Positions 1-64,000 of a DNA stretch of 64,000 nt are shown piece after piece. The stretch is from Candidatus Cloacimonadota bacterium (lineage in GTDB: Bacteria; Cloacimonadota; Cloacimonadia; Cloacimonadales; Cloacimonadaceae), in contig JAKOXG010000006.1 of NCBI GenBank assembly GCA_029781115.1, forward strand, positions 1-64,000, in the 5' to 3' direction. The first letter of the stretch is position 1. Every line of letters begins with the position of its first letter. Under the pieces are notes generated by a model. That model was not told the origin of the DNA, searched no databases, and saw only the letters and a program-made list of their open reading frames with translations. The position numbers were made by a program, and so were the translations under genes.

Positions 1-402
1 ACAGTCTGCATCCGTAAAGGCCAGGATGTCGTGTTTGGCTGCGTTTATCCCCTGCAGAAGTGCTGCCTTTTTGCCCATTACTCCTTCCTGCTCGCCTTGC
101 CAGTCTATATAATGGAAGTTGTAGTCTGCCTGATGGTTGGCTAATATTTCCATGGTGGAGTCGGTGGAGTGGTCATTGATGATGATGACTTCATATAAGT
201 CTTTTGGGTAGTTCAGCTTATCCAGGGATTTGAGCAAACGGGGCAGGTTGTGCTCTTCATTGCGGGCAGCAATGATCACGCTGATGCCGGGCGTCTCGCT
301 CGACTCCTCACTTCTTTTGATGAAGAGGTTGATCGCCGCAGCCAAGAGCAGGACAACATGGAAGGGAGTGCTAATGATGAATAGCAGATAAATCAGGTTC
401 AA
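1..402 (-). CDS. Family 2 glycosyltransferase, N-terminal part (runs off window)
   Basis: This is the first 134 codons of a membrane-anchored glycosyltransferase that continues beyond base 1. A hydrophobic segment (about residues 3-25) is followed by the GT-A core start ISVIIAARNEE, then VIIINDHSTDST, and at the window edge DILAFTDADC, which holds the DxD metal and nucleotide-sugar site of family 2 enzymes. No ATG lies upstream. The likely start is TTG at 402, whose TTGA overlaps the TGA stop of dnaX, so translation would be coupled to dnaX. Hydrophobic start plus GT2 core is typical of enzymes making membrane glycolipids or surface polysaccharides; the substrate cannot be told. Confidence 0.85.
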   Translation of the reverse strand, partial: MNLIYLLFIISTPFHVVLLLAAAINLFIKRSEESSETPGISVIIAARNEEHNLPRLLKSLDKLNYPKDLYEVIIINDHSTDSTMEILANHQADYNFHYIDWQGEQEGVMGKKAALLQGINAAKHDILAFTDADC

Positions 403-2105
403 AATCCGCGGCCCAACTTGGAATTGGTGATGTCTATATACTTGGCAAGTAGAGGATCTATCCCTTTGACGTCCTCAATGGTCTTTTCTTTGAGCTCTAT
501 TTTGGGCTCTACTCCGTCTGTGGCGAGCCTGACCGTGATGCGCACTTTCTGACCGAAGAGCTGGGACAGAAGGGGTTCGATCCTGTCCCTTTCACTGCTG
601 AGAGCATCATACAAGGTAGGGCTGGTGCTCAGCAAACACAACCTTTCTCCCTCGCACAGCTCTATCTCAGCCCTGGCGAAAGCAATGGCCGGGGAAGGGC
701 TCAACTTGGTCTTGATATAATCCTTGATCTGATTTTTATGCTGCTCAATACTCGCCTTATCAAACTTGATGCCGGTGGGTGGGGCAGATTCAGGCTCCGG
801 TTCTGGTTCGGGCATGGGTGCAGGAGCTGGAGCGGGAGTTGCAGGCTTCTGGACTGGAGGGGGAGCAGGTTTCGTACTTGGTGCGGAAGCTTTTGGGGGC
901 TGACTCTTGGCTGTGGATGTAGTCCGAGTGCTACTTGGCGCCGGAGTGGCCGCTCTGCTGGGTGCGGGTCTGGCCACTTGCGCTCCGTTCTGCACCAGCC
1001 TGATCAGCTCGGTCACTTCGGTCATCTCCTCTATCTTGCAAAGCCTCAGCATCAGCACTTCCAGCAAGAGTTGCGGGTTTGAGCTGCTGCGGATCTCAGC
1101 TCTGGCCTGGATGAGCGTGGAAATCAGATACAGCAGGTCATCTTGGGCAAAGAGGTTGGCTATTTCGTCATAAACAAGGTATTCTTCGGAGGTGATATCT
1201 GAGGGGGCTACTCCCACTTTGCGCAAGAGAACCACGCGGATAAATTCGGTCATATTCACCAAGAGTTCGCTGGCATCCATGCCGGCTTCCAACACCTGGT
1301 GCAGCTGATTGATCAGGGAAGCGGAATCGCGGGCTTTGATGAGCTTGAACATCTCGCTGAAAACCAGGGTGGGAACTACGCCAAAGATCTCCCTCACCTT
1401 GCTCACGCTCACATCGTTGAGGCAGTAAGATAGCACCTGATCCATCAGCGAAAGGGCGTCACGCATCCCACCATCAGCCTTGCGGGCAATCAAGTGCAGG
1501 GACTCTTCGTCCACCTTGATGTTTTCCAGCTTGCAGATCTCGCGCAGGCGGCGTACGATCGCCTCTACGGGGATGCGCTTGAAGTCATGACGCTGACACC
1601 TGGAAACGATGGTGGGCAACACCTTCTGAGCCTCGGTGGTGGCAAAGATGAAGACCACGTTGTCCGGTGGTTCTTCCAGAGTCTTGAGCAAGGCGTTGAA
1701 GGCGCTCTTGGAGAGCATGTGCACTTCGTCTATGATATAGATTTTGTATTTGGATTGGGTGGGAGCGTAGACCAGCTCTTTCTGCAAGTCCCTCACGTCA
1801 TCCACGCTGGTGTTGGATGCGCCGTCAATCTCTATCACATCCGAGGATACACCTGCGGTGATGTCTACGCAGTTTGAGCACACATTACAAGGATGAGCGG
1901 TGGGCCCATGCTCGCAGTTCAGGCTCTTGGCCATGATGCGTGCCATTGAGGTCTTCCCCACTCCCCTGGGTCCTGTGAACAGGAAGGCGTGGGCAATCCT
2001 GTTTGCCTCAATGGAGTTTTGCAAGATCTCGGTCACGTGATCCTGTGCGTATACCTCAGAAAAGGATTGAGGTCTGTATTTTCTGGCTAAAACGATGTAG
2101 TTCAT
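399..2105 (-). CDS. dnaX: DNA polymerase III subunit gamma/tau
   Basis: Clamp-loader ATPase that assembles the replicative polymerase and loads the sliding clamp. The protein has 568 residues: AAA+ Walker A GPRGVGKTS at 45-53, the zinc-binding set C64, C73, C76, C79, Walker B/sensor DEVHML, and SRCQRHDF. A Pro/Ala-rich linker at about 365-440 precedes a C-terminal tau-like domain. The start is placed at 2105 (MNYIVLARKYRP) because GGAGG lies just upstream; an in-frame ATG six codons earlier would swallow that ribosome site. The stop overlaps the start of the glycosyltransferase. I saw no obvious slippery A-tract for making gamma by frameshift but did not search exhaustively. Confidence 0.96.
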   Translation of the reverse strand: MNYIVLARKYRPQSFSEVYAQDHVTEILQNSIEANRIAHAFLFTGPRGVGKTSMARIMAKSLNCEHGPTAHPCNVCSNCVDITAGVSSDVIEIDGASNTSVDDVRDLQKELVYAPTQSKYKIYIIDEVHMLSKSAFNALLKTLEEPPDNVVFIFATTEAQKVLPTIVSRCQRHDFKRIPVEAIVRRLREICKLENIKVDEESLHLIARKADGGMRDALSLMDQVLSYCLNDVSVSKVREIFGVVPTLVFSEMFKLIKARDSASLINQLHQVLEAGMDASELLVNMTEFIRVVLLRKVGVAPSDITSEEYLVYDEIANLFAQDDLLYLISTLIQARAEIRSSSNPQLLLEVLMLRLCKIEEMTEVTELIRLVQNGAQVARPAPSRAATPAPSSTRTTSTAKSQPPKASAPSTKPAPPPVQKPATPAPAPAPMPEPEPEPESAPPTGIKFDKASIEQHKNQIKDYIKTKLSPSPAIAFARAEIELCEGERLCLLSTSPTLYDALSSERDRIEPLLSQLFGQKVRITVRLATDGVEPKIELKEKTIEDVKGIDPLLAKYIDITNSKLGRGF

Positions 2106-2208
2106 TCTACCTCCGGATGCCATTAAATAATTCCACGCTATTTATGCAAGCATTTTCTGCTGGACAAGAAAGCTATCCTTTTTAAAGGTGACTCTAACCA
2201 CATGAAAA

Positions 2209-2234
2209 TATAATATCCAACCCAATAAAGGAGG
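2209..2234 (+). promoter_or_regulatory. Candidate -10 box and ribosome site of pfp
   Basis: A perfect TATAAT at 2209-2214 lies in the dnaX-pfp divergent gap. A strong AAAGGAGG at 2227-2234 follows. The -35 region is poor (GGTGAC about 16 bases upstream), so the promoter call rests mainly on the -10 box. The ribosome site favours ATG 2241 (6-base spacing) over GTG 2238 (3-base spacing). Confidence 0.5.
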
Positions 2235-2240
2235 TTTGTG

Positions 2241-3464
2241 ATGAAGTTGGAAGGAAAAGTGTTAATCGCTCAAGGCGGCGGACCCACTGCCGTCATCAAT
2301 CAATCCCTGGTAGGAGCCACGCTGGAATCGAGAAAGTTTCCGCAAGTAACGCGGGTCTATGGAGCCTTGTATGGCGTGCAGGGGATAGTCAATGAACAGT
2401 TTGTAGACCTCACTCAGGAGACCACACACAATCTGGAACTGGTGGCAAATACGCCCTCCAGTGCTCTGCTTTCTACCAGAGACAAGCCGGATGAGAAGTA
2501 TTGCAAAGAGCTCTTCAAGGTGATGAAAGCCCACGGTGTGAGATACTTCTTTTACATCGGTGGGAACGACTCTGCCGATACCGTGCGCATCGTCAATGAG
2601 GAAGCTGACAAAGCAGACTATGAGCTCAGAGCCATACACATTCCCAAAACCATCGACAACGACTTGATGATGAACGACCACACCCCGGGCTACGGCTCCG
2701 CAGCACGCTATGTGGCCTCTGCCTTTGGTGGTGTAAACCTTGATAACCGCGCCCTGCCCGGAGTCTATATCGGCATAGTGATGGGCAGACATGCAGGCTT
2801 TTTGGCTGCCGCTTCCGCTCTGGCTCAGAAGTATCCTGATGACGGGCCACATCTCATTTACCTGCCGGAACGTGCTTTCCACAGAGACAAGTTCCTTGCA
2901 GACGTGAAAGCGGTGTATGATCGCTATGGACGCTGCGTGGTAGCCGTCTCTGAGGGCATCGTGGATGAAAAGGGAACGCCTATGATCACCAAGCTCACCG
3001 ATTCCACCGAAAGAGATGCTCATGGAAACGTGCAGCTTTCCGGCACAGGCATGTTGGGTGACCTGCTCAGCGACTTGGTGAAACAAAAGCTGGGCATCAA
3101 GCGTGTGCGCAGCGATACCTTTGGCTATCTGCAACGCTCCTTCCTGGGTTGCGTATCCGACGTGGATCAGCGTGAAGCACGCGAGGTGGGTGAACGTGCA
3201 GCACACTATGCCCTTTGGCACAACCTCGATGGTTCCGTCAGCATCCAACGCACCGGCTTCTATAGCGTAAATTACCAGCTGGAAAAGCTGAGTGACGTTG
3301 CCCGCAAGACGCGCCTTATGCCCGATGAGTATATCAACGCAGAGGGAAACAACGTCACGGAAGCCTTCAAGTATTACCTGCGTCCTCTGTTGGGATCAGG
3401 CTTCCCCACGCCTCACAGACTGCGTGCACCCAAGGTTGAAAAGATTCTTTCACAGAATCCTTGA
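2241..3464 (+). CDS. pfp: Diphosphate-dependent 6-phosphofructokinase
   Basis: Phosphorylates fructose 6-phosphate in glycolysis using pyrophosphate, and can run in reverse. The 407-residue protein has the PFK fold: GGGPTAVIN near the start, IGGND at about 106-110, PKTIDND at 135-141, and MGRHAG. In ATP-using enzymes the matching motifs are GGDG and PGTIDND. An Asp in the first and Lys in the second are the known signature of pyrophosphate use, so PPi dependence is well supported from sequence. The start is set by the AAAGGAGG site. gdhA follows after 59 bases. PPi glycolysis saves ATP and is common in fermentative anaerobes. Confidence 0.93.
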   Translation: MKLEGKVLIAQGGGPTAVINQSLVGATLESRKFPQVTRVYGALYGVQGIVNEQFVDLTQETTHNLELVANTPSSALLSTRDKPDEKYCKELFKVMKAHGVRYFFYIGGNDSADTVRIVNEEADKADYELRAIHIPKTIDNDLMMNDHTPGYGSAARYVASAFGGVNLDNRALPGVYIGIVMGRHAGFLAAASALAQKYPDDGPHLIYLPERAFHRDKFLADVKAVYDRYGRCVVAVSEGIVDEKGTPMITKLTDSTERDAHGNVQLSGTGMLGDLLSDLVKQKLGIKRVRSDTFGYLQRSFLGCVSDVDQREAREVGERAAHYALWHNLDGSVSIQRTGFYSVNYQLEKLSDVARKTRLMPDEYINAEGNNVTEAFKYYLRPLLGSGFPTPHRLRAPKVEKILSQNP

Positions 3465-3487
3465 CATAATTTGCGCTTGAATAATCA
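3461..3487 (+). promoter_or_regulatory. Possible promoter of gdhA
   Basis: TTGACA at 3461-3466 overlaps the TGA stop of pfp. TAATCA follows after a short 15-base spacer. It sits about 60 bases before the gdhA start. Spacing is short, so this is a weak call; gdhA may also be read from the pfp promoter. Confidence 0.3.
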
Positions 3488-3523
3488 TGGCATAAACAAT
3501 AAAAATAAGAATGGAGGAACACC

Positions 3524-4861
3524 ATGACCTTTAATGAATTCATGGACAAAGTCGCTGCAAGAAACTCTCACGAACCTGAGTTTATGCAAGCAGTCAAAGA
3601 AGTTATCGAGACTGTTTGGGATGTGTATGAAGCCACACCCCGCTATCAGCAATACAACATTCTCGAGCGCATCGTCGAACCCGAAAGAGTAATCCAATTT
3701 GCCGTACCCTGGATGGATGATGAAGGCAAAGTGCACGTGAACCGCGGCTATCGCGTTCAGTTCAACAGCGCCATTGGCCCCTACAAAGGCGGCATTCGCT
3801 TCCATCCCAGCGTCAACCTCTCTGTGATGAAGTTTTTGGGCTTTGAACAGACCTTCAAAAACAGCCTGACCACCCTGCCCATGGGCGGTGGAAAAGGCGG
3901 AGCAGATTTTGACGCCCGCGGCCGTTCTGATGGTGAGATTATGCGCTTTTGCCATAGCTTTATGGCTGAGCTCTATCGTCACATCGGCCCCAATACCGAC
4001 GTCCCTGCAGGCGATATCGGCGTTGGCCGTCGTGAAATCGGCTATATGTTTGGCTATTACAAAAAGCTTGTTAATGAATTCACCGGTGTTTTCACAGGTA
4101 AGGGCTTTGAATGGGGCGGCAGCCGCATTCGTCCCGAAGCCACAGGTTTTGGCGTGGTCTACTTTACCGAAGAAATGCTCAAGGTACAAGGCGACAGCTT
4201 CAAAGGCAAGAGAGTCGCTATCTCTGGCTTTGGTAACGTGGCTTGGGGCGCTGTCCAAAAGATCAACGAACTGGGCGGCAAAGTCGTCACCATCTCCGGT
4301 CCTGACGGATACATCCTCGATGAAGATGGCATCAGCGGCGAGAAGGTCGACTATATGACCGTGCTGCGTGCATCCAACAACGACCGCGTCAAGGACTACG
4401 CTGACAAGTATCCCAGCGCCAAGTTCTTCCCCGGCAAGCGTCCTTGGGAAGTGCCAGTGGACATCGCAATCCCCTGCGCCACCCAAAACGAGCTGAACGA
4501 AGAAGATGCCCAGAACCTGATCAACAACAAGATCATGTGCCTCACCGAAGCGGCAAACATGCCTTGCACACCCAAGGCCATCGAAATGATCCAAAATGCC
4601 AAGATCCTCTTTGCACCCGGCAAAGCTGCCAACGCAGGTGGAGTGGCTACCAGTGGATTGGAAATGACTCAGAACAGCAATCGCCTCAGCTGGCCCGCTG
4701 AAAAAGTCAATCAAGAGCTGCATGCGATCATGAAAGGCATCCATGAAGCTTGCCGCACACACGGCACCCAACCCGATGGATATATCAACTATGTTAAAGG
4801 CGCCAACGTGGCTGGCTTCGTGAAAGTAGCCAACGCCATGTGTGATATGGGCCTTATCTAA
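3524..4861 (+). CDS. gdhA: NADP-type glutamate dehydrogenase
   Basis: Interconverts 2-oxoglutarate plus ammonia and glutamate. The 445-residue length is that of the hexameric bacterial NADP-type enzyme. Visible signatures are KGGIRFHPSVN, the catalytic-lysine region PMGGGKGGADFD, NTDVPAGDIGVG, and a Rossmann motif near VAISGFGNVAWGA. GGAGGA precedes the ATG at the usual distance. A strong terminator lies 24 bases after the stop. In an amino-acid fermenter this enzyme could work in either direction and ties carbon metabolism to the ammonia pool, which is relevant to the unusual glmS at 35.0 kb. Confidence 0.96.
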   Translation: MTFNEFMDKVAARNSHEPEFMQAVKEVIETVWDVYEATPRYQQYNILERIVEPERVIQFAVPWMDDEGKVHVNRGYRVQFNSAIGPYKGGIRFHPSVNLSVMKFLGFEQTFKNSLTTLPMGGGKGGADFDARGRSDGEIMRFCHSFMAELYRHIGPNTDVPAGDIGVGRREIGYMFGYYKKLVNEFTGVFTGKGFEWGGSRIRPEATGFGVVYFTEEMLKVQGDSFKGKRVAISGFGNVAWGAVQKINELGGKVVTISGPDGYILDEDGISGEKVDYMTVLRASNNDRVKDYADKYPSAKFFPGKRPWEVPVDIAIPCATQNELNEEDAQNLINNKIMCLTEAANMPCTPKAIEMIQNAKILFAPGKAANAGGVATSGLEMTQNSNRLSWPAEKVNQELHAIMKGIHEACRTHGTQPDGYINYVKGANVAGFVKVANAMCDMGLI

Positions 4862-4884
4862 ATAACTCTCAACAAGCCTCATAC

Positions 4885-4917
4885 AACCCCGGAGTCACTT
4901 CCGGGGTTTTTTGTTTT
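4885..4917 (+). terminator. Rho-independent terminator of gdhA
   Basis: A perfect 9-bp stem AACCCCGGA / TCCGGGGTT with a 6-base loop is followed directly by a T-rich tract (TTTTTTGTTTT). Confidence 0.93.
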
Positions 4918-4980
4918 GTAGATTTCCGTGCTGCCTGACGGCATTCCTCAAGCTACCCTACCCTCCATATTCCAGCAGAC

Positions 4981-5027
4981 AAAAGAAGAAAGCTTGCAAA
5001 TACTCTAAAGCATCCACAAGCTTTCTT
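4981..5027 (-). terminator. Terminator of the 1300-residue secreted protein gene
   Basis: Read on the minus strand, an 11-bp stem AAGAAAGCTTG / CAAGCTTTCTT encloses a 20-base loop and is followed by CTTTTG. It lies 28 bases past the stop at 5055. Confidence 0.7.
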
Positions 5028-5054
5028 TCTATCGAGAGGTGTGTTAGGGCACTC

Positions 5055-8000
5055 TTATTTCATCAACATCACTTTCACAGATTGGCTGTGCTTGCCGCTG
5101 TTGATCATCACAAAGTAGACACCGCTGGCCACATTTCTGCCATGCTTGTCTTTTCCATTCCAATGCAGGGTGTGATTGCCCTCTTGCATAGCTCCGCTGC
5201 TGAGGTTACGCACCTTTTGACCGCGGATATTGTAGACATCCACGCTCACGTTTCCGGCTTTGGCCAGGCTGAAGGCGATATTTACATCCGGATTGAAGGG
5301 ATTGGGATAAGCCAGAGGTTTGCCTATCATAGCCACCACGGGTCTATCGCTGGGAACTATGTAGTTGCTGAGGCGGATGATGCACTCGTAAACACCGGCT
5401 TCGGCGGGTTCAAAGACCAGATCATTGACATGCGTGTTATAAAAGACTTTATCCTCGATAAAGAAGCCTATTTGCCAGTTTTCCGGCAGCGTGTTTTCGC
5501 CCCAGGAGAAGGTGACGGGGTCTGTGTTTGGCAGATCCAAAACCACGCTATATTCGATGATCTGCTGGATAGTTTCGTCCGTTTCCAAGGGGCTCTTGTA
5601 GAGACTCTGGAAGATATGATCCATCCTTCCCGTGGGATCGGTTTCGACGTTCAAATACATGCGGGGCATCTCAAAAGGAGGCTCCGGTGCTTTGGGAAGA
5701 TTGAGCATGAAGCCCACTTCGGTATCGATATAGTCGTGAGTTCCCACTCTAACCCAATCCACACCGCTGCCCGTTTCCGCAAAGAGATCGATGCAGCTCT
5801 GAGCCAGAGGTGGCGTCACATCATAAGATTCCCAGTAGGGGAAGAAGTTCACTTGACTGACGACCTGATCGCTGGCGTAATATTTAATATAGAATGCCTC
5901 AAACGGCTCTATCTGCTCGGCCAACTGATATCGTCCTTCTTTGAAAACATAGACCGCATTGGAAACCAAGCCCTGATTTACCATCTCGCCAAAGCGATAG
6001 GTTTTGCCATTTACGATGAATCTCAGGCTTTCCAGATCGTAGATGCAGAGATGAGGATTGCCGATCAGGTTCCAGCCGTCTTGCAGATCCACGCTGAACT
6101 CCTCGCCCTGAACCGCCGTCGAGGAGCCAAAGAAGGCCACGTCTGCGGGATTTACCCAGATGGGGCTATTGAAGAGGAAATCCTGCGCCGGCACCCAGTT
6201 TCCGTCCGAACCCATAGAGTAAGCGACAGTCCCATCTCCAAATGCCTGCGCCACCGTGACGGGATGCTCAGGCCAGGGATTGGTCATCGTCTGCCATCCG
6301 GGCACGAAGATAACATTGTTCATCCCGGGAATCAGTGCAAAAGTATAGGGCGAAACAAAGCGCGTGTGCACACCATCAACCGCATACATATCCCAGATCA
6401 GCTTGGTGTTTGGCATATTCGCTTGCTGCGGTATCGTGTAATCGACCGAGCTCTGCGCACTGGTCATGAAGCTGCTCACCAAGAGGCTGTCGGTCTCATT
6501 TTGCAGCGACAGTTCTACATGTTCCACCAGGAAAGGATGGGTATAATTCCAGCTGAAGGTAACATTATTGCCACCTTGCAGCACCTGGTTGGGCATGGTG
6601 GCAGGCCTGATCGCAGGCTGCATATTCCCCCAGAAGAGCGTGAAGGCGCGCACGTTTGAATTGGCATTGTTGAAGGTGTAAGGCCCTTCCAGCAGGTTGT
6701 GGTAGTTGCCCCCGTCGGCAAGCCAGAGCTTTTCGCCTCTATTGAAGGTGTTGCTGACTTCTATGGTGAGGGGCCCCGTCTGGTTGCTGCGCGTGCGCAT
6801 CGTCCAGGTCTTGAGCTCGTTATTCACATCATAACCACCCTTTACTTCCTGGGATAGATGTGTGCCCTGCTGGCCCCAACTGGGCTGCCAAAAGGCGTTC
6901 CACACATAGTTGCCGCTGGGGTTGCTTTTGGTGATATCCCAGTAGCTATCCCTGCTATCAGAGGCAAACTGGTTGTTGCCAAAGGTAATGCTATCCGTGA
7001 GGCTGCCTGCGCCATTGCGGATGCTGATAGTGTGCACGGGCATAGCGTGTCCCGAAGTGGGGAAATTGTGCATGTATTCGACGTTATCGGTGTTTGTGCT
7101 GCTAATCAGATAGGTATATACATCATGATTTGCCACGTCCAAATCCCACCATTCAAATGCCCCGATACCGGCTGCCAGAGCGGGATTGGTGAGCCAGCTA
7201 TCCACCATTTCATAGTCCATACCTTCAGATTTGCGATAGATTTTGAAGCCCTGATTGTTGTTCTGAATCGCCACATTCCAGGCAACCCTGATGCTCTGGT
7301 GCATTCCGTTCACCACAAAGCTGTTGATGTATGCCGGCGCCAAAGAGGTGGAAACTTCGTTGCTCAGCGAGGAGTAGTTACCGTTTTTATCTATGCCACG
7401 GATTTTGAAGTAATAGACGTTATCATTGGTTAGTCCGGTCACGGTGCTGCTTTCGCAGGCTTGAGAAGCCAGAAAGTTGTCGTTTGTCCTATTGAAGATG
7501 CTAAAGTTTTCCTCGCCAATAGGTTCGGTTGCATAGAGGATCTCATAGCTATCAAAATCAAAATCCGAACACCTGTCCCATGAGAGGGTTACTCTATCCA
7601 ATCCAGCAGACACGATGGCGAGGTTTTCCACCGCAGTCGGATCTTGGTCGTTATCCAGCTCTATCGTGTCGTCTATCACGGCTTTCAGGTGATAAACCCA
7701 AGGAGAGTAAAACTGCAAAAACTTGGTAAAGCGGTTTTCCAGGCTCCACTGCTGTGTGGTTTCATCCCAGCCATAAAACCAGTTGAAGTTGTTTTCCGTT
7801 TGCTCATAGCAGATAGGCAGCTCATCCATCTCAATGTGGAACCAGGGGTCATAAACATCATAGTCGTTCCAACCGTTGAGGGTATAAAGCATCTGTGTGC
7901 TGTATGCATAGCCGGGCAGGTCTATTTTGTCATTCACGGGATACTCATTGACCCCGTCACTCCAGGTAAAATCGTGGATATTGTAATGGACGCCGTAGAA

Positions 8001-8957
8001 ATCTGTGATGTGCACCGCCTCGTGTGTGCCGATTGTGTTTGCGGGATGGATGTATTCAGGAGCCTGATTAATCATGTCATTACGAGCGCCTGAGAGGTCA
8101 CGGATCGGGAGATTGGGACACAGACTCTTATTGCCCGCGGAGATCTGATTGTTGGGATATCCAACGTGCAAATCATAGTCATAGCTATGAATCTGCAACG
8201 AAAACTCCCTCATGTTATATTCGTCCCGGATGTGTGCTGCCATCTTTTCGTAGGCGTAATTGAATGGATGCGCTGCCACTCTGGTGGGATCCGATAGGGA
8301 TTTGCTATTGTAATATGGGGCAACTTGGGTCCATTTCGCCTCACGCCCAGCCCCACTGATGATCATAAAGCGTGGATCCAGCTCCTTCAAAGCCAGAGCT
8401 GCCATGGCGGGCGTGGGAAAATCGTCACAGGGATGCGGAGCAGTGATGATGATGGGGCGCGTGCCATTTGGATTGAAGAGATACAAACCCCAAGCATAGG
8501 CAAAAGATCCGATTTCATCATCATGGGGATCATCCGGAGTGCCGTTGTCATCGATGTAGCTCATAACCAGGTCTTCCCTCAGAAGATAGTAGGTGCGACG
8601 TGTTTCAGTATCGTTAAACTGCACCACCTGATAGGGGAAATTGTTGCTCTGGATCACAGCTTCCGCTTGCTGGTAGTCTCCGGCAAGCATATGGTCGATA
8701 ACGCTTTTCCACTGAATCGTTTCCAAGGCATTGATGGTGCGGAAATTGCCAAAACCATTGGTCTGCCTGTCATAAGGAGCATAATGATTGTAACCTGGCA
8801 AAGCAAGACCTTCTGCGATGTGCGATACCCAGTTATCATAAGCGCAGGCGGGCTCCGTGCCATATAGGAAATTGCGGAAGGAGCCTGTTTCTACGATTAT
8901 GGCACTCGCCAAGCTGAGCATCAGCACCATAATCAAGAATAAGAAGCATTTCTTCAT
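5055..8957 (-). CDS. Large secreted protein with FN3 and C-terminal sorting domain; N-terminal domain of uncertain, perhaps hydrolytic, type
   Basis: The 1300-residue protein starts with a signal peptide (MKKCFLFLIMVLMLSLASA). The region at about 60-420 is globular with conserved-looking His/Asp motifs (IITAPHPCDDFPTP, LQIHSYDYD, GTHEAVH). These loosely recall zinc amidohydrolase or carboxypeptidase sites, but I cannot assign a family. A fibronectin type III domain lies at about 443-540 (VENLAIVSAGLDRVTLSWD to YYFKIRGIDKNGNYSS). Beta-rich repeats follow. The C-terminus (about 1215-1300) is a FlgD-like sorting domain: YPNPFNPDVNIAFSL, VDVYNIRGQKVRNL, NVASGVYF, ending KVMLMK. Such tails direct proteins through type IX-like secretion to the surface. 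A GGAG site precedes the ATG. It is monocistronic. Confidence 0.8.
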   Translation of the reverse strand: MKKCFLFLIMVLMLSLASAIIVETGSFRNFLYGTEPACAYDNWVSHIAEGLALPGYNHYAPYDRQTNGFGNFRTINALETIQWKSVIDHMLAGDYQQAEAVIQSNNFPYQVVQFNDTETRRTYYLLREDLVMSYIDDNGTPDDPHDDEIGSFAYAWGLYLFNPNGTRPIIITAPHPCDDFPTPAMAALALKELDPRFMIISGAGREAKWTQVAPYYNSKSLSDPTRVAAHPFNYAYEKMAAHIRDEYNMREFSLQIHSYDYDLHVGYPNNQISAGNKSLCPNLPIRDLSGARNDMINQAPEYIHPANTIGTHEAVHITDFYGVHYNIHDFTWSDGVNEYPVNDKIDLPGYAYSTQMLYTLNGWNDYDVYDPWFHIEMDELPICYEQTENNFNWFYGWDETTQQWSLENRFTKFLQFYSPWVYHLKAVIDDTIELDNDQDPTAVENLAIVSAGLDRVTLSWDRCSDFDFDSYEILYATEPIGEENFSIFNRTNDNFLASQACESSTVTGLTNDNVYYFKIRGIDKNGNYSSLSNEVSTSLAPAYINSFVVNGMHQSIRVAWNVAIQNNNQGFKIYRKSEGMDYEMVDSWLTNPALAAGIGAFEWWDLDVANHDVYTYLISSTNTDNVEYMHNFPTSGHAMPVHTISIRNGAGSLTDSITFGNNQFASDSRDSYWDITKSNPSGNYVWNAFWQPSWGQQGTHLSQEVKGGYDVNNELKTWTMRTRSNQTGPLTIEVSNTFNRGEKLWLADGGNYHNLLEGPYTFNNANSNVRAFTLFWGNMQPAIRPATMPNQVLQGGNNVTFSWNYTHPFLVEHVELSLQNETDSLLVSSFMTSAQSSVDYTIPQQANMPNTKLIWDMYAVDGVHTRFVSPYTFALIPGMNNVIFVPGWQTMTNPWPEHPVTVAQAFGDGTVAYSMGSDGNWVPAQDFLFNSPIWVNPADVAFFGSSTAVQGEEFSVDLQDGWNLIGNPHLCIYDLESLRFIVNGKTYRFGEMVNQGLVSNAVYVFKEGRYQLAEQIEPFEAFYIKYYASDQVVSQVNFFPYWESYDVTPPLAQSCIDLFAETGSGVDWVRVGTHDYIDTEVGFMLNLPKAPEPPFEMPRMYLNVETDPTGRMDHIFQSLYKSPLETDETIQQIIEYSVVLDLPNTDPVTFSWGENTLPENWQIGFFIEDKVFYNTHVNDLVFEPAEAGVYECIIRLSNYIVPSDRPVVAMIGKPLAYPNPFNPDVNIAFSLAKAGNVSVDVYNIRGQKVRNLSSGAMQEGNHTLHWNGKDKHGRNVASGVYFVMINSGKHSQSVKVMLMK

Positions 8958-9180
8958 TTAGTTCTCCATGGGCTTTGTTTTTTTCTTCAAAACGCATCTG
9001 ACCAAAAGTTAGCTAATCGGTCAAGTGTTTTCTTTAATACGATGCAATTTTCAAGCCAAAGGTAAGTGAAGATATGAATCCTCATGACGAGCAGCTGGAA
9101 TTTGGGTGCTTTCAATTACATATTATTAGTGTTCAGGGCTTATCCTGTGGTCAGGATTGTATGTTTTTTACCCCCTTCTC

Positions 9181-9265
9181 CCTTACTCAGCCTCCCGGTG
9201 ATCCCTCGGTGATACTCGGGATTTTCCCGAGAGGCGCCGGCATATCACCGGGCGGCAGAGTAAGG
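9181..9265 (+). repeat. Palindromic intergenic repeat, family A, copy 1
   Basis: The 22-base arms CCTTACTCAGCCTCCCGGTGAT (9181-9202) and its near complement at 9244-9265 match at 20 of 22 positions. The middle contains a perfect inner hairpin CTCGGGA-TTT-TCCCGAG at 9215-9231. The whole unit recurs in inverted orientation at about 34756-34842, including the non-palindromic middle. Confidence 0.85.
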
Positions 9266-9313
9266 AAGGACAGGGTAAGAGGTATGGAATTTCCATGATT
9301 TCTGCAGCGTCTT

Positions 9314-9377
9314 GCCTGCGACCCACCTTACACCCTCCTTAATTGATGTAAGGCGGAATTAGGGTGGCTCGCAGGAG
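9314..9377 (+). repeat. Inverted repeat, family A module B, copy 1
   Basis: Outer arms CCTGCGACCCACC and GGTGGCTCGCAGG enclose a nested TTACA/TGTAA pair. A diverged copy lies at about 34656-34717 in the opposite orientation, again just beyond family A module A, so modules A and B travel together. Confidence 0.7.
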
Positions 9378-9510
9378 AGGATATTGGGTTAAACACAATA
9401 ACACCCCTATTATCAATCCCTTAGCCGCTACATTGGGACATGTTTTTAAAATACTCTTGACAAAAAAGGCCTCTCTGATGGAAGTGAACCTAACAATCGC
9501 GAAAACGATT

Positions 9511-9586
9511 GGGGCATTAGCTCAGCTGGGAGAGCGCATGACTGGCAGTCATGAGGTCAGGGGTTCGATCCCCCTATGCTCCACCA
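9511..9586 (+). tRNA. tRNA-Ala (anticodon GGC)
   Basis: A 76-base cloverleaf with CCA encoded. The acceptor GGGGCAT pairs with ATGCTCC and includes the G3-U70 wobble that is the alanine identity element. D arm GCTCAGCTGGGAGAGC; anticodon stem CATGA/TCATG with loop CTGGCAG (anticodon GGC, reading GCC and GCU); T arm AGGGG-TTCGATC-CCCCT. It lies 80 bases before the transketolase start, on the same strand. Confidence 0.98.
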
Positions 9587-9599
9587 CGTTATAAATGGC

Positions 9600-9640
9600 C
9601 CCCTTCGCTGCCCCGAGTAGCGAAGGGGATACTTATTTTG
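9600..9640 (+). terminator. Hairpin between tRNA-Ala and tkt
   Basis: A perfect 10-bp stem CCCCTTCGCT / AGCGAAGGGG with a 9-base loop begins 14 bases after the tRNA. It is followed by ATACTTATTTT, a poor U-tract. It may terminate the tRNA transcript partly, or mark its processing point, before transketolase. Confidence 0.65.
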
Positions 9641-9666
9641 AGCCCTTCAAAATCCATGAGGTAAAA

Positions 9667-11565
9667 ATGAGCAAGCAAGAATTGACCGGCATCCCCATGC
9701 TGGAAGCACGCAGCAAAGAAGCCCGAGCAGCCATTTTGACCATGACCACCCTCGCCGGTTGTGGCCATCCCGGTGGCTCTATGAGTTCCATTGATATTTT
9801 GAACTGTCTCTACCACACCATCCGCCACGATCCCAAGAACCCATACATGGAAAACCGTGACAGAGTGGTAGTCAGCATCGGCCACATCTCCCCCGCCGTA
9901 TACTCCATCCTGGCTTTGACAGGCTATTTCCCCCTGGAAGATGCCATCACCGGCTACCGCGTCCTGCACAGCCGCTACGAAGGTCATATTGAAAGGGAAC
10001 TCCCGGGTGTGGAGTGGACTACCGGAAACCTGGGACAAGGACTCTCTGCCGCTGTGGGCATGGCTTTGGCAGCAAAGATAAAGAACAGTGACGCACGCGT
10101 GTATGTATTGATGGGCGATGGCGAGCAACAGAAAGGACAGCAGGCAGAAGCCAGGCTCATGGCCTCCAAATATCAGCTCAACAACCTCTGTGCCATCGTG
10201 GATTACAACCGCTTGCAGATCAGTGGCTCCATCAACGATGTGATGCCCCAAAACATCCGCAAGAGCTACGAAGCCGATGGCTGGATGGTCATGGAAGTTA
10301 ATGGGCACGATTTCAGACAGATTCTCAGCACCTTAGAGCAAGCCAGAAAACAAGAAAAGCCCGTGATGATCCTGGCTCGCACCGTGATGGGCAAGGGTGT
10401 GGACTTCATGGAAAACCAGCATAAATACCATGGCTCAGCCCTCAAGCCAGAACAGCTGGAAGAAGCTCTGAAGCAGCTTGGTGAACCCAACCGCTTTGAA
10501 GAATACAAGGCACTCCGGGCTGTGACGCCGTTTGCACCTGCGTTAGCACTGGATGAGCACTTCAGCTTGAAGACCGACCTCCAAGCCGGACAACCAATTG
10601 TCTATGAAGAAAAGACGGACAATCGCAGTGCTTGGGGCGCAGCGATCAAGGATCTGGGTGAAATCAATCAAGCTGCCCAGACGCCTATTGCTGTCTTCGA
10701 TTGCGACCTTTCCGGAAGCGTGAAGACAGATGGCTTTGCGAAGGCTTTCCCGGAGAGATTCTTCCAGGCGGGTATCATGGAACACAATACCTGCGTGGCT
10801 GCAGGTGCGATGTCCTCGTGCGGCATCCAAACTTTCTGGTCAGATTTTGGCATGTTCGGAGCTGCTGAAGTGTATAACATGCAGAGGCTTAACGACATCA
10901 ACCACGCCAACCTCAAGGTGGTGCTCACCCACGCCGGCATAGATGTAGGCGAAGACGGAAAGACGCACCAGAGCATAGATTACATCTCTTTGTGTAGAAC
11001 CCTGCCCGGCGTCAGAATCATCCTGCCCGCGGATCCCAATCACACAGACCGCATCATCAGATGGCTGATAGACAAACCCGGCAACTACGTAGTCGCCATG
11101 GGACGCTCCAAAATCCCCATCCTCAAGACGGATGCAAACCAACTGATGTATCCCATGGATTACAGCTTTGAATATGGTAAGGCAGACCTGCTGAGAGAGG
11201 GGAACCAAGGCTGCGTGCTGGTTTGTGGAACCCCTGTGGCCAACACCATCAAAGCCGTGGATACCCTGCGTGAACAAGGAATCTTCCCCAAGCTTTACTA
11301 CATCTCCAGCCCCTTGAGCCTGGAGAGAACTCTCTTGGAAGAAATCGCCAAACTGGGTAAAGTGGTCACCATCGAGGATCACTTCATCCGGGGCGGCCTG
11401 GGAACCACACTTGCGGAACGCCTGGCCGAGGAAGGTCTCTGCGCCAGACAACTGAAGATTGGCGTGGATAAATATGCTCCCAGCGCACCCTCAGATCAAC
11501 TCTACCAATACTTTGGCATGGATGCACAGTCCTTGATCAAAAGCATTGGCGAGTGGGTGCAATAG
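9667..11565 (+). CDS. tkt: Transketolase
   Basis: Thiamine-diphosphate enzyme of the non-oxidative pentose phosphate pathway that moves two-carbon units between sugar phosphates. The 632-residue protein is a single full-length chain: GHPGGSMSS at 33-41, TTGNLGQGLSAAVGMALA, the TPP/Mg motif MGDGEQQKGQ, then the pyrimidine-binding half (VFDCDLSGSVKTDGF, HAGIDVGEDGKTHQSIDY) and the C-terminal domain. The ATG at 9667 has GAGGT 5 bases upstream. An in-frame ATG at 9595 lies before the upstream hairpin and is rejected. A strong terminator follows. It could alternatively be a transketolase-like paralogue, but all signature regions are present. Confidence 0.93.
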   Translation: MSKQELTGIPMLEARSKEARAAILTMTTLAGCGHPGGSMSSIDILNCLYHTIRHDPKNPYMENRDRVVVSIGHISPAVYSILALTGYFPLEDAITGYRVLHSRYEGHIERELPGVEWTTGNLGQGLSAAVGMALAAKIKNSDARVYVLMGDGEQQKGQQAEARLMASKYQLNNLCAIVDYNRLQISGSINDVMPQNIRKSYEADGWMVMEVNGHDFRQILSTLEQARKQEKPVMILARTVMGKGVDFMENQHKYHGSALKPEQLEEALKQLGEPNRFEEYKALRAVTPFAPALALDEHFSLKTDLQAGQPIVYEEKTDNRSAWGAAIKDLGEINQAAQTPIAVFDCDLSGSVKTDGFAKAFPERFFQAGIMEHNTCVAAGAMSSCGIQTFWSDFGMFGAAEVYNMQRLNDINHANLKVVLTHAGIDVGEDGKTHQSIDYISLCRTLPGVRIILPADPNHTDRIIRWLIDKPGNYVVAMGRSKIPILKTDANQLMYPMDYSFEYGKADLLREGNQGCVLVCGTPVANTIKAVDTLREQGIFPKLYYISSPLSLERTLLEEIAKLGKVVTIEDHFIRGGLGTTLAERLAEEGLCARQLKIGVDKYAPSAPSDQLYQYFGMDAQSLIKSIGEWVQ

Positions 11566-11589
11566 ATATAGCCTAAACTTTCAACAGTG

Positions 11590-11646
11590 CAGCAGAACAT
11601 TCAGGGCTTCGGCCCTCTCCTTTGGATGTTCTGCTGTTTCTTTTTA
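11590..11646 (+). terminator. Terminator of tkt
   Basis: A long stem with arms CAGCAGAACAT and ATGTTCTGCTG and an inner AGGGC-TTCG-GCCCT hairpin is followed by TTTCTTTTTATT. Confidence 0.88.
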
Positions 11647-11780
11647 TTCCAAAATCTCGCTTGATGGGAAACGGTGCCCTGAAAGCTGGATAATGGCACT
11701 GCATCAGGCTTCCGGAGAGCTTACCCAAGAAATTCAGATTTTAAAGCTCCAAAATAAGGATTAGCAGTCTCACTTTTCGA

Positions 11781-11808
11781 TTGACAATTTAGCGTCTTCG
11801 ATTATATT
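11781..11808 (+). promoter_or_regulatory. Sigma-70-type promoter of the hrcA operon
   Basis: TTGACA at 11781-11786, a 16-base spacer, then TATATT at 11803-11808. The predicted transcription start falls at about 11815, directly in front of the CIRCE operator, which is the expected arrangement for HrcA repression. Confidence 0.8.
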
Positions 11809-11817
11809 GTCCATGAA

Positions 11818-11844
11818 TTAGCAGTTCGATGGTCGAAGTGCTAA
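11818..11844 (+). promoter_or_regulatory. CIRCE operator (HrcA binding site), variant
   Basis: TTAGCAGTT - 9 bases - AAGTGCTAA fits the CIRCE layout TTAGCACTC-N9-GAGTGCTAA with three changed positions. In this copy the inner spacer extends the dyad (TTCGA / TCGAA). An in-frame ATG at 11829 lies inside it, which argues for the later hrcA start. Confidence 0.85.
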
Positions 11845-11870
11845 AATACAAAAAAGGCAAGGTGCAATAC

Positions 11871-12917
11871 ATGAAAAAGATACAGATACGTTTGAGACAG
11901 GCGCTCACCGCAGTAGTTGATGAATTTATCATCTGCAAAGAGCCTGTTTCTTCACGCATGCTCAATGAAAAGTATCTCACGGAAGTGAGTTCCGCCACTT
12001 TGCGCCTTGATTTGATGAAACTGGAAGAACATGGCTTCATCAGCCAACCTCACACTTCTGCCGGTAGAGTGCCCACCATCAAGGGCTATCGCGAATACAT
12101 CAACCTGATAGCACCGCAATTGGAGAGCACTACCTTTGAACGTATGGACATCCTGCGGGAACTCCTGGTGCGCTATTATAAGGATACGCCCAGAGCCCTG
12201 CACATAATCCTGCAACTGCTTGCCAGAGAGACGGAACAGCTCTGCTTTGTGGCCGAACCGGAAGTGTCCAGTGGCTATCTGGCAAACCTGGAGGTCTTCC
12301 CCATCGGCAACGGCAAGTTCATCTTTGTGATGAGCTTGGATAGCGGCTTGGATAAGACCATGGTGATGCGCTTTGATCATGACATCACCGATGCCCAGTT
12401 GCGCAGTATGGTTCGCTACCTCAACGATGAGCTGGTAGGTCTGAGGGTGTATGACATTGCCAATAAGGTCTTGGTGGAGATGCGTGAAGAGATGCACAAG
12501 GACAACTTTTTGGTAAATATGTTCCTCAAGGAGCTGCACAAGGCTTTCATCGAGATCTCGGACTTTTATATCAATTTCGATGGCAGCATCAGCTTTTTGG
12601 AACAGCCTGAATTTGATGATAAGGGCAATATCCTCAGCTTTATGAACCTGGTGCAGAGGCAGGACTTGCTGCTGCAAATGATGCGGGACTGCGACACCGG
12701 CGAAAGCGTGACCGTCGTAATTGGTGAGGATATGGGACAGCCTCAATGGCAGGACTTTTGCCTCATCTACGGGCGTTATGAGGTGTTTGGCATTCCCGGA
12801 TACCTGGGAGTGGTAGCACCGCTGAGAACTCACTATCGCAAGCTTATCCCCTTAATCCGGGAGATGTGCTTCACCATAACAGACACCACCAAGCGTGGAA
12901 TGATGATACCTTTATAG
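11871..12917 (+). CDS. hrcA: Heat-inducible transcription repressor HrcA
   Basis: Represses the chaperone operon by binding CIRCE; its folding depends on GroEL in studied species, which makes it a heat sensor. The 348-residue protein has an N-terminal winged helix with the family motifs EPVSSRML, SSATLRLDLMKLEEHGFISQ and PHTSAGRVPTIKGYREY, followed by the HrcA dimerisation domains. The start at 11871 (AAGG 8 bases upstream) is preferred over ATG 11829, which is inside the operator. It is the first gene of hrcA-grpE-dnaK-dnaJ-rsmE and probably represses itself through the operator 27 bases upstream. Confidence 0.95.
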   Translation: MKKIQIRLRQALTAVVDEFIICKEPVSSRMLNEKYLTEVSSATLRLDLMKLEEHGFISQPHTSAGRVPTIKGYREYINLIAPQLESTTFERMDILRELLVRYYKDTPRALHIILQLLARETEQLCFVAEPEVSSGYLANLEVFPIGNGKFIFVMSLDSGLDKTMVMRFDHDITDAQLRSMVRYLNDELVGLRVYDIANKVLVEMREEMHKDNFLVNMFLKELHKAFIEISDFYINFDGSISFLEQPEFDDKGNILSFMNLVQRQDLLLQMMRDCDTGESVTVVIGEDMGQPQWQDFCLIYGRYEVFGIPGYLGVVAPLRTHYRKLIPLIREMCFTITDTTKRGMMIPL

Positions 12918-12928
12918 GAGATTTATAA

Positions 12929-13504
12929 GTGACAAAGAATAAGAAACAACAGGAACCAAAAGACAACAAGGTTGATATCCAGACTACTGAAGCTGAAGTC
13001 ACTCCTGAAGAGAGGATTGCAGAGCTGGAAGTCGAGATCGCCGAATTGAAGGATAAATATATCCGTTCAATGGCGGAGTTTGAGAATTTCCGCAACCGTA
13101 GCAACCGGGAAAAGGCGGATTGGATCAAGCTCTCCACTCAAAAGCTGGCTCTGAAAGTATGTGATGTTTTAGACAATTTTGAGCGTGCCTTGGAGCAGAT
13201 AGATGAAAAAGCAAAGGAAGACAAGCTGATCAAAGGCTTTGTCCTGATCGAGCAACAGCTCAGGTCGGTCTTGGAAAGCGAAAACGTGCGCAAGATCGAG
13301 GCACTGGGCGCAGAATTTGACCCTGCTCTTCATGAAGCTCTGGCACATATCCCTTCCGACGAGGAAGAAAATACCATCACAGCTGTGATCCAAAACGGCT
13401 ACATGAGCCACGACGTCGTGATTCGTCCCGCCAAGGTAGCTGTTTCATCGGGGCAAGCTGCACAAAATAACGACAATAATAATGAAAGTACCATGGAGGA
13501 ATAA
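12929..13504 (+). CDS. grpE: Nucleotide exchange factor GrpE
   Basis: DnaK co-chaperone that releases ADP. The 191-residue protein has an acidic, disordered N-terminus, a long coiled coil at about 30-95 (ERIAELEVEIAELKDKYIRSMAEFENFRNR, the classic GrpE stretch), and a C-terminal beta domain. It starts with GTG at 12929, with TAGGAG 8 bases upstream overlapping the hrcA stop. The dnaK start is the very next base after its stop, so the two are translationally linked. Confidence 0.96.
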   Translation: MTKNKKQQEPKDNKVDIQTTEAEVTPEERIAELEVEIAELKDKYIRSMAEFENFRNRSNREKADWIKLSTQKLALKVCDVLDNFERALEQIDEKAKEDKLIKGFVLIEQQLRSVLESENVRKIEALGAEFDPALHEALAHIPSDEEENTITAVIQNGYMSHDVVIRPAKVAVSSGQAAQNNDNNNESTMEE

Positions 13505-15442
13505 ATGGGAAAGATAATTGGAATAGACCTGGGAACCACCAACTCCTGCGTTGCAGTGGTTGAAGGTGGTAAACCCGTAGTGATCACCAACGCCGAGGGT
13601 GGCAGAACCACTCCCAGCGTGGTGGCATTCACAAAAGACTCAACCAGATTGGTGGGGCAATTGGCAAAGCGCCAAGCCGTTACCAATCCAACAAATACCG
13701 TGTTTTCGATCAAGCGCTTTATGGGACGCTCCATAGGCGAAGTGGGCAATGAGATCGCTCAAGTGCCCTTCAAAGTGGTAGCTGGCCTCAAAAACCAAGC
13801 TGCCGTGAGGATCGAAAGCGAAAACAAAGACTTCACACCGCAAGAAATATCAGCGATGGTGCTGGCTCGCATGAAAGAGACAGCGGAAGCCTATCTGGGC
13901 CAAACCGTCACTGAAGCCGTGATTACCGTCCCTGCATATTTCAATGACGACCAGCGTCAAGCTACCAAAGATGCCGGTAAGATCGCCGGTCTGGATGTGA
14001 AGCGCATCATCAACGAGCCCACAGCAGCTGCTCTGGCTTATGGCATGGAAAACAAGAAAGAGCAAAAAGTGGCAGTGTTTGACCTCGGTGGCGGCACCTT
14101 CGACATCTCCATCCTGGACATCTCCGAGGGAGTAGTCGAGGTCTTAAGCACCAACGGCGACACTCACCTGGGTGGCGATGACTTTGACCAGAGGATCATC
14201 AAATGGATTCTGGACAATTTCAACAAACAGGAAGGAATCGACCTTTCCAAAGACCCAATGGCTATGCAGCGCCTCAGAGAAGCCGCTGAGAAAGCCAAGA
14301 TCGAGCTTTCCGGCACCCAAACCACCAACATTAACCTGCCTTTCATCACCGCTGATGCTTCAGGACCACGTCACTTGAACATGGACCTCAGCTTGGCAGA
14401 GTTTAACCGCCTCACAGAGGACTTGGTGCAGCGCTCACTCAAGCCCTGCTCTCTCGCTTTGGATGATGCCAAGCTCAAAGCTTCGGACATCAACGAAGTG
14501 CTCCTCGTGGGTGGAAGCACCCGCATCCCGGCAGTGGTGGAAGCCGTGGAGAAGTTCTTCGGTAAAAAAGCCAACCGTAGCGTAAACCCCGATGAAGTGG
14601 TTGCTTTGGGCGCCGCCATTCAGGGTGCTATCTTGGCTGGAGACGACAAGATGCAAGATGTCTTGCTCTTGGACGTGACTCCCCTTTCCCTGGGAATCGA
14701 GACCCTGGGCGGTGTCTGCACCGTGCTCATCCCCAGAAACACCACCATTCCCACCAAAAAGAGCGAAATCTTCTCTACCGCTGCTGACAACCAAAACGCA
14801 GTAACCATCAACGTCCTGCAAGGTGAGCGCCCGATGGCTACTGATAACAAATCACTGGGCAGATTCGACCTCGTGGGCATTCCACCCGCCCCCAGAGGCA
14901 TGCCGCAGATTGAAGTTACCTTCGATATCGATGCAAACGGCATCCTAAACGTCTCTGCCAAAGATAAAGGCACCGGCAAAGAGCAATCCATCAAGATTGA
15001 CAGAGCTGGAAACATCAGCAAAGAAGACATCGATCGCATGATCAAGGAAGCTGAGCTTCACGCTGAGGAAGATAAGAAGCGTCAGGAATTTATCACCGCC
15101 AAAAACGAGCTGGATGGCTTGATCTTCAGCATCGAGCGCAGCTTGGGCGAGCACGGCGACAAACTCTCCGAAAGCGAAAAGCAAGAGCTGGAAGCAGCCA
15201 TCAAGACCGCTAAGGAAGAGCTCGAGAAAGCAACCGAAACCACTCAGATCGAGAGCATCAAGGAAGAGCTGGCCAAGAAGGCACACAGGCTCTCCGAGAT
15301 CATCTATAGCCAGGCTCAGCAGCAGGGCGCAGGAGCTGATCCCAACGCCTCTGGCCCTGATCCTTCAGGCCCGCAAAGCCAGGAAGCACCTGCTGATGAC
15401 GGCCCTATTGATGCCGACTTTGAGGTGGTGGACGATCAATAA
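13505..15442 (+). CDS. dnaK: Molecular chaperone DnaK (Hsp70)
   Basis: ATP-driven Hsp70 chaperone. The 645-residue protein is full length: [14 protein letters not shown], the linker-proximal ATPase motifs ([26 protein letters not shown]), linker [18 protein letters not shown], the substrate-binding domain, and a C-terminal lid ending in a Pro/Gly/Asp-rich tail. GGAGGA lies in the last codons of grpE. A GC-rich hairpin separates it from dnaJ. It is under the upstream promoter and CIRCE operator. Confidence 0.98.
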
Positions 15443-15456
15443 TAATACTTGTCAAA

Positions 15457-15482
15457 GGGGGCGGAGCATTGCCTCTGCCCCC
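15457..15482 (+). other. Intercistronic hairpin dnaK-dnaJ
   Basis: Arms GGGGGCGGAG and CTCTGCCCCC (one mismatch) enclose a 6-base loop. There is no T-tract. It is more likely an mRNA processing or 3'-end stabilising element that lowers dnaJ relative to dnaK than a full terminator. Confidence 0.6.
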
Positions 15483-15510
15483 TCCATTAATATAGATATC
15501 GGGAGTATAA

Positions 15511-16668
15511 ATGGCAGATAAGAGAGACTATTACGGAATTTTAGGCGTTAGCAAAGACGCAGATGAAGCTGAGATCAAAAAGGCATACCGAAAACTTGCC
15601 ATGAAACTTCATCCGGACAAGAATCCGGGCAACAAGGAAGCAGAAGAAAAGTTTAAGGAAGCGAGTGAGGCTTATGAGGTGCTTTCTGACAAGGACAAGC
15701 GTCAGCGATACGACCAATTCGGCCACGCTGGCATGAGCAGTCAATTCGGTCAGGGCGGCTTCCAATGGAGCGACTTCAGCCACTTTGAAGACCTGAGCGA
15801 CATCTTTGGCTCTGGAGGCTTTGGCAGCATTTTTGATACCCTATTTGGAGGCGGATTCAGCGGAACACGCACCAGACAAAGCACGAACCGTGGGCAAGAT
15901 ATGCAGATTGAGCTTTCCTTGGACCTCAAAGAGATCGCTTTGGGCACCACCAAGAAGATCAAGATTGCCATCAAAGACCCTTGTGACAAGTGCAAGGGCA
16001 CAGGTAGCGAAGACGGGCAGGCAGAAACCTGCTCTCAGTGCAAAGGAACTGGCCAGGTAAGAACCACCAGGCAGAGCCTCTTCGGCCAGATGCAGACCAT
16101 CACCGAGTGCCCTTCCTGTCGCGGTGAAGGCAAGATCATCAAAAACCGTTGTTCCAAATGCCGTGGTGACGGACGCCAGGATAAGATCAAAGAGATGGAC
16201 ATCGAAATCCCTTCCGGAGTGGAGGAAGGACAATACATCAGAAGACGTGCCCAAGGCAACATCGGACCCAGAGGTGGCACCCGCGGTGACATCCTTGTGC
16301 TCATCCATGAGAAGGAAGACGACGTCTTTTATCGGGAAGGCAACAACATCATCCTGGATCAACCCATCACAGTCTCTCAGGCAGTCCTTGGAGACGAGAT
16401 CACCGTGCCTACCATCACGGGGCAAGCCAAGATGAAGATCCCTGCCGGAACCCAGTCCGGTAGCGCTTTCAGGCTGCGTGGACAAGGCATCCAAGGCTTG
16501 CGCAGCACCGAAAGAGCAGACCAGATCGTGAGGGTGACTGTGGTGACTCCCACCCGCATCAGCAAGGAAGAAACCGAGCTCTATCAACAGCTGAGAGAGT
16601 TCGACCGCAAGCGCGAGATGAAGCCCGGACACGACTTCCTACAGCGCCTCAAGAATATCTTTAGTTAG
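15511..16668 (+). CDS. dnaJ: Chaperone DnaJ (Hsp40)
   Basis: Delivers substrates to DnaK and stimulates its ATPase. The 385-residue protein has the J domain with HPD at 34-36, a Gly/Phe-rich stretch at about 75-125, four CxxCxGxG zinc repeats ([32 protein letters not shown]), and the C-terminal substrate-binding domains. It is a type I DnaJ of the usual length. It lies 68 bases after dnaK with a hairpin between. Confidence 0.97.
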
Positions 16669-16677
16669 GCCAAGCCC

Positions 16678-17382
16678 ATGCCCTCTATCTATCATCCTCA
16701 GCTCAATGAAGATTTCTGCATCACCGGGCAGGAGTATCATCACCTCAGCCGCGTGCTGAGAGTCAAGATAGGCGATGAAATCCTGCTCAACGACGGCAAG
16801 GGCTCTGTGGCAAAGGCGATCGTCAAAGATATAGACAAGCAGTGCGTGCACTTCAAGCTCTTGGAACCATCCAGCTATCAGGAACCTGTCAGCTCTTTTG
16901 CCATCGCCTTTTCACTGCTGAAAAACAAGCACGATGAGCTGATCGTGGAGAAGTGCACCGAGCTGGGCTGCTTGGAATTTTACCCCTTTATCAGCTCTTA
17001 TTCTGTGCGCAGAGGTGAGGACATCTCGAGGTTTGAACGCATTGCCCTCTCAGCGATTAAGCAGTGTGACAACCCCTGGCTACCGCATGTCAATCCCGTT
17101 AGCACCTTGAAAGAGGCCATCAAGCAAACCATGGAGCAAGGCTATACTCCCGTCTTTTGCAGCGAACAGAGACCAGATACTTGGCTCAGTAACCTCAAGC
17201 TGCCTGCAAATGCCAAGCCATGCTTCTTTATTGGCCCGGAGGGGGGATTCAACGAGGAGGAGCTGCTTTATATAGAGCAGGAAGAGCTTGCTCAGATCAC
17301 CATCAGCAAGCTGATACTCAGGGCTGAGACTGCCGCCATCGCCATTGCCGCTCAATATGTGAGCCTAAGCAAACCAAGATAA
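16678..17382 (+). CDS. rsmE: 16S rRNA (uracil-1498-N3)-methyltransferase RsmE
   Basis: SPOUT-class methyltransferase acting on 16S rRNA U1498. The 234-residue protein has an N-terminal PUA-like region (HLSRVLRVKIGDEILLNDGKG), then the family motifs FFIGPEGGFNEEEL and LILRAETAAIAIAAQ of the trefoil-knot SAM site. It starts 9 bases after dnaJ and so belongs to the heat-shock operon, a pairing also known from Firmicutes. Its last 18 bases overlap the convergent transporter gene. Confidence 0.93.
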   Translation: MPSIYHPQLNEDFCITGQEYHHLSRVLRVKIGDEILLNDGKGSVAKAIVKDIDKQCVHFKLLEPSSYQEPVSSFAIAFSLLKNKHDELIVEKCTELGCLEFYPFISSYSVRRGEDISRFERIALSAIKQCDNPWLPHVNPVSTLKEAIKQTMEQGYTPVFCSEQRPDTWLSNLKLPANAKPCFFIGPEGGFNEEELLYIEQEELAQITISKLILRAETAAIAIAAQYVSLSKPR

Positions 17383-18654
17383 CACGACAGGAACAACGTA
17401 GCTTACCCAAGCAGTGATCGCAAAGAGAGAGAAGATATTCATCAACATGCCTGCAGTCAACATATGACGCAGGCTCAGTTTTTTGATACTGCCAAAACCC
17501 AAGCCATTGGAAGGCGTGGCGATAGGGCTCATGAAGGCACAGCCACTGGTGAGAGTGATCACCAACATAGTCTGCCACCCTATATCAGGATAAACCTTGG
17601 TAAGTGGAAAGAGGCTGATAAACATTGCGATCTGTATCACCGTATTGCTCATCAGCTCTGTAGAAAAGGTGGCAACAGCTCCCACGATGAGCAACAACAG
17701 GAATGCAGAACGCTCATTGGTGATCCAATCAACTGCCAATCCCGCAACAGCTTTGGGCACCTTGAGCGCCACCAGGATCAGGGTGATCACCCCACCTGCT
17801 GCAATCCACAAGAGTCCTTTACGTGGCAGGTCATGCAGGATGTATTCTTTGGGTAGTAAGATGCCACGTGGCTTGTCATCTTCCAGCCTAAACTTATGAA
17901 TAAAGAAGATATAGAGAAAGGCCAAAGTCCAAACGATGCTCAAGATTAACAGCGCATCCTGCAGCCAGGTGAAGGCCTGATATTCCCCTGCACTGATCCT
18001 TGTTTGATAGGCGTTTACCAGGCTCATACCCGTTGATAGCAAAGTAGCAGAAAACAGGAAGATGATCGCCAAAACCACGGAAATCTTCTCACCCCGAGAC
18101 ATAGCCCCCTCGCAGCAGAGTCCCGAGCGCAACTCACCCCCTTTCATGCTACTCTTGGGATTGAAGACCAGCATCAAGATCAACCAGCCACCTATGCATA
18201 AGATCAGCGCAAGCGGCATCGCCCAGGTCATCCAAGAAAGAAAGGTAAATTGGCTGCTGATAGGAAACTTATAAGCTTCAAATAGGGCCACTAAAATGCC
18301 ATTGGTAGTGGTGCCCGTGAGCATGCCTATCCCGCCGATATTGGCTCCCCACACGGCCGAGAGGATCATCAGGGTGCCAAAGCGAGGCTCATTCTTGGGC
18401 GAGCCTCTATACTGCTTTTGCACCAGATCAAGCACAGGAATCATGGCCATCAGCGTCACCACATTGGCGATCAGCATAGATAGCATAGTTGTGCCAAAGA
18501 TGATAAACCAACTGAGCTTGGAAATAGTGATGTGCTTTTCTTCTATCAGCCACCATACCAAGCGCTTAGGCAGCTCAAAGCGCACAAACACCCGCGACAA
18601 CAGGTAGGATATCAAAAAGAAAAAGGCCAGCTGTATCTTATCCGCATGAATCAT
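17365..18654 (-). CDS. Anion:sodium symporter-like membrane protein (DASS/ArsB-type)
   Basis: A polytopic inner-membrane protein of 429 residues with about 11 predicted hydrophobic segments in two pseudo-repeats (WFIIFGTTMLSMLIANVVTLMAMIPVL; LMSNTVIQIAMFISLFPLTKVYPDIGWQTMLVITLTSGCAFMSP). The motif SNT plus a small-residue loop near SPIATPSNGLGFGS resembles the sodium/substrate loops of the SLC13/DASS superfamily, which move di- and tricarboxylates, sulfate or phosphate. The substrate is unknown. Start at 18654: its ATGA overlaps the lpxK stop and GGAAGG lies upstream. It is the last gene of the minus-strand operon. Confidence 0.8.
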   Translation of the reverse strand: MIHADKIQLAFFFLISYLLSRVFVRFELPKRLVWWLIEEKHITISKLSWFIIFGTTMLSMLIANVVTLMAMIPVLDLVQKQYRGSPKNEPRFGTLMILSAVWGANIGGIGMLTGTTTNGILVALFEAYKFPISSQFTFLSWMTWAMPLALILCIGGWLILMLVFNPKSSMKGGELRSGLCCEGAMSRGEKISVVLAIIFLFSATLLSTGMSLVNAYQTRISAGEYQAFTWLQDALLILSIVWTLAFLYIFFIHKFRLEDDKPRGILLPKEYILHDLPRKGLLWIAAGGVITLILVALKVPKAVAGLAVDWITNERSAFLLLLIVGAVATFSTELMSNTVIQIAMFISLFPLTKVYPDIGWQTMLVITLTSGCAFMSPIATPSNGLGFGSIKKLSLRHMLTAGMLMNIFSLFAITAWVSYVVPVVLSWFA

Positions 18655-19712
18655 AGGGTCACCTTCCGTCTGATTGCCTGCCACAAAGCGTTAATCTGAA
18701 AGGGATTTGCCTCAATCATGATCACCCGCAACAGTGACAGCAGGTCTTTGTGAGGCAAGAGCTTAGGCAGGTCTTTGTGACTGCAGAATACCTGCTCAAT
18801 TCCCTCAGCTTTGATCTGCTTAAAGATAGACTCCAAAGCCTCACGATTCTGGAATGAATAGTGGTCAGGGAAACTGTAATGCTTTAGATAGTTTATACTT
18901 AAGGACTGAGCCGTTGCTTCAAAGCTCTGGGGAGAAGCCAAAGCGGAAACCAGTAGCGATGGCTGACTCACATCCACTTCAATTGGGTTGCCCTGATAAT
19001 CCTCAAAGCCACTGAAACCATGATCAACCACGAAGATACGCTCACACCATACCCGCAGCTCTTTTCTCAAGGCAGCAACGTCAATGCTGGGATCTTTGCG
19101 GTTTATGACGCAATAGTCAGCTCTTGCAACGGCTGAGACAGACTCCCTGAGATATCCGGCGGGGATGACCCTCCCATTTCCCAAGCCCATCTGTGCATCA
19201 AAGCACACAATACTTACGTCCTTGATGAAGCTTTGGTTTTGAAAGACATCGTCCATAATGACAAGTTGTGGTGGCAGTTTCAGAGCGGCTAACTGCTTGA
19301 TCTGTTCCACCCTGTCCCTTCCCACGCTCACGTAGGCTTTGGGTAGTTTGTTGGCGCTCATCCAAGCCTCATCGCCACAGACACTGGCCTCATAAAGACA
19401 TCCATCTCCCATGGAAATGATGCCCGCTTTTCTTTCCATGGCTGATTTATAACCTCGATGCGAGACGGCAGTCTTGATGCCGCTCTCGATTGCTACCTTT
19501 GCCAGCGCCATGGTAAGCGGCGTCTTACCGCTGCCTCCACTGCTGATATTGCCTATGCCTATCACCTTAAAAGGAGCGTGACAAGCCTTCTTGGCTTGCC
19601 TCTCTTGTCTGATTTGCCCAAGTCGTTCATATAGCAAAGATGCCGGGTAGAGCAGGTCGCTGAGTAGTGAACGCTGCTGCCAGTATCTCTGAATGAAGCG
19701 TTGATTTTTCAC
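18651..19712 (-). CDS. lpxK: Tetraacyldisaccharide 4'-kinase
   Basis: Phosphorylates the lipid A precursor at the 4' position at the inner membrane. The 353-residue protein has an N-terminal amphipathic stretch, the P-loop IGNISSGGSGKTP at about 53-65, and DDVFQNQ, the counterpart of the family's DDGFQ. Its presence shows the organism makes lipid A and has an outer membrane. It overlaps the transporter by 4 bases and follows the receiver gene by 4 bases, so it is co-transcribed with purC. Confidence 0.92.
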   Translation of the reverse strand: MKNQRFIQRYWQQRSLLSDLLYPASLLYERLGQIRQERQAKKACHAPFKVIGIGNISSGGSGKTPLTMALAKVAIESGIKTAVSHRGYKSAMERKAGIISMGDGCLYEASVCGDEAWMSANKLPKAYVSVGRDRVEQIKQLAALKLPPQLVIMDDVFQNQSFIKDVSIVCFDAQMGLGNGRVIPAGYLRESVSAVARADYCVINRKDPSIDVAALRKELRVWCERIFVVDHGFSGFEDYQGNPIEVDVSQPSLLVSALASPQSFEATAQSLSINYLKHYSFPDHYSFQNREALESIFKQIKAEGIEQVFCSHKDLPKLLPHKDLLSLLRVIMIEANPFQINALWQAIRRKVTL

Positions 19713-19716
19713 TTTT

Positions 19717-20097
19717 CTAATCGTCTTGGCTCAATATCTTCTCTATTCGCTCCAGTAGCTCTTCGATGTCGAAAGGCTTATAGATCACTTCTTTCAGACC
19801 CTCTCCTTTGGCTCTCACCAACACGTGATTGGCGTCGTAGCCAAAGCCGGTCATCATCATCACACGAATCTTGGGGTCATAATCCATGATGCGCCAACAC
19901 AATTCGTAGCCATCCATATCCGGCATGGCGATATCCATGAGCACAAAGTCCACAGCTTCACTATGGATCATCTTCAAGGCGTCAATACCGTTGGAAAAAG
20001 CCTTCACAGTCCATTCCGGACGCATGGCTTCCAATTGCACCTTTAGATTGATGGCCAATTCTTCTTCATCGTCCACGATACACATGAGCTTTTTCAT
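19717..20097 (-). CDS. Stand-alone receiver domain response regulator
   Basis: The 126-residue CheY-like protein has the acidic pair D9/D10, phospho-acceptor D55 (VLMDIAMPDMDG), T83 and K107 (YKPFD), all in place for phosphorylation. There is no output domain and no histidine kinase in the window, so its partner and target are unknown. Its start overlaps the purC stop by 4 bases (ATGA), and lpxK follows. Confidence 0.9.
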   Translation of the reverse strand: MKKLMCIVDDEEELAINLKVQLEAMRPEWTVKAFSNGIDALKMIHSEAVDFVLMDIAMPDMDGYELCWRIMDYDPKIRVMMMTGFGYDANHVLVRAKGEGLKEVIYKPFDIEELLERIEKILSQDD

Positions 20098-20978
20098 CTG
20101 AGTGTTTCTCCGGTGATAATCTTATGTATTTGCAGGTATTTATCTCTGGTTTGAGTTATCACTTCTTCGGGCAGTTGAGGCGCAGGCGGCTGCTTATCCC
20201 ACCCGATATCCTGCAGGTAGTTGCGAATAAACTGCTTATCATAGCTGGGTGGATTGATGCCAATCTCATAGTCATCCACCGGCCAAAACCTTGATGAATC
20301 AGGTGTTAGAGCCTCATCGATAAGCATGATCTTGCCTTGATGGCTGCCAAATTCAAACTTGGTATCCGCCAGGATGATGCCTTTCTCGAGCAGCATATCA
20401 TGCCCAAACTGATAGAGTTGTAATGATTTATCTTTGATAAACTCCGCGATCCACTCATCCATATGCGCCATCATGCTTCGGTAGCTGATATTGACATCGT
20501 GACCTTCCTCTGCTTTGGTGGAAGGCGTAAATATCGGTTGCTCAAACTTTTGGCTTTCCTTCATCTCAACAGGAATCATCTTGCCGCCCACCGTGCCCGT
20601 CTTGCGATATTCACTGTAGGCACTGCCACTGATGTAGCCTCGCACAATACATTCAAAGGGAATGACCCTTGTCTTCTGCACCAGCATGCTGCGTCCTTCA
20701 AGGTAATCATGATACTCTCTGAACTCTTCGGGATAATCCTTTACCTCAGAGCTGATCAGGTGATTGTCCACAATGTGCGAGGTAGCCTTGAAGATACTCA
20801 CGGCTATTTGGTTGAGGATAATCCCCTTATCCTTGATAGGTTGCTCAAAAACCACATCAAAAGCGGAGATACGATCCGAGGTAACCAGCAGCATTCTATC
20901 GCCTAAATCATAGATATCCCGCACCTTACCTTGACGCGCCTGTTTAACACATTTCAGTTTACTAAGTTTCTCAAACAT
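20094..20978 (-). CDS. purC: SAICAR synthetase (PurC)
   Basis: Phosphoribosylaminoimidazole-succinocarboxamide synthase of purine biosynthesis: joins CAIR and aspartate using ATP. The 294-residue protein has GKVRDIYDLGDRMLLVTSDRISAFD near the start, ECIVRGYISGSAYSEY, ADTKFEFG and DEALTPDSSRFWP, all family motifs. The length fits the longer bacterial and yeast form rather than the short E. coli form. It overlaps the upstream UvrC-like gene by 8 bases. The AAGGAAAGGAAG stretch before the ATG is its ribosome site. Confidence 0.96.
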   Translation of the reverse strand: MFEKLSKLKCVKQARQGKVRDIYDLGDRMLLVTSDRISAFDVVFEQPIKDKGIILNQIAVSIFKATSHIVDNHLISSEVKDYPEEFREYHDYLEGRSMLVQKTRVIPFECIVRGYISGSAYSEYRKTGTVGGKMIPVEMKESQKFEQPIFTPSTKAEEGHDVNISYRSMMAHMDEWIAEFIKDKSLQLYQFGHDMLLEKGIILADTKFEFGSHQGKIMLIDEALTPDSSRFWPVDDYEIGINPPSYDKQFIRNYLQDIGWDKQPPAPQLPEEVITQTRDKYLQIHKIITGETLR

Positions 20979-21927
20979 CTTCCTTTCCTTTATGTTGACT
21001 CATCCAGTAGTCATAGAGGATGCGGGCTTCATCCACATCCGCCAAATTGAGAGCCAGTCTCTCGTTATCACGATATATGGTATTGTCGGGCAAGAAGTTA
21101 TACTCCCTGTCTTTAGCTTTTACTTTAACTAAGCGCCCATTAAGCACCTGGATATAATCAGTTTCCCAAGACAACTGTCTTGCTACATACAGAAACTGTA
21201 ACCAATCCCGATACTTTGCCTGAATCTCTATCTCATCACTGAGCAAATCCGCCTTGGCAAACTCCAGATCATTGAAGTATTTATCCTTTTCATAGATAAG
21301 CATTTCCAACACTCCATCCGAAGGCTTGAGGAAACTCTCCTTCAGCAAGGCATCCAGCTTTTCCAGTGAATATTCCTCCTGCGCATTTGCCTCGTCCAAG
21401 CTCCTGCACCAGCCTGCGCAACTGCCATCTTCCAGCTTCTGACAAGGCCAATCCCCCGTCTCACATCTGGGTAAACGCAAAATCTTACACACCGTATCCA
21501 GAGCATCAACCAGCGCAAATCTATCCCTGAAAGGCCCCAAATAAAGCCATTCATCATTGGTGTTTCCGGTGGTGCGGATGAAGGGATATTCGTAAGCGTT
21601 AAGTGCAAGATACACATAGTTTTCCCAGCGATTGAACACATGCTGCAGACTGGGCGGATTTACCTGGAGCGTAATCTTGTATCGGATCAAGCCCTGCATA
21701 GCACTCTCCAAGGGCTCTATCTTGATATATTCTGTTTTGTTAAATAGCTCCAATATGAGGCTGTTATCATCACTCTTCTGTTTCATCAGCTCGTAGCGAC
21801 GCTTGGAATTTGGCGTCAGAACGAGATGCAACAGCTCCTCACGAGCCCAAAAGCTCATCAGGCTCCATCCTTTCGGAAACTGACTAAGGTCAATAGCATC
21901 AATGCGCTGCAAAACAAATTCTTTCAT
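20971..21927 (-). CDS. UvrC-like protein with degenerate GIY-YIG domain and no C-terminal nuclease
   Basis: The 318-residue protein follows the N-terminal half of UvrC/Cho. At 126-174 it has YLGPFRDR, LRLPRC and a Cys set C155, C162, C170, C174. The last three keep the 8- and 4-residue steps that bind an iron-sulfur cluster in E. coli UvrC. A UVR-type helix pair lies at about 209-235 (EKDKYFNDLEFAKADLLSDEIE). The first 95 residues align in layout with GIY-YIG, but the GIY and YVG motifs read GWSLMSF and LHLVLTP, and the catalytic Glu position appears to be Gln. RNase H-like and HhH domains are absent. It is probably non-nucleolytic; function unknown. It is the first gene of the purC operon. 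Confidence 0.75.
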   Translation of the reverse strand: MKEFVLQRIDAIDLSQFPKGWSLMSFWAREELLHLVLTPNSKRRYELMKQKSDDNSLILELFNKTEYIKIEPLESAMQGLIRYKITLQVNPPSLQHVFNRWENYVYLALNAYEYPFIRTTGNTNDEWLYLGPFRDRFALVDALDTVCKILRLPRCETGDWPCQKLEDGSCAGWCRSLDEANAQEEYSLEKLDALLKESFLKPSDGVLEMLIYEKDKYFNDLEFAKADLLSDEIEIQAKYRDWLQFLYVARQLSWETDYIQVLNGRLVKVKAKDREYNFLPDNTIYRDNERLALNLADVDEARILYDYWMSQHKGKEDV

Positions 21928-21934
21928 AGGCTAC

Positions 21935-21962
21935 ATTATTTTTATCTTGAGTTTTGTGTCAA
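21935..21962 (-). promoter_or_regulatory. Promoter of the UvrC-like/purC operon, apparently leaderless
   Basis: On the minus strand TTGACA (21962-21957), a 16-base spacer and AATAAT (21940-21935) give an 11-of-12 match to the sigma-70 consensus. The -10 box ends 7 bases before the ATG at 21927, and no Shine-Dalgarno sequence precedes that ATG, so transcription probably starts at or next to the start codon. Confidence 0.75.
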
Positions 21963-22035
21963 CGTATATGTGGGGCTCAAAAGGCAAAAGCTGCCCTTTT
22001 TACGCTGCATAACCCATTAATTAACATTTATTTAC

Positions 22036-22067
22036 AAAAGGAAGTCCCCCTTGGACGGAGAACTTCC
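22036..22067 (-). terminator. Terminator of the AI-2E-family gene
   Basis: On the minus strand an 11-bp stem GGAAGTTCTCC / GGGGGACTTCC (two G-U pairs) with a 6-base loop is followed by TTTTG. It lies 23 bases past the stop at 22091. Confidence 0.8.
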
Positions 22068-22090
22068 TCATCACTTATTTCAAAGGCTCA

Positions 22091-23152
22091 TCACTCGCCA
22101 CTGATGAGTGCTGAAACCACGTTTTTGGGGTCTACCTCTTTGAGAATGATATTGATAGCTGAGGTGAGCGGCACCGAAATAAACATTCCTGGTATGCCCC
22201 ACAGCCAGCCCCATAAGATCAAGGATATCAACACCATTATGGGCGCAAGATTGAGCCTGTCCCCTTGAACCTGAGGTTCTATGATGTTGCCAAAGAGCAT
22301 CTGAGTTGCAGTGATCAAGATGCTGAAAAGGATCACCTTGTAGCCAAAGCCATACTGCAGAAGGCAGATCAGCGCTGGAATAGATGATGAGATGATGGAA
22401 CCGATATTGGGGATGAAGTTGAGCGCAAAGAGTAGCAATGCAGAGACAAGGATGAAGTCTATATCCAAAATCCACATCCAAATCGCTCCCACGATGGCAG
22501 TTGCCGCACTGATCCAGGTCTTGGTGATCAGATACTTTTGGATCTGCGACTGGATGCGGTTGATGGTGTCAATGTTGCGTTGCTGTCGGTCCTCACCCAG
22601 AGCATTCTTGAGCCTGGTTTCCATGCTGGTCGCACCGCTCACTAAAAAGAGCAGAAATACCAGCACCAGAAAGATGTTCCAAGCCAGACTGATAAAGCCA
22701 CTCATCGTGTTTGATACCATCTTCGTGATCGAAAAACTGCCGGGATCTATCAATCGCTGATAATCAAACTCAGGCGCAAACTCCAAGGCAACATTCATCC
22801 TTTCGCCCAAGTCCTGACTCCAAATGACGATGCTTTCTATCAGATTGTAAAATTTCTCCTGATATTTGGGCAACCCCGTCACCAAGCTCTCTGCCGCACT
22901 GTAAAGAATGGAGGAAATAAGCACAAAACTGATGAGTAAAACCAGCATAATGATGCAGATAATGACGATGACGGGCACTTTCTTTTGCTTTAGTTTCTCG
23001 ATCAATGGCGCAAACAAAAAGGAAAGGAAAATAGCGATCACCAGAGGGATAAAGATTCCCTGCAGCGTCTTGAGGATAACAGCTGCCACCGGCAAGGCAA
23101 TCAGGATCAGCAGATAGCGTATCCAGCGCAGCTCACGTTCGGCGGTAGTCAT
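22091..23152 (-). CDS. AI-2E family transporter (PerM/YdiK-like)
   Basis: The 353-residue inner-membrane protein has the family pattern: two N-terminal helices (YLLILIALPVAAVILKTLQGIFIPLVIAIFLSFLFAPL), a cytoplasmic Lys-rich turn, another helix pair, a long amphipathic soluble region at about 90-150, and a C-terminal bundle with PNIGSIISSSIPALICLLQYG and the conserved end region LWGIPGMFISVPL. Members have been linked to AI-2 export, sodium/proton antiport and general permease roles, so the substrate is not assigned. It is monocistronic, with its own terminator. Confidence 0.88.
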   Translation of the reverse strand: MTTAERELRWIRYLLILIALPVAAVILKTLQGIFIPLVIAIFLSFLFAPLIEKLKQKKVPVIVIICIIMLVLLISFVLISSILYSAAESLVTGLPKYQEKFYNLIESIVIWSQDLGERMNVALEFAPEFDYQRLIDPGSFSITKMVSNTMSGFISLAWNIFLVLVFLLFLVSGATSMETRLKNALGEDRQQRNIDTINRIQSQIQKYLITKTWISAATAIVGAIWMWILDIDFILVSALLLFALNFIPNIGSIISSSIPALICLLQYGFGYKVILFSILITATQMLFGNIIEPQVQGDRLNLAPIMVLISLILWGWLWGIPGMFISVPLTSAINIILKEVDPKNVVSALISGE

Positions 23153-23863
23153 AAATCTTTAACTCCTGTGCAAATCATGTATCGATAACCTCCAAGCGTT
23201 TTTCGATCCATCGCGTATACCCCAAGGTATATACCACGACAATGATAGATTAATCGCGAGCATGGCAAAAAACAAGGGAATAATTGGCGAAAGTCGGTAA
23301 CTTAGCCCCAAGATGCTGTGTTTTGGCACGTTATCTTGAGTAGAATCGCGTTCTTTTGCTCAGATCACGGCTGCCTCCCTTAACGTCATTATTCTGCACA
23401 TTTCCACCTCTGATTTCAGCTCGATTTTACCTACCTCCGCACCCAGAAAAAGTAGAGCGTTTTGAAATATTTGACCTTGTCGTGAATGAGCATAAAGCAA
23501 TAACACCTTTTTCGACCCTCCTCAAATGCCCATTTAATGCGGACTCCTAACTCCTTCCCTACTACCCTCCTGCTCCTTGAGCAAGTAACGAGTAGGAAAG
23601 CAGGCAGTTAGGAGGCTGAGCCGAGCAGGAGCAAAGGCACCTTTTGGAGACCGGTCGGCCAGGGTGAAAAGGCAAATGTTTTGCAAACAACGGATATAGG
23701 TCAAACAAAATAACACCCACTAAATAGGTAGGTGATTATCGGGGAGTTATCGTTCTGAGCAACAGCTATCCCAAATACCGCATAAAGCACTTGAAATCAC
23801 ACCACCTCCACCCCACCTTACAAAACTATTGACTCCAACTGCCCCTCAATATATTGGGAAATT
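23153..23863. other. 711-base gene-free region with long repeat
   Basis: No credible gene. It contains repeat family C copy 1 (23447-23640), a 27-base motif shared with 9.38 kb (23692-23718), and the upstream flank of dinB. Short ORFs at 23356-23550 (+) and 23534-23716 (-) lie in the repeat; the plus one contains the peptide stretch conserved with the 47.6 kb copy. Confidence 0.8.
23447..23640 (+). repeat. Long intergenic repeat, family C, copy 1
   Basis: About 190 bases that recur in inverted orientation at about 47545-47724. Conserved blocks in order include GTTTTGAAATATTT, GACCCTCC-CAAATGCCCATT, ATGCGG, CTCCTGCTCCT, AAGTAACGAGT, AAAGCAG and GTTAGGAG. The second half is an imperfect palindrome with arms CTCCTGCTC (23567-23575) and GAGCAGGAG (23623-23631). 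Confidence 0.85.
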
Positions 23864-24931
23864 ATGAGAAAGATTATTCACGTGGATATGGACGCCTTTT
23901 ATGCGGCCGTTGAGATCCGGGAAAACCCGTCCCTGAAAGGGAAATGCCTGATCGTGGGCGGATCTCCCAACAGCCGGGGTGTGGTGAGCACCTGCAGCTA
24001 TGAAGCGCGCAAGTTTGGCGTCCGTAGCGGCATGCCCTGCAGCCAGGCTTGGAGGCTCTGTCCTCAGGGTATTTTTGTGAATTGCAATTTCGGGCTTTAT
24101 CGGGAAGCTTCGGCGAAAATACGCGAGGTGTTTCACCGCTATACATCTTTGGTAGAGCCCGTTTCTCTGGATGAGGCTTACTTGGACGTGACCACAAACC
24201 TGATTGATGAGCCAGACAGCATGGTGATCGCCAGACGCATCAAGCAGGAAATCATGGAAGCAACTCAGCTAACCTGTTCCGTGGGAGTATCTTTCAACAA
24301 ATTCTTGGCCAAGATTGGTTCCGAGATGCAAAAACCCGACGGACTCAGTCAAATCACTCCTGAAAATGCCCCTGAAATCCTCTTTGCGCTGCCGATAGGC
24401 AAGTTTCACGGCATCGGGAGCGTCACAGCTGCCAAGATGCAAAAGATGGGTATTCACACCGGGGCGGACTTACACAAATGGAGTGCCACGGACTTGGTGA
24501 ACCACTTTGGCAAGATGGGCTTGTTCTTTTACAACGTTGTGCGTGGGATAGACGAACGGGAGGTGATCAGCTATCGCGATCCAAAAAGCATCAGCTGCGA
24601 ACACACTTTCAACGAGGACATCTCGGATATGAAGGAGCTGGTGCAAAACCTGAAAGACCTGGTGGAGAGGCTGGTTATCCGCATGCATAACAAGAACATA
24701 CAGGGCAAGAGCATCATGCTGAAAATCAAGTATGATAATTTTGAGCTCGTGACCCGCAGCGTCTCTTTGACCCAAAGCACAGCGGATCAAAAGACCATCT
24801 TCAAGCATGCGCAAAGGCTCTTGGTGGAAAACTGGGATGAAAGCCGCAAGATCCGCCTTTTGGGTGTGGGCTTAAGCAGACTGGACCTCGACTCCAGCAC
24901 CTCCGAAGAACAGCTGTTCCTGGACATCTAA
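23864..24931 (+). CDS. dinB: DNA polymerase IV (Y-family)
   Basis: Low-fidelity translesion DNA polymerase. The 355-residue protein has the Y-family catalytic motifs IIHVDMDAFYAAVE at the start (metal-binding Asp residues), VSTCSYEARKFGVRSGMP, and VSLDEAYLDVT (catalytic Asp-Glu), then the thumb helix-hairpin-helix (GIGSVTAAKMQKMG) and little-finger domain. There is no C-terminal clamp-binding peptide of obvious strength; the tail LFLDI is a candidate. The ribosome site is weak. I see no LexA-like box in its upstream region. It converges on the neighbouring methyltransferase with a 15-base gap. Confidence 0.95.
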   Translation: MRKIIHVDMDAFYAAVEIRENPSLKGKCLIVGGSPNSRGVVSTCSYEARKFGVRSGMPCSQAWRLCPQGIFVNCNFGLYREASAKIREVFHRYTSLVEPVSLDEAYLDVTTNLIDEPDSMVIARRIKQEIMEATQLTCSVGVSFNKFLAKIGSEMQKPDGLSQITPENAPEILFALPIGKFHGIGSVTAAKMQKMGIHTGADLHKWSATDLVNHFGKMGLFFYNVVRGIDEREVISYRDPKSISCEHTFNEDISDMKELVQNLKDLVERLVIRMHNKNIQGKSIMLKIKYDNFELVTRSVSLTQSTADQKTIFKHAQRLLVENWDESRKIRLLGVGLSRLDLDSSTSEEQLFLDI

Positions 24932-24946
24932 ACAGCCCCTACCGCC

Positions 24947-25729
24947 TTACTTTTCCGCCACGACGATGATGCCGGTGCCGCTTTCATTGTCCGTCATCAT
25001 ATCCAAGTGATTGAACAAGATGGTAAATGGTAGCACCGCAAGCAGATATAACGGCAACAGCGCCAAGAAAAGCTTGCTGCGATTGATGATTTTGAGCGGA
25101 TTGCGGATGCTGAGCCTCCAGGCCAAAGAACCCCAAAAACCATAGCTGTAACGCTGCTCAACTATCTTAAAGCCAGTGGTTTCCAGCTTGTTCACCAATT
25201 CCTGCATACTATAGCCGGGACGCACATGCTCAGCAGTGAATTTGGCGGCTTCATCGGTATCAGAAGGCGTGGAGATGATCAGCTTGCCGCCCTCATCCAA
25301 ACAGTTGTAAAAAGAGCTGAGCACGGCCATATCGTCCGGGATGTGTTCCAGGATGTCTATCGCCAAGATGAGGTTGTAACGGTTTTTGGGCTGATAGCTC
25401 TGCAAATCGCCTTCGGTAAAGGAAAATCTCTTGCGGTATTCAGGCTTTAGCCATGCGACAAAGTCCCTGATGTAATCCGCCTTCAGATCCAGGGCAAAGA
25501 CCTTGGCTTGCTGCCACTTTTCAAGAATATACCAGCTATACTGGCAGTAGCCTGCTCCTGCATCGTAAACTCTTTGTTTCTGGTCGGGTTGCAGGTGTTC
25601 GCTGACCGCAGCCTTCACATATCTTTGACGCAAAAGCAGCGTGTCGAGCATCCTGTAAAGCAGGATCCTAAAGCAAGCGCTGCCGCCAAGCAAGCCTGCA
25701 ATGCGGTCTTTGATGGGTTCGTATTGCAT
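24947..25729 (-). CDS. Class I SAM-dependent methyltransferase with C-terminal hydrophobic segment
   Basis: The 260-residue protein has the SAM motif I VYDAGAGYCQYSW, motif II-like VFALDLKADYI, and the LAIDILEHIPDD and GGKLIISTPS stretches typical of Methyltransf_11/UbiE-like enzymes. A strongly hydrophobic segment at about 215-240 (KLFLALLPLYLLAVLPFTILF) suggests membrane association, hence a lipid, quinone or surface substrate. The substrate is unknown. The start at 25729 is set by AGGAG 7 bases upstream; a longer form from 25777 is possible. Confidence 0.8.
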   Translation of the reverse strand: MQYEPIKDRIAGLLGGSACFRILLYRMLDTLLLRQRYVKAAVSEHLQPDQKQRVYDAGAGYCQYSWYILEKWQQAKVFALDLKADYIRDFVAWLKPEYRKRFSFTEGDLQSYQPKNRYNLILAIDILEHIPDDMAVLSSFYNCLDEGGKLIISTPSDTDEAAKFTAEHVRPGYSMQELVNKLETTGFKIVEQRYSYGFWGSLAWRLSIRNPLKIINRSKLFLALLPLYLLAVLPFTILFNHLDMMTDNESGTGIIVVAEK

Positions 25730-25802
25730 TATTTTTCTCCTGATTTTCAGCTCTTCGCCGAGTTGCAAAATATCCATTGACTAAAAATGCACCTGCCGTT
25801 TG

Positions 25803-26687
25803 ATGTCAATGGAAATAATAGTTATGATAACAGCAAAGATAAATTCAATTCAAAAGATCAATTTACACTTGCACTCCACAGCGTCTGATGGAGCGATGAG
25901 TCCGCTTGCTTTGGTGAAGCGTGCCAAGCAGATAGGCTTGGATCTCATCTCGATCACCGATCATGACACTGTGGACGCTTATTTGGAAAACGATCTCTCT
26001 GACCCGGGGATCAAGGTTCTGCCCGGCCTGGAGGTGAGTTCCACGCATGAAGGCCATGATGTGCATATCCTGGCATATGCTGTGGATACACACGATGCCG
26101 GCTTGAAGAAGCTTACGGATTTCTACCATGTGGGCAGGCATGAGCGTGCCCAGAAGATACTCGACAAGCTCAGCGCCTTGGGCATGCCCATGGAGCTGGA
26201 TGAAGTCCTCATATTTGCCGGCGACAAGGAGCTGATCGTGCGGCCTCACATCGCCCAAGCCATGGTGGCAAAGGGCTATTGCGCCAATAAAAACGAGGCT
26301 TTTGATAAGTATATCGGCAACTACAAACCTGCATACGTGGGGAAACCTGAGATGAGTGTGCCTGACGTCTTGGACGTGATCAAGAAAGCAGGCGGCAAGT
26401 CTGTAGTTGCGCACCCCGGGAAGCTTTACGACGTCGATTTCCTTGATACTTTCATCGAAATGGGAGTCGATGGTATTGAGGTTTGGCATCCTGACCACAG
26501 CACAGCGCAGATGAACGACTTTGTGGCAAAAGCCGAAAAGCATGGATTGTTGCAGACTGCCGGCAGCGACTTTCATGGCGATTTTGATCGTCACAACCTG
26601 ATGGATGTCGTGCCTGTCACCGAGGCGATCTTGGCATCCGTAAAAGAACTCTGGGAGGTTTATAAATGCACAGAGCACCGCAACTAA
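25803..26687 (+). CDS. PHP-domain phosphoesterase (RNase AM / YciV-like)
   Basis: A trinuclear-metal PHP phosphoesterase of about 290 residues. Metal ligands are visible in order: HLHSTASDG, ITDHDT, the Glu in PGLEVSSTHEG, DVHILAY, VAHPGK and GSDFHGD. The order and size fit the TrpH/YciV group, whose studied members remove phosphate from 3',5'-nucleoside bisphosphates and trim RNA 5' ends. The start is uncertain among ATG 25803, 25809 and 25824, as none has a good ribosome site. It overlaps the next gene by 22 bases. Confidence 0.85.
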   Translation: MSMEIIVMITAKINSIQKINLHLHSTASDGAMSPLALVKRAKQIGLDLISITDHDTVDAYLENDLSDPGIKVLPGLEVSSTHEGHDVHILAYAVDTHDAGLKKLTDFYHVGRHERAQKILDKLSALGMPMELDEVLIFAGDKELIVRPHIAQAMVAKGYCANKNEAFDKYIGNYKPAYVGKPEMSVPDVLDVIKKAGGKSVVAHPGKLYDVDFLDTFIEMGVDGIEVWHPDHSTAQMNDFVAKAEKHGLLQTAGSDFHGDFDRHNLMDVVPVTEAILASVKELWEVYKCTEHRN

Positions 26688-27211
26688 GAGTAGTCAGAGA
26701 CAGCATGCCGGTGCGCTATCGAGTGCACCCCCTAAGGCGCATTTTTGGCATAGCGCTCAACACTGTGGTCATTATCGCTGCCCTGAATCTGTTGATCACC
26801 AAGGTAAATCTGGATTCGTCCACCTTCATCAAGATCACAACAATGGCCATCCTCTACATCGGGATGGACTCGCTGCTGCGCCATTTGACCACCCTCAACG
26901 AGGTTATCTTCACGCCAGAATGCCTATGGTTGAGGTTTGTGCTCAAAAAGGGCATCCCCATCCCTTGGGAGAACATCAAAACCATGGTGCTGCAAAAGCG
27001 CATAACCTACTATGTGTATATAGGATACGTTGACTTAAACGGGAAGAAGCAGGTCTACAAGACCCCGGCCTCCTTCCCCAAAATGATAGAAATTATGTTC
27101 AATATCGCTGACCTCGCACCCAACGTGGTCATGAACGATGAACTCAAGAAAATGATAGATGTACTCAGAGAATTAACCTTTGGTAAAGAGGAGAAAAACG
27201 ATGAAGTTTGA
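26666..27211 (+). CDS. Small membrane protein with PH-like domain, unknown function
   Basis: I do not recognise a named family. The 181-residue protein has two hydrophobic segments at about 25-45 and 53-70, followed by a soluble domain whose pattern (EVIFTPECLWLRFVLKKGIPIPWENIKTMVL) resembles the bacterial PH-like fold seen in YdbT-type membrane proteins. GGGAGG 7 bases before the ATG makes the start secure. It overlaps the PHP gene upstream by 22 bases and the MalY-type gene downstream by 11 bases, so all three are co-translated. Confidence 0.75.
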   Translation: MHRAPQLRVVRDSMPVRYRVHPLRRIFGIALNTVVIIAALNLLITKVNLDSSTFIKITTMAILYIGMDSLLRHLTTLNEVIFTPECLWLRFVLKKGIPIPWENIKTMVLQKRITYYVYIGYVDLNGKKQVYKTPASFPKMIEIMFNIADLAPNVVMNDELKKMIDVLRELTFGKEEKNDEV

Positions 27212-28367
27212 CTTTGATAAAGTGATAGACCGCAAGGATACAGGCTGCTTCAAGCATGATGCTCTTACGCAGCTTTATGGCCGTGATGACCTGATTTCCC
27301 TGTGGGTGGCAGATATGGACTTCCCCGCTGCGCCCTGCATTCAGGAAGTGCTGCAAAAGCGCTTGGAACATGGCATTTATGGCTACAACTTCAGAGCAGA
27401 TTCTTTCTATGAGGCAGTGCAGGGCTGGACCTCCAAGCGCTATGGCTGGGAAATAGAAAAAGACTGGATAATCGCCACTCCCGGTGTGGTTCCTGCCATA
27501 ACCTTGGCCGTGCTTACCCTCACCAAACCCAAAGACAAAATCCTGATCCAAACGCCAGTTTACCGGCCTTTCTTCAGTGCGGTAGAAAATCATGACCGTT
27601 GCCTGCTCACCAATCCCCTGATCAATGACAATGGCTACTATCGCATTGATAAGAAAGACTTTGAGGCTAAGATCCGTCAGGCATCGCTCTTCATCCTCTG
27701 CAATCCCCACAATCCCGTGGGACGCGTGTTTACGGCAGAAGAGCTCAGCTTTATGGGTGATTTGTGCAAACGCTACAACGTGCCCATCGTCAGTGATGAA
27801 ATCCATGCGGATATTGTGTATAACAACCTGCAGTTCAGAGGCTTGGGCAGCATGAAGAGCTACGACGATGTGCTGATCACCTGCATCTCCCCCTCCAAAA
27901 GCCTCAACCTTGCTGGCTTGGCGACAGCTGTAACGATCGTACCTGATCCCAAGCTACGACAGCAGATAAACGACCTCAACAACAGCCTGCACCTCTTTAC
28001 GGGCAACACCTTTGGCATTTGTGCGCTACAGGCTGCCTACACCTGTGCTGAACCCTGGTTGGAAGCTCTGCTCCAATACCTGGATGGCAACCGCAATTAC
28101 ATCAAATCCTACATAGATAAGCATCTCCCCATGCTGAAGGTTAACCTGCCTGAAGGCAGCTTCCTCTCTTGGATAGACTTCACGGCTCTGGGAATGAATG
28201 ACAACGATCTCTTTGATTTTCTCACCAATAAAGCAAGGGTGGCACTGGATCCCGGCCGCAAGTTTGGCGTGGATGGCTCTGGATTCAGCAGGATAAACTT
28301 TGCCTGTCCGCGCAGCATTTTGGAAGAAGCCATGCGCCGCCTAACCTATGCCATTCAAACACGTTAA
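27201..28367 (+). CDS. MalY/PatB-type PLP-dependent cystathionine beta-lyase or aminotransferase
   Basis: The 388-residue fold-type I PLP enzyme has FDFDKVIDRKDTGCFKHD at the start, LWVADMDFPAAP (a MalY/PatB hallmark), CNPHNPVGRVF, VSDEIHADIVY and the Schiff-base lysine in SPSKSLNLAG. Members cleave cystathionine to homocysteine, giving methionine, or act as cysteine-S-conjugate lyases; MalY also has a regulatory side role in E. coli. GAGGAG precedes ATG 27201. dapD follows after 12 bases. A role in methionine or transsulfuration is an inference. Confidence 0.88.
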   Translation: MKFDFDKVIDRKDTGCFKHDALTQLYGRDDLISLWVADMDFPAAPCIQEVLQKRLEHGIYGYNFRADSFYEAVQGWTSKRYGWEIEKDWIIATPGVVPAITLAVLTLTKPKDKILIQTPVYRPFFSAVENHDRCLLTNPLINDNGYYRIDKKDFEAKIRQASLFILCNPHNPVGRVFTAEELSFMGDLCKRYNVPIVSDEIHADIVYNNLQFRGLGSMKSYDDVLITCISPSKSLNLAGLATAVTIVPDPKLRQQINDLNNSLHLFTGNTFGICALQAAYTCAEPWLEALLQYLDGNRNYIKSYIDKHLPMLKVNLPEGSFLSWIDFTALGMNDNDLFDFLTNKARVALDPGRKFGVDGSGFSRINFACPRSILEEAMRRLTYAIQTR

Positions 28368-28379
28368 CGGGTTATTATC

Positions 28380-29204
28380 ATGAAAGATAAGATCACCTCT
28401 CTTTACCTGTCACGTCCACAAGAATATACACATGAGGATAGAGCCCTGTTTGATAGCTTTGTCGACGCCCTGAATCAAGGCAGCATCCGTGCTTGCGAGC
28501 CTACACCTGAGGGTTGGATCACCAATGCCTGGGTGAAGCAGGGCATCTTGCTGGGCTTCAGGATGGGGAAGCTTGCCGCTATGCCCCACAGCTCGCACAA
28601 GGAATTCTTTGATAAAGACACACTGCCTGAGAAGCGTTTTACCCTCTCAGATCAAGTCCGTGTCGTCCCCGGCGGCACTTCCGCCAGAACTGGCTGCTAT
28701 ATCGCTGCGGGAGTTACCATTATGCCTCCTGCATACGTCAATATCGGGGCCTGGGTGGGCTCTGGCAGCTTGATAGATTCGCATGCTTTGGTGGGTTCCT
28801 GCGCCCAGATAGGCTCCAACGTGCATCTCTCTGCGGGAGCGATGATTGGCGGCGTTTTGGAGCCCATTGGCTCACGTCCCGTGGTGATCGAAGACGACGC
28901 CTTCATAGGTGGCAATACCGGCATCTACGAGGGTGTGATGGTCTCCAAGGCAGCTGTGATCGCCTCGGGAACCATACTCACCGCATCAACACCTGTCTTT
29001 GACCTCACTCAAAACCGCTTTTTAGATCCCGATCCCCACGGCTCATACACCATCCCGGAAGGTGCTGTGGTGGTGCCAGGAAGCCGTAAAAGCAGGCAAA
29101 ATCCAGATTTTCACATCTATTGCCCCATCATCGTTAAATATAGAGACGCTAAGACCGACCAAGGCTTGAGACTGGAAGATGAGCTTAGACACATCTTTGA
29201 CTGA
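28380..29204 (+). CDS. dapD: Tetrahydrodipicolinate N-succinyltransferase
   Basis: Succinylates tetrahydrodipicolinate in the succinylase branch of lysine/meso-diaminopimelate synthesis. The 274-residue protein has an N-terminal helical domain and a left-handed beta-helix of hexapeptide repeats (about 95-205: VVPGGTSARTGCYIAAGVTIM, YVNIGAWVGSGSLIDSHALVG, GGNTGIYEGVMVS), as in E. coli DapD. Its last 26 bases overlap the next aminotransferase gene. Succinylated intermediates imply the DapC/DapE route. Confidence 0.95.
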   Translation: MKDKITSLYLSRPQEYTHEDRALFDSFVDALNQGSIRACEPTPEGWITNAWVKQGILLGFRMGKLAAMPHSSHKEFFDKDTLPEKRFTLSDQVRVVPGGTSARTGCYIAAGVTIMPPAYVNIGAWVGSGSLIDSHALVGSCAQIGSNVHLSAGAMIGGVLEPIGSRPVVIEDDAFIGGNTGIYEGVMVSKAAVIASGTILTASTPVFDLTQNRFLDPDPHGSYTIPEGAVVVPGSRKSRQNPDFHIYCPIIVKYRDAKTDQGLRLEDELRHIFD

Positions 29205-30309
29205 AGCTGTGCGCTTTGAGGGCATAGAGCTCTCCCTGATGCGCAGAATCATATCTGCTGCCCCGAAAGGTGCAACCAACCTGGCTTTGGGCGAGCTCAG
29301 CTATGAGCTGCCTGTCAGCCTCAAAGAAGAAGCCCAGCGACTCTTGGACGAGCACACACCGCGCTACACACCCAATGCGGGTTTGCTTGAACTGAGAGAG
29401 CAGATAGCCGCCTTGTATGAGGACGCTTCCCTGGAACAGGCTATCGTGACCAACGGTGCGCAAGAAGCCCTCTTCCTGAGCTTGTTTTCACTCATCAATC
29501 CGGGTGATACGGTCGCCGTCTTGGAGCCGGATTATCCTGCATACACCAGCATTCTGAAGCTTTTGGGTGCCCAGATAGTGCGCATTCCCATGAATAGAGA
29601 CCTGCGCAGCGTGGACTGGGAAAGACACTGGGAGTTTCTGGAAAAGGAAGCAAAGGCCTTTATCTTGAGCTCTCCCAACAATCCCAGCGGCTTTTTCCTC
29701 AAAGATGAAGATGTAGACTGCTTAGAAGCCATCTGCAGCAACTCCAACCTGGCTGTGATCGTGGATGAGACCTATCGGGGTTTATGCTTTGCCGGCAGCC
29801 CCGCTACGCTCTCGGGACGAGTGGAAAACCTTTTCACCATCGGCAGCCTCTCCAAGACTCACTGTATGAGCGGTTTCCGCCTGGGTTGGGTGGTGGTGCC
29901 GGAGAATTTCAGCGCCACCCTCACCAAAGCCAAGCAATATGTCTCCACCTGCACTCCCAGCTTGGATCAGAGATTGGCCGTCTTTGCCTTGGGTCCAGGT
30001 GGAAAAGCCGCCACAGACCAGATCTTCATCCAGCTCCTACAGTCACGTGGTGCAGCGCTGGCTTTCCTCAAGGCCAACTGGCCGGCAGACACGTTGCACA
30101 TCCCGGACGCCACGCCCTACATCATGCTGCGTTGCGACAGGGACGACGTGGAACTGGCGGAACAGCTTGCTTCCATGAAGGTTATCGTCACCCCGGGCTC
30201 TGCCTTCGGAGCCAACACAGCCCAGATGCTGAGAATCAACTATGCCCTTGATGCAGAAGAGCTTATCCCTGCACTGGAAGTAATCACCAATGAGCTATAT
30301 CCTCACTAA
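29179..30309 (+). CDS. Class I/II aminotransferase, possibly succinyl-DAP aminotransferase
   Basis: The 376-residue PLP enzyme has TPNAGLLELREQIA, VTNGAQEALFL, EPDYPAY, SSPNNPSGFF, VDETYRGL and the PLP lysine in GSLSKTHCMSGFRLGW. This is the aspartate-aminotransferase-like subgroup. Close overlap with dapD (26 bases) suggests it supplies the DapC step, N-succinyl-L,L-diaminopimelate formation, but a broader aminotransferase role is equally possible. The start ATG 29179 lies in dapD with only GGAAG close upstream. The next gene overlaps its end by 20 bases. Confidence 0.82.
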   Translation: MSLDTSLTEAVRFEGIELSLMRRIISAAPKGATNLALGELSYELPVSLKEEAQRLLDEHTPRYTPNAGLLELREQIAALYEDASLEQAIVTNGAQEALFLSLFSLINPGDTVAVLEPDYPAYTSILKLLGAQIVRIPMNRDLRSVDWERHWEFLEKEAKAFILSSPNNPSGFFLKDEDVDCLEAICSNSNLAVIVDETYRGLCFAGSPATLSGRVENLFTIGSLSKTHCMSGFRLGWVVVPENFSATLTKAKQYVSTCTPSLDQRLAVFALGPGGKAATDQIFIQLLQSRGAALAFLKANWPADTLHIPDATPYIMLRCDRDDVELAEQLASMKVIVTPGSAFGANTAQMLRINYALDAEELIPALEVITNELYPH

Positions 30310-31873
30310 TGCCCAGATCCTCAGCATGGCTGGAAGCAGTCGCAGCTTTGAAAGAGCAGACTCCATCCTGATTGAAGCAGGTCTGATCAGGGCTTTGGGC
30401 TCTCTTGCAGACTGTAAGCTCGCTGCTAAGAGCAGCCCTGAAGTCATTGATATACAAGGGAAAGTGGTTCTTCCTGCGCTATGTGATGCACACACTCATA
30501 TTGTTGAGCTCGCCAAAAGCCGCTTCCAGCTCAAGCTTAGCAACCTGACCAGCATCCAAGCCATCAAGGAAGCAGCCCACAACTATCGCAAAGCCAATCC
30601 CATTCTGCCAGAATGGATCTTGGGAGATGGCTGGGATGTGAACATTTTAGACGAACCTCAGGCCTTGACTCGACAGCTTTTGGATGAGCTCTTTCCAGAT
30701 AAACCCGTGGCTCTCTACAGCAAGGATTACCATGCTAAGTGGTGCAATACCTTGGCCTTAAAGCTATCAGGCTTGCTGCATCCACCCGCATCAATGCAAC
30801 ATCTGGTTAAGCAAGACAGCGAGGGCACAGCTACCGGCATCATCTATGAAGATGCTACCTTGCATATTGAGAAGTTTTACACGCCTGCCAATCCAGAGCT
30901 TATTCAAAATGCCCTCAGGACAGAGCTGCAAGAGCTTGCTTCACTGGGCATTGGCTCTTTCCACTCCATGGAAGGCAGCTCCACAGCTGAGGCTTTGCAA
31001 ACCGCACAGCAAAATGGGGCTAACTTTAAGTGCGTTTGGCACTTCCCTCTGGATATGCTGGATGAGATGATCGCTCAGGGAGTTAGATCCTACCAAGCTC
31101 AAGGGCAGTTCACTATCGGAGGCGTAAAGCTCTTTGCAGATGGAGCTTTAGGCTCACAGACAGCCGCTATGTTTGCACCTTATTCCAATTCTGATGGCAA
31201 CACCGGCATCCTGCGTCACAGCGAAGCGGAGCTGGACGAGATAGTTTCCAAAGCCGCAAAAGCCGGCATCTCCAGCACCATCCACGCCATCGGAGACAGG
31301 GCTGTCCACACCGTGATCAAGGTCTTAAAGAGACATCAGGCCCCCAATCTTCTGCATCGCATTGAACACCTGCAATGCATTCGTGACGAAGACCTTGACG
31401 AGCTGCGAGACAGCTCCATTGCCCTCAGTGTGCAGCCGGTGCATTTGGCAAACGACATCCCTATGATCCAAAACTATTGGCAGCATATCCAGCATCAGGC
31501 CTATCGCTTTAAAGACCTCGCATCTATGGAAAATCCGCTTGCCTTTGGCTCTGATGCTCCGATCGAGACCATCAACCCCTTTGCCGGCATCTATGCTGCC
31601 ACACAGCGCAAGCAGCACAACGACCCTCAGGCCACTTCCTGGATGCCTCAGCAGCTGATAGAACCCTTTGACGCACTCAAGGCTTACACGCTTGGTGCTG
31701 CTCAACTCTCCGCCAGTCAGCATCTTAGAGGCTCCCTGGAGCCGGGAAAAGAGGCAAATATCTGCGTGATCGACGACTGGCGCAATCAACCTCCAGACTT
31801 CTGGTTGACCCAGCACTCATATTTGACTATGATAGACGGAATGATAATACACAATAAAATAAACACTTACTAA
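30290..31873 (+). CDS. YtcJ-like metal-dependent amidohydrolase
   Basis: The 527-residue amidohydrolase-superfamily enzyme has the metal ligands DAHTH after a small N-terminal beta domain (VIDIQGKVVLPALCDAHTHI), GVKLFADGALGSQTA carrying the likely metal-bridging region, HAIGDRAV, and the late GSDAPIE Asp. The layout is that of the amidohydrolase_3/YtcJ group, whose substrates are mostly unknown. There is no signal peptide, so it acts in the cytoplasm. It overlaps the upstream aminotransferase gene by 20 bases and is probably in its operon. Confidence 0.85.
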   Translation: MSYILTNAQILSMAGSSRSFERADSILIEAGLIRALGSLADCKLAAKSSPEVIDIQGKVVLPALCDAHTHIVELAKSRFQLKLSNLTSIQAIKEAAHNYRKANPILPEWILGDGWDVNILDEPQALTRQLLDELFPDKPVALYSKDYHAKWCNTLALKLSGLLHPPASMQHLVKQDSEGTATGIIYEDATLHIEKFYTPANPELIQNALRTELQELASLGIGSFHSMEGSSTAEALQTAQQNGANFKCVWHFPLDMLDEMIAQGVRSYQAQGQFTIGGVKLFADGALGSQTAAMFAPYSNSDGNTGILRHSEAELDEIVSKAAKAGISSTIHAIGDRAVHTVIKVLKRHQAPNLLHRIEHLQCIRDEDLDELRDSSIALSVQPVHLANDIPMIQNYWQHIQHQAYRFKDLASMENPLAFGSDAPIETINPFAGIYAATQRKQHNDPQATSWMPQQLIEPFDALKAYTLGAAQLSASQHLRGSLEPGKEANICVIDDWRNQPPDFWLTQHSYLTMIDGMIIHNKINTY

Positions 31874-31884
31874 GGAGTGAAACA

Positions 31885-33255
31885 ATGAAAAAGTATGGCT
31901 TTGACATGCCCAAACAGCTACGCAACACCTTCTTGCGTGACCTCGAAGACAACTGGTATCTCCCTCTTTTGGCCAAGCACAAAGGCCTCAAAGAAGGAAG
32001 CATCAAGCGTAGCAATTTCGGCCAGTATGACATGGCGGTAAACTACCTCACATCCGTGTTGGAAGAGGCTGCCGCAGTGAATAAAGTGGCTGTTTACAAC
32101 ATCGACCACATGGCACAAGTGCGCTTTTGGGGAAAGGACTCTGCAGCCCTGCTGGACCGCACTCTGGCCGGCAATATGAGCCAGATGAAGATTGGCTCTT
32201 GCAAATATACCCTGCTCCTCAACGAACAGGGCGGCGTGGAAGATGACATGATCCTGATGCGTGCTTCCGAGGAAGAATTCATCATGGTGATCAATGCCGG
32301 ACACGATATCACCGATACTCTGGAAGACGGCACCGAATTGGTGGCAGATATAGACCAAATCATGCGCCACAAGCGAGACGACGAAGAAGTCTTTGCCGAA
32401 GACATCTCTGACGATTTGGTAAAAGTGGACATCCAAGGCCCGCTTTCCTACAGAGTGATCAAGGAAGTGTTTGGTCAGGAAGTGCTCAGAAACCGTAACA
32501 ATCCTGAGAAAAACATGAGCTTCTTCACCTTCAACGACATCACCAAAGACGGACATCGCTACTTCTTCAGCCGCACAGGTTACACCAACCGCTGGGGCTG
32601 GGAATGCTATCTCCCCAAAGCAAAGGCGGCAGACCACTTTAAAGCCATCGTTACCAAGGCATTAGAGCTGGGTGGCCTACTCGTGGGTTTGGGTGGCAGA
32701 GACGAAAACCGCACCTCTGCAGGCGCTGTGGGACTTCCGCTGATGGGCAGCGAATATGACCCGCACCACACCCCTATCAACGCCCCTCTCTTTGATGCTG
32801 CAGTAGATATGGAAAAGGAAGAGTTTACCGGCAAAGCAGTCTTAGCCAAGGAGCTGGCTACCAATCCCCAAAAAGGTATGATGATCTTCATTTCTGAAGG
32901 CATCGCCACAGGACGCAGCGTGTATTTGAACGGCGAGCGTTTAGGCACCGTTACCTCCAGCATTAACTCACCTAACGTGAGCCTGGAGCAGCGCTTAGCC
33001 CTCAATTCCAGCCGCAAAAACGTTAATGACCCAGAGGGCACCGCAGCCATCGGCTTAGTATGGCTCAAGCACATTCCTGAACTCACGGAAGGCTTGGCCG
33101 AAGATGACGAGATAGGCCCCAGAATCAGTGTAGATCTCTACCGCGAGGATGCTGAAGGCAAGCCCAGTGGCAATCCTCTCAAAGGTTATCTGTGTGCCAA
33201 GGGAATCAACCCCGCAACGGCTCCCAAAGCACTCAAAAACATCGAAAACCTCTAA
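31885..33255 (+). CDS. GcvT-family folate-binding aminomethyltransferase-like protein
   Basis: The 456-residue protein follows the GcvT fold: LLDRTLAGNMSQMKIGSCKYTLLLNEQGGVEDDMILMR, a folate-site motif GYTNRWGWECYLP, LGGRDENRTSAGAVGLPLMGSEYD, and a C-terminal barrel. It is longer than the glycine-cleavage T protein (about 365 residues), with an extended N-terminus and an inserted acidic stretch near 145-175. No gcvH or gcvP lies nearby, so it may be a stand-alone one-carbon or demethylating enzyme rather than T protein proper. AAGGAG precedes the ATG. Confidence 0.8.
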   Translation: MKKYGFDMPKQLRNTFLRDLEDNWYLPLLAKHKGLKEGSIKRSNFGQYDMAVNYLTSVLEEAAAVNKVAVYNIDHMAQVRFWGKDSAALLDRTLAGNMSQMKIGSCKYTLLLNEQGGVEDDMILMRASEEEFIMVINAGHDITDTLEDGTELVADIDQIMRHKRDDEEVFAEDISDDLVKVDIQGPLSYRVIKEVFGQEVLRNRNNPEKNMSFFTFNDITKDGHRYFFSRTGYTNRWGWECYLPKAKAADHFKAIVTKALELGGLLVGLGGRDENRTSAGAVGLPLMGSEYDPHHTPINAPLFDAAVDMEKEEFTGKAVLAKELATNPQKGMMIFISEGIATGRSVYLNGERLGTVTSSINSPNVSLEQRLALNSSRKNVNDPEGTAAIGLVWLKHIPELTEGLAEDDEIGPRISVDLYREDAEGKPSGNPLKGYLCAKGINPATAPKALKNIENL

Positions 33256-33308
33256 GCGCAGGATTTGCAAAAAGTCAAAACTGCGTTATCATATCTGTAG
33301 CAAATCAT

Positions 33309-33337
33309 AGATCGCGCTGGCACACCCGGCGCGATCT
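33309..33337. other. Strong hairpin between GcvT-like gene and trx
   Basis: A 12-bp stem AGATCGCGCTGG / CCGGCGCGATCT (one G-U pair) with a CACAC loop. No T-tract follows (TAAGATAAAATGG), so a Rho-independent terminator is doubtful. It could be an mRNA end or an operator in front of thioredoxin. Confidence 0.55.
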
Positions 33338-33358
33338 TAAGATAAAATGGAGATACCA

Positions 33359-33667
33359 ATGCTAAGATATTTAGACGCAGATACTTTTGCCCAAGCTACC
33401 GCCGCCGGCATAGCCCTGATCTATTTTGGGGCAGAGTGGTGCACGCCATGCAGAAACATCTCCCCCATCATCGAAGAAATCGCCACCGAGAACCCTGATA
33501 TCACGGTAGGTAAAATAGATGTTGATCAACATGGCAGCATTGCTGTAAGTTATGGTATTACAAGCATTCCCACCCTCCTCTTCTTCAAAGACGACACCCT
33601 GGTGGAACGCAGCATCGGAATGGTTGGCAAAAACATTATTCAGACCAAGATAGACGCCCTCAAATAA
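33359..33667 (+). CDS. Thioredoxin-like protein with CTPC active site
   Basis: The 102-residue thioredoxin fold has the active site WCTPC (C28, C31), KIDVDQHGSIAVSYGI and the cis-proline in SIPTLLFFKD. Classical thioredoxin has CGPC; Thr here may shift the redox potential. It is cytoplasmic, with no signal peptide. The start at 33359 has GGAG 6 bases upstream; ATG 33347 is an in-frame alternative with no site. The next gene begins 5 bases after its stop. Confidence 0.87.
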   Translation: MLRYLDADTFAQATAAGIALIYFGAEWCTPCRNISPIIEEIATENPDITVGKIDVDQHGSIAVSYGITSIPTLLFFKDDTLVERSIGMVGKNIIQTKIDALK

Positions 33668-33672
33668 GACCG

Positions 33673-34581
33673 GTGGCCAAAAAGAAACGCAACCCCCTGC
33701 TTTTCAAATTGCAAAACTCGCTCGAGTATGCCGCCCTGCGTGGCGTTCTTTTTGTGCTGAGACTTCTCCCTTGGAAACTGAGCAGAAAGCTCATCCAAGG
33801 CCTCTTTGTTGGCATAGGTTACCACCTTGGCATCCGTCGCAAAGTCGCATACACCCAGATCAGCAAAGTGTATCCGGATTGGGACGAAAAGAAGAAAGCC
33901 AAGGTGCTGAAAGACATGTATCGCAATATGGGGCTCAGTGTCGCCTCTATCTATTTGATGAAAGAGTCGCAGTTGCTGGCTTCCTGTTCCATGGTCGGCG
34001 AAGAGTATGCGCGGAAGGCCTATTCCTATGGCAAGGGTGTGATTCTTGCCACCGCACATCTGGGGAACTGGGAAGCAGCCAGGATCTTCCCTCTCAAAGA
34101 CATGCCAATGTCCGTGATCGTGCGTAAACAGCGTAACACCTACTTTGATAAATTTCACAATGCCATCCGCAGCCTCTACGGAATGGACATCCTTGACATG
34201 AGAAAAGGGCTTAGAGGCATCATCTCTGCCTTCCAAAAGAACCACATGGTGGCCATCCTCATGGATCAGAATGCCGGCAAAAGCGGCTTGGTTATGGACT
34301 TTCTGGGCTTTCCTGCCTCACATTGGGTGGGTGTCGCCAAGTTGTCATTGCGTTACAAAGTCCCCATCCTACCGGGCGTTGCCCTTCTCACACCCGAAGG
34401 AAACACCGTCTTCACTTTCGAACCAGTTATCTACCACCCCGACTGGGAAGACAAAGAAGAAAACTATCCCATTCTACTCAAAGAAGTTAACGAAATCATA
34501 GAACGCTATATACACCAATACCCCTCTCAATGGTTTTGGGTGCACAAACGCTGGAAAAGCACCAAAGCAATGCTGGACTGA
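33673..34581 (+). CDS. Lipid A biosynthesis acyltransferase, LpxL/HtrB family
   Basis: Adds a secondary acyl chain to the lipid A precursor at the inner membrane. The 302-residue protein has a hydrophobic N-terminal anchor (about 18-35), the catalytic HLGNWE (H-x4-E variant of the family's HX4D/E), MDQNAGKSGLVMDFLG, and a terminal WFWVHKRWK motif typical of the family. It starts with GTG at 33673, 5 bases after the thioredoxin gene. With lpxK at 18.7 kb it supports a lipid-A-bearing outer membrane. Confidence 0.9.
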   Translation: MAKKKRNPLLFKLQNSLEYAALRGVLFVLRLLPWKLSRKLIQGLFVGIGYHLGIRRKVAYTQISKVYPDWDEKKKAKVLKDMYRNMGLSVASIYLMKESQLLASCSMVGEEYARKAYSYGKGVILATAHLGNWEAARIFPLKDMPMSVIVRKQRNTYFDKFHNAIRSLYGMDILDMRKGLRGIISAFQKNHMVAILMDQNAGKSGLVMDFLGFPASHWVGVAKLSLRYKVPILPGVALLTPEGNTVFTFEPVIYHPDWEDKEENYPILLKEVNEIIERYIHQYPSQWFWVHKRWKSTKAMLD

Positions 34582-34655
34582 GACCGAGATTAAACCCATT
34601 CAACAGACGAGTGTCTCCATTTTAGCCCGATAACAGGCACCTCTTCCCCCTTTCT

Positions 34656-34717
34656 TCCCTGCTTGCCTCCTCAATTCCTCCTTATATTATTTAGGTTGGG
34701 TGCAAGGTGGATGGCAG
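34656..34717 (-). repeat. Family A module B, copy 2
   Basis: On the minus strand it reads CCACCTTGCACCC, then TAAGGAGGAATTGAGGAGGC and GCAGGGA, matching 9314-9378 with small gaps. Order and orientation relative to module A are the same as in copy 1. Confidence 0.65.
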
Positions 34718-34755
34718 TCTTCAATGGAGAAATACCCCGCTGTTTCCTACCTCTT

Positions 34756-34842
34756 CCTTGCTTAGCCTCCCGGTGATTACCCGGAGCCTCCCGTAAAAAA
34801 CCCGAGTATCTCCACGGCATCACCGGGCGGGTGAGTAAGCAA
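34756..34842 (-). repeat. Family A palindromic repeat, copy 2
   Basis: Arms GCCTCCCGGTGAT and ATCACCGGGCGG flank a middle that matches the reverse complement of the 9203-9243 middle (for example GAGCCTCCCG and CCCGAGTATC). The two copies are therefore a true inverted duplicate, not just two unrelated palindromes. Confidence 0.8.
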
Positions 34843-34891
34843 GAAGGGGGTGGCGAGCCTATTAACAAAGAGGGACTGAAGGGAAATATCC

Positions 34892-34946
34892 GGGATAAAA
34901 GAGAGCCCGCTCTGTGGATACTGATGCTAATCCACAAAACGGGCTT
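34892..34946 (-). terminator. Terminator of the ABC/CPBP/glmS operon
   Basis: Minus strand: AGCCCG and CGGGCT outer arms and GTGGAT/ATCCAC inner arms, with a small internal loop, followed by CTCTTTTATC. It lies 73 bases past the glmS stop. Confidence 0.75.
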
Positions 34947-35018
34947 TGGTTCAAATCAGGCTCAGCGCACACTTCCCGGCTGGACTAAGCATCCGAGAAA
35001 TGCGCTTGCAGCCTCGCT

Positions 35019-36851
35019 TTAGTCCACGGTCACGCTTTTGGCCAGGTTGCGGGGTTGGTCTACGTTCAAGTTGCGCAGATCCGCCACATGGTAGGCCAAG
35101 AGTTGCAAGGGAACTACGTTTAGCAGGGGTTGCAGGTTTGAAAGTGTGTCTGGGATGCAGATCAGGTGTTCGGCTATTTCCTTCAGCTCCGGGGTTTCTT
35201 CGGTGGTAACAATGATCAGCCTTGCGCCGCGAGCTTTGACTTCCTGGAGGTTGGTGTAAACCTTGTCAAAGAGGGCGTCATGCGTGGCGATTGCGACCAC
35301 GGGCATGTGTTCATCAATGAGCGCGATGGGGCCGTGTTTCACTTCTGCTGCGGGATAGCCTTCGGCGTGGATGTAGGATATTTCCTTGAGCTTCAGGGCT
35401 CCTTCCAGCGCCACGGGGTAGTTTATCCCTCTGCCCAGGTAAAGCGCATTGGTGCTATCTTTAATGCTGGCAGCAATTTCCCTAATCTTATCGTTTTTCT
35501 TTAAGATTTCCTCGATCTTCTCAGGAATTGCTTTGAGTTCAGTGATGTATTTATGCCCGTCTATTGGGTTTAGGGAGCGCTGTCTGGCCAACAGGATGGA
35601 CAGCAGGGTCAGGATGGTTACCTGTGAAGTGAAAGCTTTGGTGCTGGCGACGCCGATCTCGCTGCCGGCATGGATGTAGGTACCGCCGTCAGTCTCCCTG
35701 GCAATGGTGCTTCCCACCACGTTTGTGATGCCTAACACGGTGGCACCCTTGGCTTTAACTTCTCTGAGAGCAGCCAAAGTATCTGCCGTTTCTCCGGATT
35801 GGCTGATCACAAAGACAAGTGTGTCATCCGGGATGATGGGGTTGCGATAGCGATATTCAGAGGCGATTTCCGCATGAACGGGGATGCGTGCCATATCTTC
35901 AATCATGTATTTACCGATCATTGCAGCATGGTATGAGGTTCCGCAGGCTACCAGATGTATCTGTTTCACCTTGCGCAACTCGCTCATGGGGAGGTTCAGG
36001 CCACCCAAGCGGGCTGTGGAACGCTCTTCATTGATGCGGGTGCGGAAACCATTGGCGATGGTGATCGGTTGCTCAAATATCTCCTTGAGCATAAAGTGCT
36101 TAAAGTCACCCTTATCGATGGCGGAAATGTCCCAATCCACCGTGGAAATCTTGGGATCGACATGCATCTTATCCATGGTGGTGATATTCATCCCCTCTTT
36201 GGAAATCACTGCCATTTCATGGTCCTGCAGATAGACAACGCGGCTGGTGTGGCTCACGATGGCGTTTACATCGCTGGTGACAAACATCTCCTTCTCGCTC
36301 ACACCGATGATGATGGGGCTGCCTTTCCTCACGCAGAAGAGTTTTTCCGGTTCATCTTCCGAAATCACCACCAAGCCATAGGTGCCCTCGATAGCCTTAA
36401 GAGCCTCACGGATGGCATCTTCCATGGTATCTGTGGTTTTGCGGTATTGCTCGATCAAGTGGGCGATAACCTCGGTATCGGTATCGCTTTTGAAGGTGTG
36501 TCCCAGCTTTTCCAGGCGTTGTTTGAGCAGTTGATAGTTGTCTATGATGCCGTTATGAACCACGGCGAGGGTACCAGTGCAATCAGCGTGGGGATGCGAG
36601 TTTACCTCAGTGGGGCCTCCGTGAGTAGCCCAGCGTGTGTGTCCGATAGCCACATTTCCGTTGCAGGAATTGGGGTCTGGGAGTGAGCGTTCCAGCTCGA
36701 TGATTCTGCCTGTCTTTTTGTATATCTGCAGCTTACCGTCGTGGATGATTCCACAGCCAGAGCTGTCATAGCCCCTATATTCCAAACGTTTAAGAGCCTC
36801 GATCACTATAGGCAGTGCGTTGCGGTGTCCTACGTATCCGACGATTCCCAT
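35019..36851 (-). CDS. glmS: Glucosamine-6-phosphate synthase lacking the N-terminal catalytic cysteine
   Basis: Makes glucosamine 6-phosphate from fructose 6-phosphate for peptidoglycan and lipid A. The 610-residue protein has a glutaminase domain (1 to about 240: RLEYRGYDSSGCGI, GHTRWATHGG, VVHNGIIDN, SDTDTEVIAHLI) and two SIS isomerase domains (CGTSYHAAMIGKY, SQSGETADTL, GSEIGVASTKAFTSQ), ending NLAKSVTVD. The start reads Met-Gly-Ile-Val-Gly-Tyr: the Cys that follows Met in the family (MCGIVGY) is absent, and upstream codons (Arg-Arg-Thr) offer none. AAAGGAG precedes the ATG, which lies inside the end of the upstream permease gene (22-base overlap). Isomerase activity with free ammonia is expected; glutamine use is doubtful. 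Confidence 0.93.
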   Translation of the reverse strand: MGIVGYVGHRNALPIVIEALKRLEYRGYDSSGCGIIHDGKLQIYKKTGRIIELERSLPDPNSCNGNVAIGHTRWATHGGPTEVNSHPHADCTGTLAVVHNGIIDNYQLLKQRLEKLGHTFKSDTDTEVIAHLIEQYRKTTDTMEDAIREALKAIEGTYGLVVISEDEPEKLFCVRKGSPIIIGVSEKEMFVTSDVNAIVSHTSRVVYLQDHEMAVISKEGMNITTMDKMHVDPKISTVDWDISAIDKGDFKHFMLKEIFEQPITIANGFRTRINEERSTARLGGLNLPMSELRKVKQIHLVACGTSYHAAMIGKYMIEDMARIPVHAEIASEYRYRNPIIPDDTLVFVISQSGETADTLAALREVKAKGATVLGITNVVGSTIARETDGGTYIHAGSEIGVASTKAFTSQVTILTLLSILLARQRSLNPIDGHKYITELKAIPEKIEEILKKNDKIREIAASIKDSTNALYLGRGINYPVALEGALKLKEISYIHAEGYPAAEVKHGPIALIDEHMPVVAIATHDALFDKVYTNLQEVKARGARLIIVTTEETPELKEIAEHLICIPDTLSNLQPLLNVVPLQLLAYHVADLRNLNVDQPRNLAKSVTVD

Positions 36852-38851
36852 TGTTCTTCTCCTTTGGTTGACGTAACCTTATGAAATAATACGATACTAA
36901 CTACAAATATGATAGCCGCTGGGAAGATGAGCCACCACTGAATCGTGTCAGAATCTTTGATAATATACTCCAGCCATGCGCTGGTGGCAAATGTTGAAAT
37001 CACCAGAGCGAAGGCGTTGTTAAGAAAGTGTGACAGCATGCTGTTTAGGATGCCGCCGGAACGGAGGGTGAGATAGCCCAAAAGCAAGCCCAAAAGGAAA
37101 GTGGGCAGCAATCTGAAGGGATCCAGGTGGAAGGCAGCAAAGAGCAGGGCGCTGATGATCACGGCAGCTTTCTTGCCATAGCCTTCATAGAAACGAATCA
37201 GGAAGCCCCTGAAGAGCACTTCTTCACAGATTCCGGGCAGTAGGGCGATGACAGCCAATTGGATCCAGATATTGTCGGTCATTTCAAACATACTGGACAT
37301 CTGTTCCAAATACTTCTCCGGGAAGGGGAAGAGCATGTTGATAACCTGCATGATCAAGATCACTATGACCGATGCAGAGATGGCGATATAGGGAACTAAT
37401 GCCACTTCCTTGAGCTTGGGTGCTTTGATGCGGCAGACTTCCCTGGGTTTGAGCTTGAAAATCCGTAAGATAAGCAGCGGCGGCAGCAGGATTATCAGCA
37501 CTTGGGTCTGGATCAGGCCGTTGAGCAAGTCTCCTTTCTGCAGGTATTGCCCCAGATAATAGAGCAAAGCCAGCAGGATGGCGTAAATAACGGTACCATT
37601 GAAGCTGTTGAAGAGATTGCGCTTTTCCTTGCGCACATTCTTGAGCGAGGTGTCGTCTTCGGTGCGGAAAAGGACAGATTCCGTGTTGAAGAGCTTGATC
37701 GTCGCCCAGATGGCTATCACGTCCAAAATCAGGGTGGAGCCTATCGTCAGGAAGACATGTAACCACTGGAATTCATTGGTCAATACAGCTCTGAAGAGGA
37801 GGGCAATATTGACCACAGGAACCAGTGAAAGCAGGGTGTTGATTTCCACCGAAGGCAGGAAGGAGATCATGCCCAAAAGCATGGAGATGATCATCACGGG
37901 TTGCTGATATGACCCCGCTTCTTTGATATTGCGCGAGAAGGTGGAAAGCGACAGCAGCAGCGCTGCAAAGAACGTGGCCAGGGGAATCATGGCGGCAAGG
38001 AGGATCAAGAAACCCCAGATGGGGATGGAAGTAAAGTCGCCCAACTCCGCTGCACTACCCAAGAGATACTGCATGGAAAAGCTCATACTAAAGAGGTTTA
38101 CGACCACATTAACCATGGCGACAGTGATGACGGTGAGATACTTGCCAATCACCAGTTCGTTGCGGCCAGCGGAAGACACTAAAAGGGTTTCCAAGGTGTG
38201 CCTTTCCTTCTCACCGGCTACCAGGTCTCCCGCTACCATAGCGGCTCCGGCCACCAACATCATGATCATGAGGTAGGGCAAAAACATGCCTAGAAATGAG
38301 CCCACTATCTTCTGGCTGCTGGCGGTATCGACCTGCTCCACCTGGATCAGCTCCATAATGCCGGGGTCGATGGCTTTGGTCTCCAGATAAGAGGCGATAT
38401 TGCTTTCCTTGCTTTGGTTTACAGAGTCCTTAATCTTGTTGTATACCAGCAGGTTGCGCTCCTTGGAAGAGTCAAAGCTCACTCTCACTTTATAGACGCT
38501 TAAACCGCTGGTATTGGTGGAGTCCGTGATACTGACGATGGCTTGCAGCTCGCCCTCATCCAGCAAGGTCTTGGCTTCTTTTGTGTAGGGTATGAGCTCG
38601 AAACCCTTGTTCTCACCGATGCTTTCGATGATGGATTGGGAGACTTCCGTCTGCACACTGTCCACCAGGGCGATCTGGGCACCGCGCTCTTCCAAGACTT
38701 GCTCCTGGCGGCTCATAATGGAACCAAATCCAACAAACAGAAGGGGATAGAGGATGAGCGGCAGGATGAAGGTGGTGAAGATGGTGCGTTTATCGCGCAG
38801 CATCTCCAGCATTTCTTTGCGAAATACGATGAAGACTGTCTTAAAATTCAT
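36830..38851 (-). CDS. ABC transporter permease fused to CPBP-family membrane protease domain
   Basis: The 673-residue membrane protein. Residues 1 to about 400 are a NatB/ABC-2-type permease (KEMLEMLRDKRTIFTTFILPLILYPLLF, then a large extracytoplasmic loop and helices including GDLVAGEKERHTLETLLVS). The C-terminal part (about 470-660) is a CPBP intramembrane protease with EEVLFRGF, FAAFHLDPF and HFLNNAFAL, the conserved Glu-Glu-Arg, His and His-Asn sites. This fusion is a recognised architecture. It overlaps the ATPase gene by 11 bases and glmS by 22. Sodium, drug or peptide export are all possible. Confidence 0.88.
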   Translation of the reverse strand: MNFKTVFIVFRKEMLEMLRDKRTIFTTFILPLILYPLLFVGFGSIMSRQEQVLEERGAQIALVDSVQTEVSQSIIESIGENKGFELIPYTKEAKTLLDEGELQAIVSITDSTNTSGLSVYKVRVSFDSSKERNLLVYNKIKDSVNQSKESNIASYLETKAIDPGIMELIQVEQVDTASSQKIVGSFLGMFLPYLMIMMLVAGAAMVAGDLVAGEKERHTLETLLVSSAGRNELVIGKYLTVITVAMVNVVVNLFSMSFSMQYLLGSAAELGDFTSIPIWGFLILLAAMIPLATFFAALLLSLSTFSRNIKEAGSYQQPVMIISMLLGMISFLPSVEINTLLSLVPVVNIALLFRAVLTNEFQWLHVFLTIGSTLILDVIAIWATIKLFNTESVLFRTEDDTSLKNVRKEKRNLFNSFNGTVIYAILLALLYYLGQYLQKGDLLNGLIQTQVLIILLPPLLILRIFKLKPREVCRIKAPKLKEVALVPYIAISASVIVILIMQVINMLFPFPEKYLEQMSSMFEMTDNIWIQLAVIALLPGICEEVLFRGFLIRFYEGYGKKAAVIISALLFAAFHLDPFRLLPTFLLGLLLGYLTLRSGGILNSMLSHFLNNAFALVISTFATSAWLEYIIKDSDTIQWWLIFPAAIIFVVSIVLFHKVTSTKGEEQWESSDT

Positions 38852-39608
38852 GTGCCTGTAACTCCTCTTCCGTATTGGATTTATTCACATAATGCACGAA
38901 GATGTCGTCCAGATCAACCTGATTGGTCTCGGCTCTCATCTCCTCCAAGGTGCCTGTGGCTAAGACTTGCCCCCTGTGGATCAGCACGATGCGGTCTGCC
39001 AGGCGTTCTGCCTCTCTCATGATGTGGGTGCTGAAGAGCACGCATTTGCCCTTCTCTTTGCAATCGCGGATGAAAGAGATGATGTTGCGTGCAGTGAGGA
39101 TGTCCAAGCCGCTGGTGGGCTCGTCAAAGATCATCACGGGCGGATCGTGGATAATGGAGCGCACGATGGAGACTTTTTGCTTCATGCCGCTGGAGAGAAA
39201 TTCAATCTTGCGGTCGATAAAGTCTTTCATATCCAGGAGTTCGGCCATTTCGTCCATACGGCTTTTGATCTGAGCATCCGGCACTTGGTTCAAGCGACCG
39301 AAATAGGTGATAAACTCGTGCACCCTAAGGCGGTTATAAAGCCCGGTGTCACCGGAGAGGAAACCAAGGTTTTCCCTCACTTTGGCGGGTTGGGTCACGA
39401 TGTCGTAGCCTTGGATTTTGGCGGTGCCGTAGGTGGGTTTAAACACGGTGGAAAGCAGGCGCATGGTGGTGGTCTTGCCGGCTCCATTCACGCCCAAGAG
39501 GCAGACGATCTCGCCGTCTTGCGCCTCAAAGCTCACCCTGTCCACGGCTTTAAAGCGGGTTCCGTCCTTCTTGGGGAACTCCTTTTCCAGCTCTAATACT
39601 TCAATCAT
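38841..39608 (-). CDS. ABC transporter ATP-binding protein (NatA-like)
   Basis: The 255-residue ATPase has Walker A GVNGAGKTTTM, signature LSSGMKQKVS, Walker B VMIFDEPTSGLD and the switch His in LFSTHIM. The subgroup fits partners of ABC-2 permeases. Its stop overlaps the permease start by 11 bases, so the two form one transporter. It is the first gene of a three-gene operon with glmS; I did not find a clear promoter in the 111 bases upstream. Confidence 0.93.
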   Translation of the reverse strand: MIEVLELEKEFPKKDGTRFKAVDRVSFEAQDGEIVCLLGVNGAGKTTTMRLLSTVFKPTYGTAKIQGYDIVTQPAKVRENLGFLSGDTGLYNRLRVHEFITYFGRLNQVPDAQIKSRMDEMAELLDMKDFIDRKIEFLSSGMKQKVSIVRSIIHDPPVMIFDEPTSGLDILTARNIISFIRDCKEKGKCVLFSTHIMREAERLADRIVLIHRGQVLATGTLEEMRAETNQVDLDDIFVHYVNKSNTEEELQAHEF

Positions 39609-39719
39609 ATGATCTCATACTCCTTTCTTACTTGTGCCTTAGCATGGCGTTGGAGTCACGCTCATTGGTGTGGGAAAATGTGGCAATGCTTTTATTGTTA
39701 GTTTTCAATAACATAGCAA

Positions 39720-41423
39720 TCAGATTTTGTAGACTATCTTGGCTTTCTTGATCTGTTCTTCCATCCATTGGTCAAACCAGTCTAAGGGCAGGCTCTTCTC
39801 ATAGTAGAGGTAGAGTCTTTGATTATCAATCTTTTGCCGCTGGTATTTAATGCTTTGGATTAGGGGAATGACGATAACTCCATCCCTTTGATAGACCTTA
39901 GGCTCCTCATTTCTGAGTTTGCCCAAGATGCTTTCAAAGAGCATATCTGCATCCAGTAAAGCTGAGTCTTGATGCTCAATGGTTTGAGCTGTTAGCCTTT
40001 GGCTCTGAGTTTCCTCCTGGCTTTTGAGGCTGGTATAGGAATTGTTCAGGACAGCCTGCTGAGCATCCTTAAGAGCATATTCATGAGCTTTTTCCCGGGT
40101 GATAATCCCGCGTATCTGATCAGCCACTTCGGCGATTGGTTTGCGGGTAAGCGGCATCACATCAGTCACTTGCATGAGTAACCATCCGGTCTGAGCATAA
40201 GAGAAGACAGGCTCTGGCACATAGCCTTTGCGCAGGGTTTTGAGCATCTCTTGCTCGCTGGGTCTATTATCCGGAGTATCCAAAGGCCATTGGCTATTGA
40301 AGGGGATGTTCTTCTTGATCACGAAGCGCAAGTCCAGCTCATGCTCAGTGGCCTCATAACCGATAGTCTCAAGCAGCATTGCACTTTGGAGCGCACGTGC
40401 CTTGTCTCTATCCACCGTCTCCTTGCTGGGCAGATGCGGAACCTTCATGGTGCTGTAGCTGATCATGCTTTTAGTGATCTGATCAAGGCGATAGATGGAG
40501 GTGGAACCGGGCTGGGTGTAGGGTGGCAGATACTGACCCGCTTCTATCTGACAAAGCTGGACATAGAGCTTTTGGTCTATATCGGATATCCTCACAAAGC
40601 CGCTCTGAGCCCAGCTTACCTGCTTATCCTTGTAGGTGGGTCTCTTGATCAATTCCGCCGGATCAGCCCCTTTTTGCAGGAGCTGATAAAGGGTATCTGC
40701 ATGTGCTTGGCAGCGGCTGATGTCATCCTCGGAAGCATCCAGCCTGAGATAGCTGTAGGCTACGCTGTATTGCGGTTCCAAAGCGAACTTGCTGGTATTG
40801 GTATCGTAGTAAAACTGTATGTCTTCGTCCTTGATGCTCACTTGCTTGAGGCTGGGGTCGACGGAGATCAGCTCCAAGTCTACCACAGCATTCAGCACAT
40901 TTCGGATCAGCTTTTTATCCTTGGAAGTCATCAGTTCTTTGCGGATCAGCTTTTGTTTCAGCTTGGCGATAGGCACGTAGTAATCCCGGTATTGCCTGAT
41001 CACAGCCTGGATTTCCTCGCTCTGATCATACTTTAAAGCTTGCACAAAGAGAGCACGGTCAAAGACACCATTCTTCTGAAAACGTGGAGAAGCCACGATG
41101 TAGACAGGCGGATTGACCTGTAAAGTGTCCAGCGCTTCCTGCAGACTGGAGGTAATATCGTAGTGTCTAAACTGCTGCTGGAGAATCACATGCTTGGTGA
41201 TATCCCGCCAGGTAAGCCTGAGGATCTCGTTCTTTTCCTCCATACTCGGGCCACGCTCGTTGAGGATATAAAAGTTCTCGTAATGCCCTCGATGCGAGGA
41301 GGCAAATTGCCCCATGGGAATGGGTTGTCCGTTGATGGTTCCAGCTGTATGCTCTTGGGTTGTGGCACAGGAAAACAGGGTGAGTGCCAGAGCAATAGCG
41401 ATCAGGTAATACACAGGTTTCAT
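39720..41423 (-). CDS. SurA/PpiD-like periplasmic lipoprotein
   Basis: The 567-residue protein starts with a lipoprotein signal (MKPVYYLIAIALALTLFSC, acylated Cys at 19). The early GTINGQPIPMGQF is the usual start of SurA N-terminal chaperone domains (VNGxPI pattern). Helix-rich regions and two central segments recall parvulin-type domains (about 210-310 and 330-430), but I cannot point to the catalytic residues. Probably an envelope folding factor. It is the last gene of an operon starting with the methyltransferase at 47.3 kb, 15 bases after mutS. Confidence 0.7.
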   Translation of the reverse strand: MKPVYYLIAIALALTLFSCATTQEHTAGTINGQPIPMGQFASSHRGHYENFYILNERGPSMEEKNEILRLTWRDITKHVILQQQFRHYDITSSLQEALDTLQVNPPVYIVASPRFQKNGVFDRALFVQALKYDQSEEIQAVIRQYRDYYVPIAKLKQKLIRKELMTSKDKKLIRNVLNAVVDLELISVDPSLKQVSIKDEDIQFYYDTNTSKFALEPQYSVAYSYLRLDASEDDISRCQAHADTLYQLLQKGADPAELIKRPTYKDKQVSWAQSGFVRISDIDQKLYVQLCQIEAGQYLPPYTQPGSTSIYRLDQITKSMISYSTMKVPHLPSKETVDRDKARALQSAMLLETIGYEATEHELDLRFVIKKNIPFNSQWPLDTPDNRPSEQEMLKTLRKGYVPEPVFSYAQTGWLLMQVTDVMPLTRKPIAEVADQIRGIITREKAHEYALKDAQQAVLNNSYTSLKSQEETQSQRLTAQTIEHQDSALLDADMLFESILGKLRNEEPKVYQRDGVIVIPLIQSIKYQRQKIDNQRLYLYYEKSLPLDWFDQWMEEQIKKAKIVYKI

Positions 41424-41438
41424 CGTTTATATTCCTTA

Positions 41439-44072
41439 TTATTTGTCCAGTTTGTCTTGCAGGCCTTTTAGTGTCTGCCAGGCTTGGATGGGGCTAAGAG
41501 CTTCCATATTAATGCTTTTGAGCTCATTGATGACGGGGTCTGTCTCTTGGGTTTTGTCCATCAGCACCTCAAAGAGCTCCACCTGGGGCGAGGTCTGTTC
41601 CACTTTCTTGAGGAGAGAAGCGGTCTTACCACGGGCGCTGATCTCGTGTTCTTCCAGGTTTTTGAGTATCTCTTTGGCACGGCGGATCACCTTATCGGGT
41701 ATTCCGGCCAAACGAGCCACCTGGATTCCATAGCTTTGGTCTGCCCCGCCGCGCTCTATCTTGCGCAGGAAGACCATCTCATCGTTGTGCTCTCTCACTG
41801 CGACGTTGTAGTTTTTCACATCCGGGTAGATGTTTTCCAGCTCGGTGAGTTCATGATAGTGAGTGGCAAACAGGGTGAGGGAGTGATTATGTTTCTTGAT
41901 ATGCTCGATGATAGCCCAGGCGAGGCTGAGTCCGTCAAAGGTGGAAGTACCGCGCCCGATCTCATCCAGTAGGATCAGCGAATCTTTGGTCGCACAGTTG
42001 AGGATATGGGCGGTTTCTATCATTTCCACCAGGAAGGTGCTCTGCCCTTGGGCGAGGTTGTCTGAGGCTCCCACTCTGGTGAAGACACGATCAAATATCG
42101 GCAATTGCATCCTTTGAGCGGGAACCCAGGCTCCCATCTGCGCCATGATGACCAAGAGCCCTACCTGACGCAAATAGGTGGATTTACCAGCCATATTGGG
42201 TCCGGTGATGATGGCGATGGAGGTCTCCGGGTAGTCAAAGAAGGTGGAATTGGGGATAAAGTCCTCGCTCTCCATCAGTTTCTCGATCACCGGATGCCTG
42301 CCATCGTCGATGATGAGCTGACGAGCATCTATAAACTCCGGACGGCAATAGTGATTTTGCCAAGCCAACCACGCCAGCGAGGAATATACATCCAGCAGCG
42401 CAATGGCTTCGCTAAGCTCTTGCAGCCGGGTAAGGTGCTCCGCCAGGAGACTACGCAGCTTCTTGAAGAGCTCATACTCCAGGTTTTTCACCTTCTCTTC
42501 CGCGCTGAGCACCTTGGCTTCAAACTCCTTGAGCCGTGGTGAGATATAGCGCTGGGAATTGACCAAGGTCTGCTTGGCCATGTAATAATCCGGCACCTTG
42601 TCCTTGTGCGTGTTGGTCACCTCAATGTAATAGCCAAAGACTCTGTTGTAGCCCACCTTGAGGCTACTGATGCCTGTCTTTTGCCGCTCGTCATCTTCGA
42701 GGCGGGCGATGTGCGATTTGCCATCATGGATGAGCGTGAGCAGCTCGTCCAGGTCTTCATTGAAGCCTTTGGCAAAGATGCCGCCTTCCGTGATGGTGGT
42801 GGGCGGATCTTCGATGATGGCAGAATCTATCAGCTCGACTACTTCTTGAAAGCCACCGAGCTTGGTTTGAAAATAGTCCATCTCCGGCAGCTCGAAGGTG
42901 TTCAGCTTGCCTTTAAGTTCGTGGGCTATCGCCAGGAAGCTGCGCAGAGCCAACACCTCACGGGGATTGATCCTCAAAGCACCCAAACGCGAGACCAGCC
43001 TGGCAATATCGCCAATATCCTTGAGACTGTCTCTAAAATCCTTCAAATAAGGCGTGCGCTCCATGAAAGCGGCGATACATTCCTGCCGCGCCAAGATCTG
43101 CTTCTTATCGAGCAGCGGATGCAACAGCCACTGTTGCAACAACCTGCTACCCATCGGAGTGCGGGTTTGGTCTATCACGCTGAGCAGACTACCGTGCTTG
43201 GTTCCATAGCGGATGCTGCGTGTGAGCTCGAGGTTGCGCCTGGAGATCTCATCCAGCTGCATATAACTACTAAGGGAATAATATCTTAGAGACGAGATAT
43301 GGCTCAGGGGCACTTGGTAGAGAGACTGCACATAGGCCAAAGCACCGCCTGAAGCCGCCGCACCCATGGGACGGTTATGCGCCCCAAAAGCCTCCAGAGA
43401 GCTCACTTTAAAGTGGTCTTTGAGCACCTGTTTGGCCTCAGAAGGCTTAAACTGCCAACTATCGAAAATCGTGATGGTGGGTTGATGATCCAGCTTGAGT
43501 TTCTTGATCAGATCTTCCGCCTCAAGGTTTGCAACGATGATCTCAGCAGGCTTGATCCTGAGCAGTTCATTGGCCAGTTCATCATATGGCAATTGTGTAA
43601 AGGAGAAATCACCCGTGGAGAGATCCAGCATCGCAAGACCGATATCCTGATTGATGTCCTCATAGTAGATGGCCACGAGGAAGATATTGGCGTTGCCATC
43701 TATCAAAGAGCCATCCAGGACGGTTCCGGGCGTGATGATCTCCACCACTTCACGCTTCACCAGACCCACCGCCTGCTTGGGATCCTCCATCTGCTCGCAG
43801 ATAACCACCTTCAGGCCTGCTTTGACCAGCTTGTCCAGGTAGTTGTCCAAGGCATGGAAAGGAAAGCCGGCCATAGGGATAGGCTTGGGATCGTTCTTAT
43901 TGCGCGTGGTAAGCGTGATATTCAGCACTTCAGCTGCCACGCGTGCATCTTCAAAGAAGGTTTCATAAAAGTCGCCCATGCGAAAAAGCACCAACTTATC
44001 CGGATGCTGTTTCTTGATACTCTGAAACTGCTTCAGCATCGGAGTGAGTTTGGGCTTTGGCGGTGCGCTCAT
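41439..44072 (-). CDS. mutS: DNA mismatch repair protein MutS
   Basis: Recognises mismatches and signals repair by ATP. The 877-residue protein has the mismatch-binding motif FRMGDFYETF near residue 30, the connector and lever domains, Walker A GPNMAGKSTYLRQ, NLAQGQSTFLVEM, Walker B LILLDEIGRGTSTFDG and FATHYHEL. The Phe-x-Glu of the DNA-binding wedge is present (FYETF). The start is 1 base after the upstream TPR-SPOR gene's stop. No mutL lies in the window. Confidence 0.97.
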   Translation of the reverse strand: MSAPPKPKLTPMLKQFQSIKKQHPDKLVLFRMGDFYETFFEDARVAAEVLNITLTTRNKNDPKPIPMAGFPFHALDNYLDKLVKAGLKVVICEQMEDPKQAVGLVKREVVEIITPGTVLDGSLIDGNANIFLVAIYYEDINQDIGLAMLDLSTGDFSFTQLPYDELANELLRIKPAEIIVANLEAEDLIKKLKLDHQPTITIFDSWQFKPSEAKQVLKDHFKVSSLEAFGAHNRPMGAAASGGALAYVQSLYQVPLSHISSLRYYSLSSYMQLDEISRRNLELTRSIRYGTKHGSLLSVIDQTRTPMGSRLLQQWLLHPLLDKKQILARQECIAAFMERTPYLKDFRDSLKDIGDIARLVSRLGALRINPREVLALRSFLAIAHELKGKLNTFELPEMDYFQTKLGGFQEVVELIDSAIIEDPPTTITEGGIFAKGFNEDLDELLTLIHDGKSHIARLEDDERQKTGISSLKVGYNRVFGYYIEVTNTHKDKVPDYYMAKQTLVNSQRYISPRLKEFEAKVLSAEEKVKNLEYELFKKLRSLLAEHLTRLQELSEAIALLDVYSSLAWLAWQNHYCRPEFIDARQLIIDDGRHPVIEKLMESEDFIPNSTFFDYPETSIAIITGPNMAGKSTYLRQVGLLVIMAQMGAWVPAQRMQLPIFDRVFTRVGASDNLAQGQSTFLVEMIETAHILNCATKDSLILLDEIGRGTSTFDGLSLAWAIIEHIKKHNHSLTLFATHYHELTELENIYPDVKNYNVAVREHNDEMVFLRKIERGGADQSYGIQVARLAGIPDKVIRRAKEILKNLEEHEISARGKTASLLKKVEQTSPQVELFEVLMDKTQETDPVINELKSINMEALSPIQAWQTLKGLQDKLDK

Positions 44073-44073
44073 G

Positions 44074-45213
44074 TTAGTGTCTGGTTTTAAAGCAATCTAT
44101 TTGGTTGTCTTTTAATAGCTTGAGAGCTTGTTCCTGCTCATCCGCAGTGTTAAAGGGGCCGCTAAAGGTGACCCAAGGCACATCCTTCCTGCTTCTATCC
44201 TCATAATATCCGGAAGGAAGCTTGAGACCGCGGATCCTATGAGCAATGCTGCGGGCATTGGCTTCCACGCCAAAGCGTCCCGTCTGCAGATACAGCCCAC
44301 TGACAGGCTTACCAGTCAGCTTCAAAGGCGCATCGGCGGGAGGAGTCTCTATCTCCACCACCTCTTGTTTGGGCGTTGCAGGGCTAACCTGCTCCAAGAT
44401 ATCCAACTTTTGATAGGGATACAAAAAGCTTAGGTCTACCCTGTCACCATACTTGGCTTTCAGCTCAAATATCTGATCCTCAATCATGTAGGCAACCTGA
44501 GAATAGCGGGTGATCTGCATGCCTTTTTTGTAATTTGAGAGGGCTTCCTGCCAATTTCCCGCCATGTGATATGAATAGCCCAAGAGGTAGTGAAAGTATT
44601 GGGTATCAGTGGGATAGCCTCTGATAGCACCCAGTTTGTTGAGCGTGCTGACAGAGCTCTGATGCTTACCTTGCCCGATATAGGCATTGGCGATCAGATA
44701 ATAGCTTTCTTCCAGAAACTCGCCCCGGGGTTCCAGGCGCTGATAGTTTTCTGCATGTGAGATGACGGATGAGGGTCTGTCGGCTATTTCTTCACACACC
44801 GCCAGCCAATAGAATCTCTCGAGAATCTGGCTGGAGGTGATCCTCTCCAGAAGCGTCTTAGCCTGCCCGGTTTGGCGCTGCAAGACGTGGAGTTTGGCCT
44901 GTTGCAACATGCTCAACTGGCCGTATTTGGTATTGGGATAATTAGTTATGGCTTGCTGCAGATAGCCGCTGGAGACATGGCTGCTCTTGTTTTCCACCAT
45001 AGCGCGCAGAAAGAGCACAAACGCCTTTTCCTCATTTGATGAGGGTTTGAGGGTTGAGATCTGCGAGGCAATCTCGTTGATCTTACCCTGCTCATAACTG
45101 CTCTCCAAAGCATTAAAGTTTTTGCGCATATTTGCATGCAATGAGGTGCACAGCAGAGCCAACAGCACGAATGCCAAAAGCACTTCACGATAAGCAAACT
45201 TGGTAGAGGGCAT
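44074..45213 (-). CDS. Secreted TPR-SPOR domain protein
   Basis: About 380 residues: a signal peptide (VLLAFVLLALLCTSLHA), TPR-like helical repeats (about 40-240; for example YLLGYSYHMAGNWQEALSNYKKGM), a Pro-rich linker, and a C-terminal SPOR domain (about 305-375: YLQTGRFGVEANARSIAHRIRGLKLPSGYY to GPFNTADEQEQALKLLKDN). SPOR domains bind glycan strands stripped of peptides at septa, so a role at the cell wall or division site is likely. The start could also be GTG 45222. It lies between rho and mutS in the same operon. Confidence 0.82.
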   Translation of the reverse strand: MPSTKFAYREVLLAFVLLALLCTSLHANMRKNFNALESSYEQGKINEIASQISTLKPSSNEEKAFVLFLRAMVENKSSHVSSGYLQQAITNYPNTKYGQLSMLQQAKLHVLQRQTGQAKTLLERITSSQILERFYWLAVCEEIADRPSSVISHAENYQRLEPRGEFLEESYYLIANAYIGQGKHQSSVSTLNKLGAIRGYPTDTQYFHYLLGYSYHMAGNWQEALSNYKKGMQITRYSQVAYMIEDQIFELKAKYGDRVDLSFLYPYQKLDILEQVSPATPKQEVVEIETPPADAPLKLTGKPVSGLYLQTGRFGVEANARSIAHRIRGLKLPSGYYEDRSRKDVPWVTFSGPFNTADEQEQALKLLKDNQIDCFKTRH

Positions 45214-45225
45214 AACTCTCACTTG

Positions 45226-46485
45226 TCAGCTGCTCATAGAATTGAGCAGATCGGCATTGGTTTTGGAAGCTTGCATCCTCTGTCTGAGCATCTCGATGCT
45301 CTGTTGAGGGCTGATGGTCTTGAGATATTTGCGCAGGACATACATTCTATTGATCTCGTTTTGGCTGAGCAGCAGCTCTTCGCGTCTGGTTCCACTGCGC
45401 ACCAAGTCGATAGCGGGATACAAGCGGAGGTCTGAAATCGAGCGATCCAGCACCAGCTCCATGTTGCCTGTACCTTTAAATTCTTCAAAGATAACCTGAT
45501 CCATCTTGGAACCGGTATCGATCAAAGCGGTGGCGATGATGGTGAGCGAGCCCGCTTCTTCCGTCTTACGTGCAGAACCAAAGAACTTCTTGGGCTTGAT
45601 CAAGCCGTTGGCGTCGATACCACCACTGAGTACTTTACCGCTGGAGGGAGTGATATTGTTGTAAGCTCTGGCCAAGCGGGTGATGCTATCCAGCACGATC
45701 ACCACATCCTGATTGAGCTCAACCATGCGCTTTGCCTTTTCCAGCACCATTTCTGCCACGGCGGTGTGGTTTTTGGGGGATTCATCAAAGGTTGAGCTGA
45801 TCACTTCTCTTTTACCGGGTTTGAGGATTTTCTTCATCTCGGTCACCTCTTCCGGGCGTTCATCCACCAAGAGAACGATCAGATAAACCTCCGGATGGTT
45901 GGAGAGAATGGCGTTGGCGGTATCTTGCAGCAGGGTGGTTTTACCCGTCCTGGGAGCCGCCACGATCAGCCCGCGCTGTCCTTTTCCAATGGGAGTAAAC
46001 AGGTTGATGAGGCGCGTGGAATAGTTGTCCGGATCATGTTCCAGATTGAGGCGTTCGGTGGGATAGTGGGGCGTAAGCTCATCAAAGGGACGGAGATCCG
46101 TGAGCGAAGTGGGCTCCATGTGGTTTACAGCATCCACCCTCAAGAGAGCAAAATACTTCTCACCTTCTTTGGGAGCACGCACGGGACCGGAGACCATGTG
46201 CCCGGTCTGCAAGCCAAAGCGCTTGACCTGGGTTTGGGATACATAGACGTCGTCGCGCCCGGGATTGTAGTTGTTTCTGGGAAATCTCAAAAAGCCAAAG
46301 CCTTCTTCACCGACTTCCAGGCAACCTGTCGCAAAGGACAAACCTTCCTGAGAAGCCTGAAAACTCAAGACTTCCAGCACCAAGTCTGTGCCTTGATACT
46401 TGTCATAATCAGGCATGCCTATCTTTTTGGCGACTTTGATCACCTGCTCCTGATCCATCTGAAAGAGATTGTCTTCAATTGTCAT
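45226..46485 (-). CDS. rho: Transcription termination factor Rho
   Basis: Hexameric RNA helicase that ends transcription. The 419-residue protein has a short N-terminal helical region, an RNA-binding cold-shock-like domain ([31 protein letters not shown]), Walker [42 protein letters not shown], and the Q/R-loop region [39 protein letters not shown]. It lacks the long insertion of some Bacteroidota and Actinomycetota. It lies 11 bases after the methyltransferase gene. Confidence 0.97.
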
Positions 46486-46496
46486 TTTATCACTCC

Positions 46497-47279
46497 TTAA
46501 TCTGTACTCTGGTTCAATGGTTTAGTGCCCAAGATCATGATCCGGCTCGCGGGAGCACAGCCATAGTCCTGGATACGCTTTTGGATCTCTTCTCCTTCTA
46601 CTACCAAAGACTGAGAATCCTCCAAACTATCTATACGCTTGAGGATGCCGTTGTAATTGCGCTTCAGATTTTCGCAATTTTGGGCATCCTTGGGGTTGTT
46701 TACGGGGACATAGTAATCCTTTATCTTCAAATCGGTTAAGCCCAAAGACTTGATCTTATCGATAATCTGCTGCCGCTCAAAGGTCTCAAAGTGGTCGATG
46801 CCAAAGCGTTGATCCACCCTGGCCACCCAGTGATGCATCATGATATGTGTGCGCTGCGCATCGGTTTGGACTCCGTCCTGATACATCTCGCTGATCAGCA
46901 AATGGCCACCAGGCTTGAGTACGCGCAGTAGCTCAGCCAACACAAGCTCCACATTGGCAAGATGATGCAGGGCGTTGCTGATGGTCACAAGGTCAAAATG
47001 ATCGTCCACAAAATTCAGCTCTTCCAGGTTCATCTGGTAGATTTCCACCTCGTCTTCAGGGAAGAGATTTTGAGCATGCTCCACCGTCTTGGGGTTGGAA
47101 TCCACGCCCACAATGCGCACAAAATGCCCCAGTCTCTGCTTTAGGATGTTGATAAAATCCCCTCTGCCTGTAGCAGCATCAAGAACTTGGGGAGCTTTGA
47201 TTTTGCTTAGGATGTCGAATACATCTTTCACAAAAGATACCTCTCTTAACGGTGTTTTAGGATGTTTTGCCACTTTCAC
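46497..47279 (-). CDS. Class I SAM-dependent methyltransferase
   Basis: The 260-residue protein has motif [16 protein letters not shown], acidic loop [10 protein letters not shown], and the post-I region [36 protein letters not shown], of the Methyltransf_11/UbiE type. The substrate is not clear. It starts at GTG 47279 (a second GTG lies two codons later), with no strong ribosome site. It is the first gene of the rho-mutS operon and has its own promoter upstream. Confidence 0.82.
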
Positions 47280-47338
47280 GGCATACGTAAAGACTCAAAA
47301 GACTTGCTAAGACTGTTATCAATCTTGTTTCTGGTCAC

Positions 47339-47367
47339 ACCATATTAATCAAGCCGTTTTTCGTCAA
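47339..47367 (-). promoter_or_regulatory. Promoter of the methyltransferase-rho-SPOR-mutS operon
   Basis: On the minus strand TTGACG, a 17-base spacer and TATGGT. The first 13 bases TTGACGAAAAACG also occur at 52424 (+) in front of iorA. Confidence 0.55.
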
Positions 47368-47544
47368 GTCCTTTTTTTATGAGCGCAAAGTGGAGTGTTG
47401 CCATTCTCTTTTTACCCACGGACTCAAGGCAGGCAAAGAAGTGCCCATTTTGGGCTTTAAATTGCTTTCATGTTCCAGATGATTGTGCAAAATTTGACTT
47501 TTGGCAGCAGCTTACCACTTGTCGAAACCCGTTTTTTGCTGCCC

Positions 47545-47724
47545 TTGGCTCCTGCTCCTAACCTACTGCTTTTCCACTCGTTACTTACTCGAGGAGCAGG
47601 AGAGCAGCAGGGGCGGAGTTGGCAAGCCGCATGGAATGGGCATTTGCGGAGGGTCAAAACAGGCTGTTTTGCTTGACCTTTATCGATACGCAGGTTAAAT
47701 ATTTCAAAACGACCTACTTTTCCC
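47545..47724 (-). repeat. Long intergenic repeat, family C, copy 2
   Basis: The inverted copy of 23447-23640. Its palindromic part has perfect 11-bp arms CTCCTGCTCCT (47549-47559) and AGGAGCAGGAG (47592-47602). The stretch on the minus strand encoding VGRFEIFNL to KCPFHA matches VERFEIFDL to KCPFNA in copy 1 without gaps over about 31 codons. Confidence 0.85.
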
Positions 47725-47938
47725 ACTGCCGGATCCGGACAAGCATCTCCTATCAAATTGGTAGGTGTTTGCTGGGGGACTGTCACAGAATTGCGGTAGT
47801 TGGCAGAGTGGATTATTGTGATGTTGGAAACAATTTACTCTTAAACTGGCTGATTTCCCGCTCTTTTCACTGTTTTTGGAACAATCCTTGCATGATATTC
47901 CAAAGTAGAGAAAAACACTTTTATAGCAGGTTCTTAGC

Positions 47939-50900
47939 ATGAAACGTATCGTAACATTTACACTGATTTTGTCGTGCCTGTGCTGTGCACTGGCAGCGAC
48001 TTCCCATAGATTGGATCTGGGTTTACCCACACTCAAAACCACGGATCATTACACCCAGGTCACGCTCCCTGGCGGCCAGACCTATGCGCAACCGGGTGAG
48101 CCTGCATTGCCCTGGCTGGCATCCAAGCTGTTGCTCCCTCTGGGTGAAGAAGCCGGCAAGATCACGGTAACGCTTTCCAAACCTCACAGATACAAACTTG
48201 ACAAGCCGATCCAGCCTGCAGACGCCAATTATCCTTTGTCCATGAAGGATGTTCCCGCACCTTTTGGCCCGGATGAGGAAATCTACGCCTCAGAAAAGGC
48301 ATGGCCTGAGGTCAATAACAACGGTGTAAACACTCATTTTCTGGCTGGACATCCCATCAACTTCACCGCCTACTGTCCCTTTGAATATTACCCGCGCTCT
48401 GGCGAGCTTATCTTTTATCAAAGCGTGGAAATACACGTGGAAAGCCAAAGTTCCGGCAGAGCACAGGCGGCTTTGGCTTTGCTGAAGCAGGACGCTTTCA
48501 CGCGTAAACGCCTCAGCACCTCAGTGGATAATACCGATCAGCTCCCATCCTATCAATCTTGGCAGATCGGCACGGAGTATCTGATCATCCACGCTACAGA
48601 CAAGACCACCCAATGGACTGCTTTGAAGGACTTTTATGCAGGGCGGGGCATCTCGGTGGAAATGAAGACGGTGGAATCCATCCAAGCGCAGGTTAGCGGA
48701 GCAGACTTGCAGGAGCAGATCCGCAACTACATCATCAGCGTGTATCAGGCTAATCCCCTGAAATATGTGCTGTTGGCGGGAGATGTAGACGTGATCCCGC
48801 ATCGTGGTTTTTATGTGGACTTAGGCCCAACCTATCAAGTGGATTACGACATTCCTGCGGATATGTATTATTCCTGTCTGGATGGCAATTGGAACACAAA
48901 TGGGAACGAGCTATGGGGCGAGTTCAATGAGGCGGATTTGGCGCCGGAACTTGCTTTGGGGCGTATCTGTTACAACAATGACGCCGAGATTGCCAACCAA
49001 ATCACCAAGATAATGCTCTATCACATCGCACCGGTGGAAAATGAGGTGAAAACTGCCTTCTTTGTGGGAGAATGGCTATGGGATGGGCCCACTTGGGGAG
49101 GTGACTACATGGATGAGATGATAGGGGGCAGCAATGCCAATGGCTATACAACCGCAGGAGTGCCAACTACTTGGAATATCAGCACTCTCTATGACCGCAC
49201 TTATGGCTATGAGGATGCGTGGGGGCCCAATGATGTGCGCCCCATGCTCAGCCAGGGCGCAAACCTGGTAAACCATCTGGGACACTCTTTCACAAACTAT
49301 GCTCTCAGACTATCAAACAGCCATGTTTCTCCAAGCACCATCACCAACAACGGCAGCAGCCACAACTTTTCCATCTATTTCACTCAGGGCTGTTATGCCG
49401 GTGCTTTCGACAACCGCACCACGGAAGTGGGTGGATATGTGGACGATTGCATCACAGAGAAATTTACTTCCATCAGCACCGCAGCCGTTTCAATGATCGC
49501 CCACTCCCGATATGGTTGGGGCGTGCAGGGATCGACTGATGGGGCTTCACAGAGATTTCACAGGCAATATATCGACGCCATCTTTGGAGAAAACATCTGC
49601 GATCTCGGCTGGGCTTTGGTGGATAGTAAAATAGACAACATTCCCTATACAACTACCAATCCCGTAATGTATTGGGTCGCATACGAAACCAATCTGATAG
49701 GTGATCCGGCATTGAGCATTTGGACCGATACGCCGCAGTTTATTACAGCTGAGCTGCCGCCTACGTGGAACATGCCAATTTTGCACTATCATGTGGCAAC
49801 CAATGCGCCTTTTGCAACTCTGAAGATCAAAGATCAGGATACAGTGATCTGCAAAGCCCATGGCAATGAAATGGGGCAAATTGATATAAACCTGTTCGAG
49901 GGCATAGCTCCGGGAAGCTATATGCTATATATCACTGCGCCAAATTTTTACTCATATGCAACGCCCATCACCGTCGAAGCAAATGACATGCCCTATGTGA
50001 TGGCCAAAAACATCCAAGTGCAAGATGCAGACGGCCTTTTGCACACCGAAGAAGAGTTTTCCCTGAGATTTACGCTCCATAATAGTGGAACCGTGGATAT
50101 GAGCAACCCCGGCACCATCACCCTGAGCAGCAATTCGGACAATATCCAGATCCTCAATTCAAGCCTCAGCTTTGATGCCATCGCCCAGGGAGATTCGCTG
50201 GTGCTTGAAGATGCCTTACGGGCTAAAATCGTGGGTAGTTTTGAGGATGGCAAGACCGCCAACCTCATGCTGCGCTGCAACTTCGATGGATACACCGCCA
50301 ATAGTGGCATCATGATCACACTCAACGCCCCGGATCTGACGCTCACATCCTACACCATTAACAACTCAAATCCCACCATCCGCCCCGGGGATTCACCCCG
50401 CATCAATCTCACGCTCGAAAATAACGGCAGTGGAAATGCCAATCTGCCGACCATGGTTCTGTTCTGCGATACACCTGAGGCGATTTTATCTCATTACGAA
50501 GTGAATTTCCCACCCCTTGGTGGTGGAGAACAATGCACTTACAATGCGGCATTCAGAGTCACAATCCCGGCTGATATAGACTCTGGAGCCGTGATCAACG
50601 TGAGTTATATCCTCTACGCAGAAAATGGGAGTGTTAAAGATGGCCAACTCACCATCCATCTGGGCTTTCCCATCCATGACTTTGAAAACGATATGGCCGG
50701 CTGGACTACATATAGCGTGAGCCTGGGCTATGCCAACCAGTGGCACCGCAGCAACTATCGAAACCACACTCCCTCAGGGAGTTATAGCATGAAGTTTGGC
50801 GGTGAAGGTGCTACAAACTACACCAATCGAGCCTATGGAGCTTTGGAGAGTCCGGAGTTTATCCTGGGTGAGAACAGTGTGCTCACCTTTTATCATCGCA

Positions 50901-51517
50901 TGGACGTGGAAGCTCATAACAATCCGGCGTACGCTTGGGATGGTGGATTTATGCAGATAAAACAAAACGATGGTGTTTGGAGGCAGATCGCACCCATAGG
51001 TGGCTATCCTCGCACAATCTACAACAATCCCGCCTCTCCGCTAAGTGCAGGCACACATTGCTGGAGTGGCTCATTTGATTGGACTCTGGTGACCTTTGAC
51101 CTCTCGGCGTATAGTGGCAAAGCATCAATCAGGTTTGTGTTCGGTTCCGACGGCGCAGCGAATGCCGAAGGCTGGTATATCGATGATGTGCGTTTGGAAT
51201 ATGAATACGAAGTTGGATCAGATGACCCCATCGTCTGCCCAGTTTTAAGTTTAAAACCAAACTACCCCAACCCCTTCAACCCCAGCACGACAATATCCTT
51301 CAGCCTCCCGATGAATGGCGAAGTAAAGCTGGATGTGTTTAATCTCAAAGGCCAGCGTGTCAGACGCCTTATTGACTCATCCCTGACCTGTGGAGAACAT
51401 AGCATCGTCTTCAACGGTCTGGATGATCACGGCCGCCCCGTTGCCAGCGGAATCTATTTCTATAGGCTCCAATCTCATGGCAAGACCATCACCCGTAAAA
51501 TGATGCTGATGAAGTGA
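47939..51517 (+). CDS. Secreted gingipain-like C25 family cysteine peptidase with sorting domain
   Basis: The 1192-residue protein has a signal peptide (to about residue 19) and a propeptide-like region (20-200), then a C25 catalytic domain at about 205-605. This has YVLLAGDVDVIPHRG, ELALGRICYNND, the catalytic His in NHLGHSF (His449) and Cys in FTQGCYAGAFD (Cys485). Ig-like domains follow, then a lectin/MAM-like jelly roll (about 905-1085, ending GWYIDDVRLEY). The C-terminus is a FlgD-like sorting domain with YPNPFNPSTTISFSLP, DVFNLKGQRVRRL and final RKMMLMK. It probably digests external protein for amino-acid fermentation. The sirtuin gene follows 4 bases later. Confidence 0.92.
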   Translation: MKRIVTFTLILSCLCCALAATSHRLDLGLPTLKTTDHYTQVTLPGGQTYAQPGEPALPWLASKLLLPLGEEAGKITVTLSKPHRYKLDKPIQPADANYPLSMKDVPAPFGPDEEIYASEKAWPEVNNNGVNTHFLAGHPINFTAYCPFEYYPRSGELIFYQSVEIHVESQSSGRAQAALALLKQDAFTRKRLSTSVDNTDQLPSYQSWQIGTEYLIIHATDKTTQWTALKDFYAGRGISVEMKTVESIQAQVSGADLQEQIRNYIISVYQANPLKYVLLAGDVDVIPHRGFYVDLGPTYQVDYDIPADMYYSCLDGNWNTNGNELWGEFNEADLAPELALGRICYNNDAEIANQITKIMLYHIAPVENEVKTAFFVGEWLWDGPTWGGDYMDEMIGGSNANGYTTAGVPTTWNISTLYDRTYGYEDAWGPNDVRPMLSQGANLVNHLGHSFTNYALRLSNSHVSPSTITNNGSSHNFSIYFTQGCYAGAFDNRTTEVGGYVDDCITEKFTSISTAAVSMIAHSRYGWGVQGSTDGASQRFHRQYIDAIFGENICDLGWALVDSKIDNIPYTTTNPVMYWVAYETNLIGDPALSIWTDTPQFITAELPPTWNMPILHYHVATNAPFATLKIKDQDTVICKAHGNEMGQIDINLFEGIAPGSYMLYITAPNFYSYATPITVEANDMPYVMAKNIQVQDADGLLHTEEEFSLRFTLHNSGTVDMSNPGTITLSSNSDNIQILNSSLSFDAIAQGDSLVLEDALRAKIVGSFEDGKTANLMLRCNFDGYTANSGIMITLNAPDLTLTSYTINNSNPTIRPGDSPRINLTLENNGSGNANLPTMVLFCDTPEAILSHYEVNFPPLGGGEQCTYNAAFRVTIPADIDSGAVINVSYILYAENGSVKDGQLTIHLGFPIHDFENDMAGWTTYSVSLGYANQWHRSNYRNHTPSGSYSMKFGGEGATNYTNRAYGALESPEFILGENSVLTFYHRMDVEAHNNPAYAWDGGFMQIKQNDGVWRQIAPIGGYPRTIYNNPASPLSAGTHCWSGSFDWTLVTFDLSAYSGKASIRFVFGSDGAANAEGWYIDDVRLEYEYEVGSDDPIVCPVLSLKPNYPNPFNPSTTISFSLPMNGEVKLDVFNLKGQRVRRLIDSSLTCGEHSIVFNGLDDHGRPVASGIYFYRLQSHGKTITRKMMLMK

Positions 51518-51521
51518 AGAA

Positions 51522-52229
51522 ATGAAGATAAAAGAAACAGACCGACTCCTGGTGCTCACAGGTGCTGGAATCAGTGCTGAAAGCGGCATCCGCACCTTTA
51601 GAGCTTCCGATGGCCTCTGGGAAGAACACCGCGTGGAAGATGTGGCTTCTCCCCAAGGTTTTGCCCGTGATCCACACTTGGTGTGGAGATTTTATAAGGA
51701 ACGCTATAAACAAGCAATGTCCGTGGAGCCAAATCCTGCCCACTACGCCCTGAAAACGCTGGAAGATGCGTTGGGCGAAAGGTTTTGGTTGGTCACACAA
51801 AACGTCGATGGCCTGCACGGCAGAGCCGGAAACAAAAACGTCATCGAAATGCATGGCAGCTTGAACACTGCCCTGTGCACCCACTGCCACAAACGCTTTC
51901 CTACCGCTGAGATAGACCTTGAAGCTGAGCTGCCGCCCTGCCCAAATTGCAGGAAAATGCTGAGACCAGATATCGTGTGGTTTGGAGAAATCCCCTATCA
52001 GTTGGATGAGATCCAGTCGCTGCTGGATAAGGCAACCCTGCTGTTGGTGATCGGAACCAGTGGGAATGTGTATCCTGCCGCGGGATTTGTGATGGCGGCC
52101 AGATATTTGGGTGCGCGCACCATGTGTGTAAACTTGGATGCACCTCAAAACAAGAGTTTCTTTGATGACTTCCACCAGGGCAAAGCAGGAGAAGTCCTCC
52201 CCGGCCTGGTGGCAGAATGGCTTAAATAG
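51522..52229 (+). CDS. cobB: Sirtuin, NAD-dependent protein deacylase (class III-like)
   Basis: Removes acyl groups from lysine using NAD. The 235-residue protein has GAGISAESGIRTFR, TQNVDGLH, catalytic His in MHGS, four zinc cysteines (CTHC and CPNC), and GTSGNVYPAAG. The pair Tyr and Arg in FYKER sits where class III sirtuins (human SIRT5, E. coli CobB) hold the carboxylate of succinyl or malonyl lysine, so desuccinylase activity is plausible. It follows the secreted peptidase gene by 4 bases and is probably transcribed with it. A hairpin at 52313-52352 lies downstream. Confidence 0.93.
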   Translation: MKIKETDRLLVLTGAGISAESGIRTFRASDGLWEEHRVEDVASPQGFARDPHLVWRFYKERYKQAMSVEPNPAHYALKTLEDALGERFWLVTQNVDGLHGRAGNKNVIEMHGSLNTALCTHCHKRFPTAEIDLEAELPPCPNCRKMLRPDIVWFGEIPYQLDEIQSLLDKATLLLVIGTSGNVYPAAGFVMAARYLGARTMCVNLDAPQNKSFFDDFHQGKAGEVLPGLVAEWLK

Positions 52230-52565
52230 CATCTATAAAGAGAAGAGTTGAAGTCAGAGTAAAGGCGGAGCCGAGCTCTGCTAAGGCCGGTTCGGCCAGA
52301 TAATGAAGGATGAGGGGCTTGATGGGCTTGCTGAGCTTGTCCATAAGCCCCTGCTTCACAATATCATCGCCCGCTGCCATAGCTGTCTCTGTGAAATAAT
52401 TTCATGGTTTTTTTGAAAAAGTCTTGACGAAAAACGCATATTCGTCAGCATAGGGAATCTTTGCTAAAAGGGCTATAGGCAAGGCAGTTACGAGTCTTGG
52501 ACTCGCATGTCATGTCGAAGCAACTTGATGAAGACTAACAATAAAATAATATAGAGGAGTAACTA
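52230..52565. other. 336-base gene-free region
   Basis: It holds a short remnant resembling part of family C copy 1 (GAGCCGAG, then CGGTTCGGCCAG, with a GGCCG-GTT-CGGCC hairpin at 52285-52297), a 12-bp bulged hairpin with arms AGGGGCTT and AAGCCCCT (52313-52352, no T-tract), and a candidate iorA promoter TTGACG at 52424. No gene. Confidence 0.75.
52424..52452 (+). promoter_or_regulatory. Possible promoter of iorA
   Basis: TTGACG at 52424-52429, followed 17 bases later by AGCATA (poor). The sequence TTGACGAAAAACG equals that of the rho-operon promoter. Weak call. Confidence 0.3.
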
Positions 52566-54173
52566 ATGGAAACATTGATGTTACTGGGCGATGAAGCATT
52601 GGCGCAAGGCGCGCTGGATGCAGGAATCTCAGGATTCTACGCCTATCCCGGCACTCCATCGACGGAGATCGTGGAGTATGCTCAAGTGAGCAAACAAGCA
52701 AAAGATAACAATGTCCACACCAACTGGAGTTCCAACGAAAAGACCGCCATGGAAAGCGCCATCGGCATGAGCTATGCCGGCAAGCGCGCCATGGTCACCA
52801 TGAAGCATGTGGGGCTCAACGTATCCGCTGATCCCTTTATGAACTCAGCCTTTACGGGAGCCAACGGCGGTTTGATCGTCACCGTGGCGGACGACCCCTC
52901 CATGCACTCATCCCAAAACGAACAGGACTCCCGTTTCTATGGAAAGTTTGCCATGATCCCGATCTTGGAGCCTTCAAATCAACAAGAATGTTACGACATG
53001 GCTTTCTGGGGATTTGAGCTTTCCGAAAAGTATCGCGTCCCTGTATTGCTCAGGCTTACCACCAGGTTGTCACACTCCCGTAGCGGCGTGAAGAGACGCA
53101 ATCCCCTGCCTCAAAACAGTCTGAATAAGCCGGATGATCTGTTTCAGTTTATGCTACTTCCTGCCATTGCCAGAAAGAAGTATAAACACCTGATCGCACT
53201 GCAGGAGAAGTTTGTAGAGGAATCGGTCAAATCACCCTACAATATCTTTGATCTTGATGGTAAAGATAACAGCTTGGGCATCATCTGCACCGGCTTGGCT
53301 TACAACTACCTCAGAGAGGTGTATAAGGGTGAGCCCGTCCCGTATCCTGTGATCAAGATAAGCCAATATCCGCTTCCCAGAAAGCAGATCACGCAGCTTT
53401 ATGATATGTGTGAAAGCATCTTGGTATTGGAAGAAGGAATGCCCTTGGTAGAAGAGCTGATCACGGGTCTGAAACACAAAGGAGCCAAACCCGTGAAAGG
53501 TAGACTGGATGGAACCGTAGACCGTGATGGTGAGCTGAACCCAAATAAGGTGGCACGTGCTCTGGGCTTGAAAGACACCTATGGCAAAGATCTGCCGGAA
53601 GTTATGGTTCCCAGACCACCGGCATTGTGCATGGGCTGCCCTCATACGGATAGCTTCAAGGCTCTCACAATGGCGCTGGAGCCCTATGGCAGAGGCCATG
53701 TATTCAGCGATATCGGCTGCTATACCCTCGGCTTTATGCCCCCTCACAATGCGATCAATTCCTGCGTGGATATGGGCGCCAGCATCACCATGGCCAAAGG
53801 AGCCGCTGATGCAGGGCTGTTCCCCTCTGTCGCTGTGATTGGAGACTCTACATTCAACCATTCCGGTATGACCGGACTCGCCGACTGCGTGTATGAAAAT
53901 ACCAACGTAGTGATCGTGATTTTGGACAACCGCACCACCGGTATGACCGGAGGTCAGGATTACACGGTATTTGGCAAGCTGGAAGAAATCTGCAAGGGCT
54001 TGGGTGTGCATCCAGACCACATCCGCACCTTTGTGCCACTGCCCAAAAACTATGATGAGATGGTGAAAATCTACCAAGAAGAGATCGCCTACGAAGGCGT
54101 CTCAGTCATCATCCCTGTGCGTGAATGTGTTCAAACTCTGAAGAAGAAAAATAAGAAGGAGGCAGCAAAATGA
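52566..54173 (+). CDS. iorA: Indolepyruvate ferredoxin oxidoreductase alpha subunit, no ferredoxin domain
   Basis: TPP-dependent enzyme that oxidises aryl pyruvates from aromatic amino acids to acyl-CoA, passing electrons to ferredoxin. The 535-residue protein has the Pyr domain start LLGDEALAQGALDAGISGFYAYPGTPSTEI, LCMGCPHTDSFKAL, SDIGCYTLG, and the TPP-binding GDSTFNHSGMTGLADCVYENTNVVIVILDN with TGMTGGQ. Family members usually carry a C-terminal domain with two 4Fe-4S clusters; this one ends right after the TPP domain (VRECVQTLKKKNKKEAAK) with no Cys cluster. The stop overlaps iorB by 4 bases (ATGA). GAGGAG precedes the ATG. Confidence 0.9.
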   Translation: METLMLLGDEALAQGALDAGISGFYAYPGTPSTEIVEYAQVSKQAKDNNVHTNWSSNEKTAMESAIGMSYAGKRAMVTMKHVGLNVSADPFMNSAFTGANGGLIVTVADDPSMHSSQNEQDSRFYGKFAMIPILEPSNQQECYDMAFWGFELSEKYRVPVLLRLTTRLSHSRSGVKRRNPLPQNSLNKPDDLFQFMLLPAIARKKYKHLIALQEKFVEESVKSPYNIFDLDGKDNSLGIICTGLAYNYLREVYKGEPVPYPVIKISQYPLPRKQITQLYDMCESILVLEEGMPLVEELITGLKHKGAKPVKGRLDGTVDRDGELNPNKVARALGLKDTYGKDLPEVMVPRPPALCMGCPHTDSFKALTMALEPYGRGHVFSDIGCYTLGFMPPHNAINSCVDMGASITMAKGAADAGLFPSVAVIGDSTFNHSGMTGLADCVYENTNVVIVILDNRTTGMTGGQDYTVFGKLEEICKGLGVHPDHIRTFVPLPKNYDEMVKIYQEEIAYEGVSVIIPVRECVQTLKKKNKKEAAK

Positions 54174-54739
54174 AGAAGGATATAATTCTTGCCGGCGTGG
54201 GAGGACAAGGCATCCTCACCATCGCAGCCATCCTGGGCAACGCTGCCATCAGTCGTGGCTGGTACCTCAAACAAGCAGAAGTGCACGGTATGAGCCAACG
54301 CGGTGGCGACGTTCAAAGCCATCTGCGCCTCTCCGAAAAGCCCATCTGGAGCGATCTCATCCCCCTCGGACAGGCGGATATGATCCTCAGCGTAGAACCT
54401 CTGGAAGCCCTGCGCTACCTGCCCTACCTCTCAAATGATGGCTGGATCATCACCAACAAAACACCCTTCAAAAACATCTCAAACTACCCTGATATTGAAG
54501 CCATCTACAAAGAAATAACCAGCTATGAAAAGCATGTGCTTATCGATGGAGATGAAATCGCCAAAGAGATCAACTCCCCCAGAAGCATGAACGTAGTGAT
54601 TTTGGGAGCTGCCATCGATAAAATCGGCTTCAGCCAGCAGGAAATAGAAGAAGCCATCCGCACCACCTTTGCCGCTAAAGGTGACAAGATAGTGGAGGCT
54701 AACATCCTGGCTTTGCAAGCCGGCATGAAAGCAAAATAG
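54170..54739 (+). CDS. iorB: Indolepyruvate ferredoxin oxidoreductase beta subunit
   Basis: Gamma-type subunit of the 2-oxoacid:ferredoxin oxidoreductase family, partner of IorA. The 189-residue protein has LAGVGGQGILTIAAILGNAA, VHGMSQRGGDVQSHLR, SDLIPLGQADMILSVEPLEALRYLPYL and a Rossmann-like end. The length is usual. It overlaps iorA by 4 bases and ends in front of a strong terminator, so iorAB is a two-gene operon. Confidence 0.95.
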   Translation: MKKDIILAGVGGQGILTIAAILGNAAISRGWYLKQAEVHGMSQRGGDVQSHLRLSEKPIWSDLIPLGQADMILSVEPLEALRYLPYLSNDGWIITNKTPFKNISNYPDIEAIYKEITSYEKHVLIDGDEIAKEINSPRSMNVVILGAAIDKIGFSQQEIEEAIRTTFAAKGDKIVEANILALQAGMKAK

Positions 54740-54759
54740 ATCTGAATCTGGATACCTCT

Positions 54760-54800
54760 AAGGGGAATGAGCCCGACTTTAAGGCTCCTTCCCCTTTTTG
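54760..54800 (+). terminator. Terminator of iorAB
   Basis: An imperfect stem AAGGGGAATGAGCC / GGCTCCTTCCCCTT with a 9-base loop, then TTTTTG. Confidence 0.88.
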
Positions 54801-54850
54801 TTGCACAAAAGCATTGACAGGTAGAGGCATCTACAATTTCTTGAAATTCT

Positions 54851-56017
54851 ATGGCTAAAATTGTAATGAAATTTGGTGGTTCCTCGGTGGGAAGCATCGA
54901 TCTCATCAAAAACATCGCCGCCAAGATCGCTGCCATAAAGGCTGAAGATGACCGTCTGATCCTGGTGGTGAGCGCAATGGCGAAGACTACGGATGAGCTG
55001 TGGAATATGGCTCACATGGTGTCAAAGCGCCCAAGTAGACGTGAGATGGATATGCTGCTTACCGCTGGAGAACGTATCACTATGAGTTTGATGAGCTTTG
55101 CGTTGCAGGAGCATGGGCTGGACTCCATCTCCTTTACGGGATCGCAAAGCGGCATCATTACAGATAACCATCACGGCAATGCGCGCATCCAAAACGTGAA
55201 TGCTTTCCGCATCGAAGAGGAATTGGATAAGGGCAAGATCGTGATCGTGGCTGGCTTTCAGGGTGTGAGCCTGGAGAAGGAAATCACCACCTTGGGACGT
55301 GGAGGTTCAGATACCTCAGCGGTAGCTTTGGCGTGTTTTACGCAGGCGGATCGCTGTGAGATCTACACAAACGTAGATGGCATCTATAGCGCCGACCCAT
55401 CAGTGGTGCCGGATGCCATGCTCCTTTCTGAAATTGATTATGACAGTATGCTTGCTCTGGCCTATGGAGGCTCCAAGGTCATGCATCCCAGAGCGGTAGA
55501 ATTTGCACTCAAGTATGAAATCCCAGTAAGCATAAAATCGTCCTTCAGCTTCAATGAAGGCACTTTGATGACAAAATTGAGGGGAAAAACCATGGAAAAT
55601 AGAGTTATAGACGCAATCGCCCACAAAGAGGGACTGATCCGCTACATCCTTTCCACAAAGGATAAGCTACACGAACTGCTCAATATCGGCAGCATTGAGA
55701 TATTTAGGTATTATATGGAAGCTGGCAGCTTGGAATTGATCATCGAAGCCAAATATGAGAGCGAGATGGATTACCTCCTGCAAGACAACGGGATAAAGCC
55801 TGTTACCAAGGAGGTAAATTGGGGATTTGTGATCCCGGTGGGACTGGGGATCAACCTCGACCCTGTATTCCTGGCACGTATACTCAAGCTTTGCGAAGGT
55901 AAGGAAATACACAGGATCAGCCACACAGAACGCAGCATAGAGCTCATGCTGCCCAGCGATCAGGTCAAGGATTGCGTTGCTCTCCTGCATAAAGAACTAC
56001 TGGGAGACAATAAATGA
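54851..56017 (+). CDS. lysC: Aspartate kinase
   Basis: Phosphorylates aspartate, the first step to lysine/DAP, methionine and threonine. The 388-residue protein has KFGGSSVGS, VVSAMAKTTDEL, GERITMSL, GFQGVS, GRGGSDTSAVALA, EIYTNVDGIYSADPSVV and YGGSKVMHPRAVEFA; the catalytic core is complete. The C-terminus (about 255-385) is a diverged pair of ACT-type regulatory domains, so feedback control may be altered. There is no good Shine-Dalgarno; TTGACA at 54814 lies about 37 bases before the ATG, as expected for a near-leaderless start. It overlaps metG by 4 bases. Confidence 0.93.
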   Translation: MAKIVMKFGGSSVGSIDLIKNIAAKIAAIKAEDDRLILVVSAMAKTTDELWNMAHMVSKRPSRREMDMLLTAGERITMSLMSFALQEHGLDSISFTGSQSGIITDNHHGNARIQNVNAFRIEEELDKGKIVIVAGFQGVSLEKEITTLGRGGSDTSAVALACFTQADRCEIYTNVDGIYSADPSVVPDAMLLSEIDYDSMLALAYGGSKVMHPRAVEFALKYEIPVSIKSSFSFNEGTLMTKLRGKTMENRVIDAIAHKEGLIRYILSTKDKLHELLNIGSIEIFRYYMEAGSLELIIEAKYESEMDYLLQDNGIKPVTKEVNWGFVIPVGLGINLDPVFLARILKLCEGKEIHRISHTERSIELMLPSDQVKDCVALLHKELLGDNK

Positions 56018-58026
56018 AGTATTTAGTTACCAGTGCCCTCCCCTATGCCAATGGAAAACTGCACGTAGGCCACGTGGCTGGTGCTTGTCTGCCGGCGGAT
56101 ATCTTTGTGAGATGGCTGCGCTTGCACCACGAAGACGTGATCTACATCTGCGGCACAGACGAGCACGGCACACCCATCTCCATCAGTGCGGATAAAGAGG
56201 GAGTAAGCCCCGAGGTGATCGTGGATCGCTTTCACAAGTCCATAAAAGAGGCATTTGACTCCCTGGACATCTGCTTTGACAACTTTTCAGGAACCGCCAG
56301 AGCACCACATCACAAAGCAGCACAGGCCTTCTTCCTCGCCCTGAATAATAAGGGGCACATCAAAGTGAGGCACACGCAACAGTTTTATTGTGAACATGAT
56401 AAGCGCTTCTTGCCGGATAGATATGTGGAAGGTGTGTGTCCGAGCTGTGGTGCTGCCGGTGCACGTGGAGACCAATGCGACACCTGTGGCATGGCTTATG
56501 ATACCATCAACCTCAAAGAGCCCAAATGCAAGATTTGTGGCAATACGCCCGTCGTCAAGGATACCAAGCACTGGTTTCTGCAGTTGAACGACTTTAAAGA
56601 GCAGCTTGCCGCCTGGATTTCCACCAAGGACTACTGGAAGGAAAACGTGCGCAACTTCATGCTCAATCTCTTGGAGCAAGGCTTGATCGAACGCAGCATC
56701 ACCCGTGATCTTAGTTGGGGAGTTCCCGTTCCTTTGGAAGATGCCGAAGGGAAGGTGCTTTATGTGTGGTTTGATGCGCCTATCGGCTATATCTCATCCA
56801 CGGTGGAATGGGCCGAACGCATCGGCGAGCCAGAGCGTTGGAAGGACTATTGGCTTTCTGAAGACACACGCATGATCCACTTCATCGGCAAAGACAACAT
56901 CATCTTTCATGCCCTCATCTGGCCGGCAATGCTGATGGGACAAGACCTGAACTACTGTCTGCCTCACGACATCCCTGCCAATGAATTTATGAATCTGGAA
57001 GGACAAAAGATTTCCACCAGCCGCAATTGGGCTATCTGGGTGGATGAGTTTACAGCTGACTTTCCCGGAGACTATCTGCGCTACTATCTGGCCGTCAACG
57101 CCCCGGAAAGGGGAGACAGTGACTTCTCACTCAAGGACTTCCAGGCAAGGATCAACAACGAACTCAACAACGTGTTGGGCAACCTCGCCAATAGAGTCTT
57201 TGCCTTTGCGGTGAAGAACTTTGAAGGCGTGATTCCTGCTGTTACTTTAAGTGAGAGTTCCGCCGCCGTGATGCAGGAAGCAGGTGAGCTGATGCAGCAG
57301 ATAGATGACGGATTCCGTGAGTATCAGGTGAAGAAAAACACACGCCTGATCATGGATATAGCCCGCCTGGGCAACCGCTATTTTGATGAACGCAAACCTT
57401 GGGCGATGATCAAAGAAGACCGTGAGCACGTAGCCGAAACGCTGAGAGTGTGCGCTGATCTGCTTGCCTACATCAGCGTCGCCATGACGCCCATCATGCC
57501 CTCCAGCATGCAGAGCCTCAGAGCGATGTTGGGCTTGGATGCGGAACTCAGCTGGGATAGTGCCCTCATCTCCAAAGATCAAAGCTACGTCCTCAAAGAT
57601 ACCCGTGCCCTTTTTAGAAAAGTGAGCGATGAAGAGATAGAAGCACAGCTGCAGAAACTGGGCAGTCCTGAGGAAGATAAAGTCCAGACCGAGCCCTTGA
57701 AGGATGCCATTACTTATGACGATTTTGCCAGGATGGACATCCGTGTGGCCACCATTTTGGAGGCGAAGAGGGTTCCCAAGACGGATAAGCTTTTGCACCT
57801 CAAGGTAGACATCGGAAGTGAGCAAAGAGAGCTCGTAGCCGGCATTGCCGAGGTGTATGAACCGGAAGCTATCATCGGCAAACAGGTGGCTATGCTGGTG
57901 AATCTGGAGCCCAAAAAGATAAGAGGCGTCCAGTCGCAGGGCATGATTCTGGCGGTCAATACTGCCGATTCACTGAGCTTGCTCAGCCCTGAAAAACCCT
58001 GCCCTCCAGGCTCCACTATCAGATAG
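56014..58026 (+). CDS. metG: Methionine--tRNA ligase
   Basis: Charges tRNA-Met. The 670-residue protein has HVGH (17-20, HIGH motif), a zinc knuckle with CPSC, CDTC and CKIC pairs, WFDAPIGYI, the KMSKS counterpart GQKISTSRNW, an anticodon-binding helical domain, and a C-terminal EMAPII-like tRNA-binding domain (about 565-670: DFARMDIRVATILEAKRVPKTDKLLHLKVD, AMLVNLEPKKIRGVQSQGM). This is the long, dimeric E. coli-like type. It starts in the ATGA overlap with lysC. Confidence 0.97.
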   Translation: MKYLVTSALPYANGKLHVGHVAGACLPADIFVRWLRLHHEDVIYICGTDEHGTPISISADKEGVSPEVIVDRFHKSIKEAFDSLDICFDNFSGTARAPHHKAAQAFFLALNNKGHIKVRHTQQFYCEHDKRFLPDRYVEGVCPSCGAAGARGDQCDTCGMAYDTINLKEPKCKICGNTPVVKDTKHWFLQLNDFKEQLAAWISTKDYWKENVRNFMLNLLEQGLIERSITRDLSWGVPVPLEDAEGKVLYVWFDAPIGYISSTVEWAERIGEPERWKDYWLSEDTRMIHFIGKDNIIFHALIWPAMLMGQDLNYCLPHDIPANEFMNLEGQKISTSRNWAIWVDEFTADFPGDYLRYYLAVNAPERGDSDFSLKDFQARINNELNNVLGNLANRVFAFAVKNFEGVIPAVTLSESSAAVMQEAGELMQQIDDGFREYQVKKNTRLIMDIARLGNRYFDERKPWAMIKEDREHVAETLRVCADLLAYISVAMTPIMPSSMQSLRAMLGLDAELSWDSALISKDQSYVLKDTRALFRKVSDEEIEAQLQKLGSPEEDKVQTEPLKDAITYDDFARMDIRVATILEAKRVPKTDKLLHLKVDIGSEQRELVAGIAEVYEPEAIIGKQVAMLVNLEPKKIRGVQSQGMILAVNTADSLSLLSPEKPCPPGSTIR

Positions 58027-58028
58027 AT

Positions 58029-59492
58029 ATGCGAAAGTATCTCCTGCTTTGGTTGCTCTCTGCTCTGCTTGTTATCCCTCTAAATGCTGCAGAGATAAAG
58101 GATAACACCCTCTATTTGGAGGTGCTTTTGGCCGAAGGGAAGAGCCTCAACCTCAAGAGCAGGGATTCCAGTGCTGCCGTGCTCACTATCACGGAGATCA
58201 ACTCGCCCATCGTGCGGCAAATCGAGGGCAAGCAGCTCTGCATCTCCTTCATGAACAGGGATAAACTGCCCTTCTGGGGCTTTCTTAACTGCATTGAACC
58301 CATAGGCTTGCATGCCATGGATGAAGAGAACGTCATCCGCCAAACCATTGTGTGGGAAGATGGGAAGCTCAGGCTCAAGAATGAGAGGATGGTCTTTGAG
58401 CCCATATCTTTTGGAAACAAAGACGAAGCCTTGCTCTATGCCTCAGAAACCGGTATTCCTACCCAGCAGATTCGTGCCATTCCCATGATCAACGCCACGG
58501 TGAAGATCAGCACCGGCGCAAATGACTATTACTTCGAGACACCGCTGCATATCAAGAGCGAGCAAGACATCCAGGTGGGCGGTATGAACTTGGGCTTCAG
58601 CGGCGAGTTTATCCTCAAAGCCATGGGTGAAAACCTGGTTCTCACCCAATACCTGAGTCTGGAAGACTATGTGGGAGGCGTGATTCAAAACGAGATTGGC
58701 TCCAATGCACCAATGGAGGCTCTCAAGACCCAAGCGGTTGCCGCACGCACCCACGCCATCAAGCTCCTGCTGTATAACCGTCACACACCCGATGGTTATG
58801 ACCTCTGCAACGGCACTCACTGCCAAGTATACAAGGGACAGCATCTTTCCAACGCCAACATCCGCACCGCTGTGAGTGAAACCGCCGGCGAAGTGCTGAC
58901 GATGGACGGCGTTATCGCAGACGCCACCTACCATAGCTCCTGTGGTGGCAAGACTGACTCCAGCTCCAACATCTGGAAAGGTAAGCCCTTGGCACATTTG
59001 ATGGGCGTGACCTGCATCTCGGATGCTGAAAGCCTTGACCTCAGCACCGAATCAGGAGCAAAAGCGTGGTTAAATACCAAATTGAGCGACCCCGACGCCT
59101 CCAGTTGGGAAAGAGCAAGCCTGAACTGGAGCAGGCAGATTTCCCGCAGTAAGCTGGCCAATAACTTGGGGCTAAAGAGCATTAGCAAGATTGAGGTCTT
59201 AAAGCGTGGCAATTCCGGAAGAATCATCCTGATGAAAATCAGCGGCAACAAAACCGTCACTCTCGACAACGAATACAAAATCCGCCAAGCCTTTGGCAAC
59301 GTCCCCTCCTCATTCTTTTACATCACGTCCTTTGGCTCCACCATCAGCCTCAAAGGCAAGGGCTCCGGGCACGGGGTGGGAATGTGCCAGGTAGGCGTGC
59401 TCAGATTGGCCAGAACCGGAGAGCAATACCCTCAAATCTTGGAGAAATATTACCCCGGCACCACCATCAGCCGAGATTGGATAGAACAATGA
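58029..59492 (+). CDS. SpoIID/LytB-domain peptidoglycan hydrolase-like protein
   Basis: The 487-residue exported protein with signal peptide (LLLWLLSALLVIPLNAAE). It has the SpoIID domain at about 205-480: SLEDYVGGVIQNEIGSNAPMEALKTQAVAARTHAI, CNGTHCQVYKGQ, TYHSSCGGKTDSSSNIW, and GSGHGVGMCQVGVLRLA near the end. SpoIID enzymes are lytic transglycosylases that cleave denuded glycan, so a wall-remodelling role outside sporulation is likely. There is no sporulation gene nearby. It lies 2 bases after metG and overlaps hslO by 4 bases. Confidence 0.9.
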   Translation: MRKYLLLWLLSALLVIPLNAAEIKDNTLYLEVLLAEGKSLNLKSRDSSAAVLTITEINSPIVRQIEGKQLCISFMNRDKLPFWGFLNCIEPIGLHAMDEENVIRQTIVWEDGKLRLKNERMVFEPISFGNKDEALLYASETGIPTQQIRAIPMINATVKISTGANDYYFETPLHIKSEQDIQVGGMNLGFSGEFILKAMGENLVLTQYLSLEDYVGGVIQNEIGSNAPMEALKTQAVAARTHAIKLLLYNRHTPDGYDLCNGTHCQVYKGQHLSNANIRTAVSETAGEVLTMDGVIADATYHSSCGGKTDSSSNIWKGKPLAHLMGVTCISDAESLDLSTESGAKAWLNTKLSDPDASSWERASLNWSRQISRSKLANNLGLKSISKIEVLKRGNSGRIILMKISGNKTVTLDNEYKIRQAFGNVPSSFFYITSFGSTISLKGKGSGHGVGMCQVGVLRLARTGEQYPQILEKYYPGTTISRDWIEQ

Positions 59493-60373
59493 CAGACACA
59501 CTTTATCGAGGCACCGCCTTGGCAGACAGCTTTCGCATCTTTGCCGTGGATGCCACTCAAACAGCCCAAAAAGCCAGAGACCTGCACGACCTCTCCCCTG
59601 TCGCCACCATCCTGATGGGCAAGATGATCTCAGCTGCCGCAATCCTCAGCATGGACATCAAAAACCAGGATAGCGAGATCACCCTCAGGATTGACGGCAA
59701 CGGCGAGCTTCAGGGTGGCCTGGTAATCTGCAATGAAAAAGGCCATGTGCGTGGCTATGTCAAAAACCCCAAGCTCTTCCTGGATGATGCTGATGATAAC
59801 TTCCATCCCGGCAGATCCCTGGGAGAAGGCACTTTGAGCGTTATCCGGCAAAGCCCGCATGCGCAACCCTGGATAGGCTCCACCGAGCTGATCACCGGTG
59901 AAATAGCAGAAGACTTAGCCCACTTCTACCTGCAGAGCGAGCAAGTCCCATCCGCAGTAGCATTGGGCATTCTGATAGACCCGGATGCCCGGATCAGAGC
60001 CTGCGCCGGATTTATGATCCAGCAGCTCCCCTTCGCCGCAGCAGACAAAGCTCAAAGGCTGATCCAAAACCTGCGGAACACACCCAATCTGTCAGACCTG
60101 ATGGATATGGGCTTGACCGTGGTGGAAGTGCTGGAACGCTTCGTCTTCAAAGAGATGGACCTCAATCTCTCAGAATTTCGCCAGATTGAATACCGCTGCA
60201 ACTGCAACAAAGAGGCGTTTTCCCGCTCGCTCATCACTTTAGGATTGGAGGAGCTTGAGTCGATGCAAGAAGGCATCACGCCTATCTGCCATTACTGCAA
60301 TGCCGAGTATCACTTCTCAGCTTCAGATATCGCAGCTCTAATCCAGATTCTCAAGGAACAAGAGAATGCCTAA
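59489..60373 (+). CDS. hslO: Redox-regulated chaperone Hsp33
   Basis: Holdase chaperone activated by oxidation. The 294-residue protein has TDTLYRGTALADSFRIFAVDAT at the start, LDIDGNGELQGG-type core, GYVKNP, GTLSVI, and the C-terminal zinc/disulfide switch CNCNKE and ICHYCN. The ATG at 59489 lies in the ATGA overlap with the SpoIID gene; a longer frame opening at 59384 is inside that gene and is rejected. It suggests the organism meets oxidative stress despite an anaerobic profile. It overlaps the FG-GAP gene by 8 bases. Confidence 0.95.
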   Translation: MTDTLYRGTALADSFRIFAVDATQTAQKARDLHDLSPVATILMGKMISAAAILSMDIKNQDSEITLRIDGNGELQGGLVICNEKGHVRGYVKNPKLFLDDADDNFHPGRSLGEGTLSVIRQSPHAQPWIGSTELITGEIAEDLAHFYLQSEQVPSAVALGILIDPDARIRACAGFMIQQLPFAAADKAQRLIQNLRNTPNLSDLMDMGLTVVEVLERFVFKEMDLNLSEFRQIEYRCNCNKEAFSRSLITLGLEELESMQEGITPICHYCNAEYHFSASDIAALIQILKEQENA

Positions 60374-62990
60374 ACATCTGCTGGCATTGGTTTTCATCTG
60401 CGCTTTTACCTCTTTGGTCGCCCTATCTTTGCAGGATATAGACTTTCTACTGGATCACGGGAGCCAGGCTCTGCTGCTGGAATACGCTCCACAGGTAGAG
60501 CAACACCTGCAAGCCAACCAAATATCAGAGTCCCTGATCAAGGATATCGTCACCTACGCCCAAAGGAGCAATGAGCAAGCCATGCTCTCCAAGGCGCTCT
60601 ACCGCCTGGCTCTCAAGACCAAAGACCTTGACGCTGCCTTAGCTTGGTTGGAGCTCAATGCCGAGGACGCATCCACCATCCCCTATCTGCAGCGGCTGAT
60701 CCTGGGCTCAAGTTTTACCGATGCAGCTGATGTGCTCTGTTTCAAGCATAGCAGTGGCGAAGTATCAGACAGCCTCTTTGCAATGGAGATACTCAAACTG
60801 CGGGCTTATAATGATAGAATTGAAGCTTTGGCCAAACAGAGGGTAAATGAGTTTGCCATCGAGAGAGCCGACTCTTTAGCCCTGCCCATGATTGATAAGT
60901 TTGAGGCAGACTTCCCCCTCTCCAAGCATCGCTACTACGGCTACTTCTACCGCCTCTACCACCTTTTGACCCTTAAAGACTACGAAACAGCCTACGAGCT
61001 CTTGGTAAATCTACCTCAGACAGATCTGGCTCACTACGTGACAGCCGTAAGAATCCTGCTCAGTGAGCGTTGGCAGAACCTGGATCAAGCCTCGCTACCG
61101 GAAGCCCTGAGCATCGCCCAAGTGTATCTGGATTTAGCCAAACGGACTGCACTCCCAGATACTGAGTGGGACTACCTCTTCACCTCCTACAATTCCAGCT
61201 CATGGAGTTACTTTCTGGACAGCCTGCAGCTTAAGTTATACTATTTACAACTCAAAGAACACTTTGACCAGCATGAGTTTGAGCGCGTGCTGGCCTTTGC
61301 CCAAAGCATGAAGCCGCCCAATAACGACTTTGGCCAGGAAGCCGAGCTGGCCTACATGCAGGGACGCATCCTGAGCCTTTCAGATACCAAGGCTCACACC
61401 CAGCTTGCCGCTAAGGCTTTTCTGGATTGCCTCATCAAGGGTGCACCCCGCAAAGCCTATGACGTCGAGGCAGAAGAAGCTCTGCGTAAGATTTATGACG
61501 CTCAAAAGAGCAAACTGGAGTTTGACGCTTGGTGCAGGGACTTGGCCGGTTACAACGGCTTTATCTTCAAAGACATGACCCAAGAGTTGGGCTTGGAAGG
61601 CAAGCGATATAGCCGCATCGCCATTGGAGATTATGACAATGACGGCTGGCTGGACTTGCTCTTTGACGGCAAGCACCTCTTTCGCAATATCCAAGGCCAA
61701 GCCTTCGAGCCAGTTGCAAACATCGGCTTGGACCAGCTCCAATCCTCCGGCGGACTCTGGGCAGATTGCAACAAAGACGGTCTTTTGGACTTCGTCTCCC
61801 TTTCCCACGCCTCAGAAGGCAATGGCGACGCCTTGATGAAGCAGCAGCCGGATGGGCGCTTTGTAAAGGTCAACGAGAGAGCAGGCGAGATCGACGACGG
61901 TCTCCCCAGCGAAGCCGCCGCCTGGGTAGATGTAGAGATGAACGGGTATCCATCCCTTTACGTGGCAAACTACGAGCGGGGCAGCTTGGGTGCAGGCACG
62001 CCAGATATGTTTTGGCTCAATGAAGGCGGCTACTTTTCTGACAAGAACACAGAACTGGGCTTCAGAGCAGCACCGGACATGAAAGGCTTGGCCGGTCGCG
62101 GCGTAGCTCCTGCTGACTTCAACGACGATGGCCGCACTGACATCCTGGTGACCAACTACCGCCTACAGCGCAACTTCCTCTTTGTAAACACTCCCGACGG
62201 CTTTGTGGATCAAGCCTTCCAAAACCAAGTAGCCGGACACTTTACCGATGGCTACTATGGCCACAGCATCGGAGCTGACTGGGGCGATTTTGACAACGAC
62301 GGAGACCTCGACCTCATCATTTGCAACCTCGCTCACCCCCGATTTATAGACTTTTCAGACATCACCATGCTCCTGCGCAACGACGGCCCGGCAGAGTATG
62401 AGATAGACGGCAAAACCATCCACTATCACAAGTTTACAGACGTCACTCAGCAAGCCGGCATTACTTACGATGAGCTACACAGCGATCCCACCTGGTTGGA
62501 CGTGGACAACGACGGCTATCTTGACCTCTACATCACCTCCATCTACGAGAATGACCGCAGTTACCTTTATCACAACAATGGTGATGGCACCTTCACGGAC
62601 GTGACTTGGCTCAGCGGCACCAGGGTATACAATGGCTGGGGCAACGCCTCCGGAGACCTCAACCGCGATGGACTGATAGACCTCGTGGTGGCCAGCTCCA
62701 GCGGCATCAAAGTCTTTTACAACGAGACCCCCACCACAAACCAAGCCCTTTTCCTCAAACCTGTATGGACAAAAGATGAGATCCTGCTTTTGGAAAACGC
62801 TTGGCAGCACACAGAGCACCCCAATTCCCCCGCATTTGGCACGCGTGTGATCATGAGCCTTGATGATGGCAAAAGCCTTGTCAGAGAGCTCAATTCTGCC
62901 AAAGGAACCTGCTCGCAAAATGCACCCGAGCTCCACTTTGGCATAGGCAGATCCAAGATGACCAAATATCAGAAGGTAGACTTCAAGTGA
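60366..62990 (+). CDS. Exported FG-GAP/VCBS beta-propeller repeat protein
   Basis: The 874-residue protein has a signal-like N-terminus (HLLALVFICAFTSLVALS), an alpha-helical repeat region (about 20-395, TPR-like), then FG-GAP/VCBS repeats with calcium-type motifs: IGDYDNDGWLDLLFDG, ADCNKDGLLDFVSL, ADFNDDGRTDILVTN, GDFDNDGDLDLIICN, LDVDNDGYLDLYITS, GDLNRDGLIDLVVAS. These fold as an integrin-like propeller. It has no YPNPFNP-type sorting tail, unlike the two giant proteins. Function unknown; it could bind surface ligands. It shares GTGA with the guaD start. Confidence 0.88.
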   Translation: MPKHLLALVFICAFTSLVALSLQDIDFLLDHGSQALLLEYAPQVEQHLQANQISESLIKDIVTYAQRSNEQAMLSKALYRLALKTKDLDAALAWLELNAEDASTIPYLQRLILGSSFTDAADVLCFKHSSGEVSDSLFAMEILKLRAYNDRIEALAKQRVNEFAIERADSLALPMIDKFEADFPLSKHRYYGYFYRLYHLLTLKDYETAYELLVNLPQTDLAHYVTAVRILLSERWQNLDQASLPEALSIAQVYLDLAKRTALPDTEWDYLFTSYNSSSWSYFLDSLQLKLYYLQLKEHFDQHEFERVLAFAQSMKPPNNDFGQEAELAYMQGRILSLSDTKAHTQLAAKAFLDCLIKGAPRKAYDVEAEEALRKIYDAQKSKLEFDAWCRDLAGYNGFIFKDMTQELGLEGKRYSRIAIGDYDNDGWLDLLFDGKHLFRNIQGQAFEPVANIGLDQLQSSGGLWADCNKDGLLDFVSLSHASEGNGDALMKQQPDGRFVKVNERAGEIDDGLPSEAAAWVDVEMNGYPSLYVANYERGSLGAGTPDMFWLNEGGYFSDKNTELGFRAAPDMKGLAGRGVAPADFNDDGRTDILVTNYRLQRNFLFVNTPDGFVDQAFQNQVAGHFTDGYYGHSIGADWGDFDNDGDLDLIICNLAHPRFIDFSDITMLLRNDGPAEYEIDGKTIHYHKFTDVTQQAGITYDELHSDPTWLDVDNDGYLDLYITSIYENDRSYLYHNNGDGTFTDVTWLSGTRVYNGWGNASGDLNRDGLIDLVVASSSGIKVFYNETPTTNQALFLKPVWTKDEILLLENAWQHTEHPNSPAFGTRVIMSLDDGKSLVRELNSAKGTCSQNAPELHFGIGRSKMTKYQKVDFK

Positions 62991-64000
62991 TAAAGATCAG
63001 AACCAACCTGCTCAACCCCATCAGCCCTGATAAAGTGCAGCTTCTCAAGGACTATACCTTGGGCTATGAGAATGGCATCATCAAGCTGATCCGCCCCTAC
63101 GATCCCAACCAGGATGCAGACGGCGAACAAGCCTTGGACTCGGTGCTCATCCCCGGCTTGATCGATCTTCACACGCATCTGAGCCAATATTGGGTGCGCG
63201 CCAGCTACCAACCCTCACTCCTGCCCTGGCTCTCGCAGCACATCTTCCCCGCTGAAGCCAAATCCAAAGACCCAGACTACGCTCAAAGAGTATCCAACGC
63301 CTTCTTCCAAGCCCTCTTCGCCTCTGGAACCACCACTGCGGTAATCTACACCGCCCCGTTCAAGCAGGCCTGTGAGATCGCCCTGGAAACAGCTCTGCAT
63401 CTGGGCGCCAGAGCTCTGATTGGCATGACGATGATGGACACCAATTCCCCACCTTACCTCGAGCAACAGACCGTCCAGGCACTGGATGACAGCTTTGAGC
63501 TGTTTGAGCGCTACAACACACGTGACAGCCGCATCGGCTATATCTTCTCGCCTCGTTTTGCCCTTTCTTGCAGTGCAGACCTGATGAAACAGACAGCAGA
63601 CTTTGCTCACCGGCACGATGCCTACATCCAAAGCCATATATCCGAAAACAAGGACGAGGTCGCCCAAGTGAAAGAACTCTTCGGCAAAAGAAGTTACACC
63701 CAAGTCTATGAGGATTTCGGTTTACTGGGCTCCAAGACTATCATGGGACACGCCATCCACCTTTCAGGGGAGGAGATAGACATCTTGGCACGCACCAATA
63801 CCGCCATCGCTCACTGCCCGGAATCCAACTTCTTTTTGAAGAGTGGCGAATTTCCCTTTGCCGCCTTGCTTGATAAATCCCTGCGCATCGGTTTGGCCAG
63901 CGACGTTGCTGCCGGCAATTCACTGAGCATGTGGCAACAGGCCAAATTTGCCAGCTACAGGCAAAGCTCTCTCTCCCTATCACCGCAGCGACTCTTTTGG
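62987..64000 (+). CDS. guaD: Guanine deaminase, N-terminal 338 residues (runs off window)
   Basis: Deaminates guanine to xanthine in purine salvage or degradation. The visible part has VLIPGLIDLHTHLSQY (metal-binding His pair at 62 and 64), QSHISENKDEV, GLLGSKTIMGHAIHLSGEEID, AHCPESNFFLKSG and GLASDVAAGNSLSMW, closely following the guanine deaminase pattern. It starts with GTG at 62987 inside the stop of the upstream gene, with AGAAGG about 11 bases upstream. The C-terminal end lies outside the window. Confidence 0.92.
   Translation, partial: MIKIRTNLLNPISPDKVQLLKDYTLGYENGIIKLIRPYDPNQDADGEQALDSVLIPGLIDLHTHLSQYWVRASYQPSLLPWLSQHIFPAEAKSKDPDYAQRVSNAFFQALFASGTTTAVIYTAPFKQACEIALETALHLGARALIGMTMMDTNSPPYLEQQTVQALDDSFELFERYNTRDSRIGYIFSPRFALSCSADLMKQTADFAHRHDAYIQSHISENKDEVAQVKELFGKRSYTQVYEDFGLLGSKTIMGHAIHLSGEEIDILARTNTAIAHCPESNFFLKSGEFPFAALLDKSLRIGLASDVAAGNSLSMWQQAKFASYRQSSLSLSPQRLFW

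Follow-up and report, generated by a model that had tools for sequence, protein, structure and literature searches.

The ERIC, NEMIS (Correia) and YPAL repeats are elements of 100-300 nt that fold into long hairpins and lie scattered between genes. REP/BIME elements are built on a palindromic unit of 20-40 nt with a tetranucleotide guide, and the RAYT gene associated with them is flanked by the same palindrome. The IS-derived MITEs of bacteria are short, non-coding, intergenic, high-copy elements that carry TIRs and a stable stem-loop, are bordered by a target duplication, and have an autonomous IS with the same ends (PMC10969869). The repeats described here consist of a module A and an optional module B, and as a family they show every one of these MITE features. 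They depart from the published account of MITEs in two respects: their partner belongs to the IS1380 family, which that paper does not mention, and their two-hairpin core is more conserved than the adjacent spacer and homogenised in each genome.

The A/B family resembles the ERIC, NEMIS and YPAL repeats in its length of 100-300 nt, its hairpin folding and its position between genes (sequence was compared through Rfam alone), and differs from them in its modular build, its AT-rich duplication of 5 bp and its IS1380 ends. With REP, BIME and REPIN elements it shares palindromes located between genes and the formation of mosaics, and the source genome also contains true RAYT-linked REPs; however, neither A nor B flanks the RAYT genes, and length, TIRs and duplication are different. 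The likeness to the IS1380 family (ISEcp1 type) lies in the termini, since an element of a related genome, whose transposase is detected as IS1380, has TIRs and a 5-bp duplication that match the MITE ends; unlike that family, the MITE is geneless, and the transposase is only ~24-31% identical to plasmid IS1380 relatives.

At the level of the family, the A/B repeats have the defining features of MITEs and lack those of REP/BIME elements, and they are a new family within an established class of element, the IS-derived MITE. We put the probability that the element analysed here belongs to a MITE family derived from IS1380 at about 0.7. In this way, a high-copy intergenic repeat that lacked annotation, from an uncultured phylum, is linked to a defined transposase family, and its mobility can be tested directly, given that intact members are available together with empty sites and an autonomous relative. 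No earlier description of palindromic repeats in Cloacimonadota was found in the literature searched, a scope that left out most subscription journals and preprints.

Two copies in the window and the family around them

The window, that is, the whole stretch of 64,000 nt that was analysed, contains two copies of the element. In copy 1, module A (9168-9278, plus strand) is a quasi-palindrome of ~111 nt with an asymmetric apex, GATACTCGGGATTTTCCCGAGAGGC, matched by the covariance model at 9166-9286 (E 1e-33), and module B (9311-9375, plus strand; E 2e-18) is a hairpin of ~65 nt located 3' of A. Copy 2 lies on the minus strand, with A at 34735-34855 (covariance-model match, E 1e-36) and B at 34658-34722 (E 2e-14). 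The first-pass annotation had proposed that both modules recur in the same order on the opposite strand, and pairwise alignment, which recovers A and B together with part of their linker at those places, bears this out; it had located the modules correctly and misjudged their lengths, A being longer than it proposed and B having the bounds given above. Copy 1 folds at -116 kcal/mol, compared with -75 for shuffles (z -9.0), and copy 2 reaches z -4.6 against its shuffles.

To the left of copy 1, a gene for a 1300-aa secreted protein with a FlgD_ig / Por sorting tail (5055-8957, minus strand) is transcribed away from it, while a tRNA (9511-9583, plus strand) and a transketolase gene (9595-11565, plus strand) follow on its 3' side. 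Copy 2 sits between convergent genes, one of the lipid A acyltransferase family (33673-34581, plus strand) and one encoding GATase and SIS domains of the glucosamine-6-phosphate synthase type (35019-36851, minus strand). The window also holds a second inverted pair (23448-23625 and 47544-47721), which is a different palindromic intergenic repeat with at least 40 matches in its own genome.

A BLAST search with 9165-9400 returned many places in the same genome besides the query itself, down to E ~1e-32, which excludes the outcome that the first-pass annotation had set against a repeat family, namely that there are no further copies. With covariance model R1 (E <= 3e-25), 63 copies of A were counted in the source genome, G000, a near-complete assembly of 2.25 Mb in 22 contigs with gaps; most of them score on the opposite strand as well, because A is a quasi-palindrome. 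Module B has 18 copies there, every one beside A and none without it, and relative to A its orientation is constant and its place is downstream, as a rule 131-155 nt beyond the start of A. All 56 distinct copies of A that were examined with a rough gene finder are intergenic, occur in both orientations and overlap no predicted gene, so the A family is non-coding and multicopy, as a MITE is.

The model search of 41 genomes gave at least 88 matches in the sister species G005 and 4 in G002, and none in the 16 genomes of other families of the order. Copies found by the model in six further genomes (G021, G004, G001, G003, G016 and G019) have the same outer stem and a different inner sequence. An exact-core scan of public genomes returned Cloacimonadota only, including records of isolate USST_metabat.121, and the exact core was absent from the viral contigs scanned. 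As a separate observation, the arms of hairpins in G003 (L292, L299), G008 (L083) and G012 (L072) resemble tandem, near-identical 11-nt units, such as CACCCTTGTCT and CCCGGGAACTA.

Termini, insertion sites and an IS1380-type relative

Several of the G005 copies have inverted repeats at their termini, CCCARATAATGCARTAG, which enclose A or A+B and no gene. A complete unit (L223:13799-14089) runs over 291 nt from TIR through spacer, A, linker, B and spacer to TIR, and L218 has the same layout without B, an A-only form of ~190 nt. TIRs are present in the intact members L218, L223, L270 and L274. The target duplications are AT-rich and 5 bp long, in some copies with 1-2 mismatches: TTTAT stands on both sides at L218, TTCAA at L210, where the element is nested in another MITE, ATTAA at the one intact member of the source genome (L270; 190 nt, contig C7 at 64.5 kb), and TTAAA at a G004 member that has diverged and shares these ends. 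An IS5-type origin with a TA or 3-bp duplication, read at one point from few junctions, was discarded, as the duplication is 5 bp once CCC/GGG is taken as the end.

Comparison with relatives adds empty sites to this picture. The site of copy 1 is empty in the two nearest species, the spacer measuring 338 nt in the window (9060-9397, which cannot be aligned to the orthologous spacers), 66 nt in G005 and 61 nt in G002. The net insertion of ~272 nt is near the 291 nt of the full G005 element and ~62 nt longer than A+B. Copy 2 occupies the same site in G000 and G005 and is therefore older than the split between them. The site of a G005 copy at L208, between ftsW and murG (gene names read from sequence), is cleanly empty in G002. 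In a second copy at L208, compared with L173 of G002, the element appears to stand 3' of ftsW at the very start of the apparent murG and to replace the first codons of that gene in G005. Four sites at which A has opposite orientations in G000 and G005 were considered as in-place inversions and rejected as unproven, since the immediate flanks differ and ~10 chance co-occupancies are expected from ~600 spacers.

An autonomous relative was found in G045 (L280). It is an IS of 1.6 kb bounded by the same TIRs, with GTAAA on both sides, and it encodes a 469-aa transposase whose best model is IS1380 NF033539 (E 5e-48; 163.8 bits, below the NCBI equivalog cut-off of 180), with Pfam PF13701 at E 5e-24. 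The right end of the G004 MITE resembles this IS over ~33 nt. A PF13701 search of 26 genomes returned no match to the IS transposase, because the IS is either missing from them or split at contig ends; repeats usually break assemblies at contig ends. At contig ends of G005, the start of a transposase gene follows the TIR, and a 34-aa query recovered this gene start where the PF13701 search had not. An IS1380-like match at G005:C47 was rejected as the partner, being a different IS without these TIRs. Against this background, the first-pass proposal of a non-autonomous mobile family holds: relatives show empty sites, intact members carry TIRs and target duplications, and a matching IS1380-family IS exists in relatives.

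The ancestral unit would have had the order TIR (CCCARATAATGCARTAG)-spacer-A-linker-B-spacer-inverted TIR, 291 nt in all. Its TIRs would have been recognised in trans by an IS1380-family transposase, the enzyme being deduced from the identical ends, and the repeats have most probably been spread by a transposase of this type. The unit would have inserted at AT-rich intergenic sites with a 5-bp duplication, a mode of insertion seen in intact G005 members, in one G000 member and in one G004 member. We infer that the window copies are older insertions that would have lost their ends by erosion and kept a recognisable hairpin core; they are placed in the family by A/B homology and by insertion size (~272 versus 291 nt). 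No IS1380 transposase was found in the gapped assembly of the source genome, so transposition there has probably ceased; an autonomous partner in the same genome is no defining need for old copies. In G025, a genome from another family of the order, more than 400 matches to the same TIR occur (L257-L265), in pairs ~160 nt apart and with different interiors, in what appears to be a very large MITE expansion. The association of these TIRs with other interiors is as expected if the ends are the mobilisation signal.

Upkeep of the palindromic core

Among TIR-bearing copies, which were selected for good TIRs, mean identity is highest in inner A (0.86), lower in the TIR (0.72) and lowest in the adjacent spacer (0.515). 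The nearest copy comes from the same genome in 103 of 112 copies, the copy tree requires 7 changes of genome label compared with ~40 when labels are shuffled, and pairs that share a site lean to the consensus of their own genome, a tendency that is least clear in the G005 counterpart of copy 2. Core A is homogenised within each genome.

Between species, the dyad symmetry, the outer stem and an ATA/AGG apex mismatch are kept and the sequence is replaced. In the alignment of G000 with the six genomes of divergent copies, both partners have changed in 22 of 27 pairs, and the covariation score is 0.593 versus 0.265 for shuffled and 0.11-0.17 for slid alignments; the cells counted here are not independent of one another, and this alignment also served to predict the structure. 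The copies of G000 taken by themselves hardly covary (2 of 23 pairs). Where only one partner of a pair has changed within a genome, the outcome is G-U 65 times and A-C 66 times in G000, and G-U 46 times and A-C 90 times in G005, the latter with the same skew as at unpaired sites. A selected transcribed hairpin should favour G-U, and as no excess of G-U over A-C occurs, the palindrome is read as maintained at the DNA level and not as an RNA structure of one strand. The same palindrome, kept by two-sided changes in several species without the G-U bias of RNA hairpins, is a natural experiment in which one can ask whether palindromic repeats persist through conversion, template switching or protein recognition.

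On the MITE reading, the core would be kept as a DNA palindrome by gene conversion among copies combined with hairpin template switching, or else by a protein that recognises the palindrome. The apex loop is flipped in L187 and L223, and the ATA/AGG mismatch has become perfectly paired in L218 and L177, which suggests template switching at the hairpin. A possible, if unlikely, alternative is that A is a DNA palindrome to which a protein of the host or a transposase binds, the site co-evolving with its binder in each species, with six-letter cores every 11 bp that would face one side of the helix. Conservation of the sequence within a genome and its replacement between species with the dyad kept are consistent with such a site, as is the 11-nt unit spacing, a periodicity read by eye. 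However, the binder is hypothetical, template switching at quasi-palindromes would keep the dyad too, and the four copies just named show apparent symmetrising or apex-flipping changes. We regard as doubtful the broader proposal that the core is a selected DNA structure or a phased, multi-site protein target, whose copies evolve in concert within a genome and through which a mobile repeat would have become a genome-wide, species-specific DNA-recognition system.

Hairpin, transcript and REP-like readings

It seems quite unlikely that the hairpin of A or A+B is itself the mobile unit in the source genome, for example as single-stranded DNA moved by another enzyme, and that it hitch-hikes in IS1380-type and T2 elements in some species. 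The ends of the copies could be taken in this sense: neither of the two window copies shows recognisable TIRs (their left ends score 11 and 18, control mean 14.2), most G000 copies have no recognisable TIRs, similarity among them ends close to A or B, and A stands in two terminal contexts, T1 and T2. Taken as a set, the G000 copies show a weak enrichment for the left TIR, with 7 of 56 exceeding the 95% level (p 0.006), and none for the right one. On the other hand, all three junctions well resolved against empty sites (L208, L218 and L049) have ends of type T1 or T2, a precise insertion lacking TIRs was not seen, the copy-1 insertion extends beyond A+B, and B is never found without A.

Some copies do lie inside T2, a second MITE with other ends (GGCTCATGTTCAATTT), and the core can thus also travel with other termini. 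At L210 in G005, this second MITE, with ends GGCTCATGTTCAATTT...AATTGAACTTGAGCC, has an IS1380-type element nested inside it, and A-core copies with the same ends occur in G000, G005 and G002.

The first-pass annotation had further suggested possible action in mRNA 3' ends, which is not supported here. We consider it very unlikely that A is a conserved RNA element with a host function, whether as a 3'-end stabiliser, a terminator or an RNase III site. The very stable fold of A, the two-sided changes across genomes and a core more conserved than the spacer would agree with such a role, as would a mild excess of copies between convergent genes (15 of 50, versus ~14% of intergenic bases, by the rough gene finder), an excess that fits promoter avoidance equally well. 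Against it, A shows no preferred orientation relative to neighbouring genes (+A- 15, -A- 13, -A+ 11, +A+ 11), paired positions show no strand-specific tolerance of G-U in either genome, covariation within G000 is nearly absent, there is no U-tract, and presence is patchy with empty sites. An Rfam search of the window at gathering scores returned a tRNA alone and left A and B unmatched.

Dispersal as a REP/BIME family, an affiliation offered by the first-pass annotation, by the RAYT (Y1) transposases of the genome is scarcely credible: two Y1_Tnp genes of 224 aa do exist in G000 and RAYT-type REPs often lie directly right of A, but these genes are surrounded by other REPs with the core GTACGGGCGGTCGCTGAACCGCC and without A or B, and neither the unit length of 111-291 nt nor the TIRs and duplication fit. 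The mobile unit favoured here is the IS1380-derived MITE. The two RAYT genes (L031, G000:C20 at 42 kb; L032, C19 at 1 kb) stand in dense REP arrays of the form GTACGGGCGGTCGCTGAACCGCC / GTATGGTCGCTTGCCATAGCGACC. In L102, L105, L219 and many G005 copies, RAYT-type REPs occur at one spot just right of A (..GAGGTAGGG|TCG..), an apparent hot spot of REP insertion at which REPs split A from B in some copies.
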